Source: Thermosipho melanesiensis BI429
GTDB lineage: Bacteria > Thermotogota > Thermotogae > Thermotogales > Fervidobacteriaceae
Reading direction: 5' to 3'
Length of the DNA: 64,000 nt
Assembly: GCF_000016905.1 (NCBI RefSeq)
Contig: NC_009616.1
Coordinates: 1,054,001-1,118,000, forward strand
Positions 1 through 64,000 of the stretch are shown here, one piece after another. The stretch's first letter is position 1. The number at the start of each line of letters is the position of its first letter. A program made the position numbers and the translations under genes. Below the pieces are notes generated by a model. That model searched no databases. It saw nothing but the letters and a program-made list of their open reading frames with translations, and was not told the DNA's origin.

Positions 1-361
1 TTGATTCGGCCACGAATCTTTCATAAGAATATTCGTTGTTGTTTAAGACTATAATATCCGAGTCTTGGAGTATATTTAGTTGCAATCTTCCGTCATAAAG
101 TACTACTTTCCCATTTGCCCTAACAACATTTCCAACATCTATTTTTGAATCGTTTTTTTCTGCGTTAAACCAATCAATAGCTCTTAATATGCCTGTTTTG
201 TCTTCAAATGTGATAAGTAGGTATTTTTGACCATTTTTATTTTCGAGCAGTCTTTTGCTTTTAACTTTTACTATTAATTCTACTTCGGAGTTAATGTAAT
301 TTTCTAGCTCTGAAATAAACGGTTCTTTAAATTTTTCAATTAATTCTTTAGGTAATTTCAA
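1..361 (-). CDS. OB-fold nucleic-acid-binding protein, N-terminal part
   Basis: Only the first 120 codons are in the window; the 3' end lies off the left edge. I start it at TTG 361, which overlaps the alr stop codon (TTGA) and has a GGGGTGG ribosome-binding site. The translation begins MKLPKELIEKFKEPF and continues with alternating beta-strand segments such as YLLITFEDKTGILRAIDWF and a VGNVVRANGKVVLYDGRLQL stretch. This looks like an OB-fold of the kind found at the N-terminus of YhaM-like 3'-5' exoribonucleases or HD-domain hydrolases. The catalytic part is not visible, so the enzymatic role is unknown. Translational coupling to alr is likely because of the overlap. Confidence 0.65.
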   Translation of the reverse strand, partial: MKLPKELIEKFKEPFISELENYINSEVELIVKVKSKRLLENKNGQKYLLITFEDKTGILRAIDWFNAEKNDSKIDVGNVVRANGKVVLYDGRLQLNILQDSDIIVLNNNEYSYERFVAES

Positions 362-1452
362 AGTTCCACCCCTTTGTATATTCTAGGTACTCTGCTTGAT
401 ATTCTGCATGTTACTTCATAATTTATACTTCCCACCTTTTGGGCTATTTCTTCTGCGGTGATTTTTTCATTTCCCTGGGAGCCGATTAGAACAACTTCAT
501 CACCTACTTGTACCTCGTCGTCCGCTTCAACTACGAATTGATCCATACATACCCTTCCCAAAATTTTCCTTCTTCTTCCCCTTATTAATACTTCTCCCAA
601 GTTTGATAGATGTCTCCAGTATCCATCTGCGTATCCCACGGGAATTGTTGCAACCTTCATCTTTTCTTTTGCTCTGAATGTTCTACCATAACTAATTGAT
701 TCCCCTGGTTCTATATGTTTTACATGAGAAACTATACTTTTCCAAGTAAGAACAGATTTTAAATTTTCATCTTTTACTTCATTACTTGGCATCAGTCCAT
801 AGCTTGCTATTCCTATTCTCACATAATTTTCAATTGGAACAATACCAAGAATAGCCCCCGCACTGTTGTTAACATGTTTTATTTTAACATTTAAATTTAA
901 TTCTGAGAATAACTTGTATTGTTTTTTGGTAAATAAAATATCTTCCTTTTTTGTGGAATCGGCCACTGCAAAATGTGTATATGCTCCTTCTACGATGAAT
1001 TCATTTTCAATCAAAGCATTGTAAAATTTTTTTGCATCTTTAGGCTTTATACCAACTCTATTCATTCCCGTGTCAACGTTTATATGTACCTTTGGCTTTT
1101 TCTTAAGTTTTTTGTAAAGTTCAAATTGTTCCCAAGAAAGCATGGTTATAGTTATGTTGTTTTCAACTGCAAGCTCTACAAAGTCTTTATCTATGTAATT
1201 AAAGACCAATATATCTGATTTTATACCATTCTTTCTTAAAGTTAAAGCTTCTTCTAGAAATGCAACTGCAAAATAGTCTATTCCATACTTTTCCGCTGCC
1301 TTTGCCAAGTATATTGCGCCATGCCCATATCCATCAGCCTTTATCACAGGCATTACTTTAGAAGGTGCACATTTTTCTTCGAAGTATTTTAGGTTGTGTA
1401 TATAATTTTTAAGGTCTATTTCTGCAAAAGTTCTTCTACTTTCCGTAAACAT
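358..1452 (-). CDS. alr: alanine racemase
   Basis: A 364-residue fold-type III PLP enzyme that interconverts L- and D-alanine for peptidoglycan. The PLP lysine is K38 in the motif VIKADGYGHG, and the second catalytic base is Y255 in SISYGRTF. VNVDTGMNRVG-like and RVCMDQ motifs are also present (HINVDTGMNRVGI, GRVCMDQFVV). Length is normal for the family. It overlaps the upstream membrane-protein gene by 37 bases and its stop overlaps the next start, so these minus-strand genes are probably one transcript. No defect is visible. Confidence 0.96.
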   Translation of the reverse strand: MFTESRRTFAEIDLKNYIHNLKYFEEKCAPSKVMPVIKADGYGHGAIYLAKAAEKYGIDYFAVAFLEEALTLRKNGIKSDILVFNYIDKDFVELAVENNITITMLSWEQFELYKKLKKKPKVHINVDTGMNRVGIKPKDAKKFYNALIENEFIVEGAYTHFAVADSTKKEDILFTKKQYKLFSELNLNVKIKHVNNSAGAILGIVPIENYVRIGIASYGLMPSNEVKDENLKSVLTWKSIVSHVKHIEPGESISYGRTFRAKEKMKVATIPVGYADGYWRHLSNLGEVLIRGRRRKILGRVCMDQFVVEADDEVQVGDEVVLIGSQGNEKITAEEIAQKVGSINYEVTCRISSRVPRIYKGVEL

Positions 1453-1754
1453 CCCCCCATTGGTGGAAAAGTATATTTTTTTCCTTCAGACCTAATTTTA
1501 ACACAAAAGTGGGAATATCTAAAATATTCTATTTTAGAGAGATCGAATTTTCTTTTGTAAAATATTGTATTTATCTCCAAGAAGTTCTCTTTTAATTTGG
1601 CGGAAAATGTAATTGTTTCTAAAAAGAGGGAAAAAATTACAAAGTAAGAAAAAAAAGTTACTAAGAAGATGTGGAGATTTATGGGAAGGAATAATATGTA
1701 GAATAGAAAGTAGTGTGAAATAACAAAAATTAAAATTGTTAAAATTCTATACAT
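1416..1754 (-). CDS. small membrane protein of unknown function
   Basis: A 112-residue protein with two hydrophobic segments in roughly the first 50 residues (ILTILIFVISHYFLFYILF and the following IFLVTFFSYFVIFSLFL) and then a soluble, basic, beta-rich tail with repeated short strands (FLEINTIFYKRKFDLSKIEYFRYS). The layout recalls small bacterial PH-like membrane proteins, but I do not recognise a family. The 3' end overlaps alr by 37 bases in another frame, and the gene sits just downstream of the rpmB terminator. The reading frame is plausible but its function is not known. Confidence 0.55.
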   Translation of the reverse strand: MYRILTILIFVISHYFLFYILFLPINLHIFLVTFFSYFVIFSLFLETITFSAKLKENFLEINTIFYKRKFDLSKIEYFRYSHFCVKIRSEGKKYTFPPMGGCLRKVEELLQK

Positions 1755-1779
1755 AAAACAAAGCGGGACTTCCCCGCTT
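1751..1779 (-). terminator. Rho-independent terminator of rpmB
   Basis: On the minus strand a 7-bp GC-rich stem (AAGCGGG / CCCGCTT, loop GAAGT) is followed by TGTTTTA. The stem overlaps the rpmB stop codon, so rpmB is probably a single-gene transcript. Confidence 0.75.
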
Positions 1780-1990
1780 ATTGTGCCTCCACCTTTGTAC
1801 TTACGTATCTTTTTACCTTACCTGCACTTAGACAATCTGTACAAACCCACATTCTTTTGATTTTTCCTTCGTCTGTTATTACTCTAACTTTTTGTAAATT
1901 TGGCTTAAACCATCTATTTGTTCTTCTGTTTGAGTGGGATACGTTCTTTCCAGTTACGGGTCCTTTTCCACATACTTGACATTTTGCCAT
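1778..1990 (-). CDS. rpmB: 50S ribosomal protein L28
   Basis: A 70-residue large-subunit ribosomal protein. The N-terminus [21 protein letters not shown] is typical of L28, including the CxxC pair (C4, C7), and a second CTDC motif lies near residues 50 to 53, so this is the four-cysteine, zinc-binding form. Basic residues throughout fit rRNA contact. It is flanked by its own good promoter and its own terminator, so it appears monocistronic, as in many bacteria. Start ATG 1990 has a GGGAGAAATG-type ribosome-binding site. Confidence 0.96.
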
Positions 1991-2047
1991 AGCATTTCTC
2001 CCCTTTCTTTTATTTTATTTAATATTGTCTACTCTAACACAAACTAT

Positions 2048-2076
2048 ATTTTACACTTTTGTTTTTAATGTGTCAA
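2048..2076 (-). promoter_or_regulatory. sigma-A promoter for rpmB
   Basis: On the minus strand a perfect TTGACA (2071 to 2076) is followed by a 17-base spacer and TAAAAT (2048 to 2053). It lies about 60 bases upstream of the rpmB start, with nothing else to drive. Confidence 0.8.
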
Positions 2077-2103
2077 TTTTTAAAATGTAAAAAATGTGTT
2101 TCA

Positions 2104-4668
2104 TTAATCAAAAACTCTAATGGCTTCTGATGCTTTTATCTTTTGTGCAAGGTTTGCAGGATAAATGGTGAAAATTCCCGTTATTAAATATACGCCTGAT
2201 ATGATGAGTATAATTTTCAACCAGGGAATTGTCATTTTAAAATCAGGTATTTCGGAAATTATCATTTTGGAAATATCGTTTATTATGAACATATTTGTAA
2301 AAAGTGCGGTGAGAATTGCAATGGAAACAATTAAAAAGGCTTCTGTTAGGAAGAATTTGAATATAATCTTTTTGTGTACACCTATGGCTTTTAAAGCACC
2401 AATTATTATTCTTCTTTCGTATACGTTTTTAAGGCTCAATATAGTTAGTCCTGAAAAACCGCTTATAAATCCAAAGTAGAAAAGTTGAATGGCTATGTTA
2501 ACAAAGTACCTTATTCCAGAAAATATTTTATCCAATTCTTCTGTGATGTACAAAGGAGAATCAAATTTTTCATATACAATTTGTTTTGCCTTATCTGCAT
2601 ATTCTTTTTTTATAACTCCGGCATATCCAGATAATGCTCCCGAAATTTTTTTGTCGTATACAAATAATCCGTCAAGTGGTACTAATAGTTCTTTGGGATC
2701 ATAGGTATTAGTAACTGTGAATTTTTCTGTAAATTTTGCACTAATACCTGGCAATATTCCCATTATTTTTATATTATATGTACCTTCTTTAAAAACCTTT
2801 TCATTTCCAATACCTTCTTTTAATTCCATTTTGGAAATATTTTTGTCACCTATCTTAAGGTTTTTATATATATCATCCGAAGCAAGGATGATAACTAAGT
2901 CTTTTTTGTTATCTATTTTGGCGTTAACGAGTTGTATTTTAGATATGTTTTCAAACATAGATTTAAACTTTTCATCTTCTGTGTAGTATGAAAATTTAAA
3001 GAAGCTCTTTAAAGGATTTTCTATTATTAAAAAATTATAGCCAAAAATACCAGTATCAAATTTTTGGTTTATGTAATCAAAAACACTAGTTGGAATTGTT
3101 GCAGTTAGTAATATAATTAAGGTGATTAATGTATATACGAAAAAGATTACGTAATTTCTCAATTTCTGTTTTTCTATATATGAGATTGATAAAATAGAGG
3201 GTATGTTGTATATCTTTCTAAGTAGGTATTTTATAAATGGTAAAATAGAAAATACCAAGTATATACTTCCTAGTAGGAATATGATAGAACGTGTAAGATA
3301 ATCCCAGTTAATTCCCGTTCCTATTTTTGTTAACGCTAATAAGATTGCCAATGTACCTGAGATTGCCTGTATGTAGTTTTTTCTGAAAAAGATTGGGATG
3401 ATTAAAATAGTGAAGATTAAAGTGTAAAATAAATTAAATGGTATGCTGATTATTAATATTCCAAACATTGCAAAGTAGAAAAACCTTTTTTTGGGAAGTA
3501 TTTCTGCATCTGAGAGTAAGATAACTGGTGATAATTTTGCAAAAGATATAGAACGTATGAGTAGTATAAATATTGGGACTATAATTGAAACTATGATACC
3601 CAAAATTATAGTTTTTAATGTGATATAAAATGGTATTTTTTCTGGAATTACAGTGTTTGAAGAAATAATTTCAGGTGCTTTGTTAACTAATCCCAAGAGA
3701 TATTTACCAAGGCCTATTCCAAATAACGCACCAACCAAAGATGAAAATAAGATGTAAAAGAATCCCTCTAAAAACAAAAGTAAACCTGTTTTATACTTTG
3801 AAGCTCCCAGTGCTCTCAACGTTCCAAACATTTTTCTTCTTTCTTCTGCTAGTACTCCAAAAAAGTTTGATATGAATAAAAAACTACTTAATAGTGCAAA
3901 ACCACTAAATCCTAAGAACAAATAACCTATTACCTTATTTAGTGGAGAGTATTTTAAGTTGTATTTTGTTGGAGTGGTTCTAAGGTTTAATTCTTTTGAG
4001 ATACTTTCGGCGATTTCTGGATGTTTTTTAATATCATTTCCCAAAGAAATAAACACCGTATTTGGTTCTTTGTATGTGTATATTTTAAGTTTTAATAATA
4101 AATCTTTAGGCATAAATATACTACCATTTGTCATGCCCGTTTCTCCACGAAAGTTTAATTCTTCAGAGCCGATGCCATCGATTTTTACGCTCTTTATACC
4201 ATTAACGGTAACAAGGTTTACGTAATCCCCTTGTTTTATATTTAACGTATTTGCAAGGTCTTTCGAGAGAATTACACCTGAAACGTTCTTTTTAGAAAAC
4301 TTTGAAAAACTTTCATCGTAACCTATTGCAAATACATCTGCAAAGTTATTACCGTATTTTATCCTTGTGGACACTAGCTCAACAAATACGTAATCCTTGA
4401 TTTTATTTGTTGACTTTAGATAACTTAACATTTGACTTATTTTATTTACGTCAAGTGTTCTAGGGAAAAAGAATGTATCACTTTTATCTTTTGCAACGAT
4501 ATCTATGTTTCCAAAGTTGTTTTTGATTTTCTGGGCAAACCAGTTATCAACGGAATCATTTAGTGATAGTGCTCCTACCACTAGCATAGTTGCTATCATA
4601 CTTCCTAAGATTACCAAAAGTGATGTTTTCCAATTTTTAATAATATTTCTAACTGGTATCTTTACCAT
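2104..4668 (-). CDS. FtsX-like ABC transporter permease
   Basis: About 854 residues. It opens with a cytoplasmic basic stretch and a membrane helix (WKTSLLVILGSMIATMLVVG), followed by an extracytoplasmic MacB-like domain of about 200 residues. A cluster of helices around residues 250 to 480 includes the FtsX signature region (RRKMFGTLRALGASKYKTGLL). After a second extracytoplasmic domain comes another FtsX repeat near the C-terminus (ERRIIIGALKAIGVHKKIIFK). This duplicated layout fits large permeases of the LolC/MacB/YknZ superfamily; the substrate is unknown. No ATPase partner is adjacent. I prefer ATG 4668 to GTG 4677, because the GTG lies within the TAGGTGA ribosome-binding site. It follows rpoD without a gap. 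Confidence 0.85.
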   Translation of the reverse strand: MVKIPVRNIIKNWKTSLLVILGSMIATMLVVGALSLNDSVDNWFAQKIKNNFGNIDIVAKDKSDTFFFPRTLDVNKISQMLSYLKSTNKIKDYVFVELVSTRIKYGNNFADVFAIGYDESFSKFSKKNVSGVILSKDLANTLNIKQGDYVNLVTVNGIKSVKIDGIGSEELNFRGETGMTNGSIFMPKDLLLKLKIYTYKEPNTVFISLGNDIKKHPEIAESISKELNLRTTPTKYNLKYSPLNKVIGYLFLGFSGFALLSSFLFISNFFGVLAEERRKMFGTLRALGASKYKTGLLLFLEGFFYILFSSLVGALFGIGLGKYLLGLVNKAPEIISSNTVIPEKIPFYITLKTIILGIIVSIIVPIFILLIRSISFAKLSPVILLSDAEILPKKRFFYFAMFGILIISIPFNLFYTLIFTILIIPIFFRKNYIQAISGTLAILLALTKIGTGINWDYLTRSIIFLLGSIYLVFSILPFIKYLLRKIYNIPSILSISYIEKQKLRNYVIFFVYTLITLIILLTATIPTSVFDYINQKFDTGIFGYNFLIIENPLKSFFKFSYYTEDEKFKSMFENISKIQLVNAKIDNKKDLVIILASDDIYKNLKIGDKNISKMELKEGIGNEKVFKEGTYNIKIMGILPGISAKFTEKFTVTNTYDPKELLVPLDGLFVYDKKISGALSGYAGVIKKEYADKAKQIVYEKFDSPLYITEELDKIFSGIRYFVNIAIQLFYFGFISGFSGLTILSLKNVYERRIIIGALKAIGVHKKIIFKFFLTEAFLIVSIAILTALFTNMFIINDISKMIISEIPDFKMTIPWLKIILIISGVYLITGIFTIYPANLAQKIKASEAIRVFD

Positions 4669-4677
4669 AATTTTCAC

Positions 4678-5790
4678 CTAGGATTCGTCGGACATTTTAA
4701 ATAGGAGTTTTAAATATCTACTTCTCGATGGGTGTCTTAGTTTTCTTAATGCTTTAACTTCAATTTGCCTTATTCTCTCCCTAGTTACATTAAAATATTG
4801 CCCCACTTCTTCTAATGTTTTTGATTTTCCGTCTATTAGTCCATATCTCATTTTTAAAACTAATTTTTCTCTATCATTTAACGTTTCCAGTACTTTTTCT
4901 ACTTCTTCACGTATTAACATTCTCATAGCTTCTTTTTTAGGGGATGCAATACTTTCATCGGCCACAAAATCCCCTACAGTTGAGTCTTCATCTTCACCAA
5001 CTGGTGCTTCAAGTGATGTGGTTTCTTTTGCCGCTTGAAGTATTTCTTCAACCTTTTCAACGGGTTTTCCTATTATTTTTGCAAGTTCTTCAATGGGGAT
5101 TTCCGTTCCGTGTTGTTGATAATAGTCTCTCATGATTTTTTGGACTTTATTTATAGTTTCCACCATGTGTACTGGGACCCTGATGGTTCTTGCTTGGTCT
5201 GCAATAGCCCTTGTTATGGCTTGTCTTATCCACCATGTTGCATATGTGGAGAATTTGTATCCTTTCTTCCAATCGAATTTTTCCACAGCCTTTAACAAAC
5301 CAACATTTCCTTCTTGGATGAGATCTAAGAAAGAAAGGCCTTTTCCTACATATCTTTTTGCTATACTTACCACAAGTCTTAAGTTTGATTCAACTAGCTT
5401 TTGCTTTGCCCTTTCATCTCCTTGCTGAGCACGTCTTGCAAGTTCTCTTTCCATAGATTGGCTGAGTAGAGGAATTTTTCCAATATCCTTTAGGTACATT
5501 TTAATAAGGTCTTTTGTTGCCATGTTGTCGTAAAATCTTGGAGATTCTTCAAGAAAATCTTCAAGTGATACATCTTCTATCTGTTCTTGGGGATTATTTT
5601 CCGTAATTAATATGTTGTTTTTTTCCAATTCTTCGTATACTTTTTCGAGTATATTACCATCAAAATCATCTATCTTTTCAGGAGGTAACATTTTATCTAT
5701 ATCGTCGTATGTTACAAACCCCTTTTCCTTTCCTACTTTTATTAACTTTTCAATCTGCTTTTCAATGGAAAATCCCTTTGTTTTTGCCAT
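4678..5790 (-). CDS. rpoD: primary sigma factor SigA/RpoD
   Basis: A 370-residue housekeeping sigma-70 factor. A short region 1.1-like helical N-terminus is followed by region 1.2 ([19 protein letters not shown]). Region 2 reads [20 protein letters not shown] with the -10-binding [13 protein letters not shown] segment, then region 3 follows. Region 4 has the -35-binding helix-turn-helix [20 protein letters not shown] and a [12 protein letters not shown] tail. It lacks the large non-conserved insert seen in E. coli, as expected outside Proteobacteria. It is translated from the dnaG transcript: the SD lies inside the last codons of dnaG, and a small hairpin may mask it. Confidence 0.97.
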
Positions 5791-5791
5791 C

Positions 5792-5806
5792 AGGAGTTCA
5801 CCTCCT
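5792..5806 (-). promoter_or_regulatory. hairpin covering the rpoD ribosome-binding site
   Basis: In the mRNA, AGGAG (part of the rpoD Shine-Dalgarno and of the dnaG stop region) can pair with CTCCT just before the ATG, with a five-base loop GTGAA. It is only 5 bp, so it may not hold at high growth temperature. Confidence 0.35.
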
Positions 5807-7390
5807 AATATTTTTAAGCTTTCTTACAAGCTCTATTCTCGTATTGAGAAGAAGTCTTTTTTCAGAAGGATCTTTTGAGTTTTTTATGTATTCGTCAATT
5901 TCTTCCAACCTTTTTTCGAGGCTTTTTTCTTGTATTTTTTTCTTTATTTCTTCTATATACTCTTCGTTTATTTCAACATGTTTCATTTTTTCAAGTACTT
6001 CTTTTATATACTCTTGCAGTTTTTTAGACAAATTCTCAAAAGAAAAGTTTTTTAAGTGTTTTAGAATTTCTAGTGAACGATTATTTAAAATCTTAGGGTC
6101 AATTTCTAGATCAATTTCGGGATAGTTTATGAGAATGTAGATTATTACATCATCTAGAGAAAAATTGCTTTTTTTAACAATTTTTGTGGTGGAAAGACTA
6201 CTTCCCGAGATTTCTTTTACAACACTTTGGAAAATTTCCAATCTTTTTGGAAAATTTTTAAACAAATTTTCCCAATTTTTTATTTCTTTTAAAAAGAGCT
6301 GAATGGCGTTTGGATTTTCAAAGTTATATTTTTTACTCAAAGCAATAGGTATAAATTTTTCCGCAGGTATTGCTTCTTTAATAAAGTTGTACAATCCTTC
6401 TTTTCCATTTGTTCTGTAAATTTCATCTGGATCTTTTTCTGCAGATTTATTTGCAACCATTACATTAAAGCCCATGAGAACTAATATTTTAATACTTTGG
6501 AGAGCTGCCTTTAATCCTGCAGCATCTGTGTCAAATGAAAGTACCACGTTTGATGTTATTTTTTTCAATTTAAATGCATGAAATTTAGTAAATGCAGTTC
6601 CAAGTGTTGCTACTGCATTTGTTATATCTGCTCTATGGAATGCAAGTGCATCAAAGTAACCTTCACAGATAATGGCAAAGTCTGCAATTTTAATTTGATC
6701 TTTTGCTCTGTCAAGTAAAAAGAGTGTTTTTGATTTTTTGAAAAAATCCGTTTCAAAGGAGTTCAAATACTTTGGTTGTCCTTCACCTAGAAGTCTTCCA
6801 CCAAAGGCTATTATCCTACCATTCTCATCTTTTATGGGAATAATTAACCTTCCCTCAAATAAATCTTTTGTAGAGAAACCAAACTTTTTCAAAATTTTTA
6901 TTCCCAAATTTTCTGCAACTTTTTGTGGGATTTTTGAATTTAAAGGGGAGAATCCAAACTCATACTTTAGTATCTCTTCAGCTGTAAAGCTCCTTTTTTG
7001 CAGATATTCTACAGCTATTGAATTTTTTTGTAGGTGTTTTTTGTATTCTTCGTGTATTAGTTCATAGAGTCTATAATATAACTGTTGAAAAGATGAAACT
7101 TTGACATCAACTTTTATTCCAACTTCTTTTGCAAGCTTTTTAACCGCTTCACTGAAAGATATGTTCTCTATTTCTTCTAGAAACTTAATAACATCCCCAG
7201 ACGCTCCACATCCAAAACAGTGGTAGGTCTTGAAGGATGGATTCACATAAAAAGATGGTGTAGTTTCGGTGTGAAATGGACAGAGACCACGATAATTATT
7301 TCCTACCTTTTGTAGGCTTACATATCGGGAAACAAATTCCACAATATCTATTTTTGATTTAATTTCTTCAATAACTTGTTTTGGGAACAT
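5798..7390 (-). CDS. dnaG: DNA primase
   Basis: A 530-residue replicative primase. The N-terminal CHC2 zinc-binding domain carries C37, H40, C58 and C61 ([11 protein letters not shown] and [10 protein letters not shown]). The RNA polymerase core with the TOPRIM fold follows, with [13 protein letters not shown] near residue 240 and the acidic [11 protein letters not shown] motif near residue 290. The C-terminal helicase-interaction region is short and rich in Lys and Glu. The 3' end abuts rpoD, an arrangement found in many bacteria (the macromolecular synthesis operon). A terminator after rpsI lies just upstream. Confidence 0.96.
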
Positions 7391-7411
7391 AAATCACCTC
7401 TTTAAGAGAAG

Positions 7412-7438
7412 CAAAAATGCGGCAGCAAACATGCTGCC
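7412..7438 (-). terminator. terminator or attenuator between rpsI and dnaG
   Basis: On the minus strand a 7-bp stem GGCAGCA / TGCTGCC with a four-base loop is followed by GCATTTTTG. It ends the ribosomal-protein part of the cluster; some read-through into dnaG and rpoD is possible because no clear promoter is visible in the 57-base gap. Confidence 0.7.
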
Positions 7439-7447
7439 ACAGGGGTA

Positions 7448-7846
7448 TTAACGTTTGGAGAATTGGGGTGCACGTCTTGCTTTTCTGAGACCGTATTTTT
7501 TCCTTTCCACCATTCTGGGATCTCTTGTTAGCATACCTTTTTCTTTTAATGTTGGTCTTAAATCCGCGTTGTATTGTAACAATGCCCTTGCTATACCAAG
7601 TCTAATAGCTCCTGCTTGTCCTGATTTTCCTCCACCATTAACCCTTATCATTATATCAAATGAGCCTTCTAAGCCAGTAACTTTTAATGGTTCCATTGCG
7701 TGGAGCGTCCATACGGAGTTCTTGAGATATCCGTTTAAATCTTCATATTCTTTATTATTAACAACAACTTTTCCATTGCCTTCTTTTAAATAAACCCTTG
7801 CAACAGAGGTTTTTCTTCTTCCAGTGCCCATGTAATATTCAGCCAT
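7448..7846 (-). CDS. rpsI: 30S ribosomal protein S9
   Basis: A 132-residue small-subunit protein. It begins [19 protein letters not shown], has the [23 protein letters not shown] core, and ends with the basic tail [14 protein letters not shown] that reaches into the P site. Length is normal. It lies 15 bases downstream of rplM, the usual rplM-rpsI pair, and has a GGAGGGG ribosome-binding site. Confidence 0.97.
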
Positions 7847-7861
7847 GTCAACCCCTCCTTA

Positions 7862-8311
7862 TTAAAAACTCAATTCAACTGGTTTTTGTGCTTGATGAGG
7901 ATGTTCTGAACCAGCGTATATTTTTAATCTTTTTAACGCCCTTCTTCCAAGTATTGTTTTTGGAAGCATTCTTTTTACTGCAAGTTGTATTAATTTTTCT
8001 GGATTTCTTTGGAGTAATTGTTTTGCGGAAAATTCTTTAATTCCACCTGGATATCCTGAGTGTCTGTAGTATATCTTTTGAGTCCATTTTTTTCCGGTGA
8101 GATTTATTTTGTCTGCGTTTATAACAACAACGAAATTACCACAGTCAACGTGAGGAGTCCAATTCGGTTTGTTTTTTCCCATTAAAACAGTTGCTATTCT
8201 AGTAGCAAGTCTTCCAAGTGTTTGGCCTTCCGCATCTACAAGGTACCAATCTCTCTGTACTTCTTCTTTTTTTAAAAGTGTTGTTTTTTGTATAGGCAAA
8301 GGTCTTGCCAT
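7862..8311 (-). CDS. rplM: 50S ribosomal protein L13
   Basis: A 149-residue large-subunit protein. It carries the L13 landmarks [37 protein letters not shown] and [10 protein letters not shown], with [21 protein letters not shown] near the end. I start at ATG 8311 because a strong GGAGGGAGGAA ribosome-binding site precedes it by the right distance; the longer in-frame start at 8353 would add residues unlike L13 and overlap ribU. It is co-transcribed with rpsI. Confidence 0.97.
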
Positions 8312-8327
8312 TGTTATTCCTCCCTCC

Positions 8328-8861
8328 TTATATTTTCCTTTCATCAGGTTCAAGTATACCTCTAACTCTTTTGTGGATTATTACGTTTATAACCGAGTCT
8401 ATGGAAAATTTTATTGCATTAAAACCTATTATCCATGGAAGTAATTTAAAAACTTCAGATAATGGTACTTTCCAGTAATACGGTACAACTACCATATTTA
8501 AAAGAGCCATTCCACCGGTTGCGGCGACAATCCCTATAACATAACCTAATATTTCTCTAAATTTTCCTTTGTTTGCGTAAATTAGTGCAGCTGGTACTAT
8601 AAAGAGTGCTCCTGCGGCGAAGTTCATGGCAATTCCAACTATATCTCCCGATTTAAATATGAAAAATAGTATATCTTTTATTGCCAAAACTATTATCCCA
8701 ATTGTCGGAGAATATATAAAAGCAACTAACAATGCAAGTATGTCACTAGGGTCGTATTTTAGAAAATTTACTGTGGGAAATATTGGAAATTCTATATACA
8801 TTACTACAAATGCAAGTGCAGCAAACACCCCTATAATTGCCACTTTTTTGGCGTTTTTCAT
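8328..8861 (-). CDS. ribU: riboflavin ECF transporter S component (RibU-like)
   Basis: A 177-residue integral membrane protein with about six hydrophobic helices and no long loops. The N-terminal [22 protein letters not shown] is a typical S-component start. [16 protein letters not shown] and the C-terminal [20 protein letters not shown] match the riboflavin-type S component. It would capture the vitamin and work with a shared EcfAAT energising module, which is not in this window. Its place between rplM and rpmA matches my memory of the Thermotoga gene order. No riboswitch is visible in the 11-base upstream gap. Confidence 0.82.
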
Positions 8862-8872
8862 AGTTTTCCCCC

Positions 8873-9133
8873 TTAGTGAACACTTACATATTTCCTGTTA
8901 TTTCTTACTTCAAATTTTACCGTTCCGTCTTTTAATGCGAATAATGTGAAGTCTCTTCCCATTCCTACATTTTTACCGGGCCAAAATTTTGTTCCCCTTT
9001 GCCGTACAATTATAGTTCCAGCTTTAACTTTTTGACCATCACCTTTTTTTACACCAAGATACTTTGGATTACTATCACGACCATTTCTTGCTGTACTACT
9101 TTTTGCAAAGAGTTGTATATCAATTCTCATCAT
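8873..9133 (-). CDS. rpmA: 50S ribosomal protein L27 with cleavable leader
   Basis: An 86-residue L27. The body has the usual [27 protein letters not shown]-type core and [11 protein letters not shown]. The first nine residues, MMRIDIQLF, form a short leader ending in F before AKSS, the type of site cut by Prp protease in Firmicutes and relatives; prp itself overlaps this gene upstream. Mature L27 would start at A10. Note that the residues after the cut are [15 protein letters not shown] rather than the commoner AHKKGxGSxxNGRDS, so this L27 has a shortened N-terminal arm. The start may be ATG 9133 or 9130. Confidence 0.95.
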
Positions 9134-9431
9134 TGTTCACCTCCGTTTTTAGAAATTTTGGAAATTGGTCTGAAAGATCCATGAGTGTCTCAAGCAATTC
9201 TTTAACAAATATTTGCGAAATTTCATTTTGTTTGATATCTTCTACCTTAAGATATCCTTCTTTTATTAACACCTTTGCTCCTTGTTTTTCCAAAAATCTA
9301 GCGGTATGTTGCGTAACGGTGCTTACTGAGGCACATATAATATCTTCTCCTTTTTTTCCGTACATTGCATGTCCCGTTATCAAGAATTTTTCAAATACCC
9401 CGTTCCTTTTGTAAAAATTACACTTAATCAT
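9120..9431 (-). CDS. prp: ribosomal-processing cysteine protease Prp
   Basis: A 103-residue protease of the YsxB/Prp family. The catalytic His is H21 in ITGHAMYG and the catalytic Cys is C33 in [13 protein letters not shown]; both motifs are intact. It removes the N-terminal leader of L27, which is encoded next to it and overlaps its 3' end by 14 bases. Its start overlaps the end of rplU by four bases. The order rplU-prp-rpmA is the standard arrangement where L27 carries a leader. Confidence 0.94.
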
Positions 9432-9748
9432 TTTACTTCAATATTTTCAACTTTAATAGCGGTGTACCATTGTCTGTGACCCTTAATTCTTTTGTAGTTC
9501 TTTCTTGGTCTAAATTTTCCGACGAGTACCTTTCTTGCCCTGCCGTGTTCCACAATGGTTCCCGTAATAGATACATTTTCAAGGTATGGTTTTCCTACTA
9601 ATAGTTTTCCTTCATCTGTCTTTACCATCAATACCTTGTCAAGAGTTATGGCCTCACCTTCGTTTTTTCCCAAAATCCTTTCGGTGAAAAATACCTTTCC
9701 TGGTTCAACACGATACTGTTTGCCACCGCTTTCAACAATAGCGTACAC
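9428..9748 (-). CDS. rplU: 50S ribosomal protein L21
   Basis: A 106-residue large-subunit protein with the opening [18 protein letters not shown], the middle [20 protein letters not shown], and the C-terminal [11 protein letters not shown] tail. I choose GTG 9748 as start: the alternative GTG 9757 lies inside the GAGGAGGTG ribosome-binding site, which is correctly spaced only for 9748. It heads the minus-strand cluster; a structured leader and a promoter lie upstream. Confidence 0.96.
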
Positions 9749-9786
9749 AAAGTTCACCTCCTCGATGTTTTTGAAATAAACAACCG

Positions 9787-9826
9787 CTGGAACATGTAGC
9801 CCTTTGGCGTTTGAGACACGTTCCAG
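9787..9826 (-). promoter_or_regulatory. rplU leader hairpin (possible r-protein autoregulatory site)
   Basis: In the leader RNA an 11-bp stem (CTGGAACGTGT / ACATGTTCCAG, one G-U pair) closes an 18-base loop that contains CGCC and GGGC. It is about 40 bases upstream of the rplU start. There is no following U-run, so it is not a simple terminator. L21 leaders are known in other bacteria; whether this is homologous is not shown. Confidence 0.6.
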
Positions 9827-9844
9827 GCGACTATAACCTTAAGT

Positions 9845-9874
9845 ATTTTACCACTTTTAATAAAGATGTATGAA
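9845..9874 (-). promoter_or_regulatory. candidate promoter of the rplU cluster
   Basis: On the minus strand TTCATA, an 18-base spacer and TAAAAT precede the structured rplU leader. The -10 element is good and the -35 weak. Confidence 0.45.
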
Positions 9875-9919
9875 AAAATTCTGTTAATGTTGTTTTTCTA
9901 ATAATTAACAAAAAAAGAA

Positions 9920-9949
9920 TTAGACTTTTTTTATTTAGATTGATATAAT
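9920..9949 (+). promoter_or_regulatory. candidate promoter of the MFS-ruvC-polC block
   Basis: TTAGAC and a consensus TATAAT (9944 to 9949) are separated by 18 bases, about 33 bases upstream of the MFS gene start. It diverges from the rplU promoter. Confidence 0.65.
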
Positions 9950-9981
9950 AATTCGTGAAGCGAAATAAGGGAGGAGTTGCT

Positions 9982-11082
9982 ATGGAATTTATTGCTGCGA
10001 TTTTTCATTTTTTTGCGGATTTTTTCAATGCATTTGTTAAACCATTAGCACCATACTTTATTGACAATTTGGGGATTGATAACAAAACTTTTGCAAGTTT
10101 TATGGCACTTTTAGGGGGAGTAACTTCTTTGTTCCAAGTGTTTTTTGGGGCGTATTTTGATAACAAAAAAAGGGATGGGTTGTATATAACAATTATTGTT
10201 TTGTTGGAGATATTTTTTGTGACCTTTTTGGGGATTGTTAAATCTGTATTATTATTTTTCATGTTGGTTGTCATTATTCGGATGTTAAACTCCATTTTTC
10301 ACCCTATAGGTGCAAGCTTTGCGGGAAAAAGGGAAGAAGGAAAACACGTTGCAATATTTTCCGTTGCAGGGACTTTAGGTGCGGGAATTGCTCCTTTGTT
10401 CATAACTTCCTTTCAGGATTTATTTGGCATAGAAAAGTTGTATATTTTAACTGTTACAATGTCTGTTGTTCTTTTGATACTATCAAGGAAAATAATCGGT
10501 TATGAAAAAAAGACTGTGAAAAAAACCCTTTCTTTTAAAGGTGATATTTTAAAGTTGTGGCCTATATTTTTAGTTGTAGCGTCAAGGAGCTTTTCGATGG
10601 ATATTTTCCATACGTATATTCCCATTTATGTAAATGAGATAGGGAAGTCCTTAATTGTAGGTGGCTCTATATTAACATTTGGAATGATGTTGGGTGTTTT
10701 TACGAATTTTTTTGGTACAATTGTACTTGAAAAGACAAACGATAAAATTACAAATGCAATAGGTTTTTTTGGGATGGGTATTTTTGGACTTTTATTTGTT
10801 CTTGTATCGGATATTTATTTTAAAGTCTTTTCCTTTATTATTTTTGACGGTTTTAGCTTTTTCACCATGTCTTCTAACATAGTTTCGGCACAAAAATTAC
10901 TTCCCAATAACAAAGCGCTTGCCTCTTCCATTTCAATGGGTTTTTCTTGGGCAGTTGGTATTTTGTTATCAAGTGGTTATGCAGCTGTATTTGGGAATAA
11001 TACCATGTTTATGTTTTTAAGTGCTAGTATAATGCCTATTGTTACTGTTATCGTATATCTAATATCTTTGCGGAGGGAATAA
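9982..11082 (+). CDS. MFS transporter
   Basis: A 366-residue polytopic membrane protein with about 11 to 12 hydrophobic helices in two halves and a cytoplasmic linker near residues 170 to 185 (basic, [10 protein letters not shown]). A major-facilitator motif A variant, [11 protein letters not shown], lies in the loop after the second helix. It resembles the fosmidomycin-resistance and sugar-efflux branches, but the substrate cannot be told. The start is ATG 9982, preceded by GGGAGGAG; the upstream in-frame GTG 9955 has no ribosome-binding site. The stop is 2 bases before ruvC. Confidence 0.85.
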
Positions 11083-11084
11083 GT

Positions 11085-11558
11085 TTGAAGATAATAGGTA
11101 TTGATCCAGGTTATGGTATACTAGGATATGGCGTTTTGGAAAAGAGTGGAAATAAAATTTCACACATTACTCATGGTGTAATTACCACTGATAAAGAACT
11201 TTCCATGTATAAAAGGCTTCAGGTGATTTACGAGGAATTTTTAAGACTTTTAAAGGAGTATTCTCCCGATGCATGTGCTATTGAAAGCCTATTTTTTTAC
11301 AAAAACGTCAAAACGGCTATTCGTGTTGGAGAAGCAAGAGGTGTAATTTTGCTTGCAACCTCACAGATGGATCTTCCACTGTATGAATTTACACCTTATC
11401 AAGTAAAGAACAATATAACCGGTTATGGACATTCTGATAAAAAGCAAGTTCAAAAGATGGTGAAAATGCTTTTGAATTTAGATAAAATTCCAAGACCTGA
11501 TGATGCAGCAGATGCTTTAGCTGTTGCATGGTGCCTGGCAGTGGAAACTAGATTTTAG
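11085..11558 (+). CDS. ruvC: Holliday junction resolvase RuvC
   Basis: A 157-residue RNase H-fold endonuclease that cuts four-way DNA junctions. The catalytic acids are D7 (IGIDPGYG), the Glu in CAIESLFF near residue 67, and the aspartates of [12 protein letters not shown] near the C-terminus. Length matches the family. It starts at TTG 11085 with a GGAGGGAATA ribosome-binding site. ruvA and ruvB are not adjacent. polC follows after 11 bases, so the two probably share an mRNA. Confidence 0.95.
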
Positions 11559-11569
11559 GGAGGAATAAG

Positions 11570-14500
11570 ATGAAATATGTTTTTGAGAAATTAGCTTTTC
11601 CCGTTTCAAGGTTTTATGAGTATTTTAATATAGAAGTATCTGGGGAAATAACAAAGATTGTTTATGAACCTTCTAACAGGGTTTTAACTTTCCACGTGAA
11701 AAAGGCTTTTGGAGACTTTAACAGGTTGAAAGAAAAGTTAAAAGTGTTTTTTGGGGTTAATGTGGAGATAGAGTATGAGGTAACAGAGTTAGAAAGAGAA
11801 GAGATTTTGGGAATTTTAAACGGAACGGCTCCTTATGTAAAAGACGTAGAGATATTTGAGAATGAGATATTGATAAGAACATTTGGTGAATTTGCCAAAA
11901 AAAAGATAGAAAAGGAAATAAACCATATAGAGAAGGTTACGGGGAAAACGGTAAAAGTGGAAATTGTTGAGGAAACATTTAAAATTGAACCTCCGAAAAT
12001 AGAAAATAATTTAAAGAAATTTGATGAAGATAAAAAGTATTATTTCCCATCGAATATACCGTTGAATGCGAAAAGGGTATTTTTGAGGGGAAAGGTTTTT
12101 AAATTGGAACAACAATATGGAGTTTTTTCTGTATACATTACGGATAGAAAAGAGTCTATTTTGGGAAAGATTTTTGATAATGCAAATGAATTTAGTACGT
12201 TAATAAAAGAGGGAAATTGGTATTATTTTAAGGGTTCAATGGGTGTTGACAAAAGAGGAGGATATTATTTTGCAATAAATGATGTATTTAAAGATCCAAG
12301 TCCCATAGAAAGAAAAGATACCTATGAAGAAAAAAGAGTAGAATTACATATTCATTCAAAGATGAGTGATTTAGATGCAATCGTGGATATAAAGGAAGTA
12401 GTGCGAAAGGTTAAAGAGTGGGGGTGGAGTGCAGTTGCAATAACAGATCATGGAAATGTTCAATCCATTCCTTATTTGTTTGAAGAAGCGGAAAAGAATG
12501 GTATTAAGCCTATTTTTGGTACGGAAATGTATGTTTTAAACGAAATGGGGGATATAGTAAAGAATTTGGTTGAAGACAAAATGTTAGATGATGTAACGTA
12601 TACGGTGTTTGACCTTGAAACAACAGGGACAAACGCAAAATTCGACGAGATTATAGAAATTGGTGCGGTAAAGTACAGAGACGGTAAGGTTATTAATACC
12701 TTTTCAAGCTTTGTAAAACCTACAAAGAGTATATCGGAATTTACCCAAAAACTTACGGGAATTACAGATGAAATGGTAAAAGATGCAAAATCTATAGAAG
12801 AGGTTTTCCCGGAATTTTTGAAATTTATTGATGGGACCGTTTTAGTTGCACATAATGCCGATTTTGACTATGGGTTTATTAGGGAGGTTAATAGAAGGTT
12901 ATACAATAAAGAACTTGATTTTGCTTATCTTGATACCTTGAAACTTTCCAAAGTACTACTTAGAGGGAAGGTAAAATCCTTTGGGCTTGGAAAACTTGTG
13001 GAATATTTTAAGTTAGGGCCTTTTAAACATCATAGGGCGTTTGAAGATGCAAGTGTAACTGCCGATTTGTTTGGAAAATTGTTGGAGCTACTTTTAAAAA
13101 GAGGTATAAAGACATTGGGGCAGGTTAATAATTTGAAGAATACTTCATCAATCTCCACCATTCGCACTAAAAAACAATTTAATCATATTACAATTTTAGT
13201 AAGGGATAAGGTAGGATTAAAAAATCTCTATAAATTAGTTTCAGATGCACATGTAAAGTATTTTAAATATGTTCCTTTTGTTCCGAAAAAGGAGTTAATA
13301 AAATACAGAGAAGGTCTTTTATTGGGTACCGGTTGTGAAAGCGGAGAAATCTTTCAAGCGTTAACGGGTTCTTCAACGGATGAAGAAATTTTAGAAATGT
13401 TAAAAGATTACGATTACGTGGAGATTTTTCCCTTGGATACTATTGTTAGTGTTGAAAGAGAAGTTGCAAAGCAGGTATATAAAAGGTTGTATGAACTTGC
13501 AAAGAGACTAGATTTACCGGTGGTTATGGTAAGTAATGCACATTTTTTGGAACCTGAGGATATAAAGGCAAGGCATGTACTTCTTTCGCCCATTGAAAAG
13601 AGTAATCCACACGATGATGATTTAAGGGATAAAGACGCAAAGTTATACCTTAGAACTACTGATGAAATGATGAAAGAGGCTTTTGAGATTTTTGAAGATG
13701 AGAAAATTGCGTATGAAATTGTTGTGGAGAATACAAATAAAATAGCTAATAATATGATAGAGGATGTAAAACCTATAAAGAGAAAATTGCATCCTCCAAT
13801 AATTGAAGGTGCAGACGAAAAGGTAAGATCGTTGTCAATTAAACGTGCTAAAGAGTTGTATGGTGATCCACTACCTGATGTTATTGAAAAAAGGTTGGAG
13901 AAAGAGTTGGAGAGTATAATAGGACATGGTTATGCTGTGTTGTATGAGATAGCACACCTTATTGTGAAAAAAGCAAATGAGGATGGATACGTGGTTGGTT
14001 CACGTGGATCTGTAGGTTCTTCGTTTGTTGCATATCTTATGGGAATTACAGAAGTAAATCCTTTACCACCACATTATCTATGCCCGAAATGTAAGTATTT
14101 AGAGTTTTCAAAAGATATGGGTTCAGGATACGATTTGCCCAACAAGCTTTGTCCTAAGTGTGGAACAAAGCTTGAAAAGACAGGGCAAGACATTCCATTT
14201 GAAGTTTTTATGGGATTTAAAGGTGATAAGGTGCCGGATATTGATTTGAATTTTTCAGGTGAATATCAAGAAAGGGCACATAGCTATATAGTTGAACTTT
14301 TTGGTAAAGATAATGTTTTAAGGGCAGGGACTATTAGTACCATAGCAGAAAAAAGTGCAATAGGGTACGTGAAAAGTTATATGGAAGTTAAAGGTGAAAC
14401 ATTACATCAGGCAGAACAGATTAGGTTGGCGGAAATGGTTGCTGGGGTAAAAAGAACAACTGGACAACATCCAGGCGGATTGATGATTGTACCAAAAGAT

Positions 14501-15658
14501 ATGACGGTATATGATTTTACCCCTATCCAGTACCCTGCCAACAAAAAAGACTCTGAAATGTGTACAACCCATTTTGCTTACGAATCAATCCACGATGATT
14601 TGGTGAAATTAGATGCGCTTGGACATGATGACCCTACTATGTTGAAACTTTTGTACGAGTATACAGGAGTAGATCCAACTAAGGTTCCCATGGATGATAA
14701 AAAGACGTTGGAGATATTCTCCTCTTTAAAACCTTTAAAGGTAAAAGCCGAGGAGCTTGGCATAGATGTTGGAACTATAGGTATTCCTGAGTTTGGAACG
14801 AATTTTGTCCAGGAAATGTTAAAAGAAACAAGGCCAAAGACGTTTGCGGAATTAGTTAGAATTTCCGGACTTTCACACGGTACAGATGTTTGGTTAAATA
14901 ACGCGCAAGATATAATTAAGTCAGGAAACGCCACACTTTCGGAAGTTATATCTTGTCGTGATGATATTATGATATACCTTATCAATGCAGGTGTGGAAGA
15001 ATCTCGCGCATTTAAGATAATGGAAAACGTTAGAAAGGGAAAGGGCATTTCAGAAGATGATGAAAAGTTGATGAGAGAAAAAAACGTTCCTGAATGGTTT
15101 ATACAATCTTGTAAAAAAATAAAATATCTTTTCCCTAAAGCACACGCAGTTGCATATGTTAGTATGGCATTTAGAATAGCGTACTTTAAGGTTCATTATC
15201 CCCTTGCCTATTATGCGGCGTATTTTTCAATAAAGGGAGATGAATTTTCCATTGAAACTATTTTAAGGGGTATAAAATCTATAAAGAAAAAATTGGCGGA
15301 GTTAAATGCTCAAATGAAAAAAGACGTTAAAGAAAAGAACGAAGAAAAGGTACTTGAGGCGGCTCTTGAAATGTACTTAAGAGGTTATTCTTTCTTGCCT
15401 CCTGATATATTAAAAAGTGATTATAGAAGGTTTATAATAGAGGGCAATGAATTAAGAATACCACTTAACAAAATACCAGGTGTAGGGGATAATGTGGCGT
15501 TATCAATTATTCAAGCAAGAATGGAAAAGCCATTTACATCTATTGATGATTTAAAAAAACGTACTAAGTTGAGTAAAGCACACATTAATACAATGAGAAA
15601 GTTAAGGATTTTAGAAGACCTTCCAGAAACGGATCAATCCACACTATTTGATTTTTAA
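11570..15658 (+). CDS. polC: DNA polymerase III alpha subunit, PolC type
   Basis: A 1362-residue replicative polymerase. An N-terminal region and OB fold come first, then the PHP domain (ELHIHSKMSDLDA near residue 260). The PHP domain is split by a DnaQ-like 3'-5' exonuclease with FDLETTG (about residue 347), HNADFDYGF and HRAFEDASVTAD. A zinc-binding pair of CPKC motifs lies near 838 and 861. The palm catalytic aspartates are in VPDIDLNFSGEY near 888, and a helix-hairpin-helix (KIPGVGDNVALSI) is near the C-terminus. The built-in proofreading domain defines PolC rather than DnaE. The start is ATG 11570 after GGGAGGAATAAG. No defects seen. Confidence 0.97.
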   Translation: MKYVFEKLAFPVSRFYEYFNIEVSGEITKIVYEPSNRVLTFHVKKAFGDFNRLKEKLKVFFGVNVEIEYEVTELEREEILGILNGTAPYVKDVEIFENEILIRTFGEFAKKKIEKEINHIEKVTGKTVKVEIVEETFKIEPPKIENNLKKFDEDKKYYFPSNIPLNAKRVFLRGKVFKLEQQYGVFSVYITDRKESILGKIFDNANEFSTLIKEGNWYYFKGSMGVDKRGGYYFAINDVFKDPSPIERKDTYEEKRVELHIHSKMSDLDAIVDIKEVVRKVKEWGWSAVAITDHGNVQSIPYLFEEAEKNGIKPIFGTEMYVLNEMGDIVKNLVEDKMLDDVTYTVFDLETTGTNAKFDEIIEIGAVKYRDGKVINTFSSFVKPTKSISEFTQKLTGITDEMVKDAKSIEEVFPEFLKFIDGTVLVAHNADFDYGFIREVNRRLYNKELDFAYLDTLKLSKVLLRGKVKSFGLGKLVEYFKLGPFKHHRAFEDASVTADLFGKLLELLLKRGIKTLGQVNNLKNTSSISTIRTKKQFNHITILVRDKVGLKNLYKLVSDAHVKYFKYVPFVPKKELIKYREGLLLGTGCESGEIFQALTGSSTDEEILEMLKDYDYVEIFPLDTIVSVEREVAKQVYKRLYELAKRLDLPVVMVSNAHFLEPEDIKARHVLLSPIEKSNPHDDDLRDKDAKLYLRTTDEMMKEAFEIFEDEKIAYEIVVENTNKIANNMIEDVKPIKRKLHPPIIEGADEKVRSLSIKRAKELYGDPLPDVIEKRLEKELESIIGHGYAVLYEIAHLIVKKANEDGYVVGSRGSVGSSFVAYLMGITEVNPLPPHYLCPKCKYLEFSKDMGSGYDLPNKLCPKCGTKLEKTGQDIPFEVFMGFKGDKVPDIDLNFSGEYQERAHSYIVELFGKDNVLRAGTISTIAEKSAIGYVKSYMEVKGETLHQAEQIRLAEMVAGVKRTTGQHPGGLMIVPKDMTVYDFTPIQYPANKKDSEMCTTHFAYESIHDDLVKLDALGHDDPTMLKLLYEYTGVDPTKVPMDDKKTLEIFSSLKPLKVKAEELGIDVGTIGIPEFGTNFVQEMLKETRPKTFAELVRISGLSHGTDVWLNNAQDIIKSGNATLSEVISCRDDIMIYLINAGVEESRAFKIMENVRKGKGISEDDEKLMREKNVPEWFIQSCKKIKYLFPKAHAVAYVSMAFRIAYFKVHYPLAYYAAYFSIKGDEFSIETILRGIKSIKKKLAELNAQMKKDVKEKNEEKVLEAALEMYLRGYSFLPPDILKSDYRRFIIEGNELRIPLNKIPGVGDNVALSIIQARMEKPFTSIDDLKKRTKLSKAHINTMRKLRILEDLPETDQSTLFDF

Positions 15659-15833
15659 AATTCGTTTTATATTTTTGCTTTTTATATTTTTATGTTGTAC
15701 TTTATGTTTTTAGTTGTTTTTATTAAAATAAAAAAATTTTCGGTAAAATTTTGTTTTTTTGTAATTTTATGTTAAAATATATATGCGTTGTTACAGTTCT
15801 ATTAATATCTGTTCAAGGAGGAGTGGTATAACT

Positions 15834-16109
15834 ATGGAAACACTTAAAGTTAGTTCAAAGTCAAACCCCAACAAGGTAGCAGGTGCTATTGTAGGTTCTC
15901 TCAATAAAAATGAAAAGCTCGAGATTCAAGCGATTGGGGCGGGTGCTGTTAACCAAGCCTCCAAGGCTTTAGCAGTTGCAAGGAGGTTTTTAGCTGAAGA
16001 GGGGAAAGACTTGTATGCCGTACCTGGTTTCATTGAAGTTGAAATTGATGGTGAAACAAGGACAGGTATAACCTTTAGGGTTTATCTTACAAAAAAGAAG
16101 GCGGAATAA
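15834..16109 (+). CDS. spoVS: SpoVS/Alba-like small protein
   Basis: A 91-residue protein of the stage V sporulation protein S family, with ETLKVSSKSNPNKVAGAIVG, the GAGAVNQASKALAVARRFL segment and the C-terminal GETRTGITFRVYL. The family has an Alba-like fold and is thought to bind nucleic acid. It occurs in non-sporulating lineages such as Thermotogota, so the name does not imply sporulation. It starts at ATG 15834 after AAGGAGGAG; the longer in-frame start at 15783 is rejected. An AT-rich 175-base gap upstream, with a TAAAAT box, probably carries its promoter. Confidence 0.93.
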   Translation: METLKVSSKSNPNKVAGAIVGSLNKNEKLEIQAIGAGAVNQASKALAVARRFLAEEGKDLYAVPGFIEVEIDGETRTGITFRVYLTKKKAE

Positions 16110-16116
16110 TTTGTGA

Positions 16117-16350
16117 ATGGGTGATTTAGAGTATATTGCTAAGAGTTGCAAAGAAGATAAAAGGTTATTGAAAATTTTAAAAGACGTTGCAAATATGACA
16201 AAGGAAGAAAAGGAAGAGTTTTCAAGAAAGGTTAGAAGCTATTTTATGGATAAAAATTCCGAAGAGGATAGTCAAGCTTATAGGTTTTTCAAGATTGTTT
16301 TAGAAAACAACAATGCGGAAAGAATATTAAAGATATTGGGGGATGATTAA
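16117..16350 (+). CDS. small helical protein of unknown function
   Basis: A 77-residue, highly charged, all-helical protein (MGDLEYIAKSCKEDKRLLKI, then an MTKEEKEEFSRKVRSYF segment) with no membrane helix or recognisable motif. It lies 7 bases after spoVS and 30 bases before the DUF1385 gene, so it belongs to the same transcript. The ribosome-binding site is weak and may rely on coupling to spoVS. I do not recognise the family. Confidence 0.7.
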   Translation: MGDLEYIAKSCKEDKRLLKILKDVANMTKEEKEEFSRKVRSYFMDKNSEEDSQAYRFFKIVLENNNAERILKILGDD

Positions 16351-16380
16351 CCCCAATTTCTTTGTTATAGGGGGAATAAT

Positions 16381-17238
16381 ATGAAGGTTGGAGGTCAAGC
16401 AATAATCGAAGGTGTTTTAATGATGGGTAAAAAAATAGTTATTGCTGTTAGAAATGAGAAAGGGGAAATAGTTAAAGAAGAGTTGGGAAGGATTAAGAAC
16501 AAAAGGATTTTGAAAATTCCTTTTGTTAGAGGACTTTTTAGCCTTTTTTATTCTATGTATTTTGGATTGAAAGGTTTGGATAGATCTGCTGAGATTGCTA
16601 CGGGAGAAGAAATGAAGAAATCTGACACATTTTTTTCCATTTTTCTTGCAATTGTTTTGGGAATTGGTCTTTTTATACTACTTCCTGTGTATTTAACGGG
16701 GCTTTTAGGTGTGAAAAATGACGAATTTTTATTTTCACTAGTAGATGGATTTATTAGACTTGCTTTTTTTCTTATTTATGTGTGGGTAATTTCGTTTATG
16801 AAGGATGTAAAAAGGGTTTTTCAGTACCACGGTGCAGAACATAAGACTATACATGCGCATGAAAATGGGGAAGAACTTACAGTGGAAAATATAAAGAAAT
16901 ATTCCACTATACATCCCAGATGCGGCACGAATTTTATCATGATTTTTTTGATAGTTGCAATAGTATTGTTTAGTCTATTTGGAATATACAATCCTTTGAC
17001 TTGGGGAGAAAGGATTTTAGTTAGAATAATTTTTATTCCTATTGTAGCTTCCATTTCATATGAACTTTTGAAATTGTTCGATAAAGTAAAATTTTTGAGA
17101 TTTTTGGCATTACCTGGACTTCTTTTGCAAAAACTTACCACTGCAGAACCAGATGAAAGACAAATTGAAGTTGCAATTGAATCGTTAAAGTTTGCCTTAG
17201 AAGGTGATGAAGAAGAGGAAGTGGAATATATAGGATAA
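16381..17238 (+). CDS. DUF1385 (YqhQ-like) membrane protein
   Basis: A 285-residue protein beginning KVGGQAIIEGVLMMGKK, the signature start of DUF1385/YqhQ. Several hydrophobic helices lie between residues 45 and 150, and the conserved FQYHGAEHKTIHAHENGE and HPRCGTNFIM motifs follow, rich in His and Cys that could bind metal. The family is widespread next to prfA or recombination genes, and its biochemical role is unknown. The C-terminal tail is acidic. The gene ends inside a terminator stem. Confidence 0.88.
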   Translation: MKVGGQAIIEGVLMMGKKIVIAVRNEKGEIVKEELGRIKNKRILKIPFVRGLFSLFYSMYFGLKGLDRSAEIATGEEMKKSDTFFSIFLAIVLGIGLFILLPVYLTGLLGVKNDEFLFSLVDGFIRLAFFLIYVWVISFMKDVKRVFQYHGAEHKTIHAHENGEELTVENIKKYSTIHPRCGTNFIMIFLIVAIVLFSLFGIYNPLTWGERILVRIIFIPIVASISYELLKLFDKVKFLRFLALPGLLLQKLTTAEPDERQIEVAIESLKFALEGDEEEEVEYIG

Positions 17239-17260
17239 CGGGCTATTTAGCCCGTTTTTG
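17238..17260 (+). terminator. Rho-independent terminator between convergent genes
   Basis: A 7-bp stem ACGGGCT / AGCCCGT with loop ATTT is followed by TTTTG on the plus strand. It overlaps the ends of both the DUF1385 gene and lysA; on the minus strand the downstream bases are not T-rich, so it mainly serves the plus strand. Confidence 0.8.
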
Positions 17261-18395
17261 TTATGTTTCTAAATAAATCATCGATTGTTTCTTTCCTTCT
17301 AATTAAAATGTCTTTCCCATCCACTGTTACCAATACTTCTGCAGGTCTTGTTGTACCGTTGTAGTTATTTGACATGGAGTAACCATATGCACCTGTGTTT
17401 TTAATGATGAGTATATCATTTGTATTGACTTTTTTTATTTTCCTATCTTTTGCAAGAAAATCTCCAGTTTCACATAAAGGTCCTACGATATCGGCCTTAA
17501 TATACTCTAAGCTGTTGTTTAAGACCTCTATTTCGTGGTATGCGTTGTATAGCGCAGGGCGAATAAGGTGGTTCATACCACTTTCTACTACAACAAACGT
17601 TTTATTTTCAGTTTCTTTAACTAAAATTACTTTTGTAACTAAGACTCCTGCAGGAGCAATAATGAATCTTCCAATTTCGTTTATTACCATATCAAATTCG
17701 GACAAAAAAGGAATTACTTCTTTTTTGTATTTTTCAAGGTCTAGTTCTTTTTCTTCGTTGTAGCTTATCCCCCAACCCCCACCAATGTTTATATGTTTTA
17801 TATTGTACTTTTTTGCTAGTTCTAAGGTTTTTTCTATGGCTTCTTTAAAAGGCTCAACATCTGTAATTTGTGAACCAATATGTAGGTGTAGTCCCGTTAT
17901 TTTTCCACTTTTAAGTATATCTTTTGCTACGTTAAATGACACGCCAAATTTGTGACTTTTTAACCCTGTTGATATATACGGGTGTGTTTTTGCATCTATA
18001 TCTGGATTTACACGTAAAAATAGGTTGAATGATTCTTCAGTTTTCCAAAGAAGGTCAAATTCTTCTTTGCTATCTATGTTTACGTAGTTTACACCGTATT
18101 CTTTCATTACCTTTTTTTGTTTTTCCGTTTTTCCATTTCCGTTCCAGATAATTTTTTCCCCTGGGATATTTGCCAATTTGCATGCGTGTAATTCTCCCTC
18201 ACCTAATATGTCCATTCCAAAACCGTTTTTTGCGATAATTTTTAACAAGTGAGGATTGTTGTTTGCCTTTACCGCAAATGTTGGAAATATGTTTGCTTCT
18301 TTAAATACATCTTTCACCATTGATATTCTTTCAATAAGTGTCTTTTCAAAATACAAATAAAAAGGAGTTTCGTATTTTCCCATTATTTCGGTCAT
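17247..18395 (-). CDS. lysA: diaminopimelate decarboxylase
   Basis: A 382-residue fold-type III PLP enzyme that converts meso-diaminopimelate to L-lysine. The PLP lysine is K43 in FAVKANNNPHLL. The glycine-rich phosphate-binding motif NIGGGWGISY lies near residue 205, and the second-subunit active-site motif is GPLCETGD, with the substrate-contact GAYGYSMSNNYNG near 340. It overlaps the upstream M20 gene by four bases, so the two are co-translated, which suggests that gene also belongs to lysine synthesis. Confidence 0.94.
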   Translation of the reverse strand: MTEIMGKYETPFYLYFEKTLIERISMVKDVFKEANIFPTFAVKANNNPHLLKIIAKNGFGMDILGEGELHACKLANIPGEKIIWNGNGKTEKQKKVMKEYGVNYVNIDSKEEFDLLWKTEESFNLFLRVNPDIDAKTHPYISTGLKSHKFGVSFNVAKDILKSGKITGLHLHIGSQITDVEPFKEAIEKTLELAKKYNIKHINIGGGWGISYNEEKELDLEKYKKEVIPFLSEFDMVINEIGRFIIAPAGVLVTKVILVKETENKTFVVVESGMNHLIRPALYNAYHEIEVLNNSLEYIKADIVGPLCETGDFLAKDRKIKKVNTNDILIIKNTGAYGYSMSNNYNGTTRPAEVLVTVDGKDILIRRKETIDDLFRNITKTG

Positions 18396-19486
18396 TTTGT
18401 CAACTCCTTGAGAAAGTTAAATATGATATTTGAGTAGTATGGTATAACATCGTCTTTTGGAAGAAATTTTGGGTTGTGAAGTCCATATTTTTCGTCTATA
18501 CGTGTTCCGATCCAAAACATCAACGAAGGATATTCTTGACTGAAATATCCAAAATCTTCTCCTGTAAACTTCATGTTGCATTCCACAAAGTTTGCATCTG
18601 TACTTTTCAGAAAGTCTTTAAATTTAAAGAATAATTCGTCGTTAACAATTACTGGTGGATATTCACTTCCCTTTGATATGGAAAAACTTCCTTTATTTTC
18701 TTTTGCGGTTTTTTCCGCTAAATTTTCAAGTATTGAGATTATACTTTTTGTTTTTTCTGAGGAATTTGTCCTAATGCTTCCCATTATCGTTGTTTCTTGT
18801 GATACGATGTTTCTTGCGTTTCCACCTGCAATTTTTCCAAATGCCACTAACGAATCTTCAAATTTTAGCGAGTAAAATTCGTTTAAAAAATTACTTGCCA
18901 TTTTTATTGAATCAATGCCGTTTTCATAGAAAGCCACATGAGAAGCTTTTCCGTAAAATGTTACATCAATTTCTGTTGCTGCGGCAAATAATGTTCCTTT
19001 TGTTGTTGATATTGTTTTAAAGTCGTATTCGTCAGTTACATGTAGCGCAATTGCATATTTTACCGGAAGTTCTTCTATTTCATCTAGTACATACCTTGCA
19101 CCTGCTCCTGTTTCTTCTCCGGGCTGGAATACAAATGCAAAGTTTTGATCTATGTTATTTTCCGTTATTTTTTTTATTAAATCGTATGCTATTGACATAT
19201 GGATATCGTGGCCACATGCATGCATATTTGAATTTTTCGATGCATACTTCCAATCTGTTTTTTCTTCAATGGGTAGTCCATCTATATCTGCTCTGTAGAT
19301 TATAAATGGCTTACCTTTTTTAGGTTCATAGATTGCAATAACGCCAGTTCCAGCAATTTTGTAAATTTTTAAATTATTGTTGTTTAAGGATTTTAAGGCG
19401 TTTAATAAGATTTTTTGTGTTTCAAATTCCCTAAATGAGATTTCTGGATTTTGGTGTAAAATGTGTCTTAATTCTATTGCTTCCAT
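18392..19486 (-). CDS. M20D-family deacylase, probable N-acetyldiaminopimelate deacetylase
   Basis: A 364-residue zinc amidohydrolase. Metal ligands lie in IIYRADIDGLP, NMHACGHDIHMS and QPGEETGAGA; the last carries the catalytic Glu pair. A dimerisation domain sits in the middle. The family includes hippurate hydrolase, IAA-amino acid hydrolase and N-acetyl-LL-DAP deacetylase (DapL). Its four-base overlap with lysA supports the lysine-pathway role, but this specificity is an inference. The start ATG 19486 has a GGAGGTGAG ribosome-binding site. Confidence 0.85.
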   Translation of the reverse strand: MEAIELRHILHQNPEISFREFETQKILLNALKSLNNNNLKIYKIAGTGVIAIYEPKKGKPFIIYRADIDGLPIEEKTDWKYASKNSNMHACGHDIHMSIAYDLIKKITENNIDQNFAFVFQPGEETGAGARYVLDEIEELPVKYAIALHVTDEYDFKTISTTKGTLFAAATEIDVTFYGKASHVAFYENGIDSIKMASNFLNEFYSLKFEDSLVAFGKIAGGNARNIVSQETTIMGSIRTNSSEKTKSIISILENLAEKTAKENKGSFSISKGSEYPPVIVNDELFFKFKDFLKSTDANFVECNMKFTGEDFGYFSQEYPSLMFWIGTRIDEKYGLHNPKFLPKDDVIPYYSNIIFNFLKELTK

Positions 19487-19506
19487 TTGCTCACCTCCTT
19501 ATTTCG

Positions 19507-19535
19507 TTTTAATGATAGCATATGTATGTTATAAT
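19507..19535 (+). promoter_or_regulatory. candidate promoter of the pheS block
   Basis: A consensus TATAAT (19530 to 19535) sits about 47 bases before the pheS start; a weak TTTTAA lies 17 bases upstream of it. Confidence 0.4.
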
Positions 19536-19581
19536 TATTATTGAATTTCGTTTCATATTGGTTAATTTTGGAGGTGTTTTA

Positions 19582-20556
19582 ATGGACGTAAAAAAACTTT
19601 TAGATGATGCAACGGGTGAAATTTCTTCGGCAAATGATATAGCAATTTTAAATCAAATAAGGGTGAAATACTTAGGGAAAAAAGGTGTAATTACTTTAAT
19701 GATGAAAAAATTAAAAGAATTACCGAAAGAAGAAAGACCAAAATTTGGAGCAGTTGTTAATGAAGTAAGAAATAAACTCGAAGAATTATTGTCGGAAAAA
19801 CTAGAAGAGTTAAAACAAAAAGAAAAGGTTGAAAGATATGAAAAAATTAGAGTGGATGTTTCGCTACCTGGTGCAAAAAGAGACAAAGGACATTTACATA
19901 TATTAACCAAAATTCAAAGAGAACTTGAAGATATATTCATATCTATGGGTTTTGAAGTTGTTGAAGGTCCAGAAGTGGAGGATACTTGGCATAATTTTGA
20001 TGCACTAAATACCCCAGAATGGCATCCTGCAAGGGATACGCAGGATTCTTTTTACTTTGATGAAAATACGTTACTTAGAACGCATACTTCTCCTATCCAG
20101 ATTAGGACAATGCTTGAAAAAAAGCCACCACTTGCTATAATATCACCGGGTAGGGTTTTTAGAAGGGATTATGACTCTACACACCTTCCCATGTTTACCC
20201 AAATGGAAGGGTTATACGTTGATAAGGATGTAACTGTGAGACATTTAAAATACACATTGGAAGAGATGGCAAGAAAGATATTTGGAGAATCAGCCAAGGT
20301 AAGGTTAAAACCAAGTTATTTCCCATTTACAGAGCCTAGTTATGAGGTAGATGTATGGTTTAACGGAAGTTGGCTTGAAATTTTGGGAGCCGGGATGGTG
20401 GATCCAAATGTTTTCAAAAATGTAGGTTATGATCCAGAGGAGTGGTCTGGTTTCGCCTTTGGATTGGGATTGGAAAGAATTGCAATGGTAAAATATGGAA
20501 TAAGGGATATAAGGGATTTTGTTAGAAATGATGTGAGGTTTTTGGAGAATTACTAA
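19582..20556 (+). CDS. pheS: phenylalanyl-tRNA synthetase alpha subunit
   Basis: A 324-residue class II synthetase subunit. An N-terminal coiled coil binds tRNA. Class II motif 1 is in [19 protein letters not shown], motif 2 is in [14 protein letters not shown], and motif 3 is in [31 protein letters not shown] is the family hallmark. The start is ATG 19582 after TTGGAGGTG. The beta subunit gene pheT, usually next to pheS, is not here; truB follows one base later, so pheT must be elsewhere. Confidence 0.96.
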
Positions 20557-20557
20557 T

Positions 20558-21472
20558 ATGATGGGATTTTTGAATTTGTATAAGCCAAAGGGTGTAACAT
20601 CTCACGATGTGGTTGATGAAGTAAGAAGAAAACTAAATATAAGAAGAGTTGGGCATGCTGGAACACTTGACCCCTTTGCAGAAGGGGTTTTGGTTGTAGG
20701 TGTTGGAAGTACTACAAGACTTTTAGAATATTTACAAGTTGAAAGAAAAAGATACTATGTGAAAGCTTTGTTGGGGGTTATTACTGAAACATTTGATATT
20801 ACTGGAGAAATAGTTGAAGAAAGGGAATGTAATATCCCAGATGAAAGGATTATTGATGTCGTAAAGTCTTTTGTGGGAAAGTACAAACAAGTTCCCCCTG
20901 CTTACTCTGCAAAAAAATACAAAGGAGAAAGACTTTACAAGCTGGCAAGAGAGGGAAAGATTATTTCACTTCCACCAGTTGATGTTGAGATTTATGGTAT
21001 AGATAAAATAATTGTAAAAAAGCCACATTTTTCGTTTGAAGTAGAAGTGTCTAAGGGTACGTATATTAGAAGTTTGTGTATGGATATAGGATATAAGCTT
21101 GGGTGTGGTGCAACGGCAAAAGAATTAAAGCGATTGTCTGTTGGTACATTCGATATACGCGATGCTATAAATCCATTTGAAGTGGGAAGGGAAAAATTGC
21201 TTGAAAGTTTAATAGATGTTCAAAAGGTTTTACCATTACCAAAGGTTGAGATATATAAAGATTTTGTTGAGAATATATATAACGGGAATCAACCTACCCT
21301 TGATTTTGTAAAGGAAATGGTGGATTCTTTTTCAAAAGATGATGATGTAATGCTGATTTGCAATGGTCAATTGGTTGCCATTGCAAAGGCGGAAAGAAAT
21401 TCTAAATTTTTAGAAAAGAATTTACCAAGAGGGCGGATTTTTAAATTAAAAAAAGTATTTAAAGAAATATGA
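20558..21472 (+). CDS. truB: tRNA pseudouridine(55) synthase
   Basis: A 304-residue enzyme that makes pseudouridine 55 in the tRNA T loop. The catalytic Asp is D38 in VGHAGTLDPFAEGVLVV. The N-terminal motif GFLNLYKPKGVTSHDVV and the later YSAKKYKGERLYKLAREG and GTYIRSLCMDIG motifs are all present, followed by a C-terminal PUA-like part. It begins one base after pheS. Its stop codon overlaps an ATG (ATGA) that opens a 15-codon frame leading into the next gene. Confidence 0.96.
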   Translation: MMGFLNLYKPKGVTSHDVVDEVRRKLNIRRVGHAGTLDPFAEGVLVVGVGSTTRLLEYLQVERKRYYVKALLGVITETFDITGEIVEERECNIPDERIIDVVKSFVGKYKQVPPAYSAKKYKGERLYKLAREGKIISLPPVDVEIYGIDKIIVKKPHFSFEVEVSKGTYIRSLCMDIGYKLGCGATAKELKRLSVGTFDIRDAINPFEVGREKLLESLIDVQKVLPLPKVEIYKDFVENIYNGNQPTLDFVKEMVDSFSKDDDVMLICNGQLVAIAKAERNSKFLEKNLPRGRIFKLKKVFKEI

Positions 21473-21516
21473 AAGGAGGTGTGCCCGTTACCAAAAAGGT
21501 AGCGGGAAAGACTTGA
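21469..21516 (+). other. SD, hairpin and 15-codon frame ahead of the YchF-like gene
   Basis: An AAAGGAGGTG Shine-Dalgarno (about 21473 to 21481) is separated from the TTG start at 21513 by a 9-bp hairpin (CCCGTTACC, loop AAAAA, GGTAGCGGG; 21484 to 21506). Folding brings the SD to about 8 bases from the TTG. The same stretch is an open frame from ATG 21469 (overlapping the truB stop) to TGA 21516 (overlapping the TTG start), encoding MKGGVPVTKKVAGKT. Either arrangement would couple translation to truB. Confidence 0.5.
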
Positions 21517-22580
21517 AGATAGGAATAATAGGGTTACCACAATCTGGAAAAACAACAATTTTTTCTTTGTTAACTGGTATTGAAGTAGATCCATACGCTC
21601 CCATACACCAAAAGGGAGTTGCAAAAGTTCACGATAAAAGGGTTGATGTGCTTTCAAAGATGTACAACCCCAAAAAGACGACGTATGCAACCTTGGAGTT
21701 TTACGATACACCTTCACTAGATCCTTCAGATAAAAAGTCTAGAACACAAGTTTTTAATATGGTGCAAAATGCCGATGCACTACTTTTAGTTTTAAGGGCG
21801 TTTGAAAATGAAAGTGTGGTGTTTCCTGAAAATGCTGAAAATGCTTTTAAACAATTAAGAAGTGCTTTGGATGAATTTATTTTTAGGGATTTGGAAGTTG
21901 TTTCTAACAGAATAGATAGGCTTGAAAATGCAAAGAGAAAATTGGATAACAGAGAAGAGATGGAGTTAAAGCTTTTAAGGGGATTGAGAGAAGTTCTTGA
22001 AAATGAGGAGTTTTTATCAAAATATGATTTAACTGAAGATCAGAAAAAGCTGATTTCAAGTTATTCCCTTGTTACTTTAAAGCCATTAATAGTTGCGGTA
22101 AATTTGGATGAAAAGCAGTTTACAAACAAAAGTTATCCAGAAAAAGAAAAGGTTTTGTCTCAAGTTAAGGCCTACAATTTCGCGTATATAGAGCTTTGCG
22201 GTTTAATGGAAAAGGAAATTCAAGAACTTGCCGAGGAAGAAAGAGAGGAGTTTTTGAAAGATTTAGGTGTTGAGGAAAGCGGTATAGAAAGACTTTCTAG
22301 AGTAGTTTATAATCAACTTGGATTAATTTCATTCTTTACCGTTGGCCCAGATGAGGTACGTGCTTGGACTTTGAAAAAAGGTAGTACTGCAGTAGAAGCA
22401 GCTGGTGTAATCCATTCAGATCTTGCTAGGGGATTTATAAAGGCTGAGGTAATAAAGTATGAAGATTTAATAAATTTGGGAAGTGAAAAGGAAGTAAAGG
22501 AAAAAGGTTTGATGAAGTTGGTGGGGAAGGACCATATTATTGAAGATGGTGATATAATTACCATAAGATTTAACGTTTAG
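21513..22580 (+). CDS. ychF: YchF/Obg-like GTP-binding protein
   Basis: A 355-residue TRAFAC NTPase. The P-loop is GLPQSGKTTIF at residues 7 to 17. The G4-position motif reads AVNLDE rather than NKxD, which fits the ATP preference of the YchF branch. A coiled-coil insertion lies around residues 120 to 170, and a TGS-like C-terminal domain carries AWTLKKGSTAVEAAGVIHSD and IIEDGDIITIRFNV. The switch regions are divergent (EFYDTPSLDPSDKKS instead of the usual DIAGLVKGA), so this is a distinctive member. Proteins of this family associate with ribosomes. The start is TTG 21513; see the hairpin entry. Confidence 0.85.
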   Translation: MKIGIIGLPQSGKTTIFSLLTGIEVDPYAPIHQKGVAKVHDKRVDVLSKMYNPKKTTYATLEFYDTPSLDPSDKKSRTQVFNMVQNADALLLVLRAFENESVVFPENAENAFKQLRSALDEFIFRDLEVVSNRIDRLENAKRKLDNREEMELKLLRGLREVLENEEFLSKYDLTEDQKKLISSYSLVTLKPLIVAVNLDEKQFTNKSYPEKEKVLSQVKAYNFAYIELCGLMEKEIQELAEEEREEFLKDLGVEESGIERLSRVVYNQLGLISFFTVGPDEVRAWTLKKGSTAVEAAGVIHSDLARGFIKAEVIKYEDLINLGSEKEVKEKGLMKLVGKDHIIEDGDIITIRFNV

Positions 22581-22591
22581 GGGTGAAATAT

Positions 22592-22828
22592 ATGAGAGAA
22601 GTTGTAAAGATATCAAATAACTTGTTCATACCCAGAAATAGGATAATTGCAATATTGCCTGTATCATCTACAGTTGCAAGAAAATTACGTGGTATGAACA
22701 AAGTTGGTGGGAAAATTGTGAATATGACATTTGGTGGTGAATCAAAGACTATATTGATAATGGATAGTGGCCATGTTTTTGTGCTTTCTAAAACGTTAGA
22801 AGAGGTTGATGAGGCTTTGTGGAGTTAA
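22592..22828 (+). CDS. RemA-like DUF370 regulatory protein
   Basis: A 78-residue protein of the DUF370/RemA family (extracellular matrix regulator in Bacillus), with FIPRNRIIAILPVSSTVARKL, GGKIVNMTFGGESKTILIM and DSGHVFVLSKTLEEV. In Bacillus RemA binds DNA and activates biofilm and osmoprotection genes; the role in this lineage is unknown. The start is ATG 22592, since the upstream GTG 22583 lies in the GGGGTG ribosome-binding site. The last 10 bases overlap the radical SAM gene. Confidence 0.85.
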   Translation: MREVVKISNNLFIPRNRIIAILPVSSTVARKLRGMNKVGGKIVNMTFGGESKTILIMDSGHVFVLSKTLEEVDEALWS

Positions 22829-24015
22829 TAAAGAGGATTTTATTCAGATATACTCAAACTAATAGGTACAGTATTACTGCACTTGTTGCATCTATTTATG
22901 CATATAGAAAAGACATAGAAATGTATGAAATAAGGAGATTTGATAATATTTTTGGTTTTTCGAAAAAGGGGACGGTAGTCCTCTATTCTTTCATGAGTTT
23001 TGATCTAGCAAATGTAACCGAGGAATTAAAAGTTTTAAAGGAGAAAGGGTACCTTACTATTGCTGGTGGGCCTCACGCAACGGCAAATCCAAATCAACTT
23101 TTAAAATTGGGATTTGATTATGTTTTTACAGGAGATGGTGAGAGAAATATAAGGGATTTTTTAGATGGGAAAATTCCCGAAAGTAGAATTTTTGATGGGG
23201 TAACAAAAAGGGTGGATCTTTCAAAATTCCCGCCTTTTTGTCCTGAAAAAAATTTGTTTATGCCTATAGAGATAACAAGGGGTTGCCCTTTTTCTTGTGG
23301 ATATTGTCAAACTCCAAGACTTGCGGGGAAATTAATTAGACATCGTCCCGTTGAGCAGATAGTTGAATATACAAAAATAGGTGTACAAAAAGGTAGAAAG
23401 ATTGCTAGGTTTATTTCTCCCAATTCGTTTGGCTATGGTAGTAAGAATGGAGTTATACCTAATGTGGAGGTTGTGGAGAATCTTTTGTATTCTTTGAAAG
23501 GGGTTGGTGTTGAGGAGATATATTTTGGCACCTTTCCATCTGATGTAAGACCCGAGAGCGTAAATCGAGAGATTTTAAGGGTTATTAAAAAGTATGTGAA
23601 TAACAGATATATTGTTATCGGAGCACAAAGTGGAAGCGAGAGAGTTTTAAAGAAAATCAATAGAGGGCATAATCTTGAGGAAATTGAGAGGGCTCTTTCT
23701 CTATTAGTTGAGTTTGGGTTTATTCCACGTGTGGATTTTATCTTTGGTTTTCCTTTTGAAACCGATGAAGATATAGAAAATACATTTGAATTTATTAAGA
23801 AAATTGTGAACAAGTACAAGGCAAAAGTACATGCACATACCTTTATGCCACTTCCAGGTACACCACTTGCCAATGTTGGACCAGGAAAATTAACCAAAAA
23901 GCATTATAAATTTCTGGGCTTACTTACAGCACAAGGATATTTAGATGGTTATTGGTTAAAACAAGAACAACTTGCAAGGAGGGTTGCAAGTGTTAATAGC
24001 GGCAGCCCAATTTGA
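22819..24015 (+). CDS. B12-binding-type radical SAM protein
   Basis: A 398-residue protein. The N-terminal 130 residues resemble a cobalamin-binding Rossmann domain (VVLYSFMSFDLANV, GYLTIAGGPHATANP, FDYVFTGDGE) but lack an obvious DxHxxG His. The radical SAM cluster motif is RGCPFSCGYCQTPR (CxxxCxxC) at about residues 156 to 163. A TIM-barrel follows with the IVIGAQSGSERVLKKINRGH and PRVDFIFGFPFETDEDI motifs. It matches the MJ_1487-type group of uncharacterised methylthiotransferase-like enzymes. The substrate is unknown. It starts at GTG 22819 inside the remA-like gene. Confidence 0.85.
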   Translation: MELIKRILFRYTQTNRYSITALVASIYAYRKDIEMYEIRRFDNIFGFSKKGTVVLYSFMSFDLANVTEELKVLKEKGYLTIAGGPHATANPNQLLKLGFDYVFTGDGERNIRDFLDGKIPESRIFDGVTKRVDLSKFPPFCPEKNLFMPIEITRGCPFSCGYCQTPRLAGKLIRHRPVEQIVEYTKIGVQKGRKIARFISPNSFGYGSKNGVIPNVEVVENLLYSLKGVGVEEIYFGTFPSDVRPESVNREILRVIKKYVNNRYIVIGAQSGSERVLKKINRGHNLEEIERALSLLVEFGFIPRVDFIFGFPFETDEDIENTFEFIKKIVNKYKAKVHAHTFMPLPGTPLANVGPGKLTKKHYKFLGLLTAQGYLDGYWLKQEQLARRVASVNSGSPI

Positions 24016-24784
24016 ACCAAAACCCGGTGATTTTGAAGGAAATTATGCAAAACATTTAAAGTTTATAGATGAAGCGGCAAGTTTGGAAGCAAGATTGATT
24101 TTATTTCCAGAACTTTCCATTTCTGGATATACGTATGATAGAAAGATTTTACTTTCTTCTATAGATTTTTTTAGACAGAAAAGAAATGAGTTAATTTATC
24201 TTTCTAGAAAGTACAATATGGCAATTGTTGGAGGAATTCCAAGAAAGATTTTATTGGAGATAAGAAACTCTGTTTTTGTTGTGAGAAAGAAAAAGCAGAT
24301 TTTGTTCTACGATAAGACGCATCTTTTTAGAAAGGAAAAGGAAGTTTTTTCACCAGGGGAAAGGTTTTTAGTTTTTAAATTTAACGGTGTAAGGTTTGGA
24401 ATACTCGTGTGTTATGAGATAGGTTTTCCGGAAATTTCCAGGATTTTAACGTTAAATGGTGCACAGGTTTTACTTGCACCATTTGCTTTTGGAAGAGAAA
24501 GAAAACATATTTATGATATTGCAACACGTGCCCGTGCTTTGGAAAATGGTGCCTATTTGGTTACTTCTTCTACTTCTGGAAAAGGACTTATGAATTTTTT
24601 GGGAAGTTCAAGGATAGTAGGGCCAGATGGTAGTGTTTTAGTAAGTGCAAGAAAAAAAGAACAGCTTATTTATTACGATGTAAGTGTTGAAAATCTGGAA
24701 TTCTTTAGATATATAGAGGATGGAATTTCTCACGCTTATTTTTTAAATAGGAAGAACGAGCTTTACAAGGGGTTGGTAAGATGA
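23990..24784 (+). CDS. carbon-nitrogen hydrolase (nitrilase superfamily)
   Basis: A 264-residue amidase-fold protein. The Glu-Lys-Cys triad is visible: Glu in LILFPELSISGYTY, Lys in FYDKTHLFRKE, and Cys in FGILVCYEIGFPE. Members hydrolyse amides, nitriles or carbamoyl groups; the substrate here cannot be told. I start at GTG 23990 because AAGGAGGG lies six bases upstream; the in-frame TTG 23972 is before that site. It overlaps the radical SAM gene by 26 bases and the ZIP gene by four, so all are on one mRNA. Confidence 0.88.
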   Translation: MLIAAAQFEPKPGDFEGNYAKHLKFIDEAASLEARLILFPELSISGYTYDRKILLSSIDFFRQKRNELIYLSRKYNMAIVGGIPRKILLEIRNSVFVVRKKKQILFYDKTHLFRKEKEVFSPGERFLVFKFNGVRFGILVCYEIGFPEISRILTLNGAQVLLAPFAFGRERKHIYDIATRARALENGAYLVTSSTSGKGLMNFLGSSRIVGPDGSVLVSARKKEQLIYYDVSVENLEFFRYIEDGISHAYFLNRKNELYKGLVR

Positions 24785-25521
24785 ATAAGGTGTTGTATGG
24801 TATTGTTTTGAGTACAGCTGCGGGAATGGCAACTTCAATTGGTGCTATTCCTTTTTTGTTTTTTAGGAAGAAGGTTACCGAGAAGTTTATAGACGCACTT
24901 TTGGGAATGGCAGCGGGAATAATGCTAGCAGCAAGTGCCTTTAGTTTAGTTGTACCTTCTATTGAGATAGGTGGACTTTGGAGATTTGGTATTGGGTTTT
25001 TTTTGGGTGCCATTTTGGTTGATTTGATGGATAAATATTCTCCACACGAACATTTTTTAAAAGGTCACGAGGGTATTCAATTTAAAAGATTAAGTAAAAT
25101 TTGGCTTTTTGTTATTGCAATAACGATTCACAACCTTCCAGAGGGAATGGCAGTGGGTGTAAGTTCTTTTTCTAACCAGGCATTGAACGTTGCTTTTGCA
25201 ATAGGTGCACAGAATATTCCCGAAGGTGCAGCGGTTACCGCTGCACTTTTAAATGCGGGATATTCTGTAAGAAAAGCGTTTTTTATATCTTTTTTAACGG
25301 GTGTTGTTGAAATTCTTGGTGGAATATTGGGCGCGGGAATTGTAAGTATTTCTCAAGCATTATTACCATATATGATGGCTTTTGCTGGTGGCGCAATGAT
25401 ATTTGTGATAAGTGATGAGGTTATTCCTGAAACACATCTTAGGGGAAATGAAAGACTTTCTACGTATTTTTTGATTGTTGGTTTTTTTATTATGTCCGCT
25501 CTTGATGTTGTATTAGGATAG
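24781..25521 (+). CDS. ZIP-family metal transporter
   Basis: A 246-residue membrane protein with about eight helices. The metal-binding helices carry TIHNLPEGMAVGV and AQNIPEGAAVTAA, the ZIP hallmarks with His and Glu ligands, and a His-containing loop (SPHEHFLKGHEG) lies before them. It belongs to the GufA/ZupT-like group that imports zinc or other divalent metals. It overlaps the preceding amidase gene by four bases. Confidence 0.93.
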   Translation: MNKVLYGIVLSTAAGMATSIGAIPFLFFRKKVTEKFIDALLGMAAGIMLAASAFSLVVPSIEIGGLWRFGIGFFLGAILVDLMDKYSPHEHFLKGHEGIQFKRLSKIWLFVIAITIHNLPEGMAVGVSSFSNQALNVAFAIGAQNIPEGAAVTAALLNAGYSVRKAFFISFLTGVVEILGGILGAGIVSISQALLPYMMAFAGGAMIFVISDEVIPETHLRGNERLSTYFLIVGFFIMSALDVVLG

Positions 25522-25532
25522 GAGGTGAATAT

Positions 25533-26612
25533 GTGCTAAGGATAGGACTAATAGGATGTGGAAGGATAGGGACGAAAAAACATATGGAAGCGTTGATAGA
25601 GAATGCGGATAAGATGGAGACTGTGGCATTTTGTGATATAAAAAAAGAAAAAGCACAAAAATGTGCAAGAATATTTGAAGAAAGAACTGGAAAGAAAGTT
25701 GAAGTAGAAACAAATTACAAAAAATTACTTATGAGGGAAGATATAGATGCGGTGGCAATAGCAACGGAAAGTGGAAAACATTATGAAATAACAATGGAAG
25801 CATTGACAAATGGTAAACATGTTTTGGTTGAAAAACCCATGGCATTATCGACGAAACATGCAGATGAAATGGTAGAGCTAGCAAAGAGAAAGAATTTAAA
25901 GCTTGGAGTATGTTTTCAAAATAGGTTTAACCCACCGATACAGGAGTTAAGGAAGAAGGTAGAAGAAGGGGCATTTGGGAAGATATACTATGGAGTTGCA
26001 ACGATAAGGTGGAATAGGAATGAGGAGTATTACAAACAAGCAAGTTGGAGGGGGACATGGGAACAAGATGGGGGGGCATTGATGAACCAGTGTACACATA
26101 ATATAGATTTACTTCAATGGATGCTAGGAGGAGAGATAGAAGAGGTATATGGAGTGATAAGGAATTTTAGGCATCCATATATAGAGGCAGAAGATTTTGG
26201 AGGGGCGATAATAAAGTTTAAAGGGGGGAGGGTAGGGATAATAGAAGGGACAACGGATGTATATCCCAGGAACTTACACGAGAAGCTAGGGATATTTGGG
26301 GAGAAAGGGACGGTAGTGATAGGGGGGCTTGCGGTAAATAGGATAGAGGAGTGGAGATTCGAAGGAGAAGAAGGACATCCATTTATGAATTTACCAGATC
26401 CAGATACGGTATATGGAAATGGACATGTGAAGTTGTACAGGGATTTTGTAGAGGCGATAGAGGAAGGGAGGAATTCATACATAACGGGAGAAGAAGGAAA
26501 AAAAGCTGTTGAAATAGTACTAGCGATATACAGATCAGCCATGACGGGAAAACCTGTTAAGTTTCCTTTTGAGTTTTCAACGATTGATATGAAAGGGCTG
26601 AGTTTAAAGTGA
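25533..26612 (+). CDS. Gfo/Idh/MocA-family oxidoreductase
   Basis: A 359-residue NAD(P)-dependent dehydrogenase. The N-terminal Rossmann motif is GLIGCGRIGTKKH, followed by AIATESGKHYE and the catalytic-lysine motif VLVEKPMALS. The C-terminal half has GGALMNQCTHNIDLLQWMLGG, typical of sugar or inositol dehydrogenases. The substrate is unknown. The stretch from about 25,920 to 26,490 uses an unusual purine-rich code (many AGG, GGG, GAG and ATA codons), unlike the 5' end of the same gene. It starts at GTG 25533 after GGAGGTGAATAT. Confidence 0.9.
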   Translation: MLRIGLIGCGRIGTKKHMEALIENADKMETVAFCDIKKEKAQKCARIFEERTGKKVEVETNYKKLLMREDIDAVAIATESGKHYEITMEALTNGKHVLVEKPMALSTKHADEMVELAKRKNLKLGVCFQNRFNPPIQELRKKVEEGAFGKIYYGVATIRWNRNEEYYKQASWRGTWEQDGGALMNQCTHNIDLLQWMLGGEIEEVYGVIRNFRHPYIEAEDFGGAIIKFKGGRVGIIEGTTDVYPRNLHEKLGIFGEKGTVVIGGLAVNRIEEWRFEGEEGHPFMNLPDPDTVYGNGHVKLYRDFVEAIEEGRNSYITGEEGKKAVEIVLAIYRSAMTGKPVKFPFEFSTIDMKGLSLK

Positions 26613-27286
26613 GGTATAAAATGTTATACTTTGATCTTGATAATACAATTTTAAACTTTGATAAGTCAGAAGAATTTGCGTTGAAAAAGGTTTTTGAGTT
26701 TATAAATATCCCATACAAAGAAGATTATTTGAATATTTACAGACCAATAAATGAAAAATGGTGGAGACTTTTTTCCGAGGAAAAGTACAAAAAAGAAGTT
26801 ATAGTGGTTGAGAGGTTTAGAGAGTTTTTTCAAAATGTGGGGATTGTTTGGAATGATTTGGAAAAGATTGCGAGAGTTTATTTAGAGGGGCTTTCAAATT
26901 CTGCGTTTTTTATTGATGGTGCAGAAAAGTTTTTATCAGATATGAAGTCTAAAGGCTTTAGAATGGCGATATTAACAAATGGAGTAGAGTATGTACAACA
27001 AAAAAGATTTAAGGTGGCAAAGTTAGATAGATTTTTTGATTTTATTTTAACTTCTGAAAGGGTGGGAAAACCAAAACCTAATCCAGATATTTTCTTTTAT
27101 GCGAAAAAATTATCAAAAGTACCGTTAAAAGAATCTGTGTATATAGGCGATAACTTTGAAACAGACTTTGAAGGTGCAAGGAATGCAAATCTTGATTTCA
27201 TTCTGTTTGATTTTAGGGATAGATATAAAGATGTGCAGTGTGATAAGGTAAAGGATTATGTGGGTTTATATATGAGATTGTTATAA
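26609..27286 (+). CDS. HAD-superfamily hydrolase (YjjG-like)
   Basis: A 225-residue phosphatase. Motif I is YFDLDNTILNF with the nucleophile Asp, motif II is ILTNGVEYVQQKR, motif III is the Lys in RVGKPKPNP, and motif IV is YIGDNFETDFEGA. A helical cap lies between motifs I and II. YjjG-type enzymes dephosphorylate nucleoside monophosphates and similar small substrates. The GTG start overlaps the stop of the oxidoreductase (GTGA). It is the last gene of the plus-strand block. Confidence 0.88.
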   Translation: MRYKMLYFDLDNTILNFDKSEEFALKKVFEFINIPYKEDYLNIYRPINEKWWRLFSEEKYKKEVIVVERFREFFQNVGIVWNDLEKIARVYLEGLSNSAFFIDGAEKFLSDMKSKGFRMAILTNGVEYVQQKRFKVAKLDRFFDFILTSERVGKPKPNPDIFFYAKKLSKVPLKESVYIGDNFETDFEGARNANLDFILFDFRDRYKDVQCDKVKDYVGLYMRLL

Positions 27287-27331
27287 CTCCTACCTAAAGT
27301 TATACTGACACCTATACAAAGAGATGCCTAA

Positions 27332-27370
27332 AACATCCTCTAAAGTGAATACTTTAGGGGGTGTTTTTTT
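27332..27370 (+). terminator. strong Rho-independent terminator
   Basis: A 15-bp stem (AACATCCTCTAAAGT / ACTTTAGGGGGTGTT, two G-U pairs) with loop GAAT runs into seven or more Ts. It ends the pheS-to-HAD block. Confidence 0.9.
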
Positions 27371-27439
27371 GCAAAGAAATGGCAAAAATTCAAAGATATA
27401 TACTTTAAATACAAGGAGAAAAAATGGAAAAAGAGTAAA

Positions 27440-27870
27440 TCACATATAAAGAGATAGGAGTAAAAGATAAGAGAAAAAAGTCACTACGCAAATTAACATT
27501 AGATGTATACCTAATAAATTAAAAAGAAATTTCAGGATAAAAGGATATTTGAAAAGTTTGGAAGTAATATAACAAAAATAATTAATATATTCCATACAGA
27601 TAGAGAAATACACACATGTATTGATAGCAAAGATGTTAGAAGAAAATAAACCAAGGCATGTCAAGGAAAGAGGTACTCCGAAACAATGGACCAGTAAAAA
27701 GTTTTTTCAAGTATTCTAAAGAAGAATACAAAAATCTAATAGAAGAATACATATGATTCTGCAAAAAAGCAAGATACCAACAAAATTAAAAGCATGGCTT
27801 CGGTGAAATACCGCAACCATGCTAAGTGTATGGTTATTTTTTATCCTAATTTCTGAGTAAGTCCAACACA
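27440..27870 (+). pseudogene. decayed IS3-family transposase (OrfB) remnant
   Basis: No intact frame, but pieces of an IS3-type DDE transposase appear in order across shifting frames. They are TTQINIRCIPNKL (compare TTDITYIPTK) near 27,485, FHTDREIHT near 27,590, MLEENK with a broken MSRKGTP-like segment near 27,635 to 27,680, SFFKYSKEEYKNLIEEYI near 27,700, and LKSMASVKYRNHA near 27,790 to 27,825. At least three frameshifts and stops are present. TCCAACA near 27,863 may be the worn right end. No orfA or left end was found. Confidence 0.65.
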
Positions 27871-28085
27871 TCCTAGCGTGAAATAAGAGGCAATTTAATT
27901 ACTAAGCATATGCATGTATATGAGAGTAAACATGGTAAAGGAATACGAATGATTTTACAACAATAAATATCCACACAGTGTGTTAAGTTATAAAAGTTTT
28001 CAGGGGGTGAGTAAATATATAAGTTGTACAAAAATTTTTTAATTTCTATCCAATTTTTCAAGGTGCATTGGAAAGAAAAAATGAT

Positions 28086-29171
28086 CTACATTTCTAAAGC
28101 AGCATTTTTAAATTCTCTTTTTAATTCTTCCATTAGTTTTTTTACAGATATAATCTCTTTTATTTTAAAAGCGTTTTCTCCTGCAAATGCAAATCCTTCC
28201 TTTAAAAATCCTAACTTTGCTTTTGTTAGAGCTTTTGCAATGCAATATGGTGCTTTTCTAAAATCGCATGTTTTTAAACATTTCCATGGACATTTTATGG
28301 GTCTTGTAATACCGGCTTTTACTTTATCGAGAAAAGTGTTTTTTATTGCGCGTCCCGGGAGTCCTACAGGACTGTCAATGATTACGATATCTTCTTTTTT
28401 GCATTTCAAATACATTTCTTTGAATTTTTCAGATGCATCGCACTCTTCAGTTGCCACAAATCTAGTAGCCATTTGAACACCATCTGCCCCTATCTTTAAA
28501 AATTTATAAATATCTTTTCCGGAAAAGATTCCTCCTGCCGCTATCACTGGAATTTTTTTCTTGTATTTTTCTTCATATTCTCTCACCACAGATATAACTT
28601 TTAAAATAATTTTTTCAAGAGCATATTCTTGATCAAAGATCTGTTCTTTTTTAAATCCCAAATGTCCACCCGCTTTTGGTCCTTCAACAACAAATCCATC
28701 TGGGAGTATGCCGTAATGTTTTATGTAGTATTTCAATATTATCTTTGCAGCTCTTTCCGATGAAACTATTGGAACTATTTTTGTGGATGATTTCTTTAAC
28801 TTTTGGATAGGGATTTCAAGAGGAAGACCTGCTCCCATGAATATTATATCTATTTTTTCTTCAATTGCTGTTTCAAAAAGTTCTGTAAAATCTGAAAGCG
28901 CAACCATTATGTTTACACCTATAATCCCATCAGTTTTACTTCTAGCTTTTCTTATCTCCTTTCTCAAAGCTCTAATATTTGCCTTTCTGAAATTTGTTTC
29001 AAAATCTTTTTCTAACATTCCTATTCCAGCTGCACCAATAACTCCAATTCCACCTTCATTTGCAACAGCACTTGAAAGATTTGAAAGTGATATTCCAACA
29101 CTCATTCCACCTTGAATAATAGGTAACCTGGCAACTAAATTTCCAAAACGCAAATTTGGCATAATTGACAT
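28086..29171 (-). CDS. nitronate monooxygenase-like flavoprotein
   Basis: A 361-residue FMN-dependent TIM-barrel protein of the NPD/FabK superfamily. It opens with LPIIQGGMSVGISLSNLSSAVANEGG and has VEGPKAGGHLGF (with the catalytic-type His), VIAAGGIFSGKDI and GADGVQMATRFVATEE. The C-terminal tail has a cysteine cluster CPWKCLKTC followed by a second Cys-containing segment, a feature of one branch of the family. Nitronate oxidation or an enoyl-ACP reductase role are both possible. The start ATG 29171 has GGGAGGG upstream. It stands alone between two relic regions. Confidence 0.85.
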   Translation of the reverse strand: MSIMPNLRFGNLVARLPIIQGGMSVGISLSNLSSAVANEGGIGVIGAAGIGMLEKDFETNFRKANIRALRKEIRKARSKTDGIIGVNIMVALSDFTELFETAIEEKIDIIFMGAGLPLEIPIQKLKKSSTKIVPIVSSERAAKIILKYYIKHYGILPDGFVVEGPKAGGHLGFKKEQIFDQEYALEKIILKVISVVREYEEKYKKKIPVIAAGGIFSGKDIYKFLKIGADGVQMATRFVATEECDASEKFKEMYLKCKKEDIVIIDSPVGLPGRAIKNTFLDKVKAGITRPIKCPWKCLKTCDFRKAPYCIAKALTKAKLGFLKEGFAFAGENAFKIKEIISVKKLMEELKREFKNAALEM

Positions 29172-29591
29172 AAATATTTCCCTCCCATTTTTGTTTAATA
29201 ATAATATTTTTCGTATACTGATAAAATTATACTACTTTAACTTTATTAATGCAACTTAACTTTAAAACACAAAATAACAAATAGTAGTATTCAATAATTG
29301 AAATCAAAACAAAAAAATTGGGGATTTATTGTTTATATGAACTTTGTATTTTCACATTACTTGATAAATCTTTTTTTATCAAAAGACCCCTCGACTTCTA
29401 TAAGTTACATGATGAATTTTGTTTTGACAAAATAGCCATTTTGTTTTCAAATTAAACTACCATTTGGTTTTAATTACAAAATATTGTAGAAAAGTGTTTG
29501 ATGATATAATTTCCAAACGTTTGAAATATTTGAATATATTAGTAAAAAATGGCTTTTAAGTTTTAAAAATAAAACCATGATAAAGCTCATT
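29172..29591. other. AT-rich intergenic stretch
   Basis: No gene is seen. It presumably holds the promoter of the flavoprotein gene. A small inverted repeat ACAAAAT / ATTTTGT lies near 29,430 and a palindrome CAAACGTTTG near 29,514. Decayed transposon sequence probably extends into its right end. Confidence 0.4.
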
Positions 29592-29746
29592 TGCATGTAG
29601 TGTTCCATGTTAAGTCAAATATATTAGGCATGTGGTAGTGTAAATAAAGAAGCAAACTGAGTATAAGGAAATGGATGTGTTCTAAATGTGAGACTGTTCA
29701 TGGTAGAGATATAAATGTGGCAATAAATATAGTACAATTTGCTTAA
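29592..29746 (+). pseudogene. TnpB (IS200/IS605-type) C-terminal remnant
   Basis: Only the last part of a TnpB nuclease survives. An intact 30-codon frame (29654 to 29746) ends with the zinc-finger and RuvC-III segment MCSKCETVHGRDINVAINI, where D is the last catalytic acid. Just upstream, in another frame, SQIY-stop-ACGSVNKE resembles the preceding finger half SQICSxCGSVNK with its first Cys changed and a stop codon. The rest of the gene and any tnpA are absent. Confidence 0.75.
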
Positions 29747-29780
29747 AAATTGAAGTAAGACGAGAATTAACCAAAATTAG

Positions 29781-29815
29781 TCTTATGGGCCGTGCGCTGA
29801 CGGTGAAACTTACAA
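29781..29815 (+). mobile_element. possible right end of the decayed IS element
   Basis: Just after the TnpB stop comes a GC-richer segment with a short hairpin CCGT-GCGCTG-ACGG, the position and form expected of an IS605-type right end and guide-RNA scaffold. The resemblance is by context; no left end was found. Confidence 0.35.
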
Positions 29816-29915
29816 GAAGTCTACAAATCATCATATGATAAGGCAGAAAACCATATCTTCAGGCATAGTGTAAGTTGTGGTAGTTCTATGATATAATCTT
29901 TACGGAGGTGTAGAA

Positions 29916-31466
29916 ATGAAGAAGCTGCCGATAGGGGTACAGGATTATAGAGAAATAGTAGAAGAAAATTATGTTTATGTGGATAAAACAAAATATTTGT
30001 ATGATTTAATGACAAGTGGGAAGTTTTACTTTTTATCACGACCAAGGAGGTTTGGGAAGAGTTTAACGATATCGACGTTGTATTACATATTCAAAGGGGA
30101 GAAAGAACTTTTCAGAGGAACATACATATACGACAAGTGGGATTTTAAAGAGTATCCCATTATTAAACTTGATATGTCAGATAATATGTTAACGACATAC
30201 GAGGATTTTGTAGAATCACTAAGTGAAAAAATTGAAAAGTTATATAAAAATGAAGGGATAGCGAATATAAATAACAATTTACCAACGCGATTTGGTAATC
30301 TTATAGAAGAATTAAACGCGAAATACAGAGAAAGAGTAGTGATATTAATAGACGAATATGAAGCACCGATATTAGAACATATAAATAACAAAAAAGAAGC
30401 GGAAAAGATAAGAAGTTTTTTAAGAGAGTTTTATAAAAAGATAAAGACAAAAGATGAATACATAAAATTTGTTTTTATGACAGGGATAACGAAGTTTACA
30501 AAGACAGGGGTATTTTCGGCATTAAACAATTTGAATGACATATCGTTGAACAAGAAATATTCACAGATGCTAGGGTACACACAAGAGGAGCTAGAGTATT
30601 ATTTCAAAGAACACATAGAAGAGACGGCAAGAGAGATAGGGATGGGGAAAGAAGAGTTAATAGAGAACCTGAAAGAATACTACAATGGATTTTCATTTGA
30701 TGGGAGGAGGAGTGTATACAATCCATTTTCGATATTGAGATTTTTTGAAGAGAGAGAATTTAAGAACTATTGGTTTGAAAGTGGGTCACCATCGTTTTTG
30801 TACGAATACATAAAGGGGAGGAAAGTGACATATGAAGAGCTAGTGAAATATCCGGTAAGTGCAATGGATTTTACGACGAGGGAGATAGAAGATGCGAATG
30901 CGAACATATTCTTTGCCCAGGCGGGATATTTGACATTTAAAGATGTAAGAAGGTATGGATTTGAAGAAGAATACATATTAGACTATCCGAACATAGAAGT
31001 GAGGAACAGCTTTTCAAAGTTAATATTAGAGGCAAATTATGGAGTAGAAAAAGAAAAGATAAAAGAGGTAAATAGAGAGATAATAAAGTCGTTAGAAAAA
31101 AATGACATAAGAAGAATGATAGAAGAGATAAAGAGGATAATAAGCAGTATACCATACAATTTACACAGGGGAGAAGAGAGATATTATCATTCATTGATAT
31201 ACACGATAATAGCGTCAGCGGGAGTGAATGTGACAGCAGAGGAATTAACGAGTATAGGTAGGAGTGACATAGTGATAGAAGAAAGGGGAAAGGTATACAT
31301 ATTTGAGATAAAGATAGACAAAGGAGCAAGGGAAGGGATAAGACAGATAAAAGAGAAGAGGTATTATGAGAAATACGTAGGGAAAGAGATATATCTGATA
31401 GGGATAAAGATAAGTTCGAAAGAGAGGAATATAGAAGAGTATGTGATTGAGAAAGTAGGAGGATAG
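29916..31466 (+). CDS. AAA-ATPase-like / PD-(D/E)XK nuclease-like protein (DUF1703 type)
   Basis: A 516-residue protein of the AAA-ATPase-like plus DUF1703 family, common in multiple copies in Thermotogota and Bacteroidota. The N-terminus is MKKLPIGVQDYREIVEENYV with VDKTKYLYDLM. The P-loop variant is SRPRRFGKSLTIS at about residues 41 to 53, and a Walker B-like VVILIDEYEAPIL follows. The C-terminal nuclease-like motif is GRSDIVIEERGKVYIFEIKID, which supplies the D-ExK signature. The role is unknown; mobile or defence functions are suspected. Codons are purine-rich. TATAAT lies upstream near 29,892 and a terminator follows. Confidence 0.88.
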   Translation: MKKLPIGVQDYREIVEENYVYVDKTKYLYDLMTSGKFYFLSRPRRFGKSLTISTLYYIFKGEKELFRGTYIYDKWDFKEYPIIKLDMSDNMLTTYEDFVESLSEKIEKLYKNEGIANINNNLPTRFGNLIEELNAKYRERVVILIDEYEAPILEHINNKKEAEKIRSFLREFYKKIKTKDEYIKFVFMTGITKFTKTGVFSALNNLNDISLNKKYSQMLGYTQEELEYYFKEHIEETAREIGMGKEELIENLKEYYNGFSFDGRRSVYNPFSILRFFEEREFKNYWFESGSPSFLYEYIKGRKVTYEELVKYPVSAMDFTTREIEDANANIFFAQAGYLTFKDVRRYGFEEEYILDYPNIEVRNSFSKLILEANYGVEKEKIKEVNREIIKSLEKNDIRRMIEEIKRIISSIPYNLHRGEERYYHSLIYTIIASAGVNVTAEELTSIGRSDIVIEERGKVYIFEIKIDKGAREGIRQIKEKRYYEKYVGKEIYLIGIKISSKERNIEEYVIEKVGG

Positions 31467-31470
31467 AGTA

Positions 31471-31506
31471 AAAATTGCTTGGTCAAATAACCAAGCAATT
31501 TTAAAA
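31471..31506 (+). terminator. terminator of the DUF1703-type gene
   Basis: A 13-bp stem AAAATTGCTTGGT / ACCAAGCAATTTT with loop CAAATA, followed only by a short T run. The sequence is also part of a degenerate copy of the neighbouring gene's 3' end; see the pseudogene entry. Confidence 0.6.
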
Positions 31507-31645
31507 TTTCAAATATATTTGTTTCGTTTAATGTTTATGCATATTTATAATTTGGATTTTTTTATCCATTTTACAAAAGATGTTGTAGAAGAATTTTTGT
31601 GTTATTTCTAAACAACATTAATTGTTTTATATTGTATTTACTTTT
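31480..31645 (-). pseudogene. remnant of a third paralogue of the adjacent helical proteins
   Basis: On the minus strand the sequence encodes NETNIFEILK with flanking MDKKI-like text, closely matching the end of the neighbouring 186-residue protein (LDKIKDRYKYI...NETDILEILK), but stops and frameshifts break it. Even the GCTTGG hairpin after the stop codon is duplicated. This is a decayed tandem copy. Confidence 0.55.
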
Positions 31646-31656
31646 TATCGTGTTAA

Positions 31657-31689
31657 GAAAATAGCTTGGCTGTTTAGCCAAGCTATTTT
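31657..31689 (-). terminator. terminator of the two helical-protein genes
   Basis: A 14-bp perfect stem AAAATAGCTTGGCT / AGCCAAGCTATTTT with a four-base loop. It overlaps the stop codon of the minus-strand gene and ends in TTTTC. Confidence 0.8.
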
Positions 31690-32243
31690 AATATTTCCAA
31701 TATGTCTGTTTCATTTTGTGATTCTATGATATATTTGTATCTATCTTTTATTTTATCTAACATTGAAACCATTTCATCTGATGTTTTATCCAGTTTTTTT
31801 CTGTAATATGTCATCATGCTACTAGTGATATTTTCGATGTAATTTATAAAATCTTCTGAAAATTTGTATGTTATTCTAAAGTATTTTTCAAATAAATCGT
31901 TTAATTTCTTTATCTCTTCGTTATCAATTTTGCTTTTTAGTCTTATTACAAGAGAAGTTAGTTTATTAATATTACTTTTGTAATTTTCCAATTTTTCTAT
32001 GTATATATCTGGATTTGAGGAGTCCATTTTACGTAATTCATATAAGAATTTTAATGAAGTGTATTTTTTAAATGTGTCCCATGACACTTCTTTTTCTACT
32101 GCTTCTTTGTATTGAAGAAGTGTTTTTATTTCTCCTATTCCCATTTCCTCTAGTTCTTTTTTCGAAGATGTAAAGTATATTATTGTTGCAAATATAATTA
32201 TTATTAGAAAAAATACTCCACAACCTCTAATTAGCCTTTTCAT
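31683..32243 (-). CDS. membrane-anchored helical protein, paralogue 1
   Basis: A 186-residue protein: a short basic N-terminus with GCG, one membrane helix (VFFLIIIIFATIIYF), then about 155 residues of charged amphipathic helix without known motifs. The start of the helix (KRLIRGCGVFFLI) and the C-terminus (DRYKYI...ILEILK) match the next gene, so the two are tandem paralogues. The helix suggests a protein anchored in the inner membrane with a helical domain outside. I start at ATG 32243; GTG 32252 is in the AGGAGTG ribosome-binding site. The function is unknown. Confidence 0.65.
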   Translation of the reverse strand: MKRLIRGCGVFFLIIIIFATIIYFTSSKKELEEMGIGEIKTLLQYKEAVEKEVSWDTFKKYTSLKFLYELRKMDSSNPDIYIEKLENYKSNINKLTSLVIRLKSKIDNEEIKKLNDLFEKYFRITYKFSEDFINYIENITSSMMTYYRKKLDKTSDEMVSMLDKIKDRYKYIIESQNETDILEILK

Positions 32244-32254
32244 CTTTTTCACTC

Positions 32255-32977
32255 CTATTTTAGTAATCCAAGAAGGTCTTCTTCGTTTTCTTGCTTTAAT
32301 GTGTATTTGTATCTATCTTTGAATTTATTATAAATATCTTTGTATTTATCAAGTAACTTTTTAGTTTTACTTTGGTATATCTTACTTTTTATTTTTGAGT
32401 TTATATTGTTAAGATAATTCCTTAATGTAAATACTAATTCATCTTTTATTTTTACCATCTGGTTTAGATATTCGTTTAGCTTTCTTACGTTTTTGTTTTT
32501 TGGGTCTATTTTCATTCCAAGAAGACCAATTGATTTCCATTTTGAAAGTAAAAGATTTATTTCTTCAAGTTGTTCTGTGTATATTTCCATGTCGGAGTTT
32601 GGTGAAACTTCTGAAAGAATTTTTACTATGTTTTTGTGACTAAATAGATATTCTTTCATTTTTTCTAAATCATACCTTTGTGATAGCTCTTCTACATATT
32701 CTCTTAAATTATGGATTTTATATAGGTCTATTTTTGGTTGAGAAACTTTTTCTACTTCTTCTTCCTGCACTGTTTGTGTAGATTCGTAGCTTTTTAAAAA
32801 TTCACTTTCCCAGTTTTCATCTTCTGTTTCTGTACTTTCTTGTGTAATTTGTTGGTTGTATGTAGTTGTAGTTTCTTCTTCATTTCCAGATTTAATGTTT
32901 ACAAGCACTATTAATCCTATAAATGCCACAAGCACTATTAATACAAAAAAACCGCATCCTTTCAAAAGTTTTTTCAT
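32255..32977 (-). CDS. membrane-anchored helical protein, paralogue 2
   Basis: A 240-residue relative of the downstream gene. It has KKLLKGCGFFVLIVLVAFIG as an N-terminal membrane helix, then an acidic, Thr/Gln/Glu-rich low-complexity linker (about residues 35 to 70), and a long helical domain ending DRYKYTLKQENEEDLLGLLK. The linker is absent from paralogue 1. The start ATG 32977 follows AAAGGAGGATATAAC; the longer in-frame TTG 33040 is rejected. It is probably transcribed together with paralogue 1, 11 bases downstream. The function is unknown. Confidence 0.65.
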   Translation of the reverse strand: MKKLLKGCGFFVLIVLVAFIGLIVLVNIKSGNEEETTTTYNQQITQESTETEDENWESEFLKSYESTQTVQEEEVEKVSQPKIDLYKIHNLREYVEELSQRYDLEKMKEYLFSHKNIVKILSEVSPNSDMEIYTEQLEEINLLLSKWKSIGLLGMKIDPKNKNVRKLNEYLNQMVKIKDELVFTLRNYLNNINSKIKSKIYQSKTKKLLDKYKDIYNKFKDRYKYTLKQENEEDLLGLLK

Positions 32978-33089
32978 GTTATATCCTCCTTTTGATAAAA
33001 AAATCAGTAAAATAATAACATGAAGTTTTATTAATGTCAACGTAACAAATATTTGTAATATATATGAGTATCAAGAAATACATGTTTTG

Positions 33090-33425
33090 TTATTTTCGAC
33101 TAAAATCTCCGTGGATTTCCATAAAATATTTGTTTTTATCGTTGTCTGCAGAAATATATTCAATATTTAAAGGAGTAAATGGATAATTTATACAATACGG
33201 AGGTTTTCTATTGTAATTTAATATTGAAATCAATTTGTTTTTGATAAATAACAAAAGAAATTTTCTTTCATCTCCTCTTCCGTCAAAAACTTTAAGGCCT
33301 GCAAGTAATATATACCATACGGTCTGATACAAATCTTCGTAAGAACATATCTTCCTTTTGTATTTTTTATAATATTTCCCCGTTATTTGTTTTACATCTT
33401 CTTTGTATTTTTCGTATATGCCCAT
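33090..33425 (-). CDS. sigma-region-2-like small protein, cassette A
   Basis: A 111-residue protein with a segment like sigma-70 region 2 (CSYEDLYQTVWYILLAGLKVF, then DGRGDERKFLLLFIKNKLIS), followed by a basic YNRKPPYC part. There is no region 4, so if it acts as a sigma factor it needs a partner; it may instead be a regulator. The homologue in cassette B (50588 to 50920) is similar along its whole length. It starts at ATG 33425 after GGGGGG. It is the last gene of the four-gene cassette, set apart by a hairpin. Confidence 0.65.
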   Translation of the reverse strand: MGIYEKYKEDVKQITGKYYKKYKRKICSYEDLYQTVWYILLAGLKVFDGRGDERKFLLLFIKNKLISILNYNRKPPYCINYPFTPLNIEYISADNDKNKYFMEIHGDFSRK

Positions 33426-33446
33426 TTTTAACCCCCCTTTGAATAG

Positions 33447-33466
33447 AGAGGGGATACCCCCCCTCT
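33447..33466 (-). terminator. hairpin between the 62-residue gene and the sigma-like gene, cassette A
   Basis: A 7-bp stem AGAGGGG / CCCCTCT with a six-base loop. It is not followed by a U-run, so it may attenuate rather than stop. Cassette B has a true terminator at the same position. Confidence 0.5.
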
Positions 33467-33468
33467 TT

Positions 33469-33657
33469 TTAAAACATAGAACTTGCAAGGTAATCTATGG
33501 CAGGTGATAGGATGATTTCTAATATTTCCCTTGGAATATCAATGTTTAAATCATCTAATATGTTATCTATTAGTTCTGTAACTTCTTTCTTTTTTATTTC
33601 ACCATCTCCTGGTCTTTCAACAAGTTCCATAAAAAGTTTAACTATATTCCAAAGCAT
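33469..33657 (-). CDS. 62-residue conserved cassette protein, cassette A
   Basis: A 62-residue, acidic, helical protein beginning MLWNIVKLFMELVERPG, with a KKKEVTELIDNILDDLNI core and a hydrophobic LSPAIDYLASSMF end. It matches the 62-residue cassette B protein over its full length. The amphipathic N-terminus could touch a membrane or form a dimer; in related clusters of Firmicutes a small YvrJ-type membrane protein sits at this place, but the sequence is not YvrJ. The ribosome-binding site is AAGGTGGG. The function is unknown. Confidence 0.6.
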   Translation of the reverse strand: MLWNIVKLFMELVERPGDGEIKKKEVTELIDNILDDLNIDIPREILEIILSPAIDYLASSMF

Positions 33658-33668
33658 ATTGTCCCACC

Positions 33669-33881
33669 TTATTTAATTAAATCCAACAATACGTTGGTGT
33701 TTGTCTCTACGATTCTTGCTTCATCAAAGACATATACCTGTGGAACAAGTCCGTTGTCGATAAGTGCTTGAGCGTCTGTTTTAAGTGTTTCTTGGTTTAT
33801 ATTTTCAGGTGGTTCTGGTATGTTTATTCTTAATGACTTTCCGTCCGTTTGGTTTCTAAATACAAGTGCCAATCTTTTCAT
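33669..33881 (-). CDS. DUF2922-family protein, cassette A
   Basis: A 70-residue protein of the DUF2922 type: KRLALVFRNQTDGKSLRINIP, an acidic middle, and ARIVETNTNVLLDLIK at the end. The family is found beside DUF1659 in Firmicutes and its function is unknown. The cassette B copy has exactly the same length and the same ending VETNTNV. It is the second gene of the cassette, 25 bases after the DUF1659 gene. Confidence 0.72.
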   Translation of the reverse strand: MKRLALVFRNQTDGKSLRINIPEPPENINQETLKTDAQALIDNGLVPQVYVFDEARIVETNTNVLLDLIK

Positions 33882-33906
33882 TTTATCCTCTCCTTTCTAA
33901 TTTTTC

Positions 33907-34092
33907 TTACATAACACTTTCAAAAGTTACTAGTGTTGCGCTATCAAGTGTATAAGTTGTGTATTTGGAAAGTATCTGTGTAATATTTGCTGCCTTTGTA
34001 ACGTCGATTTCTTGCACGTTTAATGTCTGTCTTTTGTACACTTCCTTTCCATCACTTACCCCCACTAACCATCTTATGGAAAGTCTTTTCAT
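33907..34092 (-). CDS. DUF1659-family protein, cassette A
   Basis: A 61-residue protein of the DUF1659 type, with KRLSIRWLVGVSDGKEVYKR, then QTLNVQEIDVTKAANITQI and a short tail. The family is small and of unknown function and usually precedes DUF2922. It is the first gene of cassette A, with an AAGGAGG ribosome-binding site and a conserved promoter-like region upstream. The cassette B homologue reads KKLSVKWLAGTDANGEPVFK. Confidence 0.72.
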   Translation of the reverse strand: MKRLSIRWLVGVSDGKEVYKRQTLNVQEIDVTKAANITQILSKYTTYTLDSATLVTFESVM

Positions 34093-34118
34093 ATCTTTTT
34101 ACCTCCTTTTTTCTTTTC

Positions 34119-34187
34119 TGCGGCCGCAGTCATATAAATATATCTACGTGAGGGTGATGGTTTTAACCGAATCTATACATTTGTATA
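34119..34187 (-). promoter_or_regulatory. conserved promoter/operator of cassette A
   Basis: On the minus strand a TATACAAATGTATA palindrome (34174 to 34187) is followed after exactly 26 bases by GTAGATATATTTATATG (34131 to 34147), then CTGCGGCCGCAG and the DUF1659 gene 38 bases later. Both blocks and the 26-base distance are identical in cassette B, while the sequence between them has diverged. The block near the start contains TATATT-type -10 candidates. Confidence 0.65.
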
Positions 34188-34728
34188 TATATTGTAACAG
34201 ATGGAGAGAATTTTATCAAGAAAATATCTTGATAAAAGTAGGTGATATGGGGAAAAGTGTTTGAAATATTTTTATTTAAAGTGAAATTTAAATCAATGTA
34301 ATGTAATATTTATTTAGGAGGTTTTTAAGGGAAATTAGAATAATTTGTTGAATGGCTTTCCTTTTAAAAAAAAGTGATGGTGAAAAACATTTATTTTTCA
34401 TTTGTCTCTTTTTAAGTATTTTTTTAGTTTTTAAGTGTTTTATTCCCTTGATGGAATGAATTGTTTTTTTGTAAATCTTTTTGGAGGTCAAAAACTGCCA
34501 TGGAACTATATAATCCTTGTTGGAATTATTTGGGATTATAAGACATGCGTTTCTGAAATGAGAAGAGTAATGAATCAAAGATGTTTGTTTTTATGATAGT
34601 TTTTCTTAGATGTAAAATAATTATTTACATTAAAGTTAATTTTTCTCGAATAAATATAAAAAGTACTTAAAATTTCTTGTAAAAATGGTAAAATTACTTT
34701 TGGGATTACGTGAATAGGGATATATGTA
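34188..34728. other. AT-rich intergenic stretch between cassette A and the polysaccharide locus
   Basis: No gene is supported. A 96-codon frame on the minus strand (34288 to 34578) has no homologue or good ribosome-binding site and is probably chance. A short inverted repeat TTTTATCAAG / CTTGATAAAA lies near 34,212 to 34,238. Confidence 0.4.
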
Positions 34729-34750
34729 AATTGAATGAGAGAGTTCAATT
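34729..34750 (+). promoter_or_regulatory. inverted repeat upstream of the polysaccharide promoter
   Basis: AATTGAA and TTCAATT are separated by eight bases (34729 to 34735 and 34744 to 34750). It lies just upstream of the -35 box, where an activator could bind. Confidence 0.35.
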
Positions 34751-34765
34751 AACTTATTTAGATAC

Positions 34766-34794
34766 TTGGATATTTAGTTAGTTTGAGTTATAAT
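34766..34794 (+). promoter_or_regulatory. promoter of the polysaccharide locus
   Basis: TTGGAT (34766 to 34771), a 17-base spacer and consensus TATAAT (34789 to 34794), 27 bases before the first gene. Confidence 0.75.
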
Positions 34795-34820
34795 ATAAAA
34801 GTGAAAATAAAGAGGTGGAT

Positions 34821-36122
34821 ATGGTGAATCGATTACCAAAATATATTGATTTGTCCATTTTGTTTGTGATAAATTTATTCTTTTTTGGATATTCTTGGTA
34901 TATAGCTTTGGTATTATCTGTAGTTTTTTTTCTAGGGTTTTATGCGTTTAGGTCTTATGATATGGAAATAATGAAATCCTTAAATGATTCTACTATAAGG
35001 ATAGTTGCAGGGGTTATATTTGGTTCTATAATTCTTCTTATCTTATATCCATTATTCCTTGAAAATTATATAAACCGAAATGCGTTTATATACAATTTTT
35101 TGATTTCCATTGTTGTTTTTCCAATTATCCATAAAATTGAATATAAATTGTTTGAAAAACGTGCAAAACAAAGAAAATATTTAGTAATAGGAAAAAAAGA
35201 TGAAATAGGAAATATATTAGATGAGATTCAAGAAAAAACATTAAATAAACTTTACTTTGTTGATTACATAAATCCATCACCAGTAAAACTTGATGAACTT
35301 ATAAATAAAGAAATCACAGAAAAAAAAGCAAATAAAAATAATAAAACACCAGCATACGATGCAATTTTGGTAACAGACCCAAAATTGGAAGAAAAAGTAA
35401 AAGATAAGCTTGAAGAATATAAAAAAATGGGAATAAAAATAGAATATCTTCCAATTTTAGTAGAAAAACATTTAAAACGAATCCCGTTAAAAGTTGTGGA
35501 GAAATTTAAAGAACATTATTCAATAATCTTTAACCAGGAGCATGAATCACCAGCAAAAAGGGTTGTGGATGTGATAGTATCACTTATCGCACTTGTGATT
35601 TTCTCGCCATTTATGCTTATAATTGCGCTGGGAATTCTTATAGAAGATGGAAGACCCGTGGTGTTTAAGCAAGATAGGATAGGAAAAGATGGAAAAATAT
35701 TTACCATGTATAAGTTTAGAAGCATGAAAAATGTAGAAAGAGAAAAACCATTATTTGCAGATCAAGAGCAAGATAGGATAACTAAAGTGGGGAAGGTAAT
35801 TAGAAAGCTAAGGCTTGATGAACTTCCCCAGTTTTTTAACGTACTTAAAGGCGATATGAGCGTTGTTGGGCCAAGACCGGAACAAAAGAATTTTGTGGAA
35901 GAATTTGAAAAGCATATTACAGGTTATAAATACAGGCATATTACAAAACCTGGAATAACAGGATGGGCGCAAATAATGTATAAATATACTTCAAATATTG
36001 ATGAAACATCTAAAAAACTTGAATATGATTTGTGGTATGTGAAAAATGATAATGTATTTATTAATTTAAAAGTCATAATTCAAACACTTGAAGCAATGGT
36101 TTTTAAGAGGGGGGCTATGTAA
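34821..36122 (+). CDS. undecaprenyl-phosphate sugar phosphotransferase (priming enzyme)
   Basis: A 433-residue polyprenyl-phosphate phosphoglycosyltransferase of the WbaP/CpsE type. About four membrane helices in the first 120 residues precede a nucleotide-binding-like CoA-ligase-like linker. The catalytic C-terminal domain has KRVVDVIVSLIALVIFSPFM (membrane re-entrant helix), FKQDRIGKDGKIFTMYKFRSM, LRLDELPQFFNVLKGDMSVVGPRP and the terminal KPGITGWAQI. It attaches the first sugar to the lipid carrier. The start is ATG 34821; the GTG 34815 is inside GAGGTG. It is the first gene of the locus. Confidence 0.93.
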   Translation: MVNRLPKYIDLSILFVINLFFFGYSWYIALVLSVVFFLGFYAFRSYDMEIMKSLNDSTIRIVAGVIFGSIILLILYPLFLENYINRNAFIYNFLISIVVFPIIHKIEYKLFEKRAKQRKYLVIGKKDEIGNILDEIQEKTLNKLYFVDYINPSPVKLDELINKEITEKKANKNNKTPAYDAILVTDPKLEEKVKDKLEEYKKMGIKIEYLPILVEKHLKRIPLKVVEKFKEHYSIIFNQEHESPAKRVVDVIVSLIALVIFSPFMLIIALGILIEDGRPVVFKQDRIGKDGKIFTMYKFRSMKNVEREKPLFADQEQDRITKVGKVIRKLRLDELPQFFNVLKGDMSVVGPRPEQKNFVEEFEKHITGYKYRHITKPGITGWAQIMYKYTSNIDETSKKLEYDLWYVKNDNVFINLKVIIQTLEAMVFKRGAM

Positions 36123-36123
36123 G

Positions 36124-37233
36124 TTGGCTAAAAAGAGGATTTTACAAATTATAACACGATCGGATTGGGCAGGTGGTCAGAAAGTTCTTTATTCTCTTGT
36201 TTATGGAATAAAGAAATATTATAATAAAGATTTTGAGGTTGAAGTTGCATGTGGATCTGAGAATGGAATGTTATTACCTGAATTAGAAAAAATAGGAATA
36301 AAATATTATATAGTAAAAGATTTAGTTAGAGAAATTTCTCCAATAAAAGATTTAAAGGCTTATTTTCAGATAAAAAAAATTATAGAAAAAGGAAATTATG
36401 ATGTGGTTCATGTACATTCTTCAAAAGCTGGTTGTTTAGGCAGGCTTGCTGCTAAAAAATTAGGTGTTAAGAATGTAATATATACTATTCATGGTTGGTG
36501 GCCTATTGAACAATATGAAGATTTGAAAAGAAAGCTATTTATAAATGCAGAAAGATTTGCTGCGAAGTATTGTGATAAACTAGTATTTCTATGTGAAAGA
36601 GATTTAAGAAAAGCCAGAAGCTGGAAAATAGGGCTTGAAGAACAATATACAATAATTCATAATGCTATTATTCCAATTGCAAATATTAAGAAGGGAAAAC
36701 TAAGAAAAGAATTAAATCTATCAGCTGATATAAAGATCATTGGAAATGTTGCAAGACTTGATCCGCCGAAAAATCCTATTAGGTTTTTGAAAGTTGCTAA
36801 AGAAATTTTAAAAGAGAGAAATGATGTAGTTTTTGTTTGGATAGGTGGGAGTATTGTTGATGATAAATACGGAAAGGAAGTTGAGAATTTTCTTGAGAGT
36901 AATGAAGAACTCAAAAAAAAGGTTTATTTTCTTCCATTTAGAAAAGATGCTATTGAATTGATGGCGGATTTTGATGTATTTTTGTTAACTTCTGATGCTG
37001 AAGGAATGCCTTTGGTTATTTTAGAAGCTATGAATTTAGGAATACCAGTAATTAGTACTGGTGTTGGGTGTATGTCTGAAATAAGAGAAATAAAAATAAG
37101 CAATTGTGAGAGAATGTTAGCAAAATATGTTCTGGAATTGTTTGATAATAGTATTATTAGAAGTAACTATTTGAACCAAAATTATTATTTCAAGTTTTTA
37201 AAGAAATATGTTAATTTATATTTAAACCAATAG
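36124..37233 (+). CDS. GT4-type glycosyltransferase
   Basis: A 369-residue GT-B glycosyltransferase. The N-terminal donor-acceptor domain has RSDWAGGQKVLYSLV and DVVHVHSSKAGCLGRLAA; the C-terminal domain has GNVARLDPPKNPIRFLKVA and the nucleotide-sugar motif DAEGMPLVILEAMNLGIPVIST with the paired Glu residues. It adds a sugar to the growing lipid-linked chain on the cytoplasmic face. The start is TTG 36124, just after the stop of the priming enzyme; the longer in-frame start at 36088 would overlap that gene. Confidence 0.88.
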   Translation: MAKKRILQIITRSDWAGGQKVLYSLVYGIKKYYNKDFEVEVACGSENGMLLPELEKIGIKYYIVKDLVREISPIKDLKAYFQIKKIIEKGNYDVVHVHSSKAGCLGRLAAKKLGVKNVIYTIHGWWPIEQYEDLKRKLFINAERFAAKYCDKLVFLCERDLRKARSWKIGLEEQYTIIHNAIIPIANIKKGKLRKELNLSADIKIIGNVARLDPPKNPIRFLKVAKEILKERNDVVFVWIGGSIVDDKYGKEVENFLESNEELKKKVYFLPFRKDAIELMADFDVFLLTSDAEGMPLVILEAMNLGIPVISTGVGCMSEIREIKISNCERMLAKYVLELFDNSIIRSNYLNQNYYFKFLKKYVNLYLNQ

Positions 37234-37246
37234 AGGAAGTGGTTTT

Positions 37247-38410
37247 TTGGGAATTTTATTACTTTCGATTATTGCGTTGTTGTTTTTGTATAAATTAGAT
37301 AATTTTAAACAAAAATGGTTTTATATTTCAGAAGTATTAATAATATTGGGATTTTCTTTTGCTTTTTTTATGAAAAACTCGGTATATATAAGGAAATACA
37401 TACTTATTTTCGATAGTGTTAAAATGAGTTGGGAAGTTTTCCTTTTTTTTATTTCTGTTTTATTCTCATATTTTATTGGATATTTTTTTACGAGAAAGAT
37501 TGTTTTTGTTTTCAAAGTTGGCTTTGGTAATTACAAAAAAACAAGAGTGATCCTTTTATATTATTTTTTTTCCTTCCTTTCTTTTTTGGGGTTTGTACAT
37601 AATTTAAGTGCTACGAATTTGGGTTTATTATTTGTTAATCCCAGACTTTACGAGCATTTATTTGGAAGAAATGTAATATTTAATTATTTATATTTTTTAA
37701 ATGTACCTGCGCTAATTATATATATTTTTGCAAAAAAACATCTTGGAATTAATATAAAAGGCTCTTTTGTGATAAATCTTTTTTTATTGTTTGAATCTTT
37801 TTTTCATGGAATTAAGTTTACTATTTCTGATACGTTTATACAACCGTTTTTGTTTTTAAACTTATTAGAAAAGAGTAAAAATAAAAAAAGAATGCTATTC
37901 TGGAATATTTTATTTTTCCTAACGTTTTTTGTAATTTTATTGCTTTTTTTTGTTTCTGTCAGAGGAGGAGTTTGGGGAATTATAAACTATTATATTTCTA
38001 ATTTTTATAATTTTTCTTATTATATAGAAAACAATAAGTTGGTTTTTTCTCTTCCTTTAAGACTTCTAGTTCCAAGAGAATTTTTTAGATATATTAATTT
38101 CAATAAGTTTGAATCGGTTGGTTCTACAGGTTTTATACTTAATTTAAAATATAATACTTATACTGCTTTTCTCAATTTATATAACATTTTTTGGTATGTG
38201 GGCCCTTTATTATTCATACCTTTTTTAATGATTTTAATCTCATCTTTGGAAAAAATAAGAAATAATATGTTTTATTGCTTTTTATTAGATATAATGTTAT
38301 ATTGTTCTATTTATATGTTTTTTAGTTGGCAGTTTACGAAGTTTAAATATATTTATTATATTATACTACTTTTTTTTGCTGATTATATTTCTAGAGATAA
38401 AAAAGGTTAG
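37247..38410 (+). CDS. polytopic membrane protein, probable polysaccharide polymerase (Wzy-like)
   Basis: A 387-residue protein with about ten hydrophobic helices and no conserved catalytic motif that I recognise. Its place between two glycosyltransferase genes, with a flippase gene (wzx-like) in the same locus, makes a Wzy-type polymerase the best guess; Wzy proteins are too diverse for sequence to confirm this. The gene is very AT-rich with Phe, Ile and Leu-dominated coding. It starts at TTG 37247 after GAGGAAGTGG. Confidence 0.65.
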   Translation: MGILLLSIIALLFLYKLDNFKQKWFYISEVLIILGFSFAFFMKNSVYIRKYILIFDSVKMSWEVFLFFISVLFSYFIGYFFTRKIVFVFKVGFGNYKKTRVILLYYFFSFLSFLGFVHNLSATNLGLLFVNPRLYEHLFGRNVIFNYLYFLNVPALIIYIFAKKHLGINIKGSFVINLFLLFESFFHGIKFTISDTFIQPFLFLNLLEKSKNKKRMLFWNILFFLTFFVILLLFFVSVRGGVWGIINYYISNFYNFSYYIENNKLVFSLPLRLLVPREFFRYINFNKFESVGSTGFILNLKYNTYTAFLNLYNIFWYVGPLLFIPFLMILISSLEKIRNNMFYCFLLDIMLYCSIYMFFSWQFTKFKYIYYIILLFFADYISRDKKG

Positions 38411-38421
38411 AGGTGAAAAAA

Positions 38422-39537
38422 ATGAAAAGAGGGATTTATGTAGTTAAGACAGATTTAGAAAAACAGATAGGAGTACGAGAAAAAGCATTTAGTATGGTTG
38501 AAATTTTTTCTAAATATTCTGAGGTTTTATTTATTTATTCGTGGGGGCAATATGTTTATATTGACGAATTTGTTAATAAACAGAGATTAAAGAGTCAAAG
38601 ATTAAGAACCAATACATTAATTGATAAAATAAAGAGTATAAATTCTGTTATGTATTCTGAATTTCGTAAAAAAGTTGATTATATTTATATGAGATATACT
38701 ATTTCTGACAAGTCTATATACGAAGTCTTGAAAAAAGCAAAAGATTACAAAATAAAAACCTTTTTAGAAATTCCAGTGATGCCATATGTAAAAGAGCTTT
38801 TATTGCAGAAGAAATATTTCAGGTTTATTATTGATAAACTAATATTTAGTAAAATAATTAATTATGTTGATTATATTCCTACAACTTCTGAATTTTATTT
38901 AAAAAACGAGAATTTAAACAATAAATTAATAAGATATTGTAATGGGGTTAATGTGAATAAATACCCAATAAGAAAAAGACCACCATTTGAGGATAAAATC
39001 AATATTTTAATGGTTACTTCTATAACGTTTTGGCAAGGGATAGACAGAATATTAGAAGGTCTTTATAATTTTTATAAAGACAATGTAAAATTTAAAATTT
39101 ACTTAAATATCGTTGGTGTTGGTCCAGAAATGCATAGATTGAAAAAGATGGTAAAAAAATATTCATTAGATAGGTTTGTAAATTTTCGTGGTAAACTTTC
39201 AGGAGAACTTTTAGATAAACAATTTGATCTAAATCACATAGCTGCTGGTAGTCTAGGAAGGCATAGAACAGATAATAATAATATAAGTACTTTGAAAGCG
39301 TCAGAATATTGTGCGAGAGGTATACCTTTTTTTACTTCAGTGAATGAAATGTGTTTTAATAATAGTTTGAATTTTATTTATTTTGTTGAGGCAAATGATG
39401 GACCAATTGACTTTTTGGAAATAATTAATTTTTATCAAAGTATAAATTCGTTTAATTATGAAAAAGAAATGAGAGAATATGCAATAGAAAATCTAAACTG
39501 GGAAAAAGTTTTAAAAGAAATAATTTTAAGGTTTTAA
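38422..39537 (+). CDS. glycosyltransferase, GT4-like
   Basis: A 371-residue protein with a glycosyltransferase-like C-terminal half (NILMVTSITFWQGIDRILEGL, YLNIVGVGPEMHRLKKMVKK, VNFRGKLSGELLDKQFD) typical of GT-B enzymes. The usual ExFGxxxxE nucleotide motif is degenerate (TLKASEYCARGIPFFTSV), so the donor site is atypical. The sugar is unknown. The start is ATG 38422 since GTG 38413 belongs to the AGAGGTG ribosome-binding site. Confidence 0.75.
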   Translation: MKRGIYVVKTDLEKQIGVREKAFSMVEIFSKYSEVLFIYSWGQYVYIDEFVNKQRLKSQRLRTNTLIDKIKSINSVMYSEFRKKVDYIYMRYTISDKSIYEVLKKAKDYKIKTFLEIPVMPYVKELLLQKKYFRFIIDKLIFSKIINYVDYIPTTSEFYLKNENLNNKLIRYCNGVNVNKYPIRKRPPFEDKINILMVTSITFWQGIDRILEGLYNFYKDNVKFKIYLNIVGVGPEMHRLKKMVKKYSLDRFVNFRGKLSGELLDKQFDLNHIAAGSLGRHRTDNNNISTLKASEYCARGIPFFTSVNEMCFNNSLNFIYFVEANDGPIDFLEIINFYQSINSFNYEKEMREYAIENLNWEKVLKEIILRF

Positions 39538-39620
39538 ATTTAAAAATAAACGTTATATTGTTTTTATGAAATTAAAAAGGTAGTACATGTTATTATATTT
39601 TTTGTATAGGAGGTAATATA

Positions 39621-40796
39621 ATGCATAAAATATCAGTAGCAGGAGCAGGATATGTGGGATTATCAATAGCAACAATGCTTTCTCAAAATCATAATGTAAC
39701 TATACTTGACGTAGTAGATAAAAAGGTTAAAATGATAAATGAACGAATATGTCCGATTAAGGACAAAGAGATAGAAGAATTTTTTAAAACAAAAAAATTA
39801 AATTTGAAAGCAACGCTTGATAAATATGAAGCATATAAAAATTCAGAATATGTTATAGTAGCAACTCCAACAAATTATGATCCTGAAAAAAATTACTTTG
39901 ATACTTCCTCAGTTGAACAAGTAATACAAGATGTTTTAGAAATAAATTCAAATGCTATTATCATAATAAAATCAACAATTCCAGTTGGTTTTACTAAAGA
40001 AATGAGAAAAAAATACAAAACTGATAATATTATATTTTCCCCTGAATTTTTAAGGGAAGGGAAAGCATTATATGATAATTTATATCCTTCAAGGATTGTA
40101 GTGGGGGAAAAGTCTGAGAGGGCAAAAAGATTTGCCGATTTGCTACTTGAAGGTGCGATAAAAAAAGATGTTCCAATACTTCTTACTGATTCAACAGAAG
40201 CTGAAGCAATTAAGTTATTTGCAAACACCTATCTTGCAATGAGAGTAGCGTTTTTTAACGAACTTGATACTTATTGTGAGATTAAGGGGCTTAATACAAG
40301 ACAGGTTATTGAAGGTGTTTGTCTTGATCCAAGAATAGGAATGTATTATAATAATCCTTCTTTTGGATATGGAGGTTATTGTTTGCCAAAAGATACAAAA
40401 CAACTTTTAGCAAATTATGAAAAAGATAAAGTTCCACAAAAACTTATTAAAGCTATTGTGGAATCAAATCAAGTTAGAAAACAGCATATTGCATATATGA
40501 TAGAAAGAAGAAAGCCAAAAGTGATAGGTGTATATAGATTAATAATGAAAAAGGATTCAGATAATTTTAGACAATCAGCAATATTAGATGTGATGGATAT
40601 TTTAAAAGAAAAAGGTTATGAGATAATAATATATGAACCTGTTATAAAAGAGAAAGAATTTGAAGGGATTAAAGTTGAAAAGAATTTAGAAAAGTTTAAA
40701 AAAATTTCAGATGTAATACTTGCCAATAGGATGTTTAAAGATTTGGAAGATGTGGAAGGGAAAGTTTATACAAGAGATTTGTTTAATAGGGATTGA
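39621..40796 (+). CDS. UDP-glucose/GDP-mannose 6-dehydrogenase family
   Basis: A 391-residue NAD-dependent nucleotide-sugar dehydrogenase that oxidises C6 to a uronic acid. The Rossmann motif is [19 protein letters not shown] at residues 6 to 24. The catalytic Cys is in [17 protein letters not shown] near residue 255, and the catalytic Lys and Asn lie in [20 protein letters not shown]. The C-terminal domain is typical. The NDP-sugar cannot be told from sequence. A gap of 83 bases upstream and GGAGGTAAT suggest it may also have its own promoter. Confidence 0.92.
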
Positions 40797-40811
40797 AATT
40801 TGGGGGTAAAT

Positions 40812-41726
40812 ATGAGAAAATTTGTTTTTGTGATATTGCATTATATGGCTTATGAGGACACAAAAGAATGTATAGATTCTATATTTAAGAAATTAGCTGA
40901 TGATAAAAACAGAAACTTGTTTGATGTAATTGTAGTAGATAATGGTTCTACAAATAATTCCTTTGAAGAATTAATTGAAGATTTTAAAAATATTCCAAAT
41001 ATTCACTTTTTGAAATTGAAAGTCAATCTAGGTTTTGCTAGGGGAAATAATGTTGGATACAAATACGCAAAGTACAAATTAAATGCAGATTTTATTATTA
41101 TGATGAATAATGACACAATAATGGTACAGAATGATTTTTTAAAAAAAATAGAGAAATTATATGAAGAAACAAAGTTTTCCGTGTTAGGGCCAGATATAAT
41201 CAATTTGAAGGGTTTTCACCAAAATCCTGTAGAGTTTATTAATATATCTAAAGGAAAAGATTATATTAAGCATATTTTAAAAATTTTTATTATAATGATT
41301 TTAAATATTTTAGGTCTTTATGAATTTTCAAAAAAGTTAAAAAATAAAGTTTTTAAGTTTAGAAATGAAAATGTTATTAAAAAAGAAAAGCACTTTGAGA
41401 AAGAAATGAAAAATGTTAAACTTCATGGTTCATGCTGGATATTCTCAAAAATTTTTATTGATAATTTTGATGGATTGTATGATGAAACTTTTATGTATTT
41501 AGAAGAGGATATACTTTATTATATTTTACAAAAAGAAAACATGATTACTTTATATTCTCCGAAATTAAAGATTATTCATAAAGAAGATGTAAGTACTGAT
41601 TATATATTGAGGAAAAGTAGAAAGAAAAGAACTTTTATCTTGAAAAATTTATTAAAGTCCTTTCGAGCGTATAGGAAATTAGTGAAAAATTATGAAAAAG
41701 AGATAAAAAGAATCAAAAAATCTTGA
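40812..41726 (+). CDS. GT2-family glycosyltransferase (rhamnosyltransferase-like)
   Basis: A 304-residue GT-A enzyme. [12 protein letters not shown] binds the nucleotide, the metal-binding motif is in [11 protein letters not shown], and the acceptor region has [11 protein letters not shown] with the EED motif in [10 protein letters not shown]. The layout is that of rhamnosyl- and galactofuranosyltransferases of cell-surface glycans, and the dTDP-rhamnose genes follow directly. The start is ATG 40812; the in-frame TTG 40800 lies before the GGGGG ribosome-binding site. Confidence 0.86.
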
Positions 41727-41749
41727 AAAATTTTAGGGGGGATAATAAA

Positions 41750-42640
41750 ATGAAAGCAATTATATTAGCAGGAGGAGCAGGAACAAGGCTTCATCCAATA
41801 ACAAAAGTAACAAGTAAGCAGCTTCTTCCAATATATGACAAACCAATGATATATTATCCTCTTTCAATTTTAATGCTTGCAGAAATAAGAGAAATACTAA
41901 TAATATCTACTCCAGTAGATACACCAAAATTTGAAGCATTACTTGGGGATGGTAGTCAGTTTGGAATAGATTTATCATATGCAGTGCAGCCTTCTCCTGA
42001 AGGACTTGCGCAGGCATTTATAATCGGTGAAGATTTCATAGGTGATGATAACTGTGCAATGATACTTGGTGATAATATTTTCTATGGACATGGATTAACT
42101 AAACTATTAAGAAAAGCGGTAGAAAATGTAGAAAAAGAAAATATTGCAACAGTTTTTGCATATTATGTAGAAGATCCTGAAAGATACGGAGTAGTAGAAT
42201 TTGATGAAAATGGAAAAGCAATTTCTCTTGAAGAAAAACCAAAAAATCCTAAGTCAAATTATGCAGTAACTGGGTTGTATTTCTATCCTAAAGGAGTATC
42301 AGAATATGCGAAAAAGTTAAAACCATCCTGGAGAAACGAACTTGAAATAACAGATTTAAACAAGATGTATTTAGAAGAAGGAAGGTTAAATGTTGAAATA
42401 CTGGGAAGAGGATATGCATGGTTTGATACAGGAACATTTGATTCACTACTTTCTGCTTCTGAATTTGTCCAAACAATTCAAAAAAGGCAAGGAATAGTAA
42501 TTTCATCTCCTGAAGAGATTGCATATAACAATGGTTGGATAACAAAAGAACAGTTACTAGATGCTGCAGAGAAATATGGCAAATCACCATACGGAAAATA
42601 CCTTAAAAAAGTAGCTGAAGGAAAACTAATATACAGATAA
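41750..42640 (+). CDS. rfbA: glucose-1-phosphate thymidylyltransferase
   Basis: A 296-residue nucleotidyltransferase, the first step of dTDP-rhamnose synthesis. It has the signature [29 protein letters not shown], with the catalytic basic residues, [12 protein letters not shown], and the product-binding [30 protein letters not shown] is near the C-terminus. All motifs are intact. The start is ATG 41750 after AGGGGGGATAATAA; the longer in-frame start 41723 is within the preceding gene. Followed by rfbC, D and B. Confidence 0.96.
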
Positions 42641-42656
42641 AAAAGGGGTTAATAAT

Positions 42657-43229
42657 ATGCCAAAATTCGAAAAAATAGCAACACCAATTGAGGGGTTATA
42701 TATAATAAAGCCAACCGTATATGGAGATAGTAGGGGATTTTTCATGGAGAGCTGGAATAGGAAAGAATTTGCTGAGATAGGACTTGATATGGATTTTGTA
42801 CAGGATAATCATTCAAAGTCGAAAAAAGGAGTATTAAGAGGGCTTCATTTTCAAGAAAAATATCCACAGGGAAAGTTGGTACGTGTTGTAAAAGGTGTAG
42901 TTTACGATGTAGCAGTAGATTTACGAAAAGATTCACCAACGTTTGGAAAATATTACGGAGTTATATTATCAGAAGAAAATAAACTGATGTTTTATATTCC
43001 AGAAGGATTTGCGCATGGATTTTTAGTATTAAGCGATGAGGTGCACTTTTTATATAAAGCAACAGAATATTATTATCCTGAATATGATTCAGGAATAATA
43101 TGGAACGATCCTGATATTGCTATAAAATGGCCGTTTGAGGAATATAGAATAGAATATCCAATATTATCAGAGAAAGATAAAAAACTTCCAACATTAAGAG
43201 AATATCTTGAAAGAAGGAAGAAACTGTGA
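42657..43229 (+). CDS. rfbC: dTDP-4-dehydrorhamnose 3,5-epimerase
   Basis: A 190-residue cupin-fold epimerase, third step of dTDP-rhamnose synthesis. The catalytic His is in LRGLHFQEKYPQGKLVRVV near residue 62, and the second part is YIPEGFAHGFLVLSDEVHFLYK with the catalytic Tyr in KATEYYYPEY. Length matches the family. The last four bases overlap the GTG start of rfbD. Confidence 0.95.
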   Translation: MPKFEKIATPIEGLYIIKPTVYGDSRGFFMESWNRKEFAEIGLDMDFVQDNHSKSKKGVLRGLHFQEKYPQGKLVRVVKGVVYDVAVDLRKDSPTFGKYYGVILSEENKLMFYIPEGFAHGFLVLSDEVHFLYKATEYYYPEYDSGIIWNDPDIAIKWPFEEYRIEYPILSEKDKKLPTLREYLERRKKL

Positions 43230-44083
43230 GGATACTAATAACAGGTGCATATGGTCAACTTGGGCAGGATTTTCAAAAGTTATTTGATAAAGAAGGAATA
43301 GAATATATAGCAACAGATAACAAAGAAGGATATAAAAAGTTAGATATAACAAATTTAGATAAAGTAATAGAATTTGCAAAAAAAATAAAACCAGATGTAA
43401 TAATAAACTGTGCAGCATATAATGCCGTAGATAAGGCTGAAGAAGAATGGAAAGTTGCATATAATATAAATGGACTTTCCGTAAGAAATTTAGCTATTGC
43501 TGCAAGTTTAAATAATTCGTTTTTAGTACATTACTCAACTGATTATGTATTCGATGGAAGAAAAGGCATGCCATATACAATATATGATACGCCGAATCCA
43601 TTATCAAAATATGGTGAAAGTAAATATCTTGGTGAGAAGTTGCTTTCACAATTTTACGATAACTATGCACTTATTAGAACAAGCTGGGTATTTGGTAAAG
43701 GCAATATAAACTTTGCAAAAAAAGTAATAGAATGGTCAAAAAAATATGAAAAAATATCATTGGTAATAGATGAAATATCAGCTCCAACATATACAGTAGA
43801 CCTTGCAAAAGCAACTTGGGAGATAATAAAGTATAGAGTAAGAGGGCTTTACCACATATCAAATGAAAGAGAATGCTCAAGATATGAGTATGGAAGGTAT
43901 ATCTTAGAAAGGATTGGATATAAAGGAAAAATAGAAAAAGCATATCAAAAAGATTTTAATCTACCTGCAAAAAGGCCAAAATATTCAAAACTTGATAATT
44001 TTGGCCTTTGTGAAACTGTGGGCTTTAAAATGCCTGATTGGAAAGAAGCTGTTGATAGGTTTTTAAAAGAAATAGGATATTAA
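43226..44083 (+). CDS. rfbD: dTDP-4-dehydrorhamnose reductase
   Basis: A 285-residue short-chain dehydrogenase, last step of dTDP-rhamnose synthesis. The NAD(P) motif is ILITGAYGQLGQDFQKLF. The catalytic Tyr and Lys lie in PNPLSKYGESKYLGEKLL, preceded by STDYVFDGRKG. It starts at GTG 43226, overlapping the rfbC stop (GTGA), which implies coupled translation. Confidence 0.94.
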   Translation: MRILITGAYGQLGQDFQKLFDKEGIEYIATDNKEGYKKLDITNLDKVIEFAKKIKPDVIINCAAYNAVDKAEEEWKVAYNINGLSVRNLAIAASLNNSFLVHYSTDYVFDGRKGMPYTIYDTPNPLSKYGESKYLGEKLLSQFYDNYALIRTSWVFGKGNINFAKKVIEWSKKYEKISLVIDEISAPTYTVDLAKATWEIIKYRVRGLYHISNERECSRYEYGRYILERIGYKGKIEKAYQKDFNLPAKRPKYSKLDNFGLCETVGFKMPDWKEAVDRFLKEIGY

Positions 44084-44095
44084 GGGGGAGAGTAT

Positions 44096-45154
44096 ATGAC
44101 ATTACTTGTTACAGGCTGTGCAGGATTTATAGGGAGTAATTTTGTATATTACTACCTTGAAAAATACAAAGATAGAAAAATAGTAGGACTTGACAAACTT
44201 ACTTATGCAGGAAATCTTGAAAACCTTGGAAAATTAACAGTTGAGCAAAGAAAAAGATTTAAATTTATAAAAGGAGACATAAACAACAAAGAATTGTTGG
44301 AATACATATTTGAAGAATATGAAATAGATGGAGTAATAAATTTTGCAGCAGAATCGCATGTTGATAGGTCAATATATGATCCACAGATATTTTTAAAGAC
44401 AAATATACTTGGGACACAGACACTTCTTGATGTAGCAAAAAAATATTGGTATAGAGATGGAAAATGGAAAGAAGGAAAGAAATTCTTACAAGTATCAACA
44501 GATGAAGTATATGGTTCATTAGGCCCCACAGGATATTTTACAGAGAAGACACCACTTGACCCGCACAGTCCATATTCAGCAAGCAAAGCATCAGCAGATT
44601 TAATTGTAAAAGCATACCATGATACATATAAAATGCCAATAAACATAACAAGATGTTCGAATAACTATGGGCCATATCAATTTCCAGAGAAATTGATACC
44701 ATTAATGATATGGAACACGTTAAATCACAAAGAACTTCCAGTATATGGAGATGGGAGACAAATAAGAGACTGGTTGTATGTAAAAGACCATTGTAGAGCA
44801 ATAGACATGGTATATGAAAAAGGAAAAATAGGAGAAGTATATAACATAGGAGGGCATAATGAGAAAGAAAACATATACATAGTAAAAAAAATAATAGAGA
44901 TATTAAGGAAAAAAACAGGAGATAAAGAGATAAACGAAGGATTGATAAGACATGTCAAAGACAGGCCAGGGCATGATAGAAGGTATGGAATAGATCCAAC
45001 AAAGATAAAAGAGGAACTTGGATGGGAACCAGAAGTGATGTTTGATGAAGGAATAGAAATGACAATAGAGTGGTATTTGAATAATGTAGAGTGGGTGAAA
45101 AGGGTTATATCTGGTGAGTATATGGAGTTTTATGAGAAACATTATGGGGGGTGA
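44096..45154 (+). CDS. rfbB: dTDP-glucose 4,6-dehydratase
   Basis: A 352-residue extended SDR enzyme, second step of dTDP-rhamnose synthesis. The NAD motif is LLVTGCAGFIGSNFVYYYL, the substrate contacts include DKLTYAGNLENL, and the active site is in VSTDEVYGSLG with YSASKASADLIVKAYHDTY. SNNYGPYQFPEKLIPLMI is a family signature. Together with rfbA, rfbC and rfbD, it completes the pathway from glucose-1-phosphate to dTDP-L-rhamnose. The order A-C-D-B differs from the common B-D-A-C. Confidence 0.96.
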   Translation: MTLLVTGCAGFIGSNFVYYYLEKYKDRKIVGLDKLTYAGNLENLGKLTVEQRKRFKFIKGDINNKELLEYIFEEYEIDGVINFAAESHVDRSIYDPQIFLKTNILGTQTLLDVAKKYWYRDGKWKEGKKFLQVSTDEVYGSLGPTGYFTEKTPLDPHSPYSASKASADLIVKAYHDTYKMPINITRCSNNYGPYQFPEKLIPLMIWNTLNHKELPVYGDGRQIRDWLYVKDHCRAIDMVYEKGKIGEVYNIGGHNEKENIYIVKKIIEILRKKTGDKEINEGLIRHVKDRPGHDRRYGIDPTKIKEELGWEPEVMFDEGIEMTIEWYLNNVEWVKRVISGEYMEFYEKHYGG

Positions 45155-45163
45155 GATTGAAAT

Positions 45164-46414
45164 ATGATAAAAAAAATACTTGTAAAATTATTTATAGCAT
45201 TAATTAATATTTTAATCTTTTTCCTAAGTTTGTTTATAAAAAAGGATAAAGGAATTATTATAATAGGAGGATGGTTTGGAAGAAGATTTTCGGATAATTC
45301 AAGATATTTTTATTTATATTTAAATAAATATAAAAAAGAATTAGGATTGAAAAAAGTTATTTGGGTAACTACGAATGATGAGATTTATACTGAATTAAAT
45401 GATTTAGGTTTTGATGTGGTAAAAAAATGGAGTCTGAAATCTATATATTATCACTTAAAAGCAAAATATCATATCATAGATCAATCAGTAAAAGATATTA
45501 ATTCATATTTTTCAGTAAGAGCTATAAAAATTAATTTGTGGCATGGATTTCCATTGAAAAAAGTTGGAAATTATAGGTATGAAAATCAAAAAGTTAAAGC
45601 TTTCAAAAAAATAATTAAAAAATTTAATTTAGACTTATTTTCTGAAGGTTTTTGGAGAAAAAGCTATCTTTTAGCTACTTCAAAATTTTCTTCTGATATA
45701 TTAGGTTATGCTTTTGATAAGAAAAAAGAAAAAATAATTATAGCAAATTATCCAAGGAATGACAATTTGTTATATGATTTTAGGTTTATTATACCCAAAA
45801 ATGAAAAAGAAGTATTAAGAATTATAGAGAGTCATAAAAAAAGTGGTTATAATGTAATACTTTATCTTCCAACATTTAGAGATAAAAAAGCTACAATATT
45901 TTTAGGCGAAAATGACAAAAATAAAGTAATAAATTTTATAGATTTTTGTGAGAATAATAAAATTATTTTAGTAACAAAATTTCATTTCGCAAACATTTCT
46001 ATTCACGAATCAAAGAGTTTTGTGGAATTAGATAATAAAAATAATATTATAAATTTACCGCATGATATGGATATTTATAATATAACAAAATTATCGAATA
46101 TACTTATTACTGATTATTCTTCTGTTTATTTCGATTATTTGTTGTTAAACAGGCCTATAATTTTTTTTCCATATGATTTGGATTATTATAAATATGAAGA
46201 TAGAGGATTAATTTTTGATTATGATGAATATACCCCTGGATTCAAGGTATATAATTTAGAAGAGTTAAAGAGAAAAATTCTTTACCTAATAAATAATAAT
46301 TTTGATGATGGTTTTGAAATTAAAAGAAAAATATTAAAAGAGAAAATATTTGAAATTAAAAACAAACCAGGGTCATATTATCTAATTAAAACACTACTAA
46401 ATATAAAAAGGTGA
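45164..46414 (+). CDS. CDP-glycerol:glycerophosphotransferase (TagB/TagF-like)
   Basis: A 416-residue enzyme of the CDP-glycerol glycerophosphotransferase family. A hydrophobic N-terminal segment (FIALINILIFFLSLFI) would place it at the membrane. The GT-B motifs are NLWHGFPLKKVGNYRYENQ, LYLPTFRDKK and ITDYSSVYFDYLLLNRPIIFF with YEDRGLIFDYDEYTPG. This family builds poly(glycerol phosphate) or adds single glycerol phosphate in teichoic acids and capsules. Together with the TagD-like gene downstream it points to a glycerophosphate-bearing surface polymer. Confidence 0.88.
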   Translation: MIKKILVKLFIALINILIFFLSLFIKKDKGIIIIGGWFGRRFSDNSRYFYLYLNKYKKELGLKKVIWVTTNDEIYTELNDLGFDVVKKWSLKSIYYHLKAKYHIIDQSVKDINSYFSVRAIKINLWHGFPLKKVGNYRYENQKVKAFKKIIKKFNLDLFSEGFWRKSYLLATSKFSSDILGYAFDKKKEKIIIANYPRNDNLLYDFRFIIPKNEKEVLRIIESHKKSGYNVILYLPTFRDKKATIFLGENDKNKVINFIDFCENNKIILVTKFHFANISIHESKSFVELDNKNNIINLPHDMDIYNITKLSNILITDYSSVYFDYLLLNRPIIFFPYDLDYYKYEDRGLIFDYDEYTPGFKVYNLEELKRKILYLINNNFDDGFEIKRKILKEKIFEIKNKPGSYYLIKTLLNIKR

Positions 46415-46418
46415 AAAA

Positions 46419-47849
46419 ATGGCTGCTATTGTAAAAAGAGGAATTAAAACTTTTTCTTGGACTTTGTTTGGTAGTGGTATTGGTTTTGTTTTTCAAATAT
46501 TAGCTGCAAAACTTTTGGGTGCTGTAGAATATGGTAGAGCAAATGTTATAATAGGTTTATCTTTATCTTTTGTAACGATTTTAAATTTTGGTTTTACATG
46601 GCTTATAGTAAAGGAGTTAGCAACAAAACCAAATAAAAAAAATGAAATATTGTCTAAATTTTTTTATACATATACATTTTTAGATATTTTGACATTACCA
46701 ATAGTATTTTTAGTTATATATAAGTTATTAATAAAAGTGAATATGTATAACACAAAAAATGTAATATATACTATAGTTTTAATTTATTTCAATCAATTTT
46801 TTATACTGTATAGTAAATATTTAATTGGTATGAAAAAACAGCACTTAGATGCATTTATAAAAGGATTTATTGTAAAAACAATTAATATAGCTTTATTTTT
46901 TATATTCTATTTTAAATTTAATAATTATACTTCAATAATTGTTTCCCAAATCCTCTCGTTTTTAATACCGATATATTTATTATTAAAAGATATTATAAAA
47001 ATAAAAATTGATATCCATGATTTTATTTATATTATTAAAAATTCTTGGCAGTTTTACTTATTAACCATTACATATTCATTGTATAATAATGTATCAAAAT
47101 ATTTACAAAAAGTATATGTTTCTAATGAATTTGTTGGATACTTATCCTTAGGATTAACTTTAAGTACTATAGGAGTATTATTAGGCGGGGTTTTGGCGAA
47201 TTTAGCGATGCCAGAATTTGCACAATATTGGAAGAATAAGAATTTTATTAAATTAAAAGAATTATTTCAAAAGGTTTCAAGATATAATACGTATATAATG
47301 TTACCAATAGTGATTTTTATAATATCAAATTTAGATATATTATTAAAATTATTGGGGGAAGATTATAAAAAAGGAAATTTTATTATTTCTATATTAGTAA
47401 TAGCTTCTTTTTTTAATTCCTTTGTTGGCCCAAATGGCACGCTATTAAATATGTCTGATAAGCAAAAATTTGAAATTATAAACGGTTTATCAACAATAAT
47501 AATTGGTTTTGTTTTAGGAATAATATTAGGTCCTCGGTATAAATGGGGAATTGCAATTTCAATAGCTTTTACGACAGTTTTTGTTAATGTATTAAAATTT
47601 ATTGAAGTGGTAATGATATATAAGATATATCCTTACAATTCAAAAACATTATTATGCATATTTTTATCAGGCATTATTTCAATATTAGCATTTAGTGTTA
47701 CGAAAAACATAGACAATATAATTATATGGTTTTTAGTAAACTCTTTTGTCATAATTTTATTAATTGTGATAACATTTGTTTTTTCTCCTATTACAGAAGA
47801 TAGAGAAATAATAAAAAAAATAATGAAAACTTTTGGGAGGTTGAAATAA
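46419..47849 (+). CDS. polysaccharide flippase (Wzx-like)
   Basis: A 476-residue polytopic protein with about 12 to 14 helices of the MOP/MATE-like flippase superfamily. The opening RGIKTFSWTLFGSGIGFVFQILAAKLLGAVEYGRAN is a typical Wzx start. It would turn the lipid-linked repeat unit to the outer face for polymerisation. It ends by sharing a base with the start of the TagD-like gene (ATGA-type overlap, TAATG). No unusual features. Confidence 0.88.
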   Translation: MAAIVKRGIKTFSWTLFGSGIGFVFQILAAKLLGAVEYGRANVIIGLSLSFVTILNFGFTWLIVKELATKPNKKNEILSKFFYTYTFLDILTLPIVFLVIYKLLIKVNMYNTKNVIYTIVLIYFNQFFILYSKYLIGMKKQHLDAFIKGFIVKTINIALFFIFYFKFNNYTSIIVSQILSFLIPIYLLLKDIIKIKIDIHDFIYIIKNSWQFYLLTITYSLYNNVSKYLQKVYVSNEFVGYLSLGLTLSTIGVLLGGVLANLAMPEFAQYWKNKNFIKLKELFQKVSRYNTYIMLPIVIFIISNLDILLKLLGEDYKKGNFIISILVIASFFNSFVGPNGTLLNMSDKQKFEIINGLSTIIIGFVLGIILGPRYKWGIAISIAFTTVFVNVLKFIEVVMIYKIYPYNSKTLLCIFLSGIISILAFSVTKNIDNIIIWFLVNSFVIILLIVITFVFSPITEDREIIKKIMKTFGRLK

Positions 47850-48352
47850 TGAAAACAGTCATAACTTATGGTACATTTGATTTATTTCATATTGGTCATT
47901 TAAGATTGTTACAAAGAGCAAAAAAGTTAGGAGATAAATTAATTGTTGCTGTTTCTACAGACGAGTTTAATTTAAAAAAAGGAAAAAAGGCTATTATTCC
48001 GTATGAGCAAAGGGCCGAAATAGTGAAAAATATTAAAAGTGTAGATTTGGTTATTCCTGAAAATAGTTGGGAACAAAAAGTAGAAGACATAAAAAAATAT
48101 AATGTTGATATATTTGTAATGGGAGAAGATTGGAAGGGTAGATTTGATTATTTGAAAGATTATTGCGAGGTTATATATTTACCTCGAACCCAAGGAATTT
48201 CATCAACTGAAATAAGAAATATTTTGCAATATATGTCAGAATTATCAATAACTGATTTAAAAAAAGCTTTAGATATTCTAGGTAAAATAGATTTTGAAGA
48301 ATTAAGAGAGGCCCTTAATATTCTTGAACAGCTAAGAAAAGACTTATGTTAG
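47849..48352 (+). CDS. glycerol-3-phosphate cytidylyltransferase (TagD-like)
   Basis: A 167-residue nucleotidyltransferase. The first 130 residues carry YGTFDLFHIGHLRLLQRAKK (HxGH motif) and RTQGISSTEIR, the two hallmarks of TagD/GCT enzymes that make CDP-glycerol from glycerol-3-phosphate and CTP. A C-terminal amphipathic helix of about 40 residues (ITDLKKALDILGKIDFEELR) is an extra tail not found in TagD. Its product would feed the glycerophosphotransferase upstream; it is the last gene of the locus. Confidence 0.9.
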   Translation: MKTVITYGTFDLFHIGHLRLLQRAKKLGDKLIVAVSTDEFNLKKGKKAIIPYEQRAEIVKNIKSVDLVIPENSWEQKVEDIKKYNVDIFVMGEDWKGRFDYLKDYCEVIYLPRTQGISSTEIRNILQYMSELSITDLKKALDILGKIDFEELREALNILEQLRKDLC

Positions 48353-48756
48353 GGAAAGTAGTAAAAGCAATAACGTTAAATAGATTTTTTAAAATAATGT
48401 TTATAGCAAAGAAAGAGAATAAGTAAAAAATGTACAATATACTAAGAAATAGTAATTTTTTAAATAGTTATATGTGGAAAAAATTATGAGGTAAAATGGA
48501 AAAATGTAGTTAATCGAAAGATTTATATAGAGAATTTTTACAAATGAACTTCAAGAAGAGCTTCAGTTTTGATTGAAAAAATGCTAATTTAATCATTAAG
48601 GTTAAAGTTATATTTTGGCTAAAAACAATGATATTTATTGAATCAAATGTTTCAGTAATTATAGGTGATGATACATATGTTACTGTAAATACTTAGATAG
48701 TATCTGCGAATAAAATAGAAATAGATTTAGAATGCATAATATAGTGAGATGTTCAA
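48353..48756. other. intergenic stretch after the polysaccharide locus
   Basis: No intact gene. Scattered short coding-like pieces (for example IFIESNVSVIIGDDTYVTVNT near 48,625) before the helicase-nuclease fragment suggest decayed sequence. I saw no convincing terminator. Confidence 0.35.
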
Positions 48757-49341
48757 TTGATAGATACGGATTTCCATGTTACGTCAATTGAGCCAGAAGA
48801 TATTAGGATAGATAATATCAAAAATCCAGGTCCAAAGCTTTTAAAAGAATATTTAAAATATGTAAAAGCAGTTTCGTTAAATGATAAAAAAGGAGCAGAA
48901 GAAATTCTATATTCACTTTCAAATATAAGTTCAAAGGATGAGTTAATATTTGAAAGTGATTTTGAGGAAGAAGTATATGAAAAGCTTAGTCAAAGTAAAA
49001 TAATAAAAGAAGGAAACTTAGAACTTCATACACAAGTTAGTTCATCTGGTTATAGAATTGATATAGGAGTGTATGCTCCTATACAATCAAAGTATATACT
49101 TGGAATAGAATGTGATGGTGCTTTATATCATAGTTCAAAATCAGCAAGAGAAAGAGATATACATAGGCAAAAATTTTTAGAATCAAGAGGTTGGAAGATA
49201 GTAAGGATATGGAGTAGGGATTGGTGGAGTAATCCTGAAAAAGAAATTGAAAAAATTGAAAGTATTCTAGAAAAAATGAATTATGAATTAAACCAGTATA
49301 ATGATGAAAAAATTACTGAAGAACTGCTTACAAATGATTGA
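48757..49341 (+). pseudogene. C-terminal fragment of a helicase with a PD-(D/E)XK-type nuclease domain
   Basis: A 194-residue open frame. The first residues, HVTSIEPEDIRI, match the end of the helicase domain of large DNA2/NAM7-like or DUF4011/DUF3320-type proteins (the S-x-PEDI strand), and the rest is the restriction-endonuclease-like C-terminal domain: LHTQVSSSGYRIDIGVYAP, then GIECDGALYHSSKSARERD and GWKIVRIWSRDWWSNP. The nuclease motif (D, then ECDG, then H) appears intact. The 1,000-plus residues expected upstream are missing. It could still be expressed as a stand-alone nuclease, but truncation is likelier. Confidence 0.7.
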
Positions 49342-49668
49342 TGGAAATAACAAAAAAAACTATTAAGTCTAGAATTTTTTACGTATGCATGTAAATTTAA
49401 GTTGGCGTAAAATTATATAAAAAGTTAAAAACGAACCATATTATTTAGGTTGTTATGTGAAAAAAATGGTAAAAACAGGTTTTAAAATATAACTGCAGTA
49501 AACCATATTATTTAAAAGGAACTTTTGATATATATCTGATAATGTTTTCCTTAGCAAAGGTTGTAAGGTTATAAAAATGTAAATTTTTCTTCCTGTCTTT
49601 TTTCCTTTCTTTTTAAGGCATTTTGTAAGTTTAAGTTGATAAGCCAGGCTTTTTTGTGTAACAATTGC
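49342..49668. other. AT-rich intergenic stretch left of cassette B
   Basis: No gene is supported. A 97-codon frame on the minus strand (49453 to 49746) lies across the conserved cassette promoter and has no recognisable product. Confidence 0.4.
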
Positions 49669-49725
49669 TATACAAATGTATACATTATTGTTAAATCTGC
49701 GGACTTGTGTAGATATATTTATATG
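49669..49725 (+). promoter_or_regulatory. conserved promoter/operator of cassette B
   Basis: TATACAAATGTATA (49669 to 49682) and GTAGATATATTTATATG (49709 to 49725), separated by 26 bases, exactly as in cassette A in the opposite orientation. A TGTAACAAT block precedes the palindrome, as TGTTACAAT does in A. The DUF1659 gene starts 45 bases downstream. Confidence 0.65.
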
Positions 49726-49770
49726 TACGTAGCCGGCAGCGTGCAAAAATAAAAATCAGGAGGGATGAGT

Positions 49771-49962
49771 ATGAAAAAGCTTTCTGTTAAATGGCTTGCA
49801 GGAACAGATGCAAATGGAGAGCCTGTTTTTAAAAGGCAAACATTAAAAGTGGAGGATAGTGTTGATGTTACAAAGGCAAATGCTATTGCTCAGATACTTG
49901 ACAGGTATACAAATTATACTATAGATAGCGTTCAATTGATAAGCTATGAAAATGTTATTTAG
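49771..49962 (+). CDS. DUF1659-family protein, cassette B
   Basis: A 63-residue homologue of the first gene of cassette A: KKLSVKWLAGTDANGEPVFK, then RQTLKVEDSVDVTKANAIAQ and a YTNYTIDSVQLI end. DUF1659 proteins are small and uncharacterised. I start at ATG 49771, because the ATG at 49765 is only one base after AGGAGGG. An 85-base gap, longer than in cassette A, separates it from the DUF2922 gene. Confidence 0.72.
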   Translation: MKKLSVKWLAGTDANGEPVFKRQTLKVEDSVDVTKANAIAQILDRYTNYTIDSVQLISYENVI

Positions 49963-50047
49963 TGAAACTGGTAAGAATATCTAATGTTAGAAAAATAAGA
50001 TCGCTTGTTGTGCCCATGATGGCGAAGGATTTTAAGGAGGGATAAAG

Positions 50048-50260
50048 ATGAAAAGGTTGAGTTTGGTTTATAGAAATGCATCTGAAGGGAAAACTTTAAG
50101 AGTTAATCTTTCTGATCCAATAGATAATATAAATACAACGGAATTAGAGCAAGATGCACAGAGTTTAATAGATAATGGGCTTGTTCCAGCAGGATATGTA
50201 TTTGATGAAGCACGTGTTGTTGAAACAAACACAAATGTTGTTATTGATTTAATTCAGTAA
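50048..50260 (+). CDS. DUF2922-family protein, cassette B
   Basis: A 70-residue protein matching its cassette A partner along the whole length: KRLSLVYRNASEGKTLRVNL, DAQSLIDNGLVPAGYVFDEA and RVVETNTNVVIDLIQ. It belongs to the DUF2922 family, of unknown function. A strong AAGGAGGGATAAAG ribosome-binding site precedes ATG 50048. Confidence 0.74.
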   Translation: MKRLSLVYRNASEGKTLRVNLSDPIDNINTTELEQDAQSLIDNGLVPAGYVFDEARVVETNTNVVIDLIQ

Positions 50261-50273
50261 GTAGGTGAATTGT

Positions 50274-50462
50274 ATGCTGTGGGATATAGTAAAGCTCTTT
50301 ATGGAGCTTGTGGAAAGACCAGGTGAAGGAGAAAACAAGAAAAAAGAAGTAATCGATTTAATAGATGAAATATTTGATGATTTAAACATTAATTTACCAA
50401 GAGAATTGCTTTATTCATTTTTATCTCCAGCAATAGATTATCTGGCAAAAGTGTTATACTAA
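50274..50462 (+). CDS. 62-residue conserved cassette protein, cassette B
   Basis: A 62-residue acidic helical protein, MLWDIVKLFMELVERPGEGE with KKKEVIDLIDEIFDDLNINL and LSPAIDYLAKVLY, clearly homologous to its cassette A partner and of the same length. The start is ATG 50274; the in-frame GTG 50265 lies in the AGGTG ribosome-binding site. The conserved amphipathic ends suggest a structural or membrane-contact role. No known family was recognised. Confidence 0.62.
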   Translation: MLWDIVKLFMELVERPGEGENKKKEVIDLIDEIFDDLNINLPRELLYSFLSPAIDYLAKVLY

Positions 50463-50502
50463 ATGTTGTTGACATAAAATAATTGAAAGTTGTTATAGGA
50501 AG

Positions 50503-50528
50503 CAGGAGGGGGACTCCCTCCTGTTTTT
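50503..50528 (+). terminator. terminator inside cassette B
   Basis: An 8-bp stem CAGGAGGG / CCCTCCTG with loop GGACT, followed by TTTTT. It separates the first three genes from the sigma-like gene, which therefore needs its own promoter (TATACT near 50,542 is a candidate -10). Confidence 0.85.
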
Positions 50529-50587
50529 CAAATGTTTATGGTATACTAATGTATATATCACGCGTTTTTGTTAGGGGGGATTTTAAG

Positions 50588-50920
50588 GTGAGTGTATATG
50601 ATGATTACAAAAAAGATGTTGAAATGATTACGGGGAGATATTATAAAAGGTATGGTTATAAATGTGAATCTTATGAAGATTTGAAACAAACAATATGGTA
50701 TATTTTGCTTCATGCTGTAGAAAAATTTGATGGAAGAGGAGAAGAGAAAAAATTTGTACTTAGCTTTGTGAAAAATAAATTGATATCAGTTGTTAGATAT
50801 AATAGAAAGCCTCCTTATTGCAGGGATAGACCATTTACACCGTTAAGAATGGAGTATGTTTCAGGAGATGATGAAAAATGCGAAGCTTTTAGGGAAATAC
50901 AGGGAGAGTATGTTATTTAG
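50588..50920 (+). CDS. sigma-region-2-like small protein, cassette B
   Basis: A 110-residue homologue of the cassette A protein. It has YDDYKKDVEMITGRYYKRYG, then the region-2-like SYEDLKQTIWYILLHAVEKF and DGRGEEKKFVLSFVKNKLIS, and YNRKPPYCRDRPFTP. The middle part aligns with sigma-70 region 2 core helices, but there is no region 4. The start is GTG 50588 after GGGGGGA; the much longer in-frame start at 50483 would run through the terminator. It may direct or modulate transcription of the cassettes. Confidence 0.66.
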   Translation: MSVYDDYKKDVEMITGRYYKRYGYKCESYEDLKQTIWYILLHAVEKFDGRGEEKKFVLSFVKNKLISVVRYNRKPPYCRDRPFTPLRMEYVSGDDEKCEAFREIQGEYVI

Positions 50921-50948
50921 CAAAAATTGTTGAATTTGGCGGGGGGAT

Positions 50949-51020
50949 AAGATTCTTTGCCTGGCTCAGGATGAGAAAGGGGAGAAGGTCATTTTGAGGA
51001 GTGAAGCAAAAAAGAATCTT
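50949..51020. repeat. REP-like imperfect palindrome
   Basis: A 72-base imperfect inverted repeat: AAGATTCTTTGCCTGGCTCA on the left and GTGAAGCAAAAAAGAATCTT on the right, with GTCATTTTGAGGAGTGAAGC before it. This pattern (GTCATTCTGAG...GAATCTT) is a widespread dispersed palindrome in bacterial genomes. Confidence 0.6.
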
Positions 51021-51138
51021 GTTGATTTTAAAAACAAGTTTTATATATATTTTGCAAAAGTTGGTAAAATGTGTTATTAATTAATTTGAGGGATTTAACT
51101 GATTTGAAACTATGAATTAAAAATTTGGGGGTGCTATT

Positions 51139-52104
51139 GTGGCAATTCTTGTTGCAGGTGGAGCAGGATATATTGGGTCTCATGTGTGTAAGATGTTGCA
51201 TAGCAAAGGGTATAAGGTTATTGTTTATGACAATCTTTCCCATGGATACAAAGAATTTGCTAAATGGGGCGAATTTATTCCTGGTGATATAAGCGATGTA
51301 GAGCTTTTAGATAATATTTTTAAGCATTATCATATAGATGCTGTTATGCATTTTTGCGCGTATATTGAAGTTGGAGAGTCAGTTGTTGATCCACAAAAAT
51401 ATTATGAAAATAACGTTGGAAATACAATAAAACTTTTAAAGGTAATGAGAAAAAATAATATAGATAAGTTTATTTTTTCTTCCACAGCTGCTGTTTATGG
51501 AATGCCAGAGAAAGTTCCAATAAAAGAAGATGATAAAAAAGATCCTATAAATCCATATGGCAAAAGTAAATGGATGGTGGAACAAATGTTGGAAGATTAT
51601 GACAAAGCATATGGGCTGAAAAGTATAAGATTCAGGTATTTTAATGCTGCAGGGGCAGATGAAGAGGGTGAAATAGGGGAAGCTCATAAACCAGAAACAC
51701 ATTTGATACCACTTATTCTTGATGCTGCTATTGGGAGAAGGGATAGTATAAAAATATTTGGCACAAATTATGATACAAAAGATGGAACGTGTATAAGAGA
51801 TTTTGTCCATGTAAATGATTTAGCAGATGCACACATAAAAGGATTGGAATATTTGCTTGATGGAGGAAAAACAGATTACTTTAATTTAGGAAGTGGGGAA
51901 GGTTACTCTGTTTATGAAGTGATAGAAGCAGTGAAAAGGGTTACTAAAAAGAATTTTAAGGTGGTTGAAACAGACAGAAGACCAGGAGATCCTGCGTATT
52001 TAATAGCAGATAGTACAAAAGCAAAAGAAAAGCTTGGGTGGGAAGTTAAATATTCACTGGATGAAATCATATTAACAGCCTGGAATTGGCACAGGAATAT
52101 GTAA
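51139..52104 (+). CDS. galE: UDP-glucose 4-epimerase
   Basis: A 321-residue extended SDR epimerase that interconverts UDP-glucose and UDP-galactose. The NAD motif is ILVAGGAGYIGSHVCKML, the active site is in FSSTAAVYGMPEKV with NPYGKSKWMVEQML, and FRYFNAAGADEEGEIGEAH and DGTCIRDFVHVNDLADAH are family signatures. It would supply UDP-galactose to the surface-polysaccharide pathway. The start is GTG 51139 after GGGGGTGCTATT. REP-like sequences lie on both sides of the gene. Confidence 0.95.
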   Translation: MAILVAGGAGYIGSHVCKMLHSKGYKVIVYDNLSHGYKEFAKWGEFIPGDISDVELLDNIFKHYHIDAVMHFCAYIEVGESVVDPQKYYENNVGNTIKLLKVMRKNNIDKFIFSSTAAVYGMPEKVPIKEDDKKDPINPYGKSKWMVEQMLEDYDKAYGLKSIRFRYFNAAGADEEGEIGEAHKPETHLIPLILDAAIGRRDSIKIFGTNYDTKDGTCIRDFVHVNDLADAHIKGLEYLLDGGKTDYFNLGSGEGYSVYEVIEAVKRVTKKNFKVVETDRRPGDPAYLIADSTKAKEKLGWEVKYSLDEIILTAWNWHRNM

Positions 52105-52150
52105 AAATAATTGGTTATGTCAAGGGGCGACGAAAAGTTTCCACTTTTCT

Positions 52151-52181
52151 GTCATTCTGAGTGCAAAACACGAATAATCTT
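52151..52181. repeat. half-unit of the REP-like repeat
   Basis: GTCATTCTGAGTGCAAAACA and the following CGAATAATCTT match the right arm of the 72-base palindrome upstream of galE. The matching left arm is missing, so it is a partial copy. Confidence 0.45.
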
Positions 52182-52243
52182 GACTGATACTTAATTATTG
52201 AAGATTACAAAAAGTTTTTTTGTAAATACTTACGATACAGGCA

Positions 52244-52275
52244 AAAACCACAGTTTTTCTGTGGTTTTGTTTTTT
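52244..52275 (+). terminator. Rho-independent terminator of galE
   Basis: A 10-bp stem AAAACCACAG / CTGTGGTTTT with loop TTTTT, followed by GTTTTTT. It isolates galE from the next block. Confidence 0.88.
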
Positions 52276-52436
52276 ATAGTTGAATGTGATACAATCTATT
52301 TGTTATATGACTATGACGTTACATTTGAGTTGAAGTATTTTGATAATATAAGTGTAGGTTTTTCAAAGGTATAAAGTATAAGGATGTGAATAGGGGGGAG
52401 AAAATAGAAAAAGTTACATATAAAGGGGGATAGGGG

Positions 52437-53381
52437 ATGAGTAAAATTATTATTTTAAGCGATTTACATATCGGCGATATGTCTGATGCCGATGATTTTT
52501 ATACCTCAGGAAATTTTGAAAAGTTTATATCATTTCTTGAATATATAAAAGATGATGAAGAAGTTGAAAAAATTGTTGTTGCAGGAGATTTTTTTGAGCT
52601 ATGGCAATGTAAAGTGGAAAAGATTTTACAAATGTATGTTGATTTATGGAAAATTTTTCTTAAATTAAAAGAAACAAAAAAAGAGATAATATATATACCA
52701 GGAAACCATGACTCCCTTCCTTTTGCAAAGCTTGTCTATAAGGCAACACCATTTCCTTTTGGCCCTATACAGTTAACAGATAAATACGATGTTGATGAAG
52801 AAAAGAAGTTGATATTCCCATATTTTTCTGTAAATAACCTTTGGATTGAACATGGGCATAGATTTGATAAATATAACAGAGATGTTTCAACACTTGCAGG
52901 TGGCTTTCAAGGTGTACTTGGAAGATTTATAGGTAAGGCAATAGGAGTTATTGAAAGGATGGGGGCAAAGGATATAGATGAACAACTTGAAAGTTTAATG
53001 GATGTAATAAAAGGTGCATGGAAAAAATTAAAAGATAAGTTTTCATCACCGTTTTACAAAATAGCTGGAAATCTTCAGTCATATGTAACACCTGCAAGTA
53101 AAGATTATAGAGGAAACTTTAAAGAATACGATGAAGAAGGTTCAATATTTTTGGGGGAAAAGTTAATTGATAAAGGATATGAAAAGGTATTTGTTGTATT
53201 AGGACATACACATAAACCGAAAGTAGTTCAAATTGACGAAAAAATCATTTATGCAAATTCCGGAAGTTGGGTTGGAAAAGAGCCAACTTTTTGTGTGTTT
53301 GATAGTAAAGAGCAAAGTGTGTCACTTTGTAAGTGGGATGATGGCAAAGCAATACTACTTGGTAAAAAGACGTTTAATTAA
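52437..53381 (+). CDS. calcineurin-like metallophosphoesterase
   Basis: A 314-residue metal-dependent phosphoesterase. Motifs in order: ILSDLHIGD (DxH), VVAGDFFELWQ (GDxxE), IPGNHDSL (GNHD), IEHGHRF and VVLGHTHKPK (GHxH), then NSGSW. The spacing resembles LpxH-like and unclassified phosphoesterases rather than SbcD/Mre11. It could act on nucleic acid or nucleotides. It is followed after 35 bases by a small gene and a zinc-hook ATPase, so the three may work together. The start is ATG 52437 after AGGGG. Confidence 0.85.
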   Translation: MSKIIILSDLHIGDMSDADDFYTSGNFEKFISFLEYIKDDEEVEKIVVAGDFFELWQCKVEKILQMYVDLWKIFLKLKETKKEIIYIPGNHDSLPFAKLVYKATPFPFGPIQLTDKYDVDEEKKLIFPYFSVNNLWIEHGHRFDKYNRDVSTLAGGFQGVLGRFIGKAIGVIERMGAKDIDEQLESLMDVIKGAWKKLKDKFSSPFYKIAGNLQSYVTPASKDYRGNFKEYDEEGSIFLGEKLIDKGYEKVFVVLGHTHKPKVVQIDEKIIYANSGSWVGKEPTFCVFDSKEQSVSLCKWDDGKAILLGKKTFN

Positions 53382-53416
53382 ATTAGAAAGATTGTTATAA
53401 AAAGGAAGTGGAAAAT

Positions 53417-53617
53417 ATGTCTAAACAATTTGAAATTTTAGAGAAAATGATTGAAACATTTGAAGATTCAATCTTTAAAAAATATTTGTTGAGTCTAAGG
53501 AAAGAAGAATTTGGAATAAGCGAAAGAAGAGATTATTTAAGAAGCAAATATGATGAAATTGTAGATTTTTATAAAGCCCATGAAAAGGGTAAAAAATATG
53601 AAAATAAAAACGGTTAA
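53417..53617 (+). CDS. small helical protein between phosphoesterase and ATPase
   Basis: A 66-residue, very charged helical protein, MSKQFEILEKMIETFEDSIF with KKYLLSLRKEEFGISERRDY and a Lys-rich end. No known family. Its 3' end overlaps the ATPase gene by 20 bases, so translation is probably coupled. It could be an adaptor between the phosphoesterase and the ATPase, but this is a guess. I start at ATG 53417; GTG 53408 would be the alternative. Confidence 0.55.
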   Translation: MSKQFEILEKMIETFEDSIFKKYLLSLRKEEFGISERRDYLRSKYDEIVDFYKAHEKGKKYENKNG

Positions 53618-55823
53618 AATTAATGGCATAAGAGGTTTTCAGTATCATGAAGCTCCTCATGTTATTAGTTTAGATTGTAACCATTTCTTTTTGTTTGGAG
53701 AAAATGGGACTGGAAAATTTAGTTTTTTTGATGCCCTTGAATGGGGATTAACTGGTGATGTGAATGAAACAAGAGTAAGAAAAGTGGGCAGCAAACAAGA
53801 ATACTTGCGAAATAAATTTTGCTTGCCTGGTGATGAACCTTACGTTGAAGTTAAATATAAAAACAATAGTAAAGAAGCAACTTGCAAGAGAATTTTGGGA
53901 AGACAGAATGATTGTGAAATAATTGAAGGGATTGAAAACAATTTTATTGATTCTAAACGAATAGAAGAATTTGTTATTGACACAAAACAATCATTGTGGA
54001 ATAGATTTGCAAGGTTACTTGGATTTGATAGTTTGATAAAATTTGAAGAACAATTGAAACGGCTTAGAAATAAAGCAAAAAATGAATATGAAAGTATTAA
54101 AGAAAAGTTAAATGAAAAAAGAAAACAAATAAGAGATATAGAAGAAGAAATTAAAAATTTAGAATTAAGATTAAAAAAAGAGTTAGGGGAAAATTGGAAA
54201 AGCCAGTTGGTGGATAAAGATAAACAAGGTTTATTGGAAACGCTAAACAAGCTGAGGGAAAAAGAAGAGGCTTTAAAAAATTTTGAAAAAACATTTATTG
54301 AAAAAAACAACCTAAAAACTCAGTTGAATAATATTGAAAGTACAAAAGAAATGTTAAAAATTTCAACAAATGAAATACAAATTTCAAGGGTAATTAATGA
54401 AGCGCTCAATTATTTTTATCAAAAAGAAGATATTAATAAGTGTCCAGTTTGTGGCCAGCCAATTGTTTATAAACAAGTACTAAAACGGTTAGAGACTTTA
54501 AAAAAAGATTTAGATAAAATAATTTCTTTAGATAATCAAAAAGAAATTTTGAATAAAAAGTTATCAGATTTAGATTTAAAAGAAAATGAATTAAAGAAAA
54601 AACTTCAAAAATACTATAAGGACATGAGCATATTTGAAAATTCAGAAAAATCGAATTTTATAAAGTATGAAATAGGGCCAACATCAATAGAAGTTAGGAA
54701 GTTAGAAAAACAAATATTCTTATTGGAAGAAAAAGGAAGGTACATGAAAAGCATCGATGATTTAGAAAAACAGGAAGAAGATTTAAAGCAATTAAAAAAT
54801 CAACACTATCTGAAAAAGAAAATATATGAAGATATAGATAAATTTTATACTTTATATTTAACAAAATATGGGAAGACTATTCAAGAGGAATTAGAAAGAA
54901 TAAGCAAAAGTGAAGTTACAAATGTATACAATGAAATTACCCAGGCGAAAAATCAATTTATTGAATACATTGAAATTAAGCCAAACATAGAAAATCATGA
55001 AATAACTTTTAAACTAAAGATTAGGGGTAAAGAAGAATTAGTCGATGCAATAACTTTTTTAAGCACAGGGCATTTAAGATGCTTAGGTTTTGCACTTTTG
55101 ATTGCAAGAGTTAAATTAAATTCAAGTAATGTAAATTTTATAGCAATTGATGACCCAATTTATTCAGTAGACCATGAAAGAAGATATTTTTTAATAAAGT
55201 ATTTAAGAAAGTTAGCAAATGAAGGCTATCAACTTATTATTACAACTTCTGATAGAACTTTTTTTGATATTATTAGGCATCAATTTAATGGAAACTCTTT
55301 TAATGCATACAAAGCTTTTTTGGATGATTACACTGGTTTGGGAACTCAAGAGGCAATTTTGGGTTCAGTAAAAATAAAAGGTTGGCCAAATAATTATATT
55401 GAAAAAGCTGAAGAGCATTTGGAAAATAAGGATTTGAGAGCTGCAGCGTTATATTCTAGGTTAGCTTTAGAAACTGTATTTAGTATGGCAGCGAAAAAAA
55501 TTAAGCTTGAAGTACCTTATGATGAAGTTGAAAAGATAGGAATAAAAGGTTTTAAAGACGCAGGTTTAAAGAAAAAATTAGAAAAAGTATATTGTGACAA
55601 ATTAAAGGAAATTGACCGTCAATTTCAAAGATTAAGTGACAATAGATATTTTGGGCATTTGTTGAATAGTTTTCCACTTAGTCAGGAAGTTCATTTTCCA
55701 CACGATTCAAGAATAAGTTATGGTTATGATGAAATAAGAGATTTAATAGATATTTTGAAAGATTTTACGGACTTTCTTTTAAATTTGATTAATGGAAATA
55801 AAAGAAGTAGAACAAACTGTTAA
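53598..55823 (+). CDS. SMC/RecF-like ATPase with zinc hook
   Basis: A 741-residue AAA_23-type ATPase. The Walker A stretch is FLFGENGTGKFSFFDA at about residues 32 to 47, where the expected Ser/Thr after Lys is F41. Coiled coils span about 140 to 430, with a zinc-hook CPVCGQP at C282 and C285. The ABC signature is FLSTGHLRCLGFALLIARV and the Walker B is FIAIDDPIYSVD. A C-terminal helical domain of about 150 residues follows (EEHLENKDLRAAALYSRLAL) with no clear assignment. The whole resembles Rad50-type and defence ATPases. The start is ATG 53598 after AAAGGG. Confidence 0.82.
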   Translation: MKIKTVKINGIRGFQYHEAPHVISLDCNHFFLFGENGTGKFSFFDALEWGLTGDVNETRVRKVGSKQEYLRNKFCLPGDEPYVEVKYKNNSKEATCKRILGRQNDCEIIEGIENNFIDSKRIEEFVIDTKQSLWNRFARLLGFDSLIKFEEQLKRLRNKAKNEYESIKEKLNEKRKQIRDIEEEIKNLELRLKKELGENWKSQLVDKDKQGLLETLNKLREKEEALKNFEKTFIEKNNLKTQLNNIESTKEMLKISTNEIQISRVINEALNYFYQKEDINKCPVCGQPIVYKQVLKRLETLKKDLDKIISLDNQKEILNKKLSDLDLKENELKKKLQKYYKDMSIFENSEKSNFIKYEIGPTSIEVRKLEKQIFLLEEKGRYMKSIDDLEKQEEDLKQLKNQHYLKKKIYEDIDKFYTLYLTKYGKTIQEELERISKSEVTNVYNEITQAKNQFIEYIEIKPNIENHEITFKLKIRGKEELVDAITFLSTGHLRCLGFALLIARVKLNSSNVNFIAIDDPIYSVDHERRYFLIKYLRKLANEGYQLIITTSDRTFFDIIRHQFNGNSFNAYKAFLDDYTGLGTQEAILGSVKIKGWPNNYIEKAEEHLENKDLRAAALYSRLALETVFSMAAKKIKLEVPYDEVEKIGIKGFKDAGLKKKLEKVYCDKLKEIDRQFQRLSDNRYFGHLLNSFPLSQEVHFPHDSRISYGYDEIRDLIDILKDFTDFLLNLINGNKRSRTNC

Positions 55824-55920
55824 TCTATGAGTTTTCCTATACAATGCAAAATATAGATTGAATTTGTTAATTTCAAATAGTTTTTAATGGTTTTAAATTA
55901 TTTTGCGGGAGGTGGTAATT

Positions 55921-56223
55921 GTGGAAGAAACAATTTGTAAAGCAATTAAGGAGAGAAAAATAATCAAATTTTATTATAAAGGTTATTTAAGAATTGTTGA
56001 ACCCTATGCATATGGTGTTCATAAAAGTACATATAACAAAATTCTTAGAGCTTTTCAAATAGCTGGTGGAAGTTCATCGGGGGAAGTAGTAGATTGGAAA
56101 CTTTTTGTTGTTGATGAAATATCTCTTCTTACTATTACAAATGAACAATTTAGTGTTAGACCAGAATATACGCTAAATGATTCGGCGATGGGGCAAATTA
56201 TTTGTCAGGTTTTATTAGGATAA
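55921..56223 (+). CDS. WYL-domain-like protein
   Basis: A 100-residue protein with the pattern of a WYL domain: KAIKERKIIKFYYKGYLRIV, then EPYAYGVHKSTYNKILRAFQ and DWKLFVVDEISLLTI. WYL domains bind nucleic acid or nucleotides and often regulate defence islands. There is no helix-turn-helix attached, so it is WYL only. The start is GTG 55921 after GGGAGGTGGTAATT; the longer TTG 55903 is before that site. It lies 97 bases after the zinc-hook ATPase. Confidence 0.75.
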   Translation: MEETICKAIKERKIIKFYYKGYLRIVEPYAYGVHKSTYNKILRAFQIAGGSSSGEVVDWKLFVVDEISLLTITNEQFSVRPEYTLNDSAMGQIICQVLLG

Positions 56224-56305
56224 ATTGATGAATGTAGAATTAACTTGCTATTTCATAAATTTTCAAACGAAAGAATAGGGAAAAATTATTACAGAGGTGA
56301 ATAAA

Positions 56306-58156
56306 ATGAAAATAGCTAAAGTGATTTTAGAGAATTTTAGAGCATTTTATGGACGTAATGAAATACCTATTGAAGATTTTACAGTTTTTATTGGACGTAA
56401 TGATCAGGGAAAGTCTACGATTTTAGAAGCTATTGACATTTTTATAAACGATGGGAAAGGGGTAACAAAAATAGAGGAAAATGATTTAAACATTAAAGCA
56501 AAAAATGAAGGAAATGAAATTTTTAAAATAGGTGTTTGTTTTAAAGATTTACCTGAAAATATTGTTATCGATGCTACAAATACTACAACTCTTCAAAATG
56601 AGTATTTACTAAGCAAAGAAGGTTTTCTTGAAATTTATAAAGTCTTTAAAAATGGGAAATTACAAAATAAGGAGACATATATAAGATGTATGCATCCGGC
56701 AAATGATAGTTTTTTAGAAGGCCTTTTAAAGAAAAAGATTACTGAATTGCAAAATTTTGTAAGAGAGAAAGGGCCAGATTGTTTGGATCTTAGAAAAAGT
56801 GCTGAACTGCGAAAATGTATAAGAGATTATTATAAAAGTAAGGATGGCGATCTAGTGTTAAAAGAAATTGATTTAAAAATAAACGAAGAAGGAATGAAGG
56901 ATATATGGCTGCAGTTAGAAAAGTGTTTGCCTATTTTTTCTTTATTTCACTCTGATAGGCCAAATACTGAACAAGATAGTGAAATACAAGATCCGTTAAA
57001 AACTAAGGTAGATGAGATATTTAAAAGAGAGGATATTCAAAATAAATTGGAAGAAATTGCTAAAGAAATTGATGAAGAATTAAAAAAGATTGCTAATGCT
57101 ACTGTGGAAAAATTCAGAGAATTAAGCCAACAGGATACAGAAATAAAACCCAATATACCAGAGGTTGGGAAGTTAAGATGGAAAGATGTTTACAAAGGAA
57201 TAGGTTACAATACTGATAACGATATACCACTTAATAAGCGAGGAAGTGGATTAAGGCGTTTAGTGCTTGTTAGTTCCTTTTTGGCCGAAATTAAAGCTCA
57301 AAATGAATCAGAAGATAATTTAAATGTAATTTATGCGATTGAAGAACCTGAAACTGGTTTGCATCCAGAAATGCAGAAAACATTGATTAATAATCTAATT
57401 AAGCTTTCTAAAAATGGCAAACATCAGATATTAATTACAACACATAGTCCTGCTTTAATAAGATTTTTTGAAACAGATAGTGTGAGATATGTTGAGCAAG
57501 AAAATGGCAAAGCAAAAGTTTATCTTTTCGATGAAAATATAGGAGGCAAAATAGTTAAAGAACTTGGATTATTGCCTAACATTGGAAAAGTTGTAATATG
57601 TGTTGAAGGTACAAATGATAAGAATTTTTTAATGAACATAAACCAAAATATACCTGAACTAATGGAAATTATAGATTTGAAAGAGAAAATTGAAAGTGGA
57701 TTAATTTCAATAATTCCAATGCAGGGAAGCAATTTAAATGAATGGATAGATTGTTATGCTTTAAAAAACACAAATGTTGTAGAATTTCATTTGTATGATC
57801 GCGATTGTGATGAGAAATATAAAAAAGCTGTTGAAGAAGTGAATCAACGTAAAGACGGTTCTTATGGAGTATTAACCACAAAAAGAGAGATTGAAAACTA
57901 TATTCCAAGAAGACTTATTGAAGGAAGTTTAAATATAAAAATAGAATTGGACGACTGGGACAATATAGATATTCCAAAAAAAGTTAAAGAAAAAGTGACC
58001 AGATTTAGTGATGAAAAAGATGTAAAGAATTATTTGTGTGGCTCATTGTCTAAAAAAATTACAAAAAAAGATTTGGAAGATTTGAATGCTTGGGATGAAG
58101 TAAAAAGCTGGTTTGAAAAGATAAAAGAGCTTTGTTCAAAAAGTTTTGACCATTAA
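56306..58156 (+). CDS. OLD-family ATP-dependent endonuclease (ATPase plus TOPRIM)
   Basis: A 616-residue protein. The ABC-type ATPase half has VFIGRNDQGKST (K36), the signature LNKRGSGLRRLVLVSSFLAE, Walker B VIYAIEEPETGLHPEM and the H-loop ILITTHSPAL. The TOPRIM half carries E434 in VICVEGTNDKNF, D498 and D500 in LYDRDCDEKY, and the C-terminal KREIENYIPRRLI motif, so the nuclease looks intact. OLD/GajA proteins cut DNA and act in phage defence. No GajB-type helicase or PARIS-type partner is adjacent. The start is ATG 56306 after GAGGTG. Confidence 0.86.
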   Translation: MKIAKVILENFRAFYGRNEIPIEDFTVFIGRNDQGKSTILEAIDIFINDGKGVTKIEENDLNIKAKNEGNEIFKIGVCFKDLPENIVIDATNTTTLQNEYLLSKEGFLEIYKVFKNGKLQNKETYIRCMHPANDSFLEGLLKKKITELQNFVREKGPDCLDLRKSAELRKCIRDYYKSKDGDLVLKEIDLKINEEGMKDIWLQLEKCLPIFSLFHSDRPNTEQDSEIQDPLKTKVDEIFKREDIQNKLEEIAKEIDEELKKIANATVEKFRELSQQDTEIKPNIPEVGKLRWKDVYKGIGYNTDNDIPLNKRGSGLRRLVLVSSFLAEIKAQNESEDNLNVIYAIEEPETGLHPEMQKTLINNLIKLSKNGKHQILITTHSPALIRFFETDSVRYVEQENGKAKVYLFDENIGGKIVKELGLLPNIGKVVICVEGTNDKNFLMNINQNIPELMEIIDLKEKIESGLISIIPMQGSNLNEWIDCYALKNTNVVEFHLYDRDCDEKYKKAVEEVNQRKDGSYGVLTTKREIENYIPRRLIEGSLNIKIELDDWDNIDIPKKVKEKVTRFSDEKDVKNYLCGSLSKKITKKDLEDLNAWDEVKSWFEKIKELCSKSFDH

Positions 58157-58302
58157 TCAGCGGGCTCAGATGATTTTATTAATCATATATTTTTGATGTG
58201 GCACCATGGATTAAGAAGCTTTAGCTAATTTTCGTAAGCGTAAAGATATTAAGAGTTGCATCTTACTTTTTTAGTAATCCGGGGGGAAAAGGGGATTCAA
58301 GG

Positions 58303-59343
58303 GTGAAAAATGGTCATATAGAGTATTTAAAATCGTTATTGACAAATGTTGACATAAAAGGATATTTAAGACATAGGGAAAGTTCAACCCTTGAGTTTAA
58401 AGAAAAGTTTGGATTTGGGAGCATAGAGCATTATGCTAAAACAATGGCTGCATTTGCCAATAACAAAGGCGGGTATATAATTTTTGGTATAAAAGACAGT
58501 CCAAGGTTGCTAGTAGGAATAAATCGGAAAAAATTCAATGAAATTAGTCAAGAAAAACTTACTGGTTTTTTAATTGAATATTTTTCGCCTGAAATAAAAT
58601 GGGAAATGGGTATTGTGGATATTGGAGAAAAATCCTTTGGTTATATATTTGTTAATGAGTCTTTAGAAAAACCGGTGATTTGCAGAAAAGCTAAGGAAAA
58701 GTTGAAGTCTGGAGAGATTTATTATCGGTATAGAGGTCAAACAAGAAAAATAGAATTTTCTGAGTTAAGAAAAATTATAGAAGAATACAGAGAAAGAGAA
58801 AGACAATATTGGATGAAGCTTATTGAAAGAATAGCAAAAATTGGTCCAACAAATATTGCATTAGTGGATTTATTAAATGGAAGTATTGAAACTACTAGAA
58901 TATCAGGCAAGCAACTTGTCATAGATAAGTCGCTTTTAAATGAGTTAGCAGAAAAAATTAATTTTATTGAAAAAGGTCATTTTGTTGAAACTAGCGGTGA
59001 AACCGCATTAAAAGTTGTAGGGGAAATACAAGTTGCGAATAAAATAATTGTTCCTGATTTAGACCCAAATAAAGATTATCCTTATTTGCAAAAAAAGTTG
59101 GCTGAAATGCTAGGAATAAAGCCGTATTATGTACAGGTATTGGTATGGAAATACAAATTGAAAGGTGACAAAAGATATCATTTAAAATTAGAATGTGGGA
59201 AAAATAAGATTCATAAATTTTCTAAATATGCCTATGAAAAGTTGAAAAGTGAGCTCGAAAAATTGTCAGAGAGTGATTTAAAGCAATTTTCACATGAATA
59301 TGAAAAGTTTAAAAGAGGAAATAAGCTTAGTACACCAGGCTAG
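58303..59343 (+). CDS. AlbA_2/Schlafen-domain protein
   Basis: A 346-residue protein. The first 160 residues form an AlbA_2 (AAA_4, Schlafen-like) domain with ESSTLEFKEKFGFGSIEHYA, then KTMAAFANNKGGYIIFGIKD and later SGEIYYRYRGQTRKIEFSEL. The catalytic E-x-K residues are retained, so a nucleic-acid-cleaving role is possible. The C-terminal half (about 190 to 346) is of unknown type, with a PYLQKKLAEMLGIKPYYVQV segment that resembles a winged-helix. The start is GTG 58303. The gene stands alone in a defence-rich neighbourhood. Confidence 0.78.
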   Translation: MKNGHIEYLKSLLTNVDIKGYLRHRESSTLEFKEKFGFGSIEHYAKTMAAFANNKGGYIIFGIKDSPRLLVGINRKKFNEISQEKLTGFLIEYFSPEIKWEMGIVDIGEKSFGYIFVNESLEKPVICRKAKEKLKSGEIYYRYRGQTRKIEFSELRKIIEEYRERERQYWMKLIERIAKIGPTNIALVDLLNGSIETTRISGKQLVIDKSLLNELAEKINFIEKGHFVETSGETALKVVGEIQVANKIIVPDLDPNKDYPYLQKKLAEMLGIKPYYVQVLVWKYKLKGDKRYHLKLECGKNKIHKFSKYAYEKLKSELEKLSESDLKQFSHEYEKFKRGNKLSTPG

Positions 59344-59612
59344 ATAATTAAGAAAATTTTTTTAAAAATACAAAGAGGAAAATAAAAAGTTTATCAGTGT
59401 AATTGAATTAATAACAAACTCAATTTCTGAATTTGTGATATCAAGTATGGGATAATTTACAAGAATGATTAAGGAAGGAATTGCCTTCAAAAGTGTTCAT
59501 ATTTTAGAGGGACAATTGATAACAGTTTTTTATTTGAAAATATCTTTGGAGATAAATATAAGATTTGATCGTATTATAGTATTTATGATTACTAAAACTT
59601 AGGGGGGATTTT

Positions 59613-60953
59613 ATGAACACAATAACTTCCAAAACTTATAATAAGATTATAGATATTATTAAAAATAACGTTAATATGGTTATTGACGAAATTTCTGAAT
59701 TAGAAAATATATTAGAAAACTTGCCTAAAAATAAAGTGGTGTGCATTAATAATAGTTTCTTTTATAGGAAAGATTTTGTAAAAACTTCTAAAAATTCGAA
59801 ATACCTTTGTTTTTCAAAAGAAGATAATAAAGTAAAAGTTTTTATTGGAAAGCTTCAAAATGACATAAAAAAGGACTGGGTAGCTTTTGATAGCAAACAG
59901 ATTTCGAAAATAGATTTAGAGTTGGCAGTTAGAAGAGAACTTAAAGTAATTGGTGATATAGTTTTTATTCTTATAGGAAATTTGGAAGAAGTTTCAAGTG
60001 AAGTTGAATTAGAATTTAGAAAAGCAAAAAGATTAAAGTATGACCCTTCAATTAAAGAAGAGATTTATATAGAAGAAATTGATAAAAAAGGTAATTTCAA
60101 TTGCATAGTAAATTCGCTTGTTTATTCTGAGAGATTGTTAGAAAACATTGGTAGAGAAATTTTAAAGGCATTGAATGAAGAATTTAATGAAGATAATAAG
60201 AAAAATATTAGAAATAAAGTTACAAAAGCATTTGATAAACTTGTTAAAAAAGCACATATAAAGTTGGTATTACCAGGAAGTCGTGAGGATAGTGATTTTT
60301 CAAATAGCTTAATAAGTAAGATGATTTTGTCATTTGAAAGTCAACTACAAAAGTATGAAAATAGTTTAAATAAATATTTTTATTCAAAAAAGAAAGAAGA
60401 AAAGGAAAGAGGATTAATTGAACTATTGAGATTATCTTATTCGTTTGCTGATGATTCAATTAAATTATTAAAATTGCTTGTGACAATTACTGATCTTAAA
60501 CCTTTGATTTTATGGTGCACACTTTTTGATTTTTATAAATTGAAAGAAGAATTTAGTAAAATACCATTTATTTTAAAAGGTAATCAAAAAAAGCCGTCTT
60601 TAAAAGATTACAGAGAAATTGTTGCTAGTGTTAGAAATTTTGCTTTTCATCGTTTTTTCTTAATTGATAAACCAATAGAAGCAGATTTAACAAATATTAA
60701 ATTAAATGCTAAAAGGCTTAGATTTTTTGGATATCATAGTGGAAATAAAAAGACAACTCGAAATTTAGAATATCAAGATCAAGAAATTGTCGAGGCTCTT
60801 CAAGAGTTTACTACTACAACCAAAAGTGATATTTCAGATGATTTTTGGGAAAAGAATCTGAATATCATGAAGAGTATGGAGAATTTATTAAAATCAATGG
60901 AAGAGATTCTGTGGGTTGTTTTCGAAATGAGATATCAAATATCAGAAAATTAA
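59613..60953 (+). CDS. putative HEPN-type ribonuclease
   Basis: A 446-residue, largely helical protein of unknown family. A HEPN-like motif RNFAFH (R341 to H346) sits inside the helix VASVRNFAFHRFFLIDKP, matching the catalytic R-polar-xxx-H pattern of HEPN ribonucleases. The N-terminal 120 residues have mixed strands and helices, and a basic helical region with LVKKAHIKLVLPGSRED follows. The KAP-family NTPase starts 67 bases downstream on the same strand without a terminator between, so the two are probably one unit. Assignment rests on this single motif and context. The start is ATG 59613 after AGGGGGGA. Confidence 0.55.
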   Translation: MNTITSKTYNKIIDIIKNNVNMVIDEISELENILENLPKNKVVCINNSFFYRKDFVKTSKNSKYLCFSKEDNKVKVFIGKLQNDIKKDWVAFDSKQISKIDLELAVRRELKVIGDIVFILIGNLEEVSSEVELEFRKAKRLKYDPSIKEEIYIEEIDKKGNFNCIVNSLVYSERLLENIGREILKALNEEFNEDNKKNIRNKVTKAFDKLVKKAHIKLVLPGSREDSDFSNSLISKMILSFESQLQKYENSLNKYFYSKKKEEKERGLIELLRLSYSFADDSIKLLKLLVTITDLKPLILWCTLFDFYKLKEEFSKIPFILKGNQKKPSLKDYREIVASVRNFAFHRFFLIDKPIEADLTNIKLNAKRLRFFGYHSGNKKTTRNLEYQDQEIVEALQEFTTTTKSDISDDFWEKNLNIMKSMENLLKSMEEILWVVFEMRYQISEN

Positions 60954-61020
60954 ATGGCAGTATTGATAAGTATGGCACAAGATTTTAAGTTAGAAGAAAT
61001 TATGTGATAGGGGGATTAAT

Positions 61021-64000
61021 ATGGGGGATAACAGAACCTTATTTGTTAGTGATGTTCCTACAACGGATGATCAGTTTGAAACTCACAGTAAAATAGCTAA
61101 ACAAATGGCGAATTTTATTGAAGGTTTAAGTGAAGGAACAACAATTGCCCTGAAAGGAAAATGGGGAAGTGGAAAATCAAGTGTAATTGAAATACTTAAA
61201 GAAAAAACGAAGGAGAAGAGTAATTTTAAGATATTTGTTTTTGATGTGTGGGCAGAGCTGGGACATAATTTTAGACAGGCATTTTTGTTAAATTTTTTGG
61301 ATTGGAGCACTCAGGAATTCGGGAAAGATCTTTTTGAAGAACCAGAGAGTGATTACGAAAAAAGAAGGTTAGAAATTATTGGGAAAAGGAAGAAAATTAT
61401 GAGAAATGTTACCCCTACTAATAGGACAGCTTTATTGCACTTGTTTGTTTTAATTTTAATGTTAACACTTGTACCGAATTTTATTTCTTTTTTGTTAAAT
61501 AATTTATCAACAGGGGTTGTAAGAATTTTAAGTTTTCTTGCAATATATTCTTTTCCTTTAACAATTTTGCTTGCTTATTACTTTATTAGTGTTAAGGAAG
61601 AAATTTTCAAGAGTATTAGGAAGAAATCTTTGAATAAATTTTGGAAGAAATTTTTGTATATTTTGTATTATATTTTTTATATAATAGTTGGAAAATATGG
61701 AATATGGTTATGGTTAGTTTCATATGGGTTCTGGGTAGGCCTTTCAATAAAGTATTTAGTAAATCCACAGTCTTTTAATGAAAATTTTATTCTATTACTA
61801 TCAGTTGGTATTTATTTAGCAATACCTATTTCGATTTGGTTGGCGACGATGATTACAAAGAAAACTAAAAATCTTATTCCAATTGTATCAATGTATAGCG
61901 GCCTTTTGATTGGGAATTTTACAGATCATGAAGAAACAAGATCTTTAGGTGATAATTCGCTAGATTTTAAAAAAGAATTTATTGATATTTTAAATAAAAT
62001 AACAACCAGAAAAAATGGAAAAATTAAAATTATTATTGTTATTGATAACGTAGATAGGATTCCAGAAGAAAAAGTGGATGAAGTTTTTGCAGCTTTAAAA
62101 CCGTTTATGATATCCGATGAAAGTAAGAAGAATAACGTTCTAAAAAATGTATTTTATATTATTCCGTTTGATCCAGGTGGAATTAGAATAGAAACAGATA
62201 AAGGGGGATATGATTACTTTAATAAGCTGTTTAAAAAAGAATTTTACGTTCCTGAACCAGTATATGGAAGTTGGCATTTATTTCTTGATAAGCTTTTAAA
62301 AGAAAATGGAATAAATATAGATGAACATATATTTGAAATTGCTTTGCAAATTGGAAGAGAATTAAAGATTTATCTGGATAGTTATTCTGAAAATAACAAA
62401 AAGGATAATAAGGATAGTAGGGAGTATTATGGAAAAAACGAATTCAATCCTCCTACTCCTAGAGAAATCAAAAAATTCATAAATAATTTCATATCAGTCT
62501 GTCCTAGAAATGAAAAAGCTAGTAAAAAAGACATTTTTCCATATGCCCTTTTTGCTGCATTAAAAACTTATGGAATTTTGGAAAGTTCAAGCAATCTTGA
62601 AGAGATTTTATGCGAGGAGATTATAGAAGACACTGAAAATGAAAAAGAGAATGAAAAAGAATTAAAAAAAGATAAAAATAGGAAATCATTTTTTGAAAAC
62701 TTTCTTATTAGAAAAGGGTATACAGGGTATAGTTTTATAGATATAGAGAATTTGGAACATCAAATATTCGGAATTTATTATAACATTAGTCCGCAAGAGT
62801 CATATATAGTTTTAAATAGAGTAGAAATTGAAAAAATACTAAAAACACCATCTTATACCACAAAATTTAAAGATTTTATTTCTAGCATTCCAAAACTTAC
62901 CAAAAATGATACTATTTCAGGCACGTTAAAAGAAATTTTTAAAGGGCTTAACGAAAGAATATTTAATACAGAACCACAAATTTTAGTTTTTGCAAGTATT
63001 TATCTCAAGGAATTAAAAGAATTAAAAGAAGAAGTTTATAATGAATTAAAAGATATTGTTTTTAGTTTTTTAAGGGAACAAGTTGATAATGACAGAGAAC
63101 TTGTTTCAAAGATTGACAATCTATTTGAAATTGAAGCTGACGATCAAGAGAACAATATATTAAAAGCTCTATCTTTTATATATTCAGAGTCTGGTATAGA
63201 TTTAATAAATCCTGTACTAAAATATTCAAAATATAAAGGGATTGCTTTAGAAACAATAATTTTTGAAAAAGTAGACGTAGATATGAACAATTTGAAAAAA
63301 GGTTTTGATATTTCTAAGGAAGATGCTGAACAGATTATTATAATTCTAGAATCTATTGGAGAAAAATATAATGACATTAATTTTAATATGAAAGATAGGA
63401 TAGAAAAGATATTATACAAAACGATGATCGTTAATGAAAAAGTGGTGGAACAAATTCTTGAGTTTTATAAAAATGGAGAAATTGATGAATCGTTTTTGAA
63501 CGTTTTGAAGGGATTGTCGTTAATACTTGAATTGAATAGTTTTAAACAAGAAAAAGAGAGTATATACGAGTTAATTTTAAGTAATTTTGAAATTTTGAGA
63601 AATAAAGTAATATCAAATCAAAATATCGATAATCCTAGAAGAAAATTATTTAGTAAATACCTTTTAACAATTTACAGATATTACTATAACTTAAAATTTG
63701 AGGAAAGAGTATTACATATGATCAAAAATAACTGGAAAAAAATAGCAACAATATCTGAAACAGATACTAAAAAATTTGTTGAGTCTGCAATATTTACTAT
63801 TATTGTGACTTGTCCTAAATTTTTTAATGTAGAGTTTGATAATAATTTTCTTGATGAAGTATTAACAAATACTGATCAAAAAATTCTTGAAGATCTTATT
63901 AAGGAATACGAGATGATTGGTCTTATGAAAAAAGAAGAAATATTTAAGCTATATGATAAATTAACAAACATATCTTCAAAGCATATAAATAGAATAAATA
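61021..64000 (+). CDS. KAP-family P-loop NTPase, N-terminal part
   Basis: An open frame of 993 codons that runs off the right edge. The Walker A is KGKWGSGKSS (G46 to S54). About four membrane helices lie between residues 140 and 280 (LFVLILMLTLVPNFI and later), inserted in the NTPase domain as is typical for KAP proteins. Walker B is IIIVIDNVDRI (D342, D345). The sensor-like IIPFDPGG and the TPREIKKFINNF helix follow. The rest is a long helical region of unknown role. KAP NTPases sit at the inner membrane and occur in bacterial defence islands. The start is ATG 61021 after GGGGGAT. Confidence 0.86.
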   Translation, partial: MGDNRTLFVSDVPTTDDQFETHSKIAKQMANFIEGLSEGTTIALKGKWGSGKSSVIEILKEKTKEKSNFKIFVFDVWAELGHNFRQAFLLNFLDWSTQEFGKDLFEEPESDYEKRRLEIIGKRKKIMRNVTPTNRTALLHLFVLILMLTLVPNFISFLLNNLSTGVVRILSFLAIYSFPLTILLAYYFISVKEEIFKSIRKKSLNKFWKKFLYILYYIFYIIVGKYGIWLWLVSYGFWVGLSIKYLVNPQSFNENFILLLSVGIYLAIPISIWLATMITKKTKNLIPIVSMYSGLLIGNFTDHEETRSLGDNSLDFKKEFIDILNKITTRKNGKIKIIIVIDNVDRIPEEKVDEVFAALKPFMISDESKKNNVLKNVFYIIPFDPGGIRIETDKGGYDYFNKLFKKEFYVPEPVYGSWHLFLDKLLKENGINIDEHIFEIALQIGRELKIYLDSYSENNKKDNKDSREYYGKNEFNPPTPREIKKFINNFISVCPRNEKASKKDIFPYALFAALKTYGILESSSNLEEILCEEIIEDTENEKENEKELKKDKNRKSFFENFLIRKGYTGYSFIDIENLEHQIFGIYYNISPQESYIVLNRVEIEKILKTPSYTTKFKDFISSIPKLTKNDTISGTLKEIFKGLNERIFNTEPQILVFASIYLKELKELKEEVYNELKDIVFSFLREQVDNDRELVSKIDNLFEIEADDQENNILKALSFIYSESGIDLINPVLKYSKYKGIALETIIFEKVDVDMNNLKKGFDISKEDAEQIIIILESIGEKYNDINFNMKDRIEKILYKTMIVNEKVVEQILEFYKNGEIDESFLNVLKGLSLILELNSFKQEKESIYELILSNFEILRNKVISNQNIDNPRRKLFSKYLLTIYRYYYNLKFEERVLHMIKNNWKKIATISETDTKKFVESAIFTIIVTCPKFFNVEFDNNFLDEVLTNTDQKILEDLIKEYEMIGLMKKEEIFKLYDKLTNISSKHINRIN

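Follow-up and report, generated by a model that had tools for sequence, protein, structure and literature searches.

A small protein paired with a Rad50-like ATPase bearing a HEPN-like tail, with a metallophosphoesterase neighbour, in Thermosipho

Do a metallophosphoesterase (MPE), a small helical protein and a zinc-hook ATPase encoded side by side in Thermosipho melanesiensis BI429 constitute an Mre11–Rad50-like machine outside the SbcCD family? A first-pass annotation of the 64,000-nucleotide stretch analysed here (the window) proposed that the MPE is the nuclease partner of the ATPase and that the small protein is the adaptor between them. Its description of the locus is borne out by the sequence: the genes lie in the order MPE, 66-amino-acid helical protein and 741-amino-acid zinc-hook ATPase on the forward strand, the last two share 20 bp, and the MPE motifs (DLHIGD, GDFFELW, GNHD and GHTH) and the CPVC hook are present.

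52244..52268, + strand: terminator-like hairpin ending in a T tail, which separates the trio from the galE-like gene before it
52437..53381, + strand: MPE, 314 amino acids (Pfam Metallophos, 8.9e-13)
53417..53617, + strand: small helical protein, 66 amino acids from its own ATG
53598..55823, + strand: Rad50-like ATPase, 741 amino acids (Pfam AAA_23, 1.6e-8)

The small open reading frame (ORF) has an alternative in-frame GTG 9 nt upstream of its ATG, and the ATPase has a further in-frame ATG at 53580. The trio operon probably starts after the hairpin, which is itself weak evidence because three such hairpins were found in the region and 1.6 are expected in shuffles; a promoter scan of the region stayed at chance level.

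The trio is more than a chance arrangement, because the three genes keep their order in two relatives of the window genome (G000), G003 and G010, at 77/74% identity for the MPE, 83/83% for the small protein and 67/67% for the ATPase. The outer flanks of the trio in G000 and G003 differ from those in G010. On dN/dS values of about 0.11–0.15 (MPE) and 0.24–0.28 (ATPase), both proteins look to be under purifying selection. In G001, the MPE and the small gene are followed by an ATPase remnant of 70–71 residues. Each of the four Thermosipho-family genomes that have any ATPase (three intact and one remnant) carries the MPE directly upstream of the pair, with 19–55 nt between it and the small gene.

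The ATPase carries the following motifs and domain.

53697..53723, + strand: Walker A, GENGTGKFS, with Phe41 in place of the Ser or Thr found in the other 30 aligned homologues
54441..54452, + strand: zinc hook, CPVC
55059..55073, + strand: ABC signature, LSTGH
55146..55157, + strand: Walker B, IDDP, with DD in 31/31 aligned members and neither DE nor an E-to-Q change
55362..55820, + strand: C-terminal HEPN-like domain, residues 589–741

The alignment of 31 members omits L088 (from G023). A family profile was built from 25 members without Thermosipho, leaving aside also two remote sequences, L069 and G184, and L094, which is truncated. It aligns with the whole length of the window ATPase and scores 229 bits, whereas it gives 68 bits with an ABC-3C (Lamassu-type) ATPase, 38 with a Rad50 of the Thermosipho family and 15 with the OLD protein of the window. 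The window pair has each feature of the small protein and Rad50–HEPN module as defined in this analysis: an overlapping small ORF (an extension elsewhere), a CPxC hook, a DD Walker B and a HEPN-like tail. Because the Walker A Ser-to-Phe change (TTT at 53718–53720) occurs in 0/30 aligned relatives, this copy of the ATPase may be crippled rather than working normally.

The C-terminal domain scores 31.2 bits against a profile of the other members (best of 500 shuffles, 7.5). Its model has a pLDDT of 78 and the best seven VIA rows are HEPN folds (Z 10.9–8.9), with a Foldseek E value of only 0.1. H699 is invariant in A7 and follows an Asn in most members; Arg occurs only in some, and the family does not conserve the catalytic Arg of HEPN. 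The first-pass annotation had missed both this domain and the altered Walker A (GENGTGKF). Because the domain models as HEPN, the anatomy of the ATPase is RloC-like and not SbcC-like. The ATPase scores 21.9 bits against PRK03918 (cut-off 700), and lower against other Rad50 and SbcC equivalogs. It also falls below the cut-off of AAA_13 (PF13166), a model that we take to stand for PrrC/RloC, at 21.8 bits against 36; one relative, L044, passes it at 47.9 bits.

RloC and PrrC are Rad50-like ATPases whose C-terminal HEPN domain is an anticodon nuclease. RloC is reported to join a Rad50-like head, a zinc hook and a C-terminal HEPN-type domain in one chain and to react to DNA breaks (PMC3874168, PMC3710099). 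The window ATPase shares the Rad50-like head and the C-terminal HEPN-type fold with RloC/PrrC, and the zinc hook with RloC, but its family adds a small protein or N-terminal extension, does not conserve the HEPN Arg and has upstream nuclease genes in some lineages.

The small protein accompanies the ATPase also at loci without the MPE, and we rejected its suggested role as an MPE-to-ATPase adaptor for this reason. All 22/22 unfused homologues examined, from haloarchaea, alphaproteobacteria, Bacteroidota and others, have a small ORF that overlaps the start of the ATPase, compared with 14/131 control ORFs. The choice of homologues was partly biased: 13 plasmid loci came from two lists (47 and 30 records) whose entries mostly showed a ‘hypothetical protein’ under the match from the outset. 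A random sample would thus be expected to give less than 22/22. The genome loci L084–L087 and L094 were chosen without regard to such a label. In nine further homologues, the Walker A motif lies about 80 residues deeper, behind an N-terminal extension, and a separate small gene is absent (one of them, L058, has only a chance-looking small ORF); in some lineages the extension is apparently the fused small protein. Sequence comparison demonstrated homology to the other small proteins neither for the Thermosipho small protein (10/200 shuffles score as high) nor for the extensions, so their equivalence rests on position. Third codon positions of the small gene are unusually conserved, and RNA structure predictions over it gave z between −1.37 and 0.13 (both strands, three copies). 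Judged from sequence and gene order, the conserved core is the small protein and the ATPase, which make up a widespread pair.

What, then, is the MPE? Its residues D9–H11, D51, N90–H91–D92, H139/H141 and H257/H259 are invariant among five full-length relatives, and its predicted fold is LpxH/Mre11-like. The model has a pLDDT of 57.6, with values below 50 over residues 93–126, 142–178 and 201–241, which makes it a poor guide to the presence of Mre11 capping and Rad50-binding domains; a PDB sequence search with the MPE profile gave no match. The closest fold by VIA is LpxH (Z 14.8, 202 residues, rmsd 3.8), but the MPE scores only 15 bits against the LpxH equivalog TIGR01854 (cut-off 190). LpxC had no match in the genome of the window, in a search whose control was positive in 4/14 genomes, and a lipid A role was rejected on this ground. 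The earlier view that the phosphoesterase is not SbcD-like holds at the family level, at 29.9–30.1 bits against TIGR00619 (cut-off 77.65), a model whose cut-off the canonical Mre11 of G001 also misses at 62.6 bits.

An MPE adjoining a CxxC zinc-hook ATPase on the same strand, with folds in common, does resemble Mre11–Rad50/SbcCD. However, both proteins fall under the family cut-offs, for which reason canonical SbcCD was rejected, and the ATPase has a HEPN tail and 741 amino acids, compared with 932 for the Rad50 of G001. The trio might nonetheless replace Mre11–Rad50 in DNA repair where a genome has no canonical pair, with the MPE as the nuclease and the ATPase as Rad50. Canonical Mre11 went undetected in all three genomes whose trio is intact (G000, G003 and G010) and was found in 12/17 other family genomes, among which G001 and G002, of the same genus and without an intact trio, carry an Mre11–Rad50 operon; the fold comparison of the MPE also returned Mre11 (Z 12.7). 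We regard this replacement as improbable. Five family genomes whose trio is not intact (G006, G007, G012, G014 and G019, the last 60% complete) also have no Mre11 match, so loss of Mre11 does not need the trio, and the one-sided probability of 0.049 is post hoc and uncorrected for kinship. One of the three intact-trio genomes has a changed Walker A, and the HEPN tail and island setting favour defence.

The island setting is apparent downstream of the trio.

55903..56223, + strand: weak WYL-like protein, without a tblastn match in the G003 or G010 loci
56297..58156, + strand: OLD/AriA-like ATPase
58303..59343, + strand: Schlafen AlbA_2 protein
59613..60953, + strand: 446-amino-acid protein, with relatives downstream in G003, G010 and G014 and no match in Pfam, PADLOC, NCBIfam or PHROG

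Around MPE loci we found OLD, Schlafen, SIR2, RES-HEPN and CRISPR genes, and in Halorhabdus the module lies within a BREX-5 cluster.

The proposed partnership of MPE and ATPase stands in part. Wherever the Thermosipho family keeps the ATPase, the MPE comes with it, and the full trio recurs in G003 and G010, but the link is not obligate: among 390 genomes, 6/10 ATPase-positive genomes have no MPE match and 4/8 MPE-positive genomes have no ATPase match, and the MPE is absent from all 30 other ATPase loci scanned. From these comparisons, it is a Thermotogota-specific third gene beside the small protein and ATPase, and its product has the look of a locally recruited, interchangeable enzyme partner. 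It could instead be an independent defence or nucleotide-metabolism enzyme, with the small protein and ATPase complete alone and co-transcription an island accident fixed in one family. The MPE is intact in G001 despite loss of the ATPase. In G002, at two places, and in G014, an N-terminal piece of the MPE is fused to some other defence-type gene, as might be expected if the MPE formed an island edge. The first-pass annotation had named as contrary evidence an MPE in relatives without the ATPase, among lipid A or other metabolic genes; G080 does have an intact MPE without the ATPase, although its neighbours are RAMP/Cas10-like (CRISPR type III) and DUF6119 genes and not lipid A genes. On the other side, the upstream position is constant in the Thermosipho family even where the outer flanks differ, in G010, and in the remaining MPE-positive genomes that lack the ATPase (G002, G014 and G059) every MPE is broken. 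We consider an independent MPE somewhat unlikely, though it is the strongest of the alternatives. Seven MPEs were also found on phage contigs (23–34% identity), and the ORF starts listed near them include no ATPase of this kind; phage records gave no ATPase match, and a contig search with the ATPase alone returned no relative. From one set of 11 records, six were examined.

Elsewhere, a nuclease unrelated to the MPE takes its place. GIY-YIG proteins (39–59% mutual identity) lie beside the module in three genomes and, because in two distant genomes the GIY-YIG gene is upstream with 4-nt overlaps, in the position of the MPE, the upstream position is likely an exchangeable nuclease slot. A nuclease is not required, because in 12/22 loci outside the window no partner ORF lies upstream at a distance of up to 130 nt.

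Such a layout recalls Lamassu, for which passages of PMC10586767 give the order effector–small–ATPase, with LmuC as the middle component. In a Lamassu-type reading, the MPE would be LmuA, the small protein LmuC and the ATPase LmuB: the gene order is identical, and LmuB models head the PADLOC matches of the ATPase (1.4e-30, 104 bits, and 1.9e-25). With ABC-3C systems the family shares a compact zinc-hook ATPase, a small middle gene and an exchangeable upstream enzyme. However, the family profile outscores the LmuB model, at 229 bits to 104, every aligned member has DD in Walker B whereas LmuB has a Glu-to-Gln change, stated as general in the same passages (PMC10586767), and the ATPase has a HEPN tail. 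Many loci lack an upstream enzyme, and MPE and GIY-YIG are missing from the effectors listed in those passages (PMC10586767). The 66-amino-acid protein, which is short and fast-evolving, matched no PADLOC family, and in the only ABC-3C locus examined, L042, the middle protein is far larger. We weighed a Lamassu assignment and did not adopt it, finding it very doubtful on Walker B, tail and profile scores.

DndD–DndE and PbeC offer another comparison, as parts of PMC10853773 describe CxC coiled-coil ABC ATPases that as a rule have a small DNA-binding partner protein. The window pair is likewise a coiled-coil ABC ATPase with a small partner, but its small gene is upstream and overlapping, the DndD model scores only 34 bits and Dnd genes are not named among the family neighbours seen. 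Our literature search, which covered titles, abstract openings and selected passages, found no description of an MPE beside such an ATPase, or of the small protein and ATPase family; an earlier mention is possible in the main ABC ATPase classification, Krishnan et al. 2020 (cited in PMC12839542).

We give about an even chance to a mobile module of small protein and Rad50-like HEPN ATPase that acts in defence against phages or plasmids, with the Thermosipho MPE as an ATPase-gated enzyme. To the observed gene order, overlap, conservation, domain content and upstream exchange, we would add an inferred complex, DNA sensing, enzyme activities and defence. The zinc-hook ABC ATPase would dimerize, sense aberrant DNA (ends, hairpins or replication structures) and contribute the HEPN-like domain at its C terminus; its regular subunit would be the small helical protein. 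In Thermosipho relatives, the MPE just upstream would be co-expressed with the module and most likely supply nuclease or nucleotide-hydrolase activity under ATPase gating, a part probably played by GIY-YIG proteins for relatives of the module.

A broader and more speculative reading, which we think unlikely as a whole, is a widespread unnamed immune platform in which a Rad50–HEPN ATPase, a tiny subunit and an upstream slot (MPE in Thermotogota, GIY-YIG elsewhere and GmrSD-type on the Bradyrhizobium plasmid) combine, and in which Thermosipho relatives, missing the canonical pair, rebuilt an Mre11–Rad50-like machine from separate parts. The results point to a conserved two-gene family that annotation has labelled ‘AAA family ATPase’ and ‘hypothetical protein’, carried by plasmids and defence islands in both bacteria and archaea. 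They also provide a testable picture of how Rad50-type DNA sensors link up with various enzymes. Should the MPE truly be gated by the ATPase, the partnering of nucleases to Rad50-like ATPases would have arisen more than once.

The three genes lie where the first-pass annotation placed them and form a real operon:

52437–53381, forward strand, metallophosphoesterase (314 aa)
53417–53617, forward strand, small protein (66 aa)
53598–55823, forward strand, Rad50-like zinc-hook ATPase (741 aa)

A terminator-like hairpin lies 168 nt before the start of the phosphoesterase gene, the spacer to the small gene is 35 nt, and the small and ATPase genes share 20 bp. On the single contig of this genome (1,915,238 bp), the ATPase is followed by a weak WYL-like protein, an OLD/AriA-like ATPase, a Schlafen AlbA_2 protein and a 446-aa protein (59613–60953) with no matches across four family libraries, surroundings that look like a defence island. 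Relatives of the 446-aa protein in three genomes (G003, G010 and G014) lie 3′ of dissimilar defence-type cargo. At 48757–49341 is a lone MTES_1575-type REase domain protein, similar to the nuclease region of Hhe/ProA anti-phage proteins. The OLD-like gene of the Thermosipho-family relative G003 is broken into two frames (locus L017, 5832–7559), and thus decay is under way in these islands.

The phosphoesterase had been proposed as the nuclease partner of the ATPase, with the small protein as adaptor. This was a sound hunch built on the wrong core: the actual pair is the small protein and the ATPase (the module), and the phosphoesterase is an optional local partner. Distant ATPase relatives, on plasmids and in other genomes, also have a small ORF that runs into the start of the ATPase gene. 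A scripted count found one in 22 of 22 unfused loci (overlap of 4 to 32 nt), a figure subject to selection effects as the choice of loci was partly biased towards records already annotated with a 'hypothetical protein' at the match; the control, other large ORFs of these loci, gave 14 of 131. In another nine homologues (L039, L041, L043, L058–L062 and L064), Walker A is set approximately 80 residues deeper in the chain, as though the small protein had been joined on as an N-terminal extension. Shuffling backed relatedness of the small proteins in haloarchaeal, alphaproteobacterial and G144/G157/G238/Aliiroseovarius groups (for each of the 16 proteins, none of 200 shuffles scored as high); it gave no support for the Thermosipho or Bacteroidota small proteins, nor for the N-terminal extensions pooled. 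An ATPase family profile of 25 members, Thermosipho excluded, scores the three Thermosipho ATPases at 227–241 bits, ABC-3C ATPase at 68, canonical Thermosipho-family Rad50 at 38 and the window's OLD protein at 15. The portions consulted of PMC10586767, PMC3710099, PMC12839542, PMC10853773 and PMC3874168 contain no description of the module family or the adjoining phosphoesterase. We do not claim priority for this family; Krishnan et al. 2020 lies outside the literature covered.

Relative to its G003 counterpart, the window's small gene has 7, 4 and 2 differences at first, second and third codon positions (65 each), compared with 10 to 37 third-position differences in 66-codon windows of the phosphoesterase and ATPase genes. 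With so few third-position changes, the coding signature within Thermosipho is weak; we accept the ORF as real because its frame is intact in all four copies and a like arrangement occurs elsewhere. None of the other frames is open across the four copies, and RNA folding showed nothing unusual. The small gene and its 5′ spacer (53379–53617) are far better conserved than the adjoining genes; a recombination tract or DNA-level constraint could lie behind this.

The Walker A region, ABC signature and DD Walker B are present in 31 of 31 aligned ATPases and the CPxC hook in 30, the exception being G184 (CVLC). In P-loops, the Ser/Thr that follows the Walker A lysine coordinates the Mg of Mg-ATP. 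This residue is Phe in the window only and Ser/Thr in the other aligned ATPases and, judging from this replacement, the window's copy may have lost ATP hydrolysis. The C-terminal 153 residues were modelled from seven sequences (pLDDT 78.1, pTM 0.75). The top seven VIA structural matches (Z 10.9 to 8.9, 113–124 residues, r.m.s.d. 3.1–4.3) are five HEPN-named entries plus 2q00 and 2jpu, which are one protein; 2q00 is listed among HEPN structures in PMC3710099. Roquin follows at Z 7.9. The first seven Foldseek chains all belong to this set, but with E values of 0.1 to 1.4. Helical bundles sometimes attain such Z scores by chance, and we therefore term the domain only 'HEPN-like', an assignment that the model supports well but does not prove. 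His699 is invariant in one ATPase alignment (A7).

Four of 198 relatives carry the ATPase, whole in the window's genome (G000), G003 and G010 and as a 71-residue remnant in G001. The phosphoesterase occurs in nine (E 1e-15): whole in G000, G001, G003, G010 and G080, as N-terminal fragments in G014 and, twice, in G002, as a rearranged piece in G059 that retains only codons 1–40 and 210–314, and as a weak match in G085, where the frame is a different one of 467 residues. Wider profiles across 390 genomes detected the ATPase in 10, the phosphoesterase in 8 and both in four; six genomes have the ATPase without a phosphoesterase match and four the reverse, three of these with broken phosphoesterases only. 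A motif scan of 34 loci found the phosphoesterase in four (G003, G010, G001 and G080), the last without the ATPase. The phosphoesterase gene seems to be a place where islands break repeatedly as they turn over. Its 5′ part (about 102, 160 and 151 codons) is joined to RES-HEPN, OLD-TOPRIM and Clp-protease-like genes.

Phosphoesterase break-point loci
L022, 9327–10957
L021, 7620–9889
L023, 4866–6072
L024, 1429–1849

Active-site residues are identical across the five whole copies, and the motif residues are also invariant in six relatives from phage contigs (aligned with two of the whole copies). The moderate phosphoesterase model (pLDDT 57.6, pTM 0.61) has LpxH as its top VIA match (Z 14.8), with polymerase zeta/delta B subunits at up to 13.9, Mre11 at 12.7 and SbcD at 12.2; in Foldseek, purple acid phosphatase comes first and SbcD 12th. 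The predicted fold does not settle the substrate. A role in lipid A metabolism is unlikely, because LpxC is absent from the window's genome.

Elsewhere, the position upstream of the small gene, which is likely an exchangeable slot, holds other proteins. In G144 and G157, the end of a GIY-YIG protein overlaps the small gene by 4 nt. This call comes from reading the sequence (GLYFI...YIG...R...H): the G144 protein falls below the Pfam cut-off (17.1 versus 22.4 bits), and Pfam gave no GIY-YIG matches for the other two proteins of this type. The Aliiroseovarius module has a divergently oriented neighbour, GIY-YIG per its record, that is 39–47% identical to the G144 and G157 proteins. Across distant genomes, identity in the module-linked GIY-YIG family is 39–59%.

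GIY-YIG proteins linked to the module
L084, 9321–9839
L085, 8773–9234
L044, 4309–4758

A Bradyrhizobium plasmid encodes a GmrSD_N protein whose gene stops 33 nt 5′ of the module, and in Halorhabdus, according to the record annotation, pglX and pglZ of a BREX-5 cluster flank the module. No upstream ORF of at least 120 aa lies within 130 nt in 12 of 22 loci. Upstream of the Rhizobium etli module (L097, 4178–4687), a FRYRNNLFHG stretch is HEPN-motif-like by eye; the protein has no Pfam match.

That the trio replaces canonical Mre11–Rad50 is a lead rather than a finding. Canonical Mre11 was undetected in all three intact-trio genomes (G000, G003 and G010), and the SbcD model concurs, but it was likewise undetected in 5 of 17 other family genomes; by counting, the coincidence has a probability of 0.049, which is post hoc and uncorrected for kinship. 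In these three genomes, G006 and G014, a Rad50 search at 1e-10 gave no matches, and the neighbourhood of the PhoU-like gene contained neither an Mre11 nor a Rad50 match. Two genomes of the same genus, G001 and G002, have a canonical Mre11–Rad50 operon beside this gene. From the Mre11–Rad50-like arrangement first proposed, a possible likeness in working survives, although the trio is not a member of that family: the comparison describes not its membership but how it may work.

Follow-up and report, generated by a model that had tools for sequence, protein, structure and literature searches.

What does a protein with a HEPN-type RNase motif do in a bacterial defense island when it directly precedes a KAP-family P-loop NTPase, and are two such genes a dedicated pair or neighbors in one genome? 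The question is raised by a window of 64,000 nucleotides (positions 1054001-1118000) in the 1.9-Mb single-contig genome of Thermosipho melanesiensis BI429 (G000). Near its right end lies a forward-strand gene with an ATG start that codes for a 446-aa protein (59613..60953; hereafter H), which is preceded by the ribosome-binding site GGGGGG (59602..59607, +). The KAP gene follows on the same strand.

The HEPN-type motif of H

In HEPN domains, helix 3 ends in an Rx4-6H signature whose R is followed by N, D or H, and helix 2 contributes an acidic residue (Anantharaman et al., 2013; PMC3710099). In H, the stretch R341-N-F-A-F-H346 (codons at 60633..60650, +) is an Rx4H version of this motif, with N342 as the polar residue following the R. 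Across H and its homologues in five other genomes, six proteins at 25-85% identity, R341, N342, F345 and H346 never vary (R-N-x-x-F-H), and no His other than H346 is invariant. While an R[NDH]xxxH pattern arises in 1.8% of shuffled copies of H (conservation aside), the persistence of these four residues down to 25% identity and the status of H346 as the only invariant His indicate that RNFAFH is not there by chance. Accounting for it as a catalytic motif is thus well supported at the sequence level, and the initial annotation of this DNA was right both in reading a 446-residue protein with RNFAFH from R341 to H346, as the ORF and the position of the motif confirm, and in calling that motif a HEPN-type catalytic one, as the invariance across the six homologues indicates. 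Additionally, E270 and R273 (Ex2R) are invariant in the homologues and fall in a predicted helix (261-295) that precedes the motif; the acidic residue of HEPN helix 2 typically occurs as Ex3[KR], from which the spacing in H differs.

H is predicted to combine an N-terminal mixed alpha/beta region with a C-terminal helical domain (~222-446) that bears the motif. This domain is better kept than the rest of the protein, at 52 vs 38-39% identity with the homologue in G086 and 34 vs 29% with that in G010. Searches of Pfam, NCBIfam, PADLOC, PHROG and PDB recovered no family for H, and no member of the H family matches any HEPN profile in Pfam, NCBIfam or PADLOC; such a match would be supporting rather than required, as many HEPN families were found only by profile-profile search. 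AlphaFold places helices at 233-257, 261-295, 297-315, 330-339 and 410-445, and in two low-confidence models (the whole of H and its C-terminal half; pLDDT ~30-40 at the motif and <50 across 339-406) their predicted order fits the HEPN layout, with the motif after a helix. Foldseek searches with these two low-confidence models returned nothing significant, and an hhalign comparison with DUF4209 was null, the profiles being small on both sides (Neff ~2). Taken together, H is a probable rather than proven HEPN protein.

Distribution and genomic neighborhoods of H

Homologues of H were found in G014 and G003 (85% identity each), G086 (46%), G010 (31%) and G278 (25%), the last of which belongs to a different phylum from the remaining H-bearing genomes. 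The gene is present in five of the 103 genomes of the phylum. Among genome contigs, only a Thermosipho MAG was recovered, which is the nearest named relative. There were no tblastn matches to plasmids with H or the G010 and G278 homologues, nor to phages with H or the G278 homologue, and four scans of viral contigs recovered no relative. Two further phyla were searched without a relative being counted, one weak match (E=9e-4, 671-aa ORF) having been left out. A weak match in G132 (E=0.009) was also rejected, as its reading frame is apparently unrelated. In G086, the C-terminal H domain is present a second time as a decayed copy, broken into two pieces (G086:C12:19017-19377; L010, L011), ~11 kb from the intact gene.

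Upstream of H in the window are three forward-strand genes: an SMC-like ATPase with LmuB as its best PADLOC match (53580..55823), an OLD/AriA/GajA-like AAA ATPase (56297..58156), both recognized with Pfam and PADLOC, and a Schlafen/AlbA_2 protein (58303..59343; PF04326, 4e-22). The start of the SMC-like ATPase is overlapped by a 69-aa ORF (53408-55823 for the two), an arrangement that recurs in G010 at 66% identity. The order SMC-OLD-AlbA-H is common to G000 and G003, where the AlbA_2 gene is 84% identical, and the two loci diverge where H ends, with a NERD gene in G003 vs KAP in the window. In G003 (L014:10832-12559) the OLD-type ATPase gene occupies two separate reading frames, whereas in the window it is intact.

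What stands 3' of H varies. A NERD gene follows on the same strand after 16-18 bp in G003 and G014. In G010 the next gene on the H strand, 393 bp downstream, encodes a DRT-type RT-nitrilase (RVT_1, 1e-14; PADLOC RTasNitrilase, 3e-54), and a PD-T7-3 homologue comes after it. In G278 a GmrSD-type gene (GmrSD_N, 9e-26; PADLOC HEC-05, 3e-62), again on the H strand, overlaps H by 4 bp, and in G086 a DUF2188-like ORF lies ~230 bp away, followed by the KwaA/KwaB genes of Kiwa. This variation of partners rests on six homologues and hence on few independent cases. On the upstream side, the ribosome-binding site of H and ~128 bp before it are common to G000 and G014, with different genes further upstream; accordingly, H is probably the first gene of a transcription unit of its own. 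A 1067-aa SIR2-domain protein (ThsA/Dsr2-like by PADLOC) is encoded ~2 kb upstream of H in G014 (L013:1429-4632).

Neighbors in defense islands can be accidental. The company of OLD, SMC and Schlafen/AlbA genes around H, and of Kiwa, DRT and PD-T7-3 around its relatives, makes a defense role likely, in agreement with the defense setting proposed at the outset.

The KAP gene and its junction with H

The KAP gene has its own ribosome-binding site GGGGG (61010..61014, +) and runs from 61021 to 64000 (+) and on past the window (L004:3022-6726), where the genome sequence completes an ORF of 1234 aa. It belongs to the KAP family (PF07693; E=4e-19, 69.3 bits against a cut-off of 20), and inserted hydrophobic segments at residues ~136-184, 212-232 and 252-274 separate Walker A from the VIDNVDR strand; on both counts the first reading of this gene holds. 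PifA and QatA are its best PADLOC matches, which are weak and restricted to ~60-80 residues around the P-loop. A QatABCD assignment was rejected, as the QatA equivalog scores 34.8 bits vs a cut-off of 600, and no qatB, qatC or qatD neighbor was recognized among the ORFs near KAP scanned with Pfam and PADLOC. Further 3' are a small ORF whose GIY-YIG match is below threshold, an ORF that resembles DUF2188 by eye and an ATPase_2 protein.

Close homologues of this KAP occur in three of the 103 genomes of the phylum, namely G000, G014 and G006. G006, which is without H, has a DUF7380-DUF4209 protein (PDC-S39) with the HEPN-like motif RHKVAH ~220 bp upstream of KAP (L036:4187-6058 and 6281-9954), and DUF4209 is a listed HEPN family (PMC3710099). 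This KAP subfamily thus has HEPN-motif proteins upstream of it repeatedly, which hints at function. More distant KAPs, on Rhizobium and Thermaerobacter plasmids and in G362, have no HEPN-motif neighbor; the one in G362 stands behind a type IIG-like RM gene. The KAP gene of G006 shifts frame near the Walker A region.

The junction itself is as initially described: a spacer of 67 bp (60954..61020, +) separates the same-strand genes H and KAP, and a search of 58200-61200 revealed no terminator-like site. Both genes have strong ribosome-binding sites of the GGGGG type. Similarity to the relatives ends at the last codons of H, and the spacer holds no NERD remnant. A decayed N-terminal piece of a NERD gene is present ~18 kb 3' of KAP (G000:C1:1136039-1136269; L035; L039 ~8040-8270), after an 853-aa SMC-like ATPase.

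The claim of a fixed pair did not survive comparison across genomes. KAP adjoins H in one of the six H loci and is nearby in two: G003, G010, G086 and G278 have no KAP near H, and in the fifth relative, G014, the order is H, NERD 16 bp on, ~890 bp of broken reading frames and then KAP. The initial annotation had itself held that neighbors unconserved in relatives would speak against the pair, and this is what we find for KAP. Moreover, between G000 and G014 KAP is 42% identical vs 85% for H, because of which the two genes probably do not have one common history, although unequal rates are possible. On this genomic evidence, H is not tied to KAP, the membrane NTPase is one exchangeable neighbor, and KAP is neither an ancestral nor an obligate partner; it now occupies the slot downstream of H and may be co-transcribed with it.

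What H might do

The explanation that we favor, and to which we give an even chance, is that H works in island defense as a portable RNase effector of the HEPN type, whose N-terminal domain provides input or restraint and whose partners are exchangeable. H would act as a metal-independent endoribonuclease against phage or another invader, its C-terminal helical domain (~222-446) cutting RNA via R341, N342 and H346, while the N-terminal domain would restrain cutting or receive a signal. Infection would activate H, and the resulting RNA cleavage would halt growth. In the different genomes H would have been placed before varied partners, i.e., a NERD nuclease-domain protein, an RT-nitrilase, a GmrSD-type protein and a KAP NTPase. 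We infer the RNase activity, the toxicity, the N-terminal regulation and any physical link between H and its partners. A bolder version, which we hold only tentatively, is that H is the founder of an unrecognized family of HEPN RNases, a plug-in killing module whose one N-terminal input domain is common to triggers as varied as KAP, NERD, the DRT RT-nitrilase and the GmrSD-type protein.

Two rival accounts seem to us less likely, and equally so. One is the originally proposed model of a dedicated two-gene system, in which the membrane KAP detects infection and then either activates H, the HEPN RNase, or holds it in check. The close same-strand spacing without a terminator would suit it, as would the recurrence of KAP 3' of H in G014, albeit behind the NERD gene, and the other HEPN-motif protein that precedes KAP in G006; also, the C-terminal half of KAP is fast-evolving between G000 and G014 (~30% identity, vs 60-73% in the NTPase core), as one would expect of a sensor. 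Against this stand the four H loci without KAP, the NERD gene that fills the slot in the nearest relatives, the disparity between the identities of KAP and H, and the distant KAPs that lack a HEPN neighbor. The other account makes H a one-gene defense effector or toxin, with the downstream genes as separate systems that adjoin it by chance. The region upstream of H that is common to G014 in spite of different upstream genes points this way, as do the locus in G086, which is without a large operon partner, and the listing of the RT-nitrilase, HEC-05 and Kiwa by PADLOC as defense components in their own right. However, the short distances in three loci (NERD 16-18 bp away, GmrSD overlapping by 4 bp) suggest co-expression, and HEPN RNases usually require a restraint. 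That RNFAFH is something other than a HEPN active site, conserved on different grounds, and H an adaptor of novel fold with a structural or nucleic-acid-binding role, is quite unlikely: the lack of HEPN profile and fold matches and the presence of other invariant motifs, such as INNSF at 45-49, are in its favor, but it has to contend with an exact R-polar-x3-H motif, rare in shuffled copies even before conservation is considered, that contains the only invariant His and is modeled behind a helix of the C-terminal helical domain.

Relationship to known systems

Defense is an established setting for HEPN effectors, KAP NTPases, NERD proteins, DRTs and GmrSD proteins alike. The H family with its alternating neighbors was not found in the databases or open-access literature that we searched, and an earlier description elsewhere is possible. 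H resembles members of the HEPN superfamily in its Rx4H motif with N after the R, its predicted helical domain and its presence in a defense island. Previously, MAE_28990 and RiboL-PSP-HEPN were reported to share operons with ParB-type genes, and AbiA-CTD to be fused to a reverse transcriptase (PMC3710099), and likewise homologues of H adjoin ParB/DUF262-type (G278) and RT (G010) genes. Unlike the listed HEPN families, H has no profile match, an unmatched N-terminal region of ~220 residues and, in the models, ~60 residues that separate the motif from the last helix; it also neighbors KAP and NERD, neither of which terms appears in the text of PMC3710099. The KAP of the window shares the KAP P-loop core with PifA and with QatA of QatABCD, but differs from both in its 1234-aa length, hydrophobic inserts and long C-terminal region, and no QatB, QatC or QatD gene was recognized near it. 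The G006 locus, where PDC-S39 (DUF7380-DUF4209, of the HEPN C6orf70 family) is encoded upstream of the KAP homologue, offers a parallel in gene order, although a sequence relation of PDC-S39 to H is undetectable, the null hhalign result coming from small profiles.

H adds an unannotated HEPN-motif family to the defense islands of Thermotogota. It suggests that a single RNase effector can serve alongside several kinds of defense genes, including a DRT-type RT-nitrilase, and it serves as a warning that adjacency in a single genome, as for H and KAP, need not mark a fixed system. With respect to DRT and RT-nitrilase systems (UG1, UG5), the open-access papers searched mention no HEPN partner of the RT-nitrilase; the H locus of the window is without an RT-nitrilase, unlike that of G010, where the H homologue directly precedes one. 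The G010 RT-nitrilase, a protein of 1419 aa, and the PD-T7-3 homologue after it lie at L016:4172-8431 and 2353-3831, and the gap that separates the RT-nitrilase from H is AT-rich.
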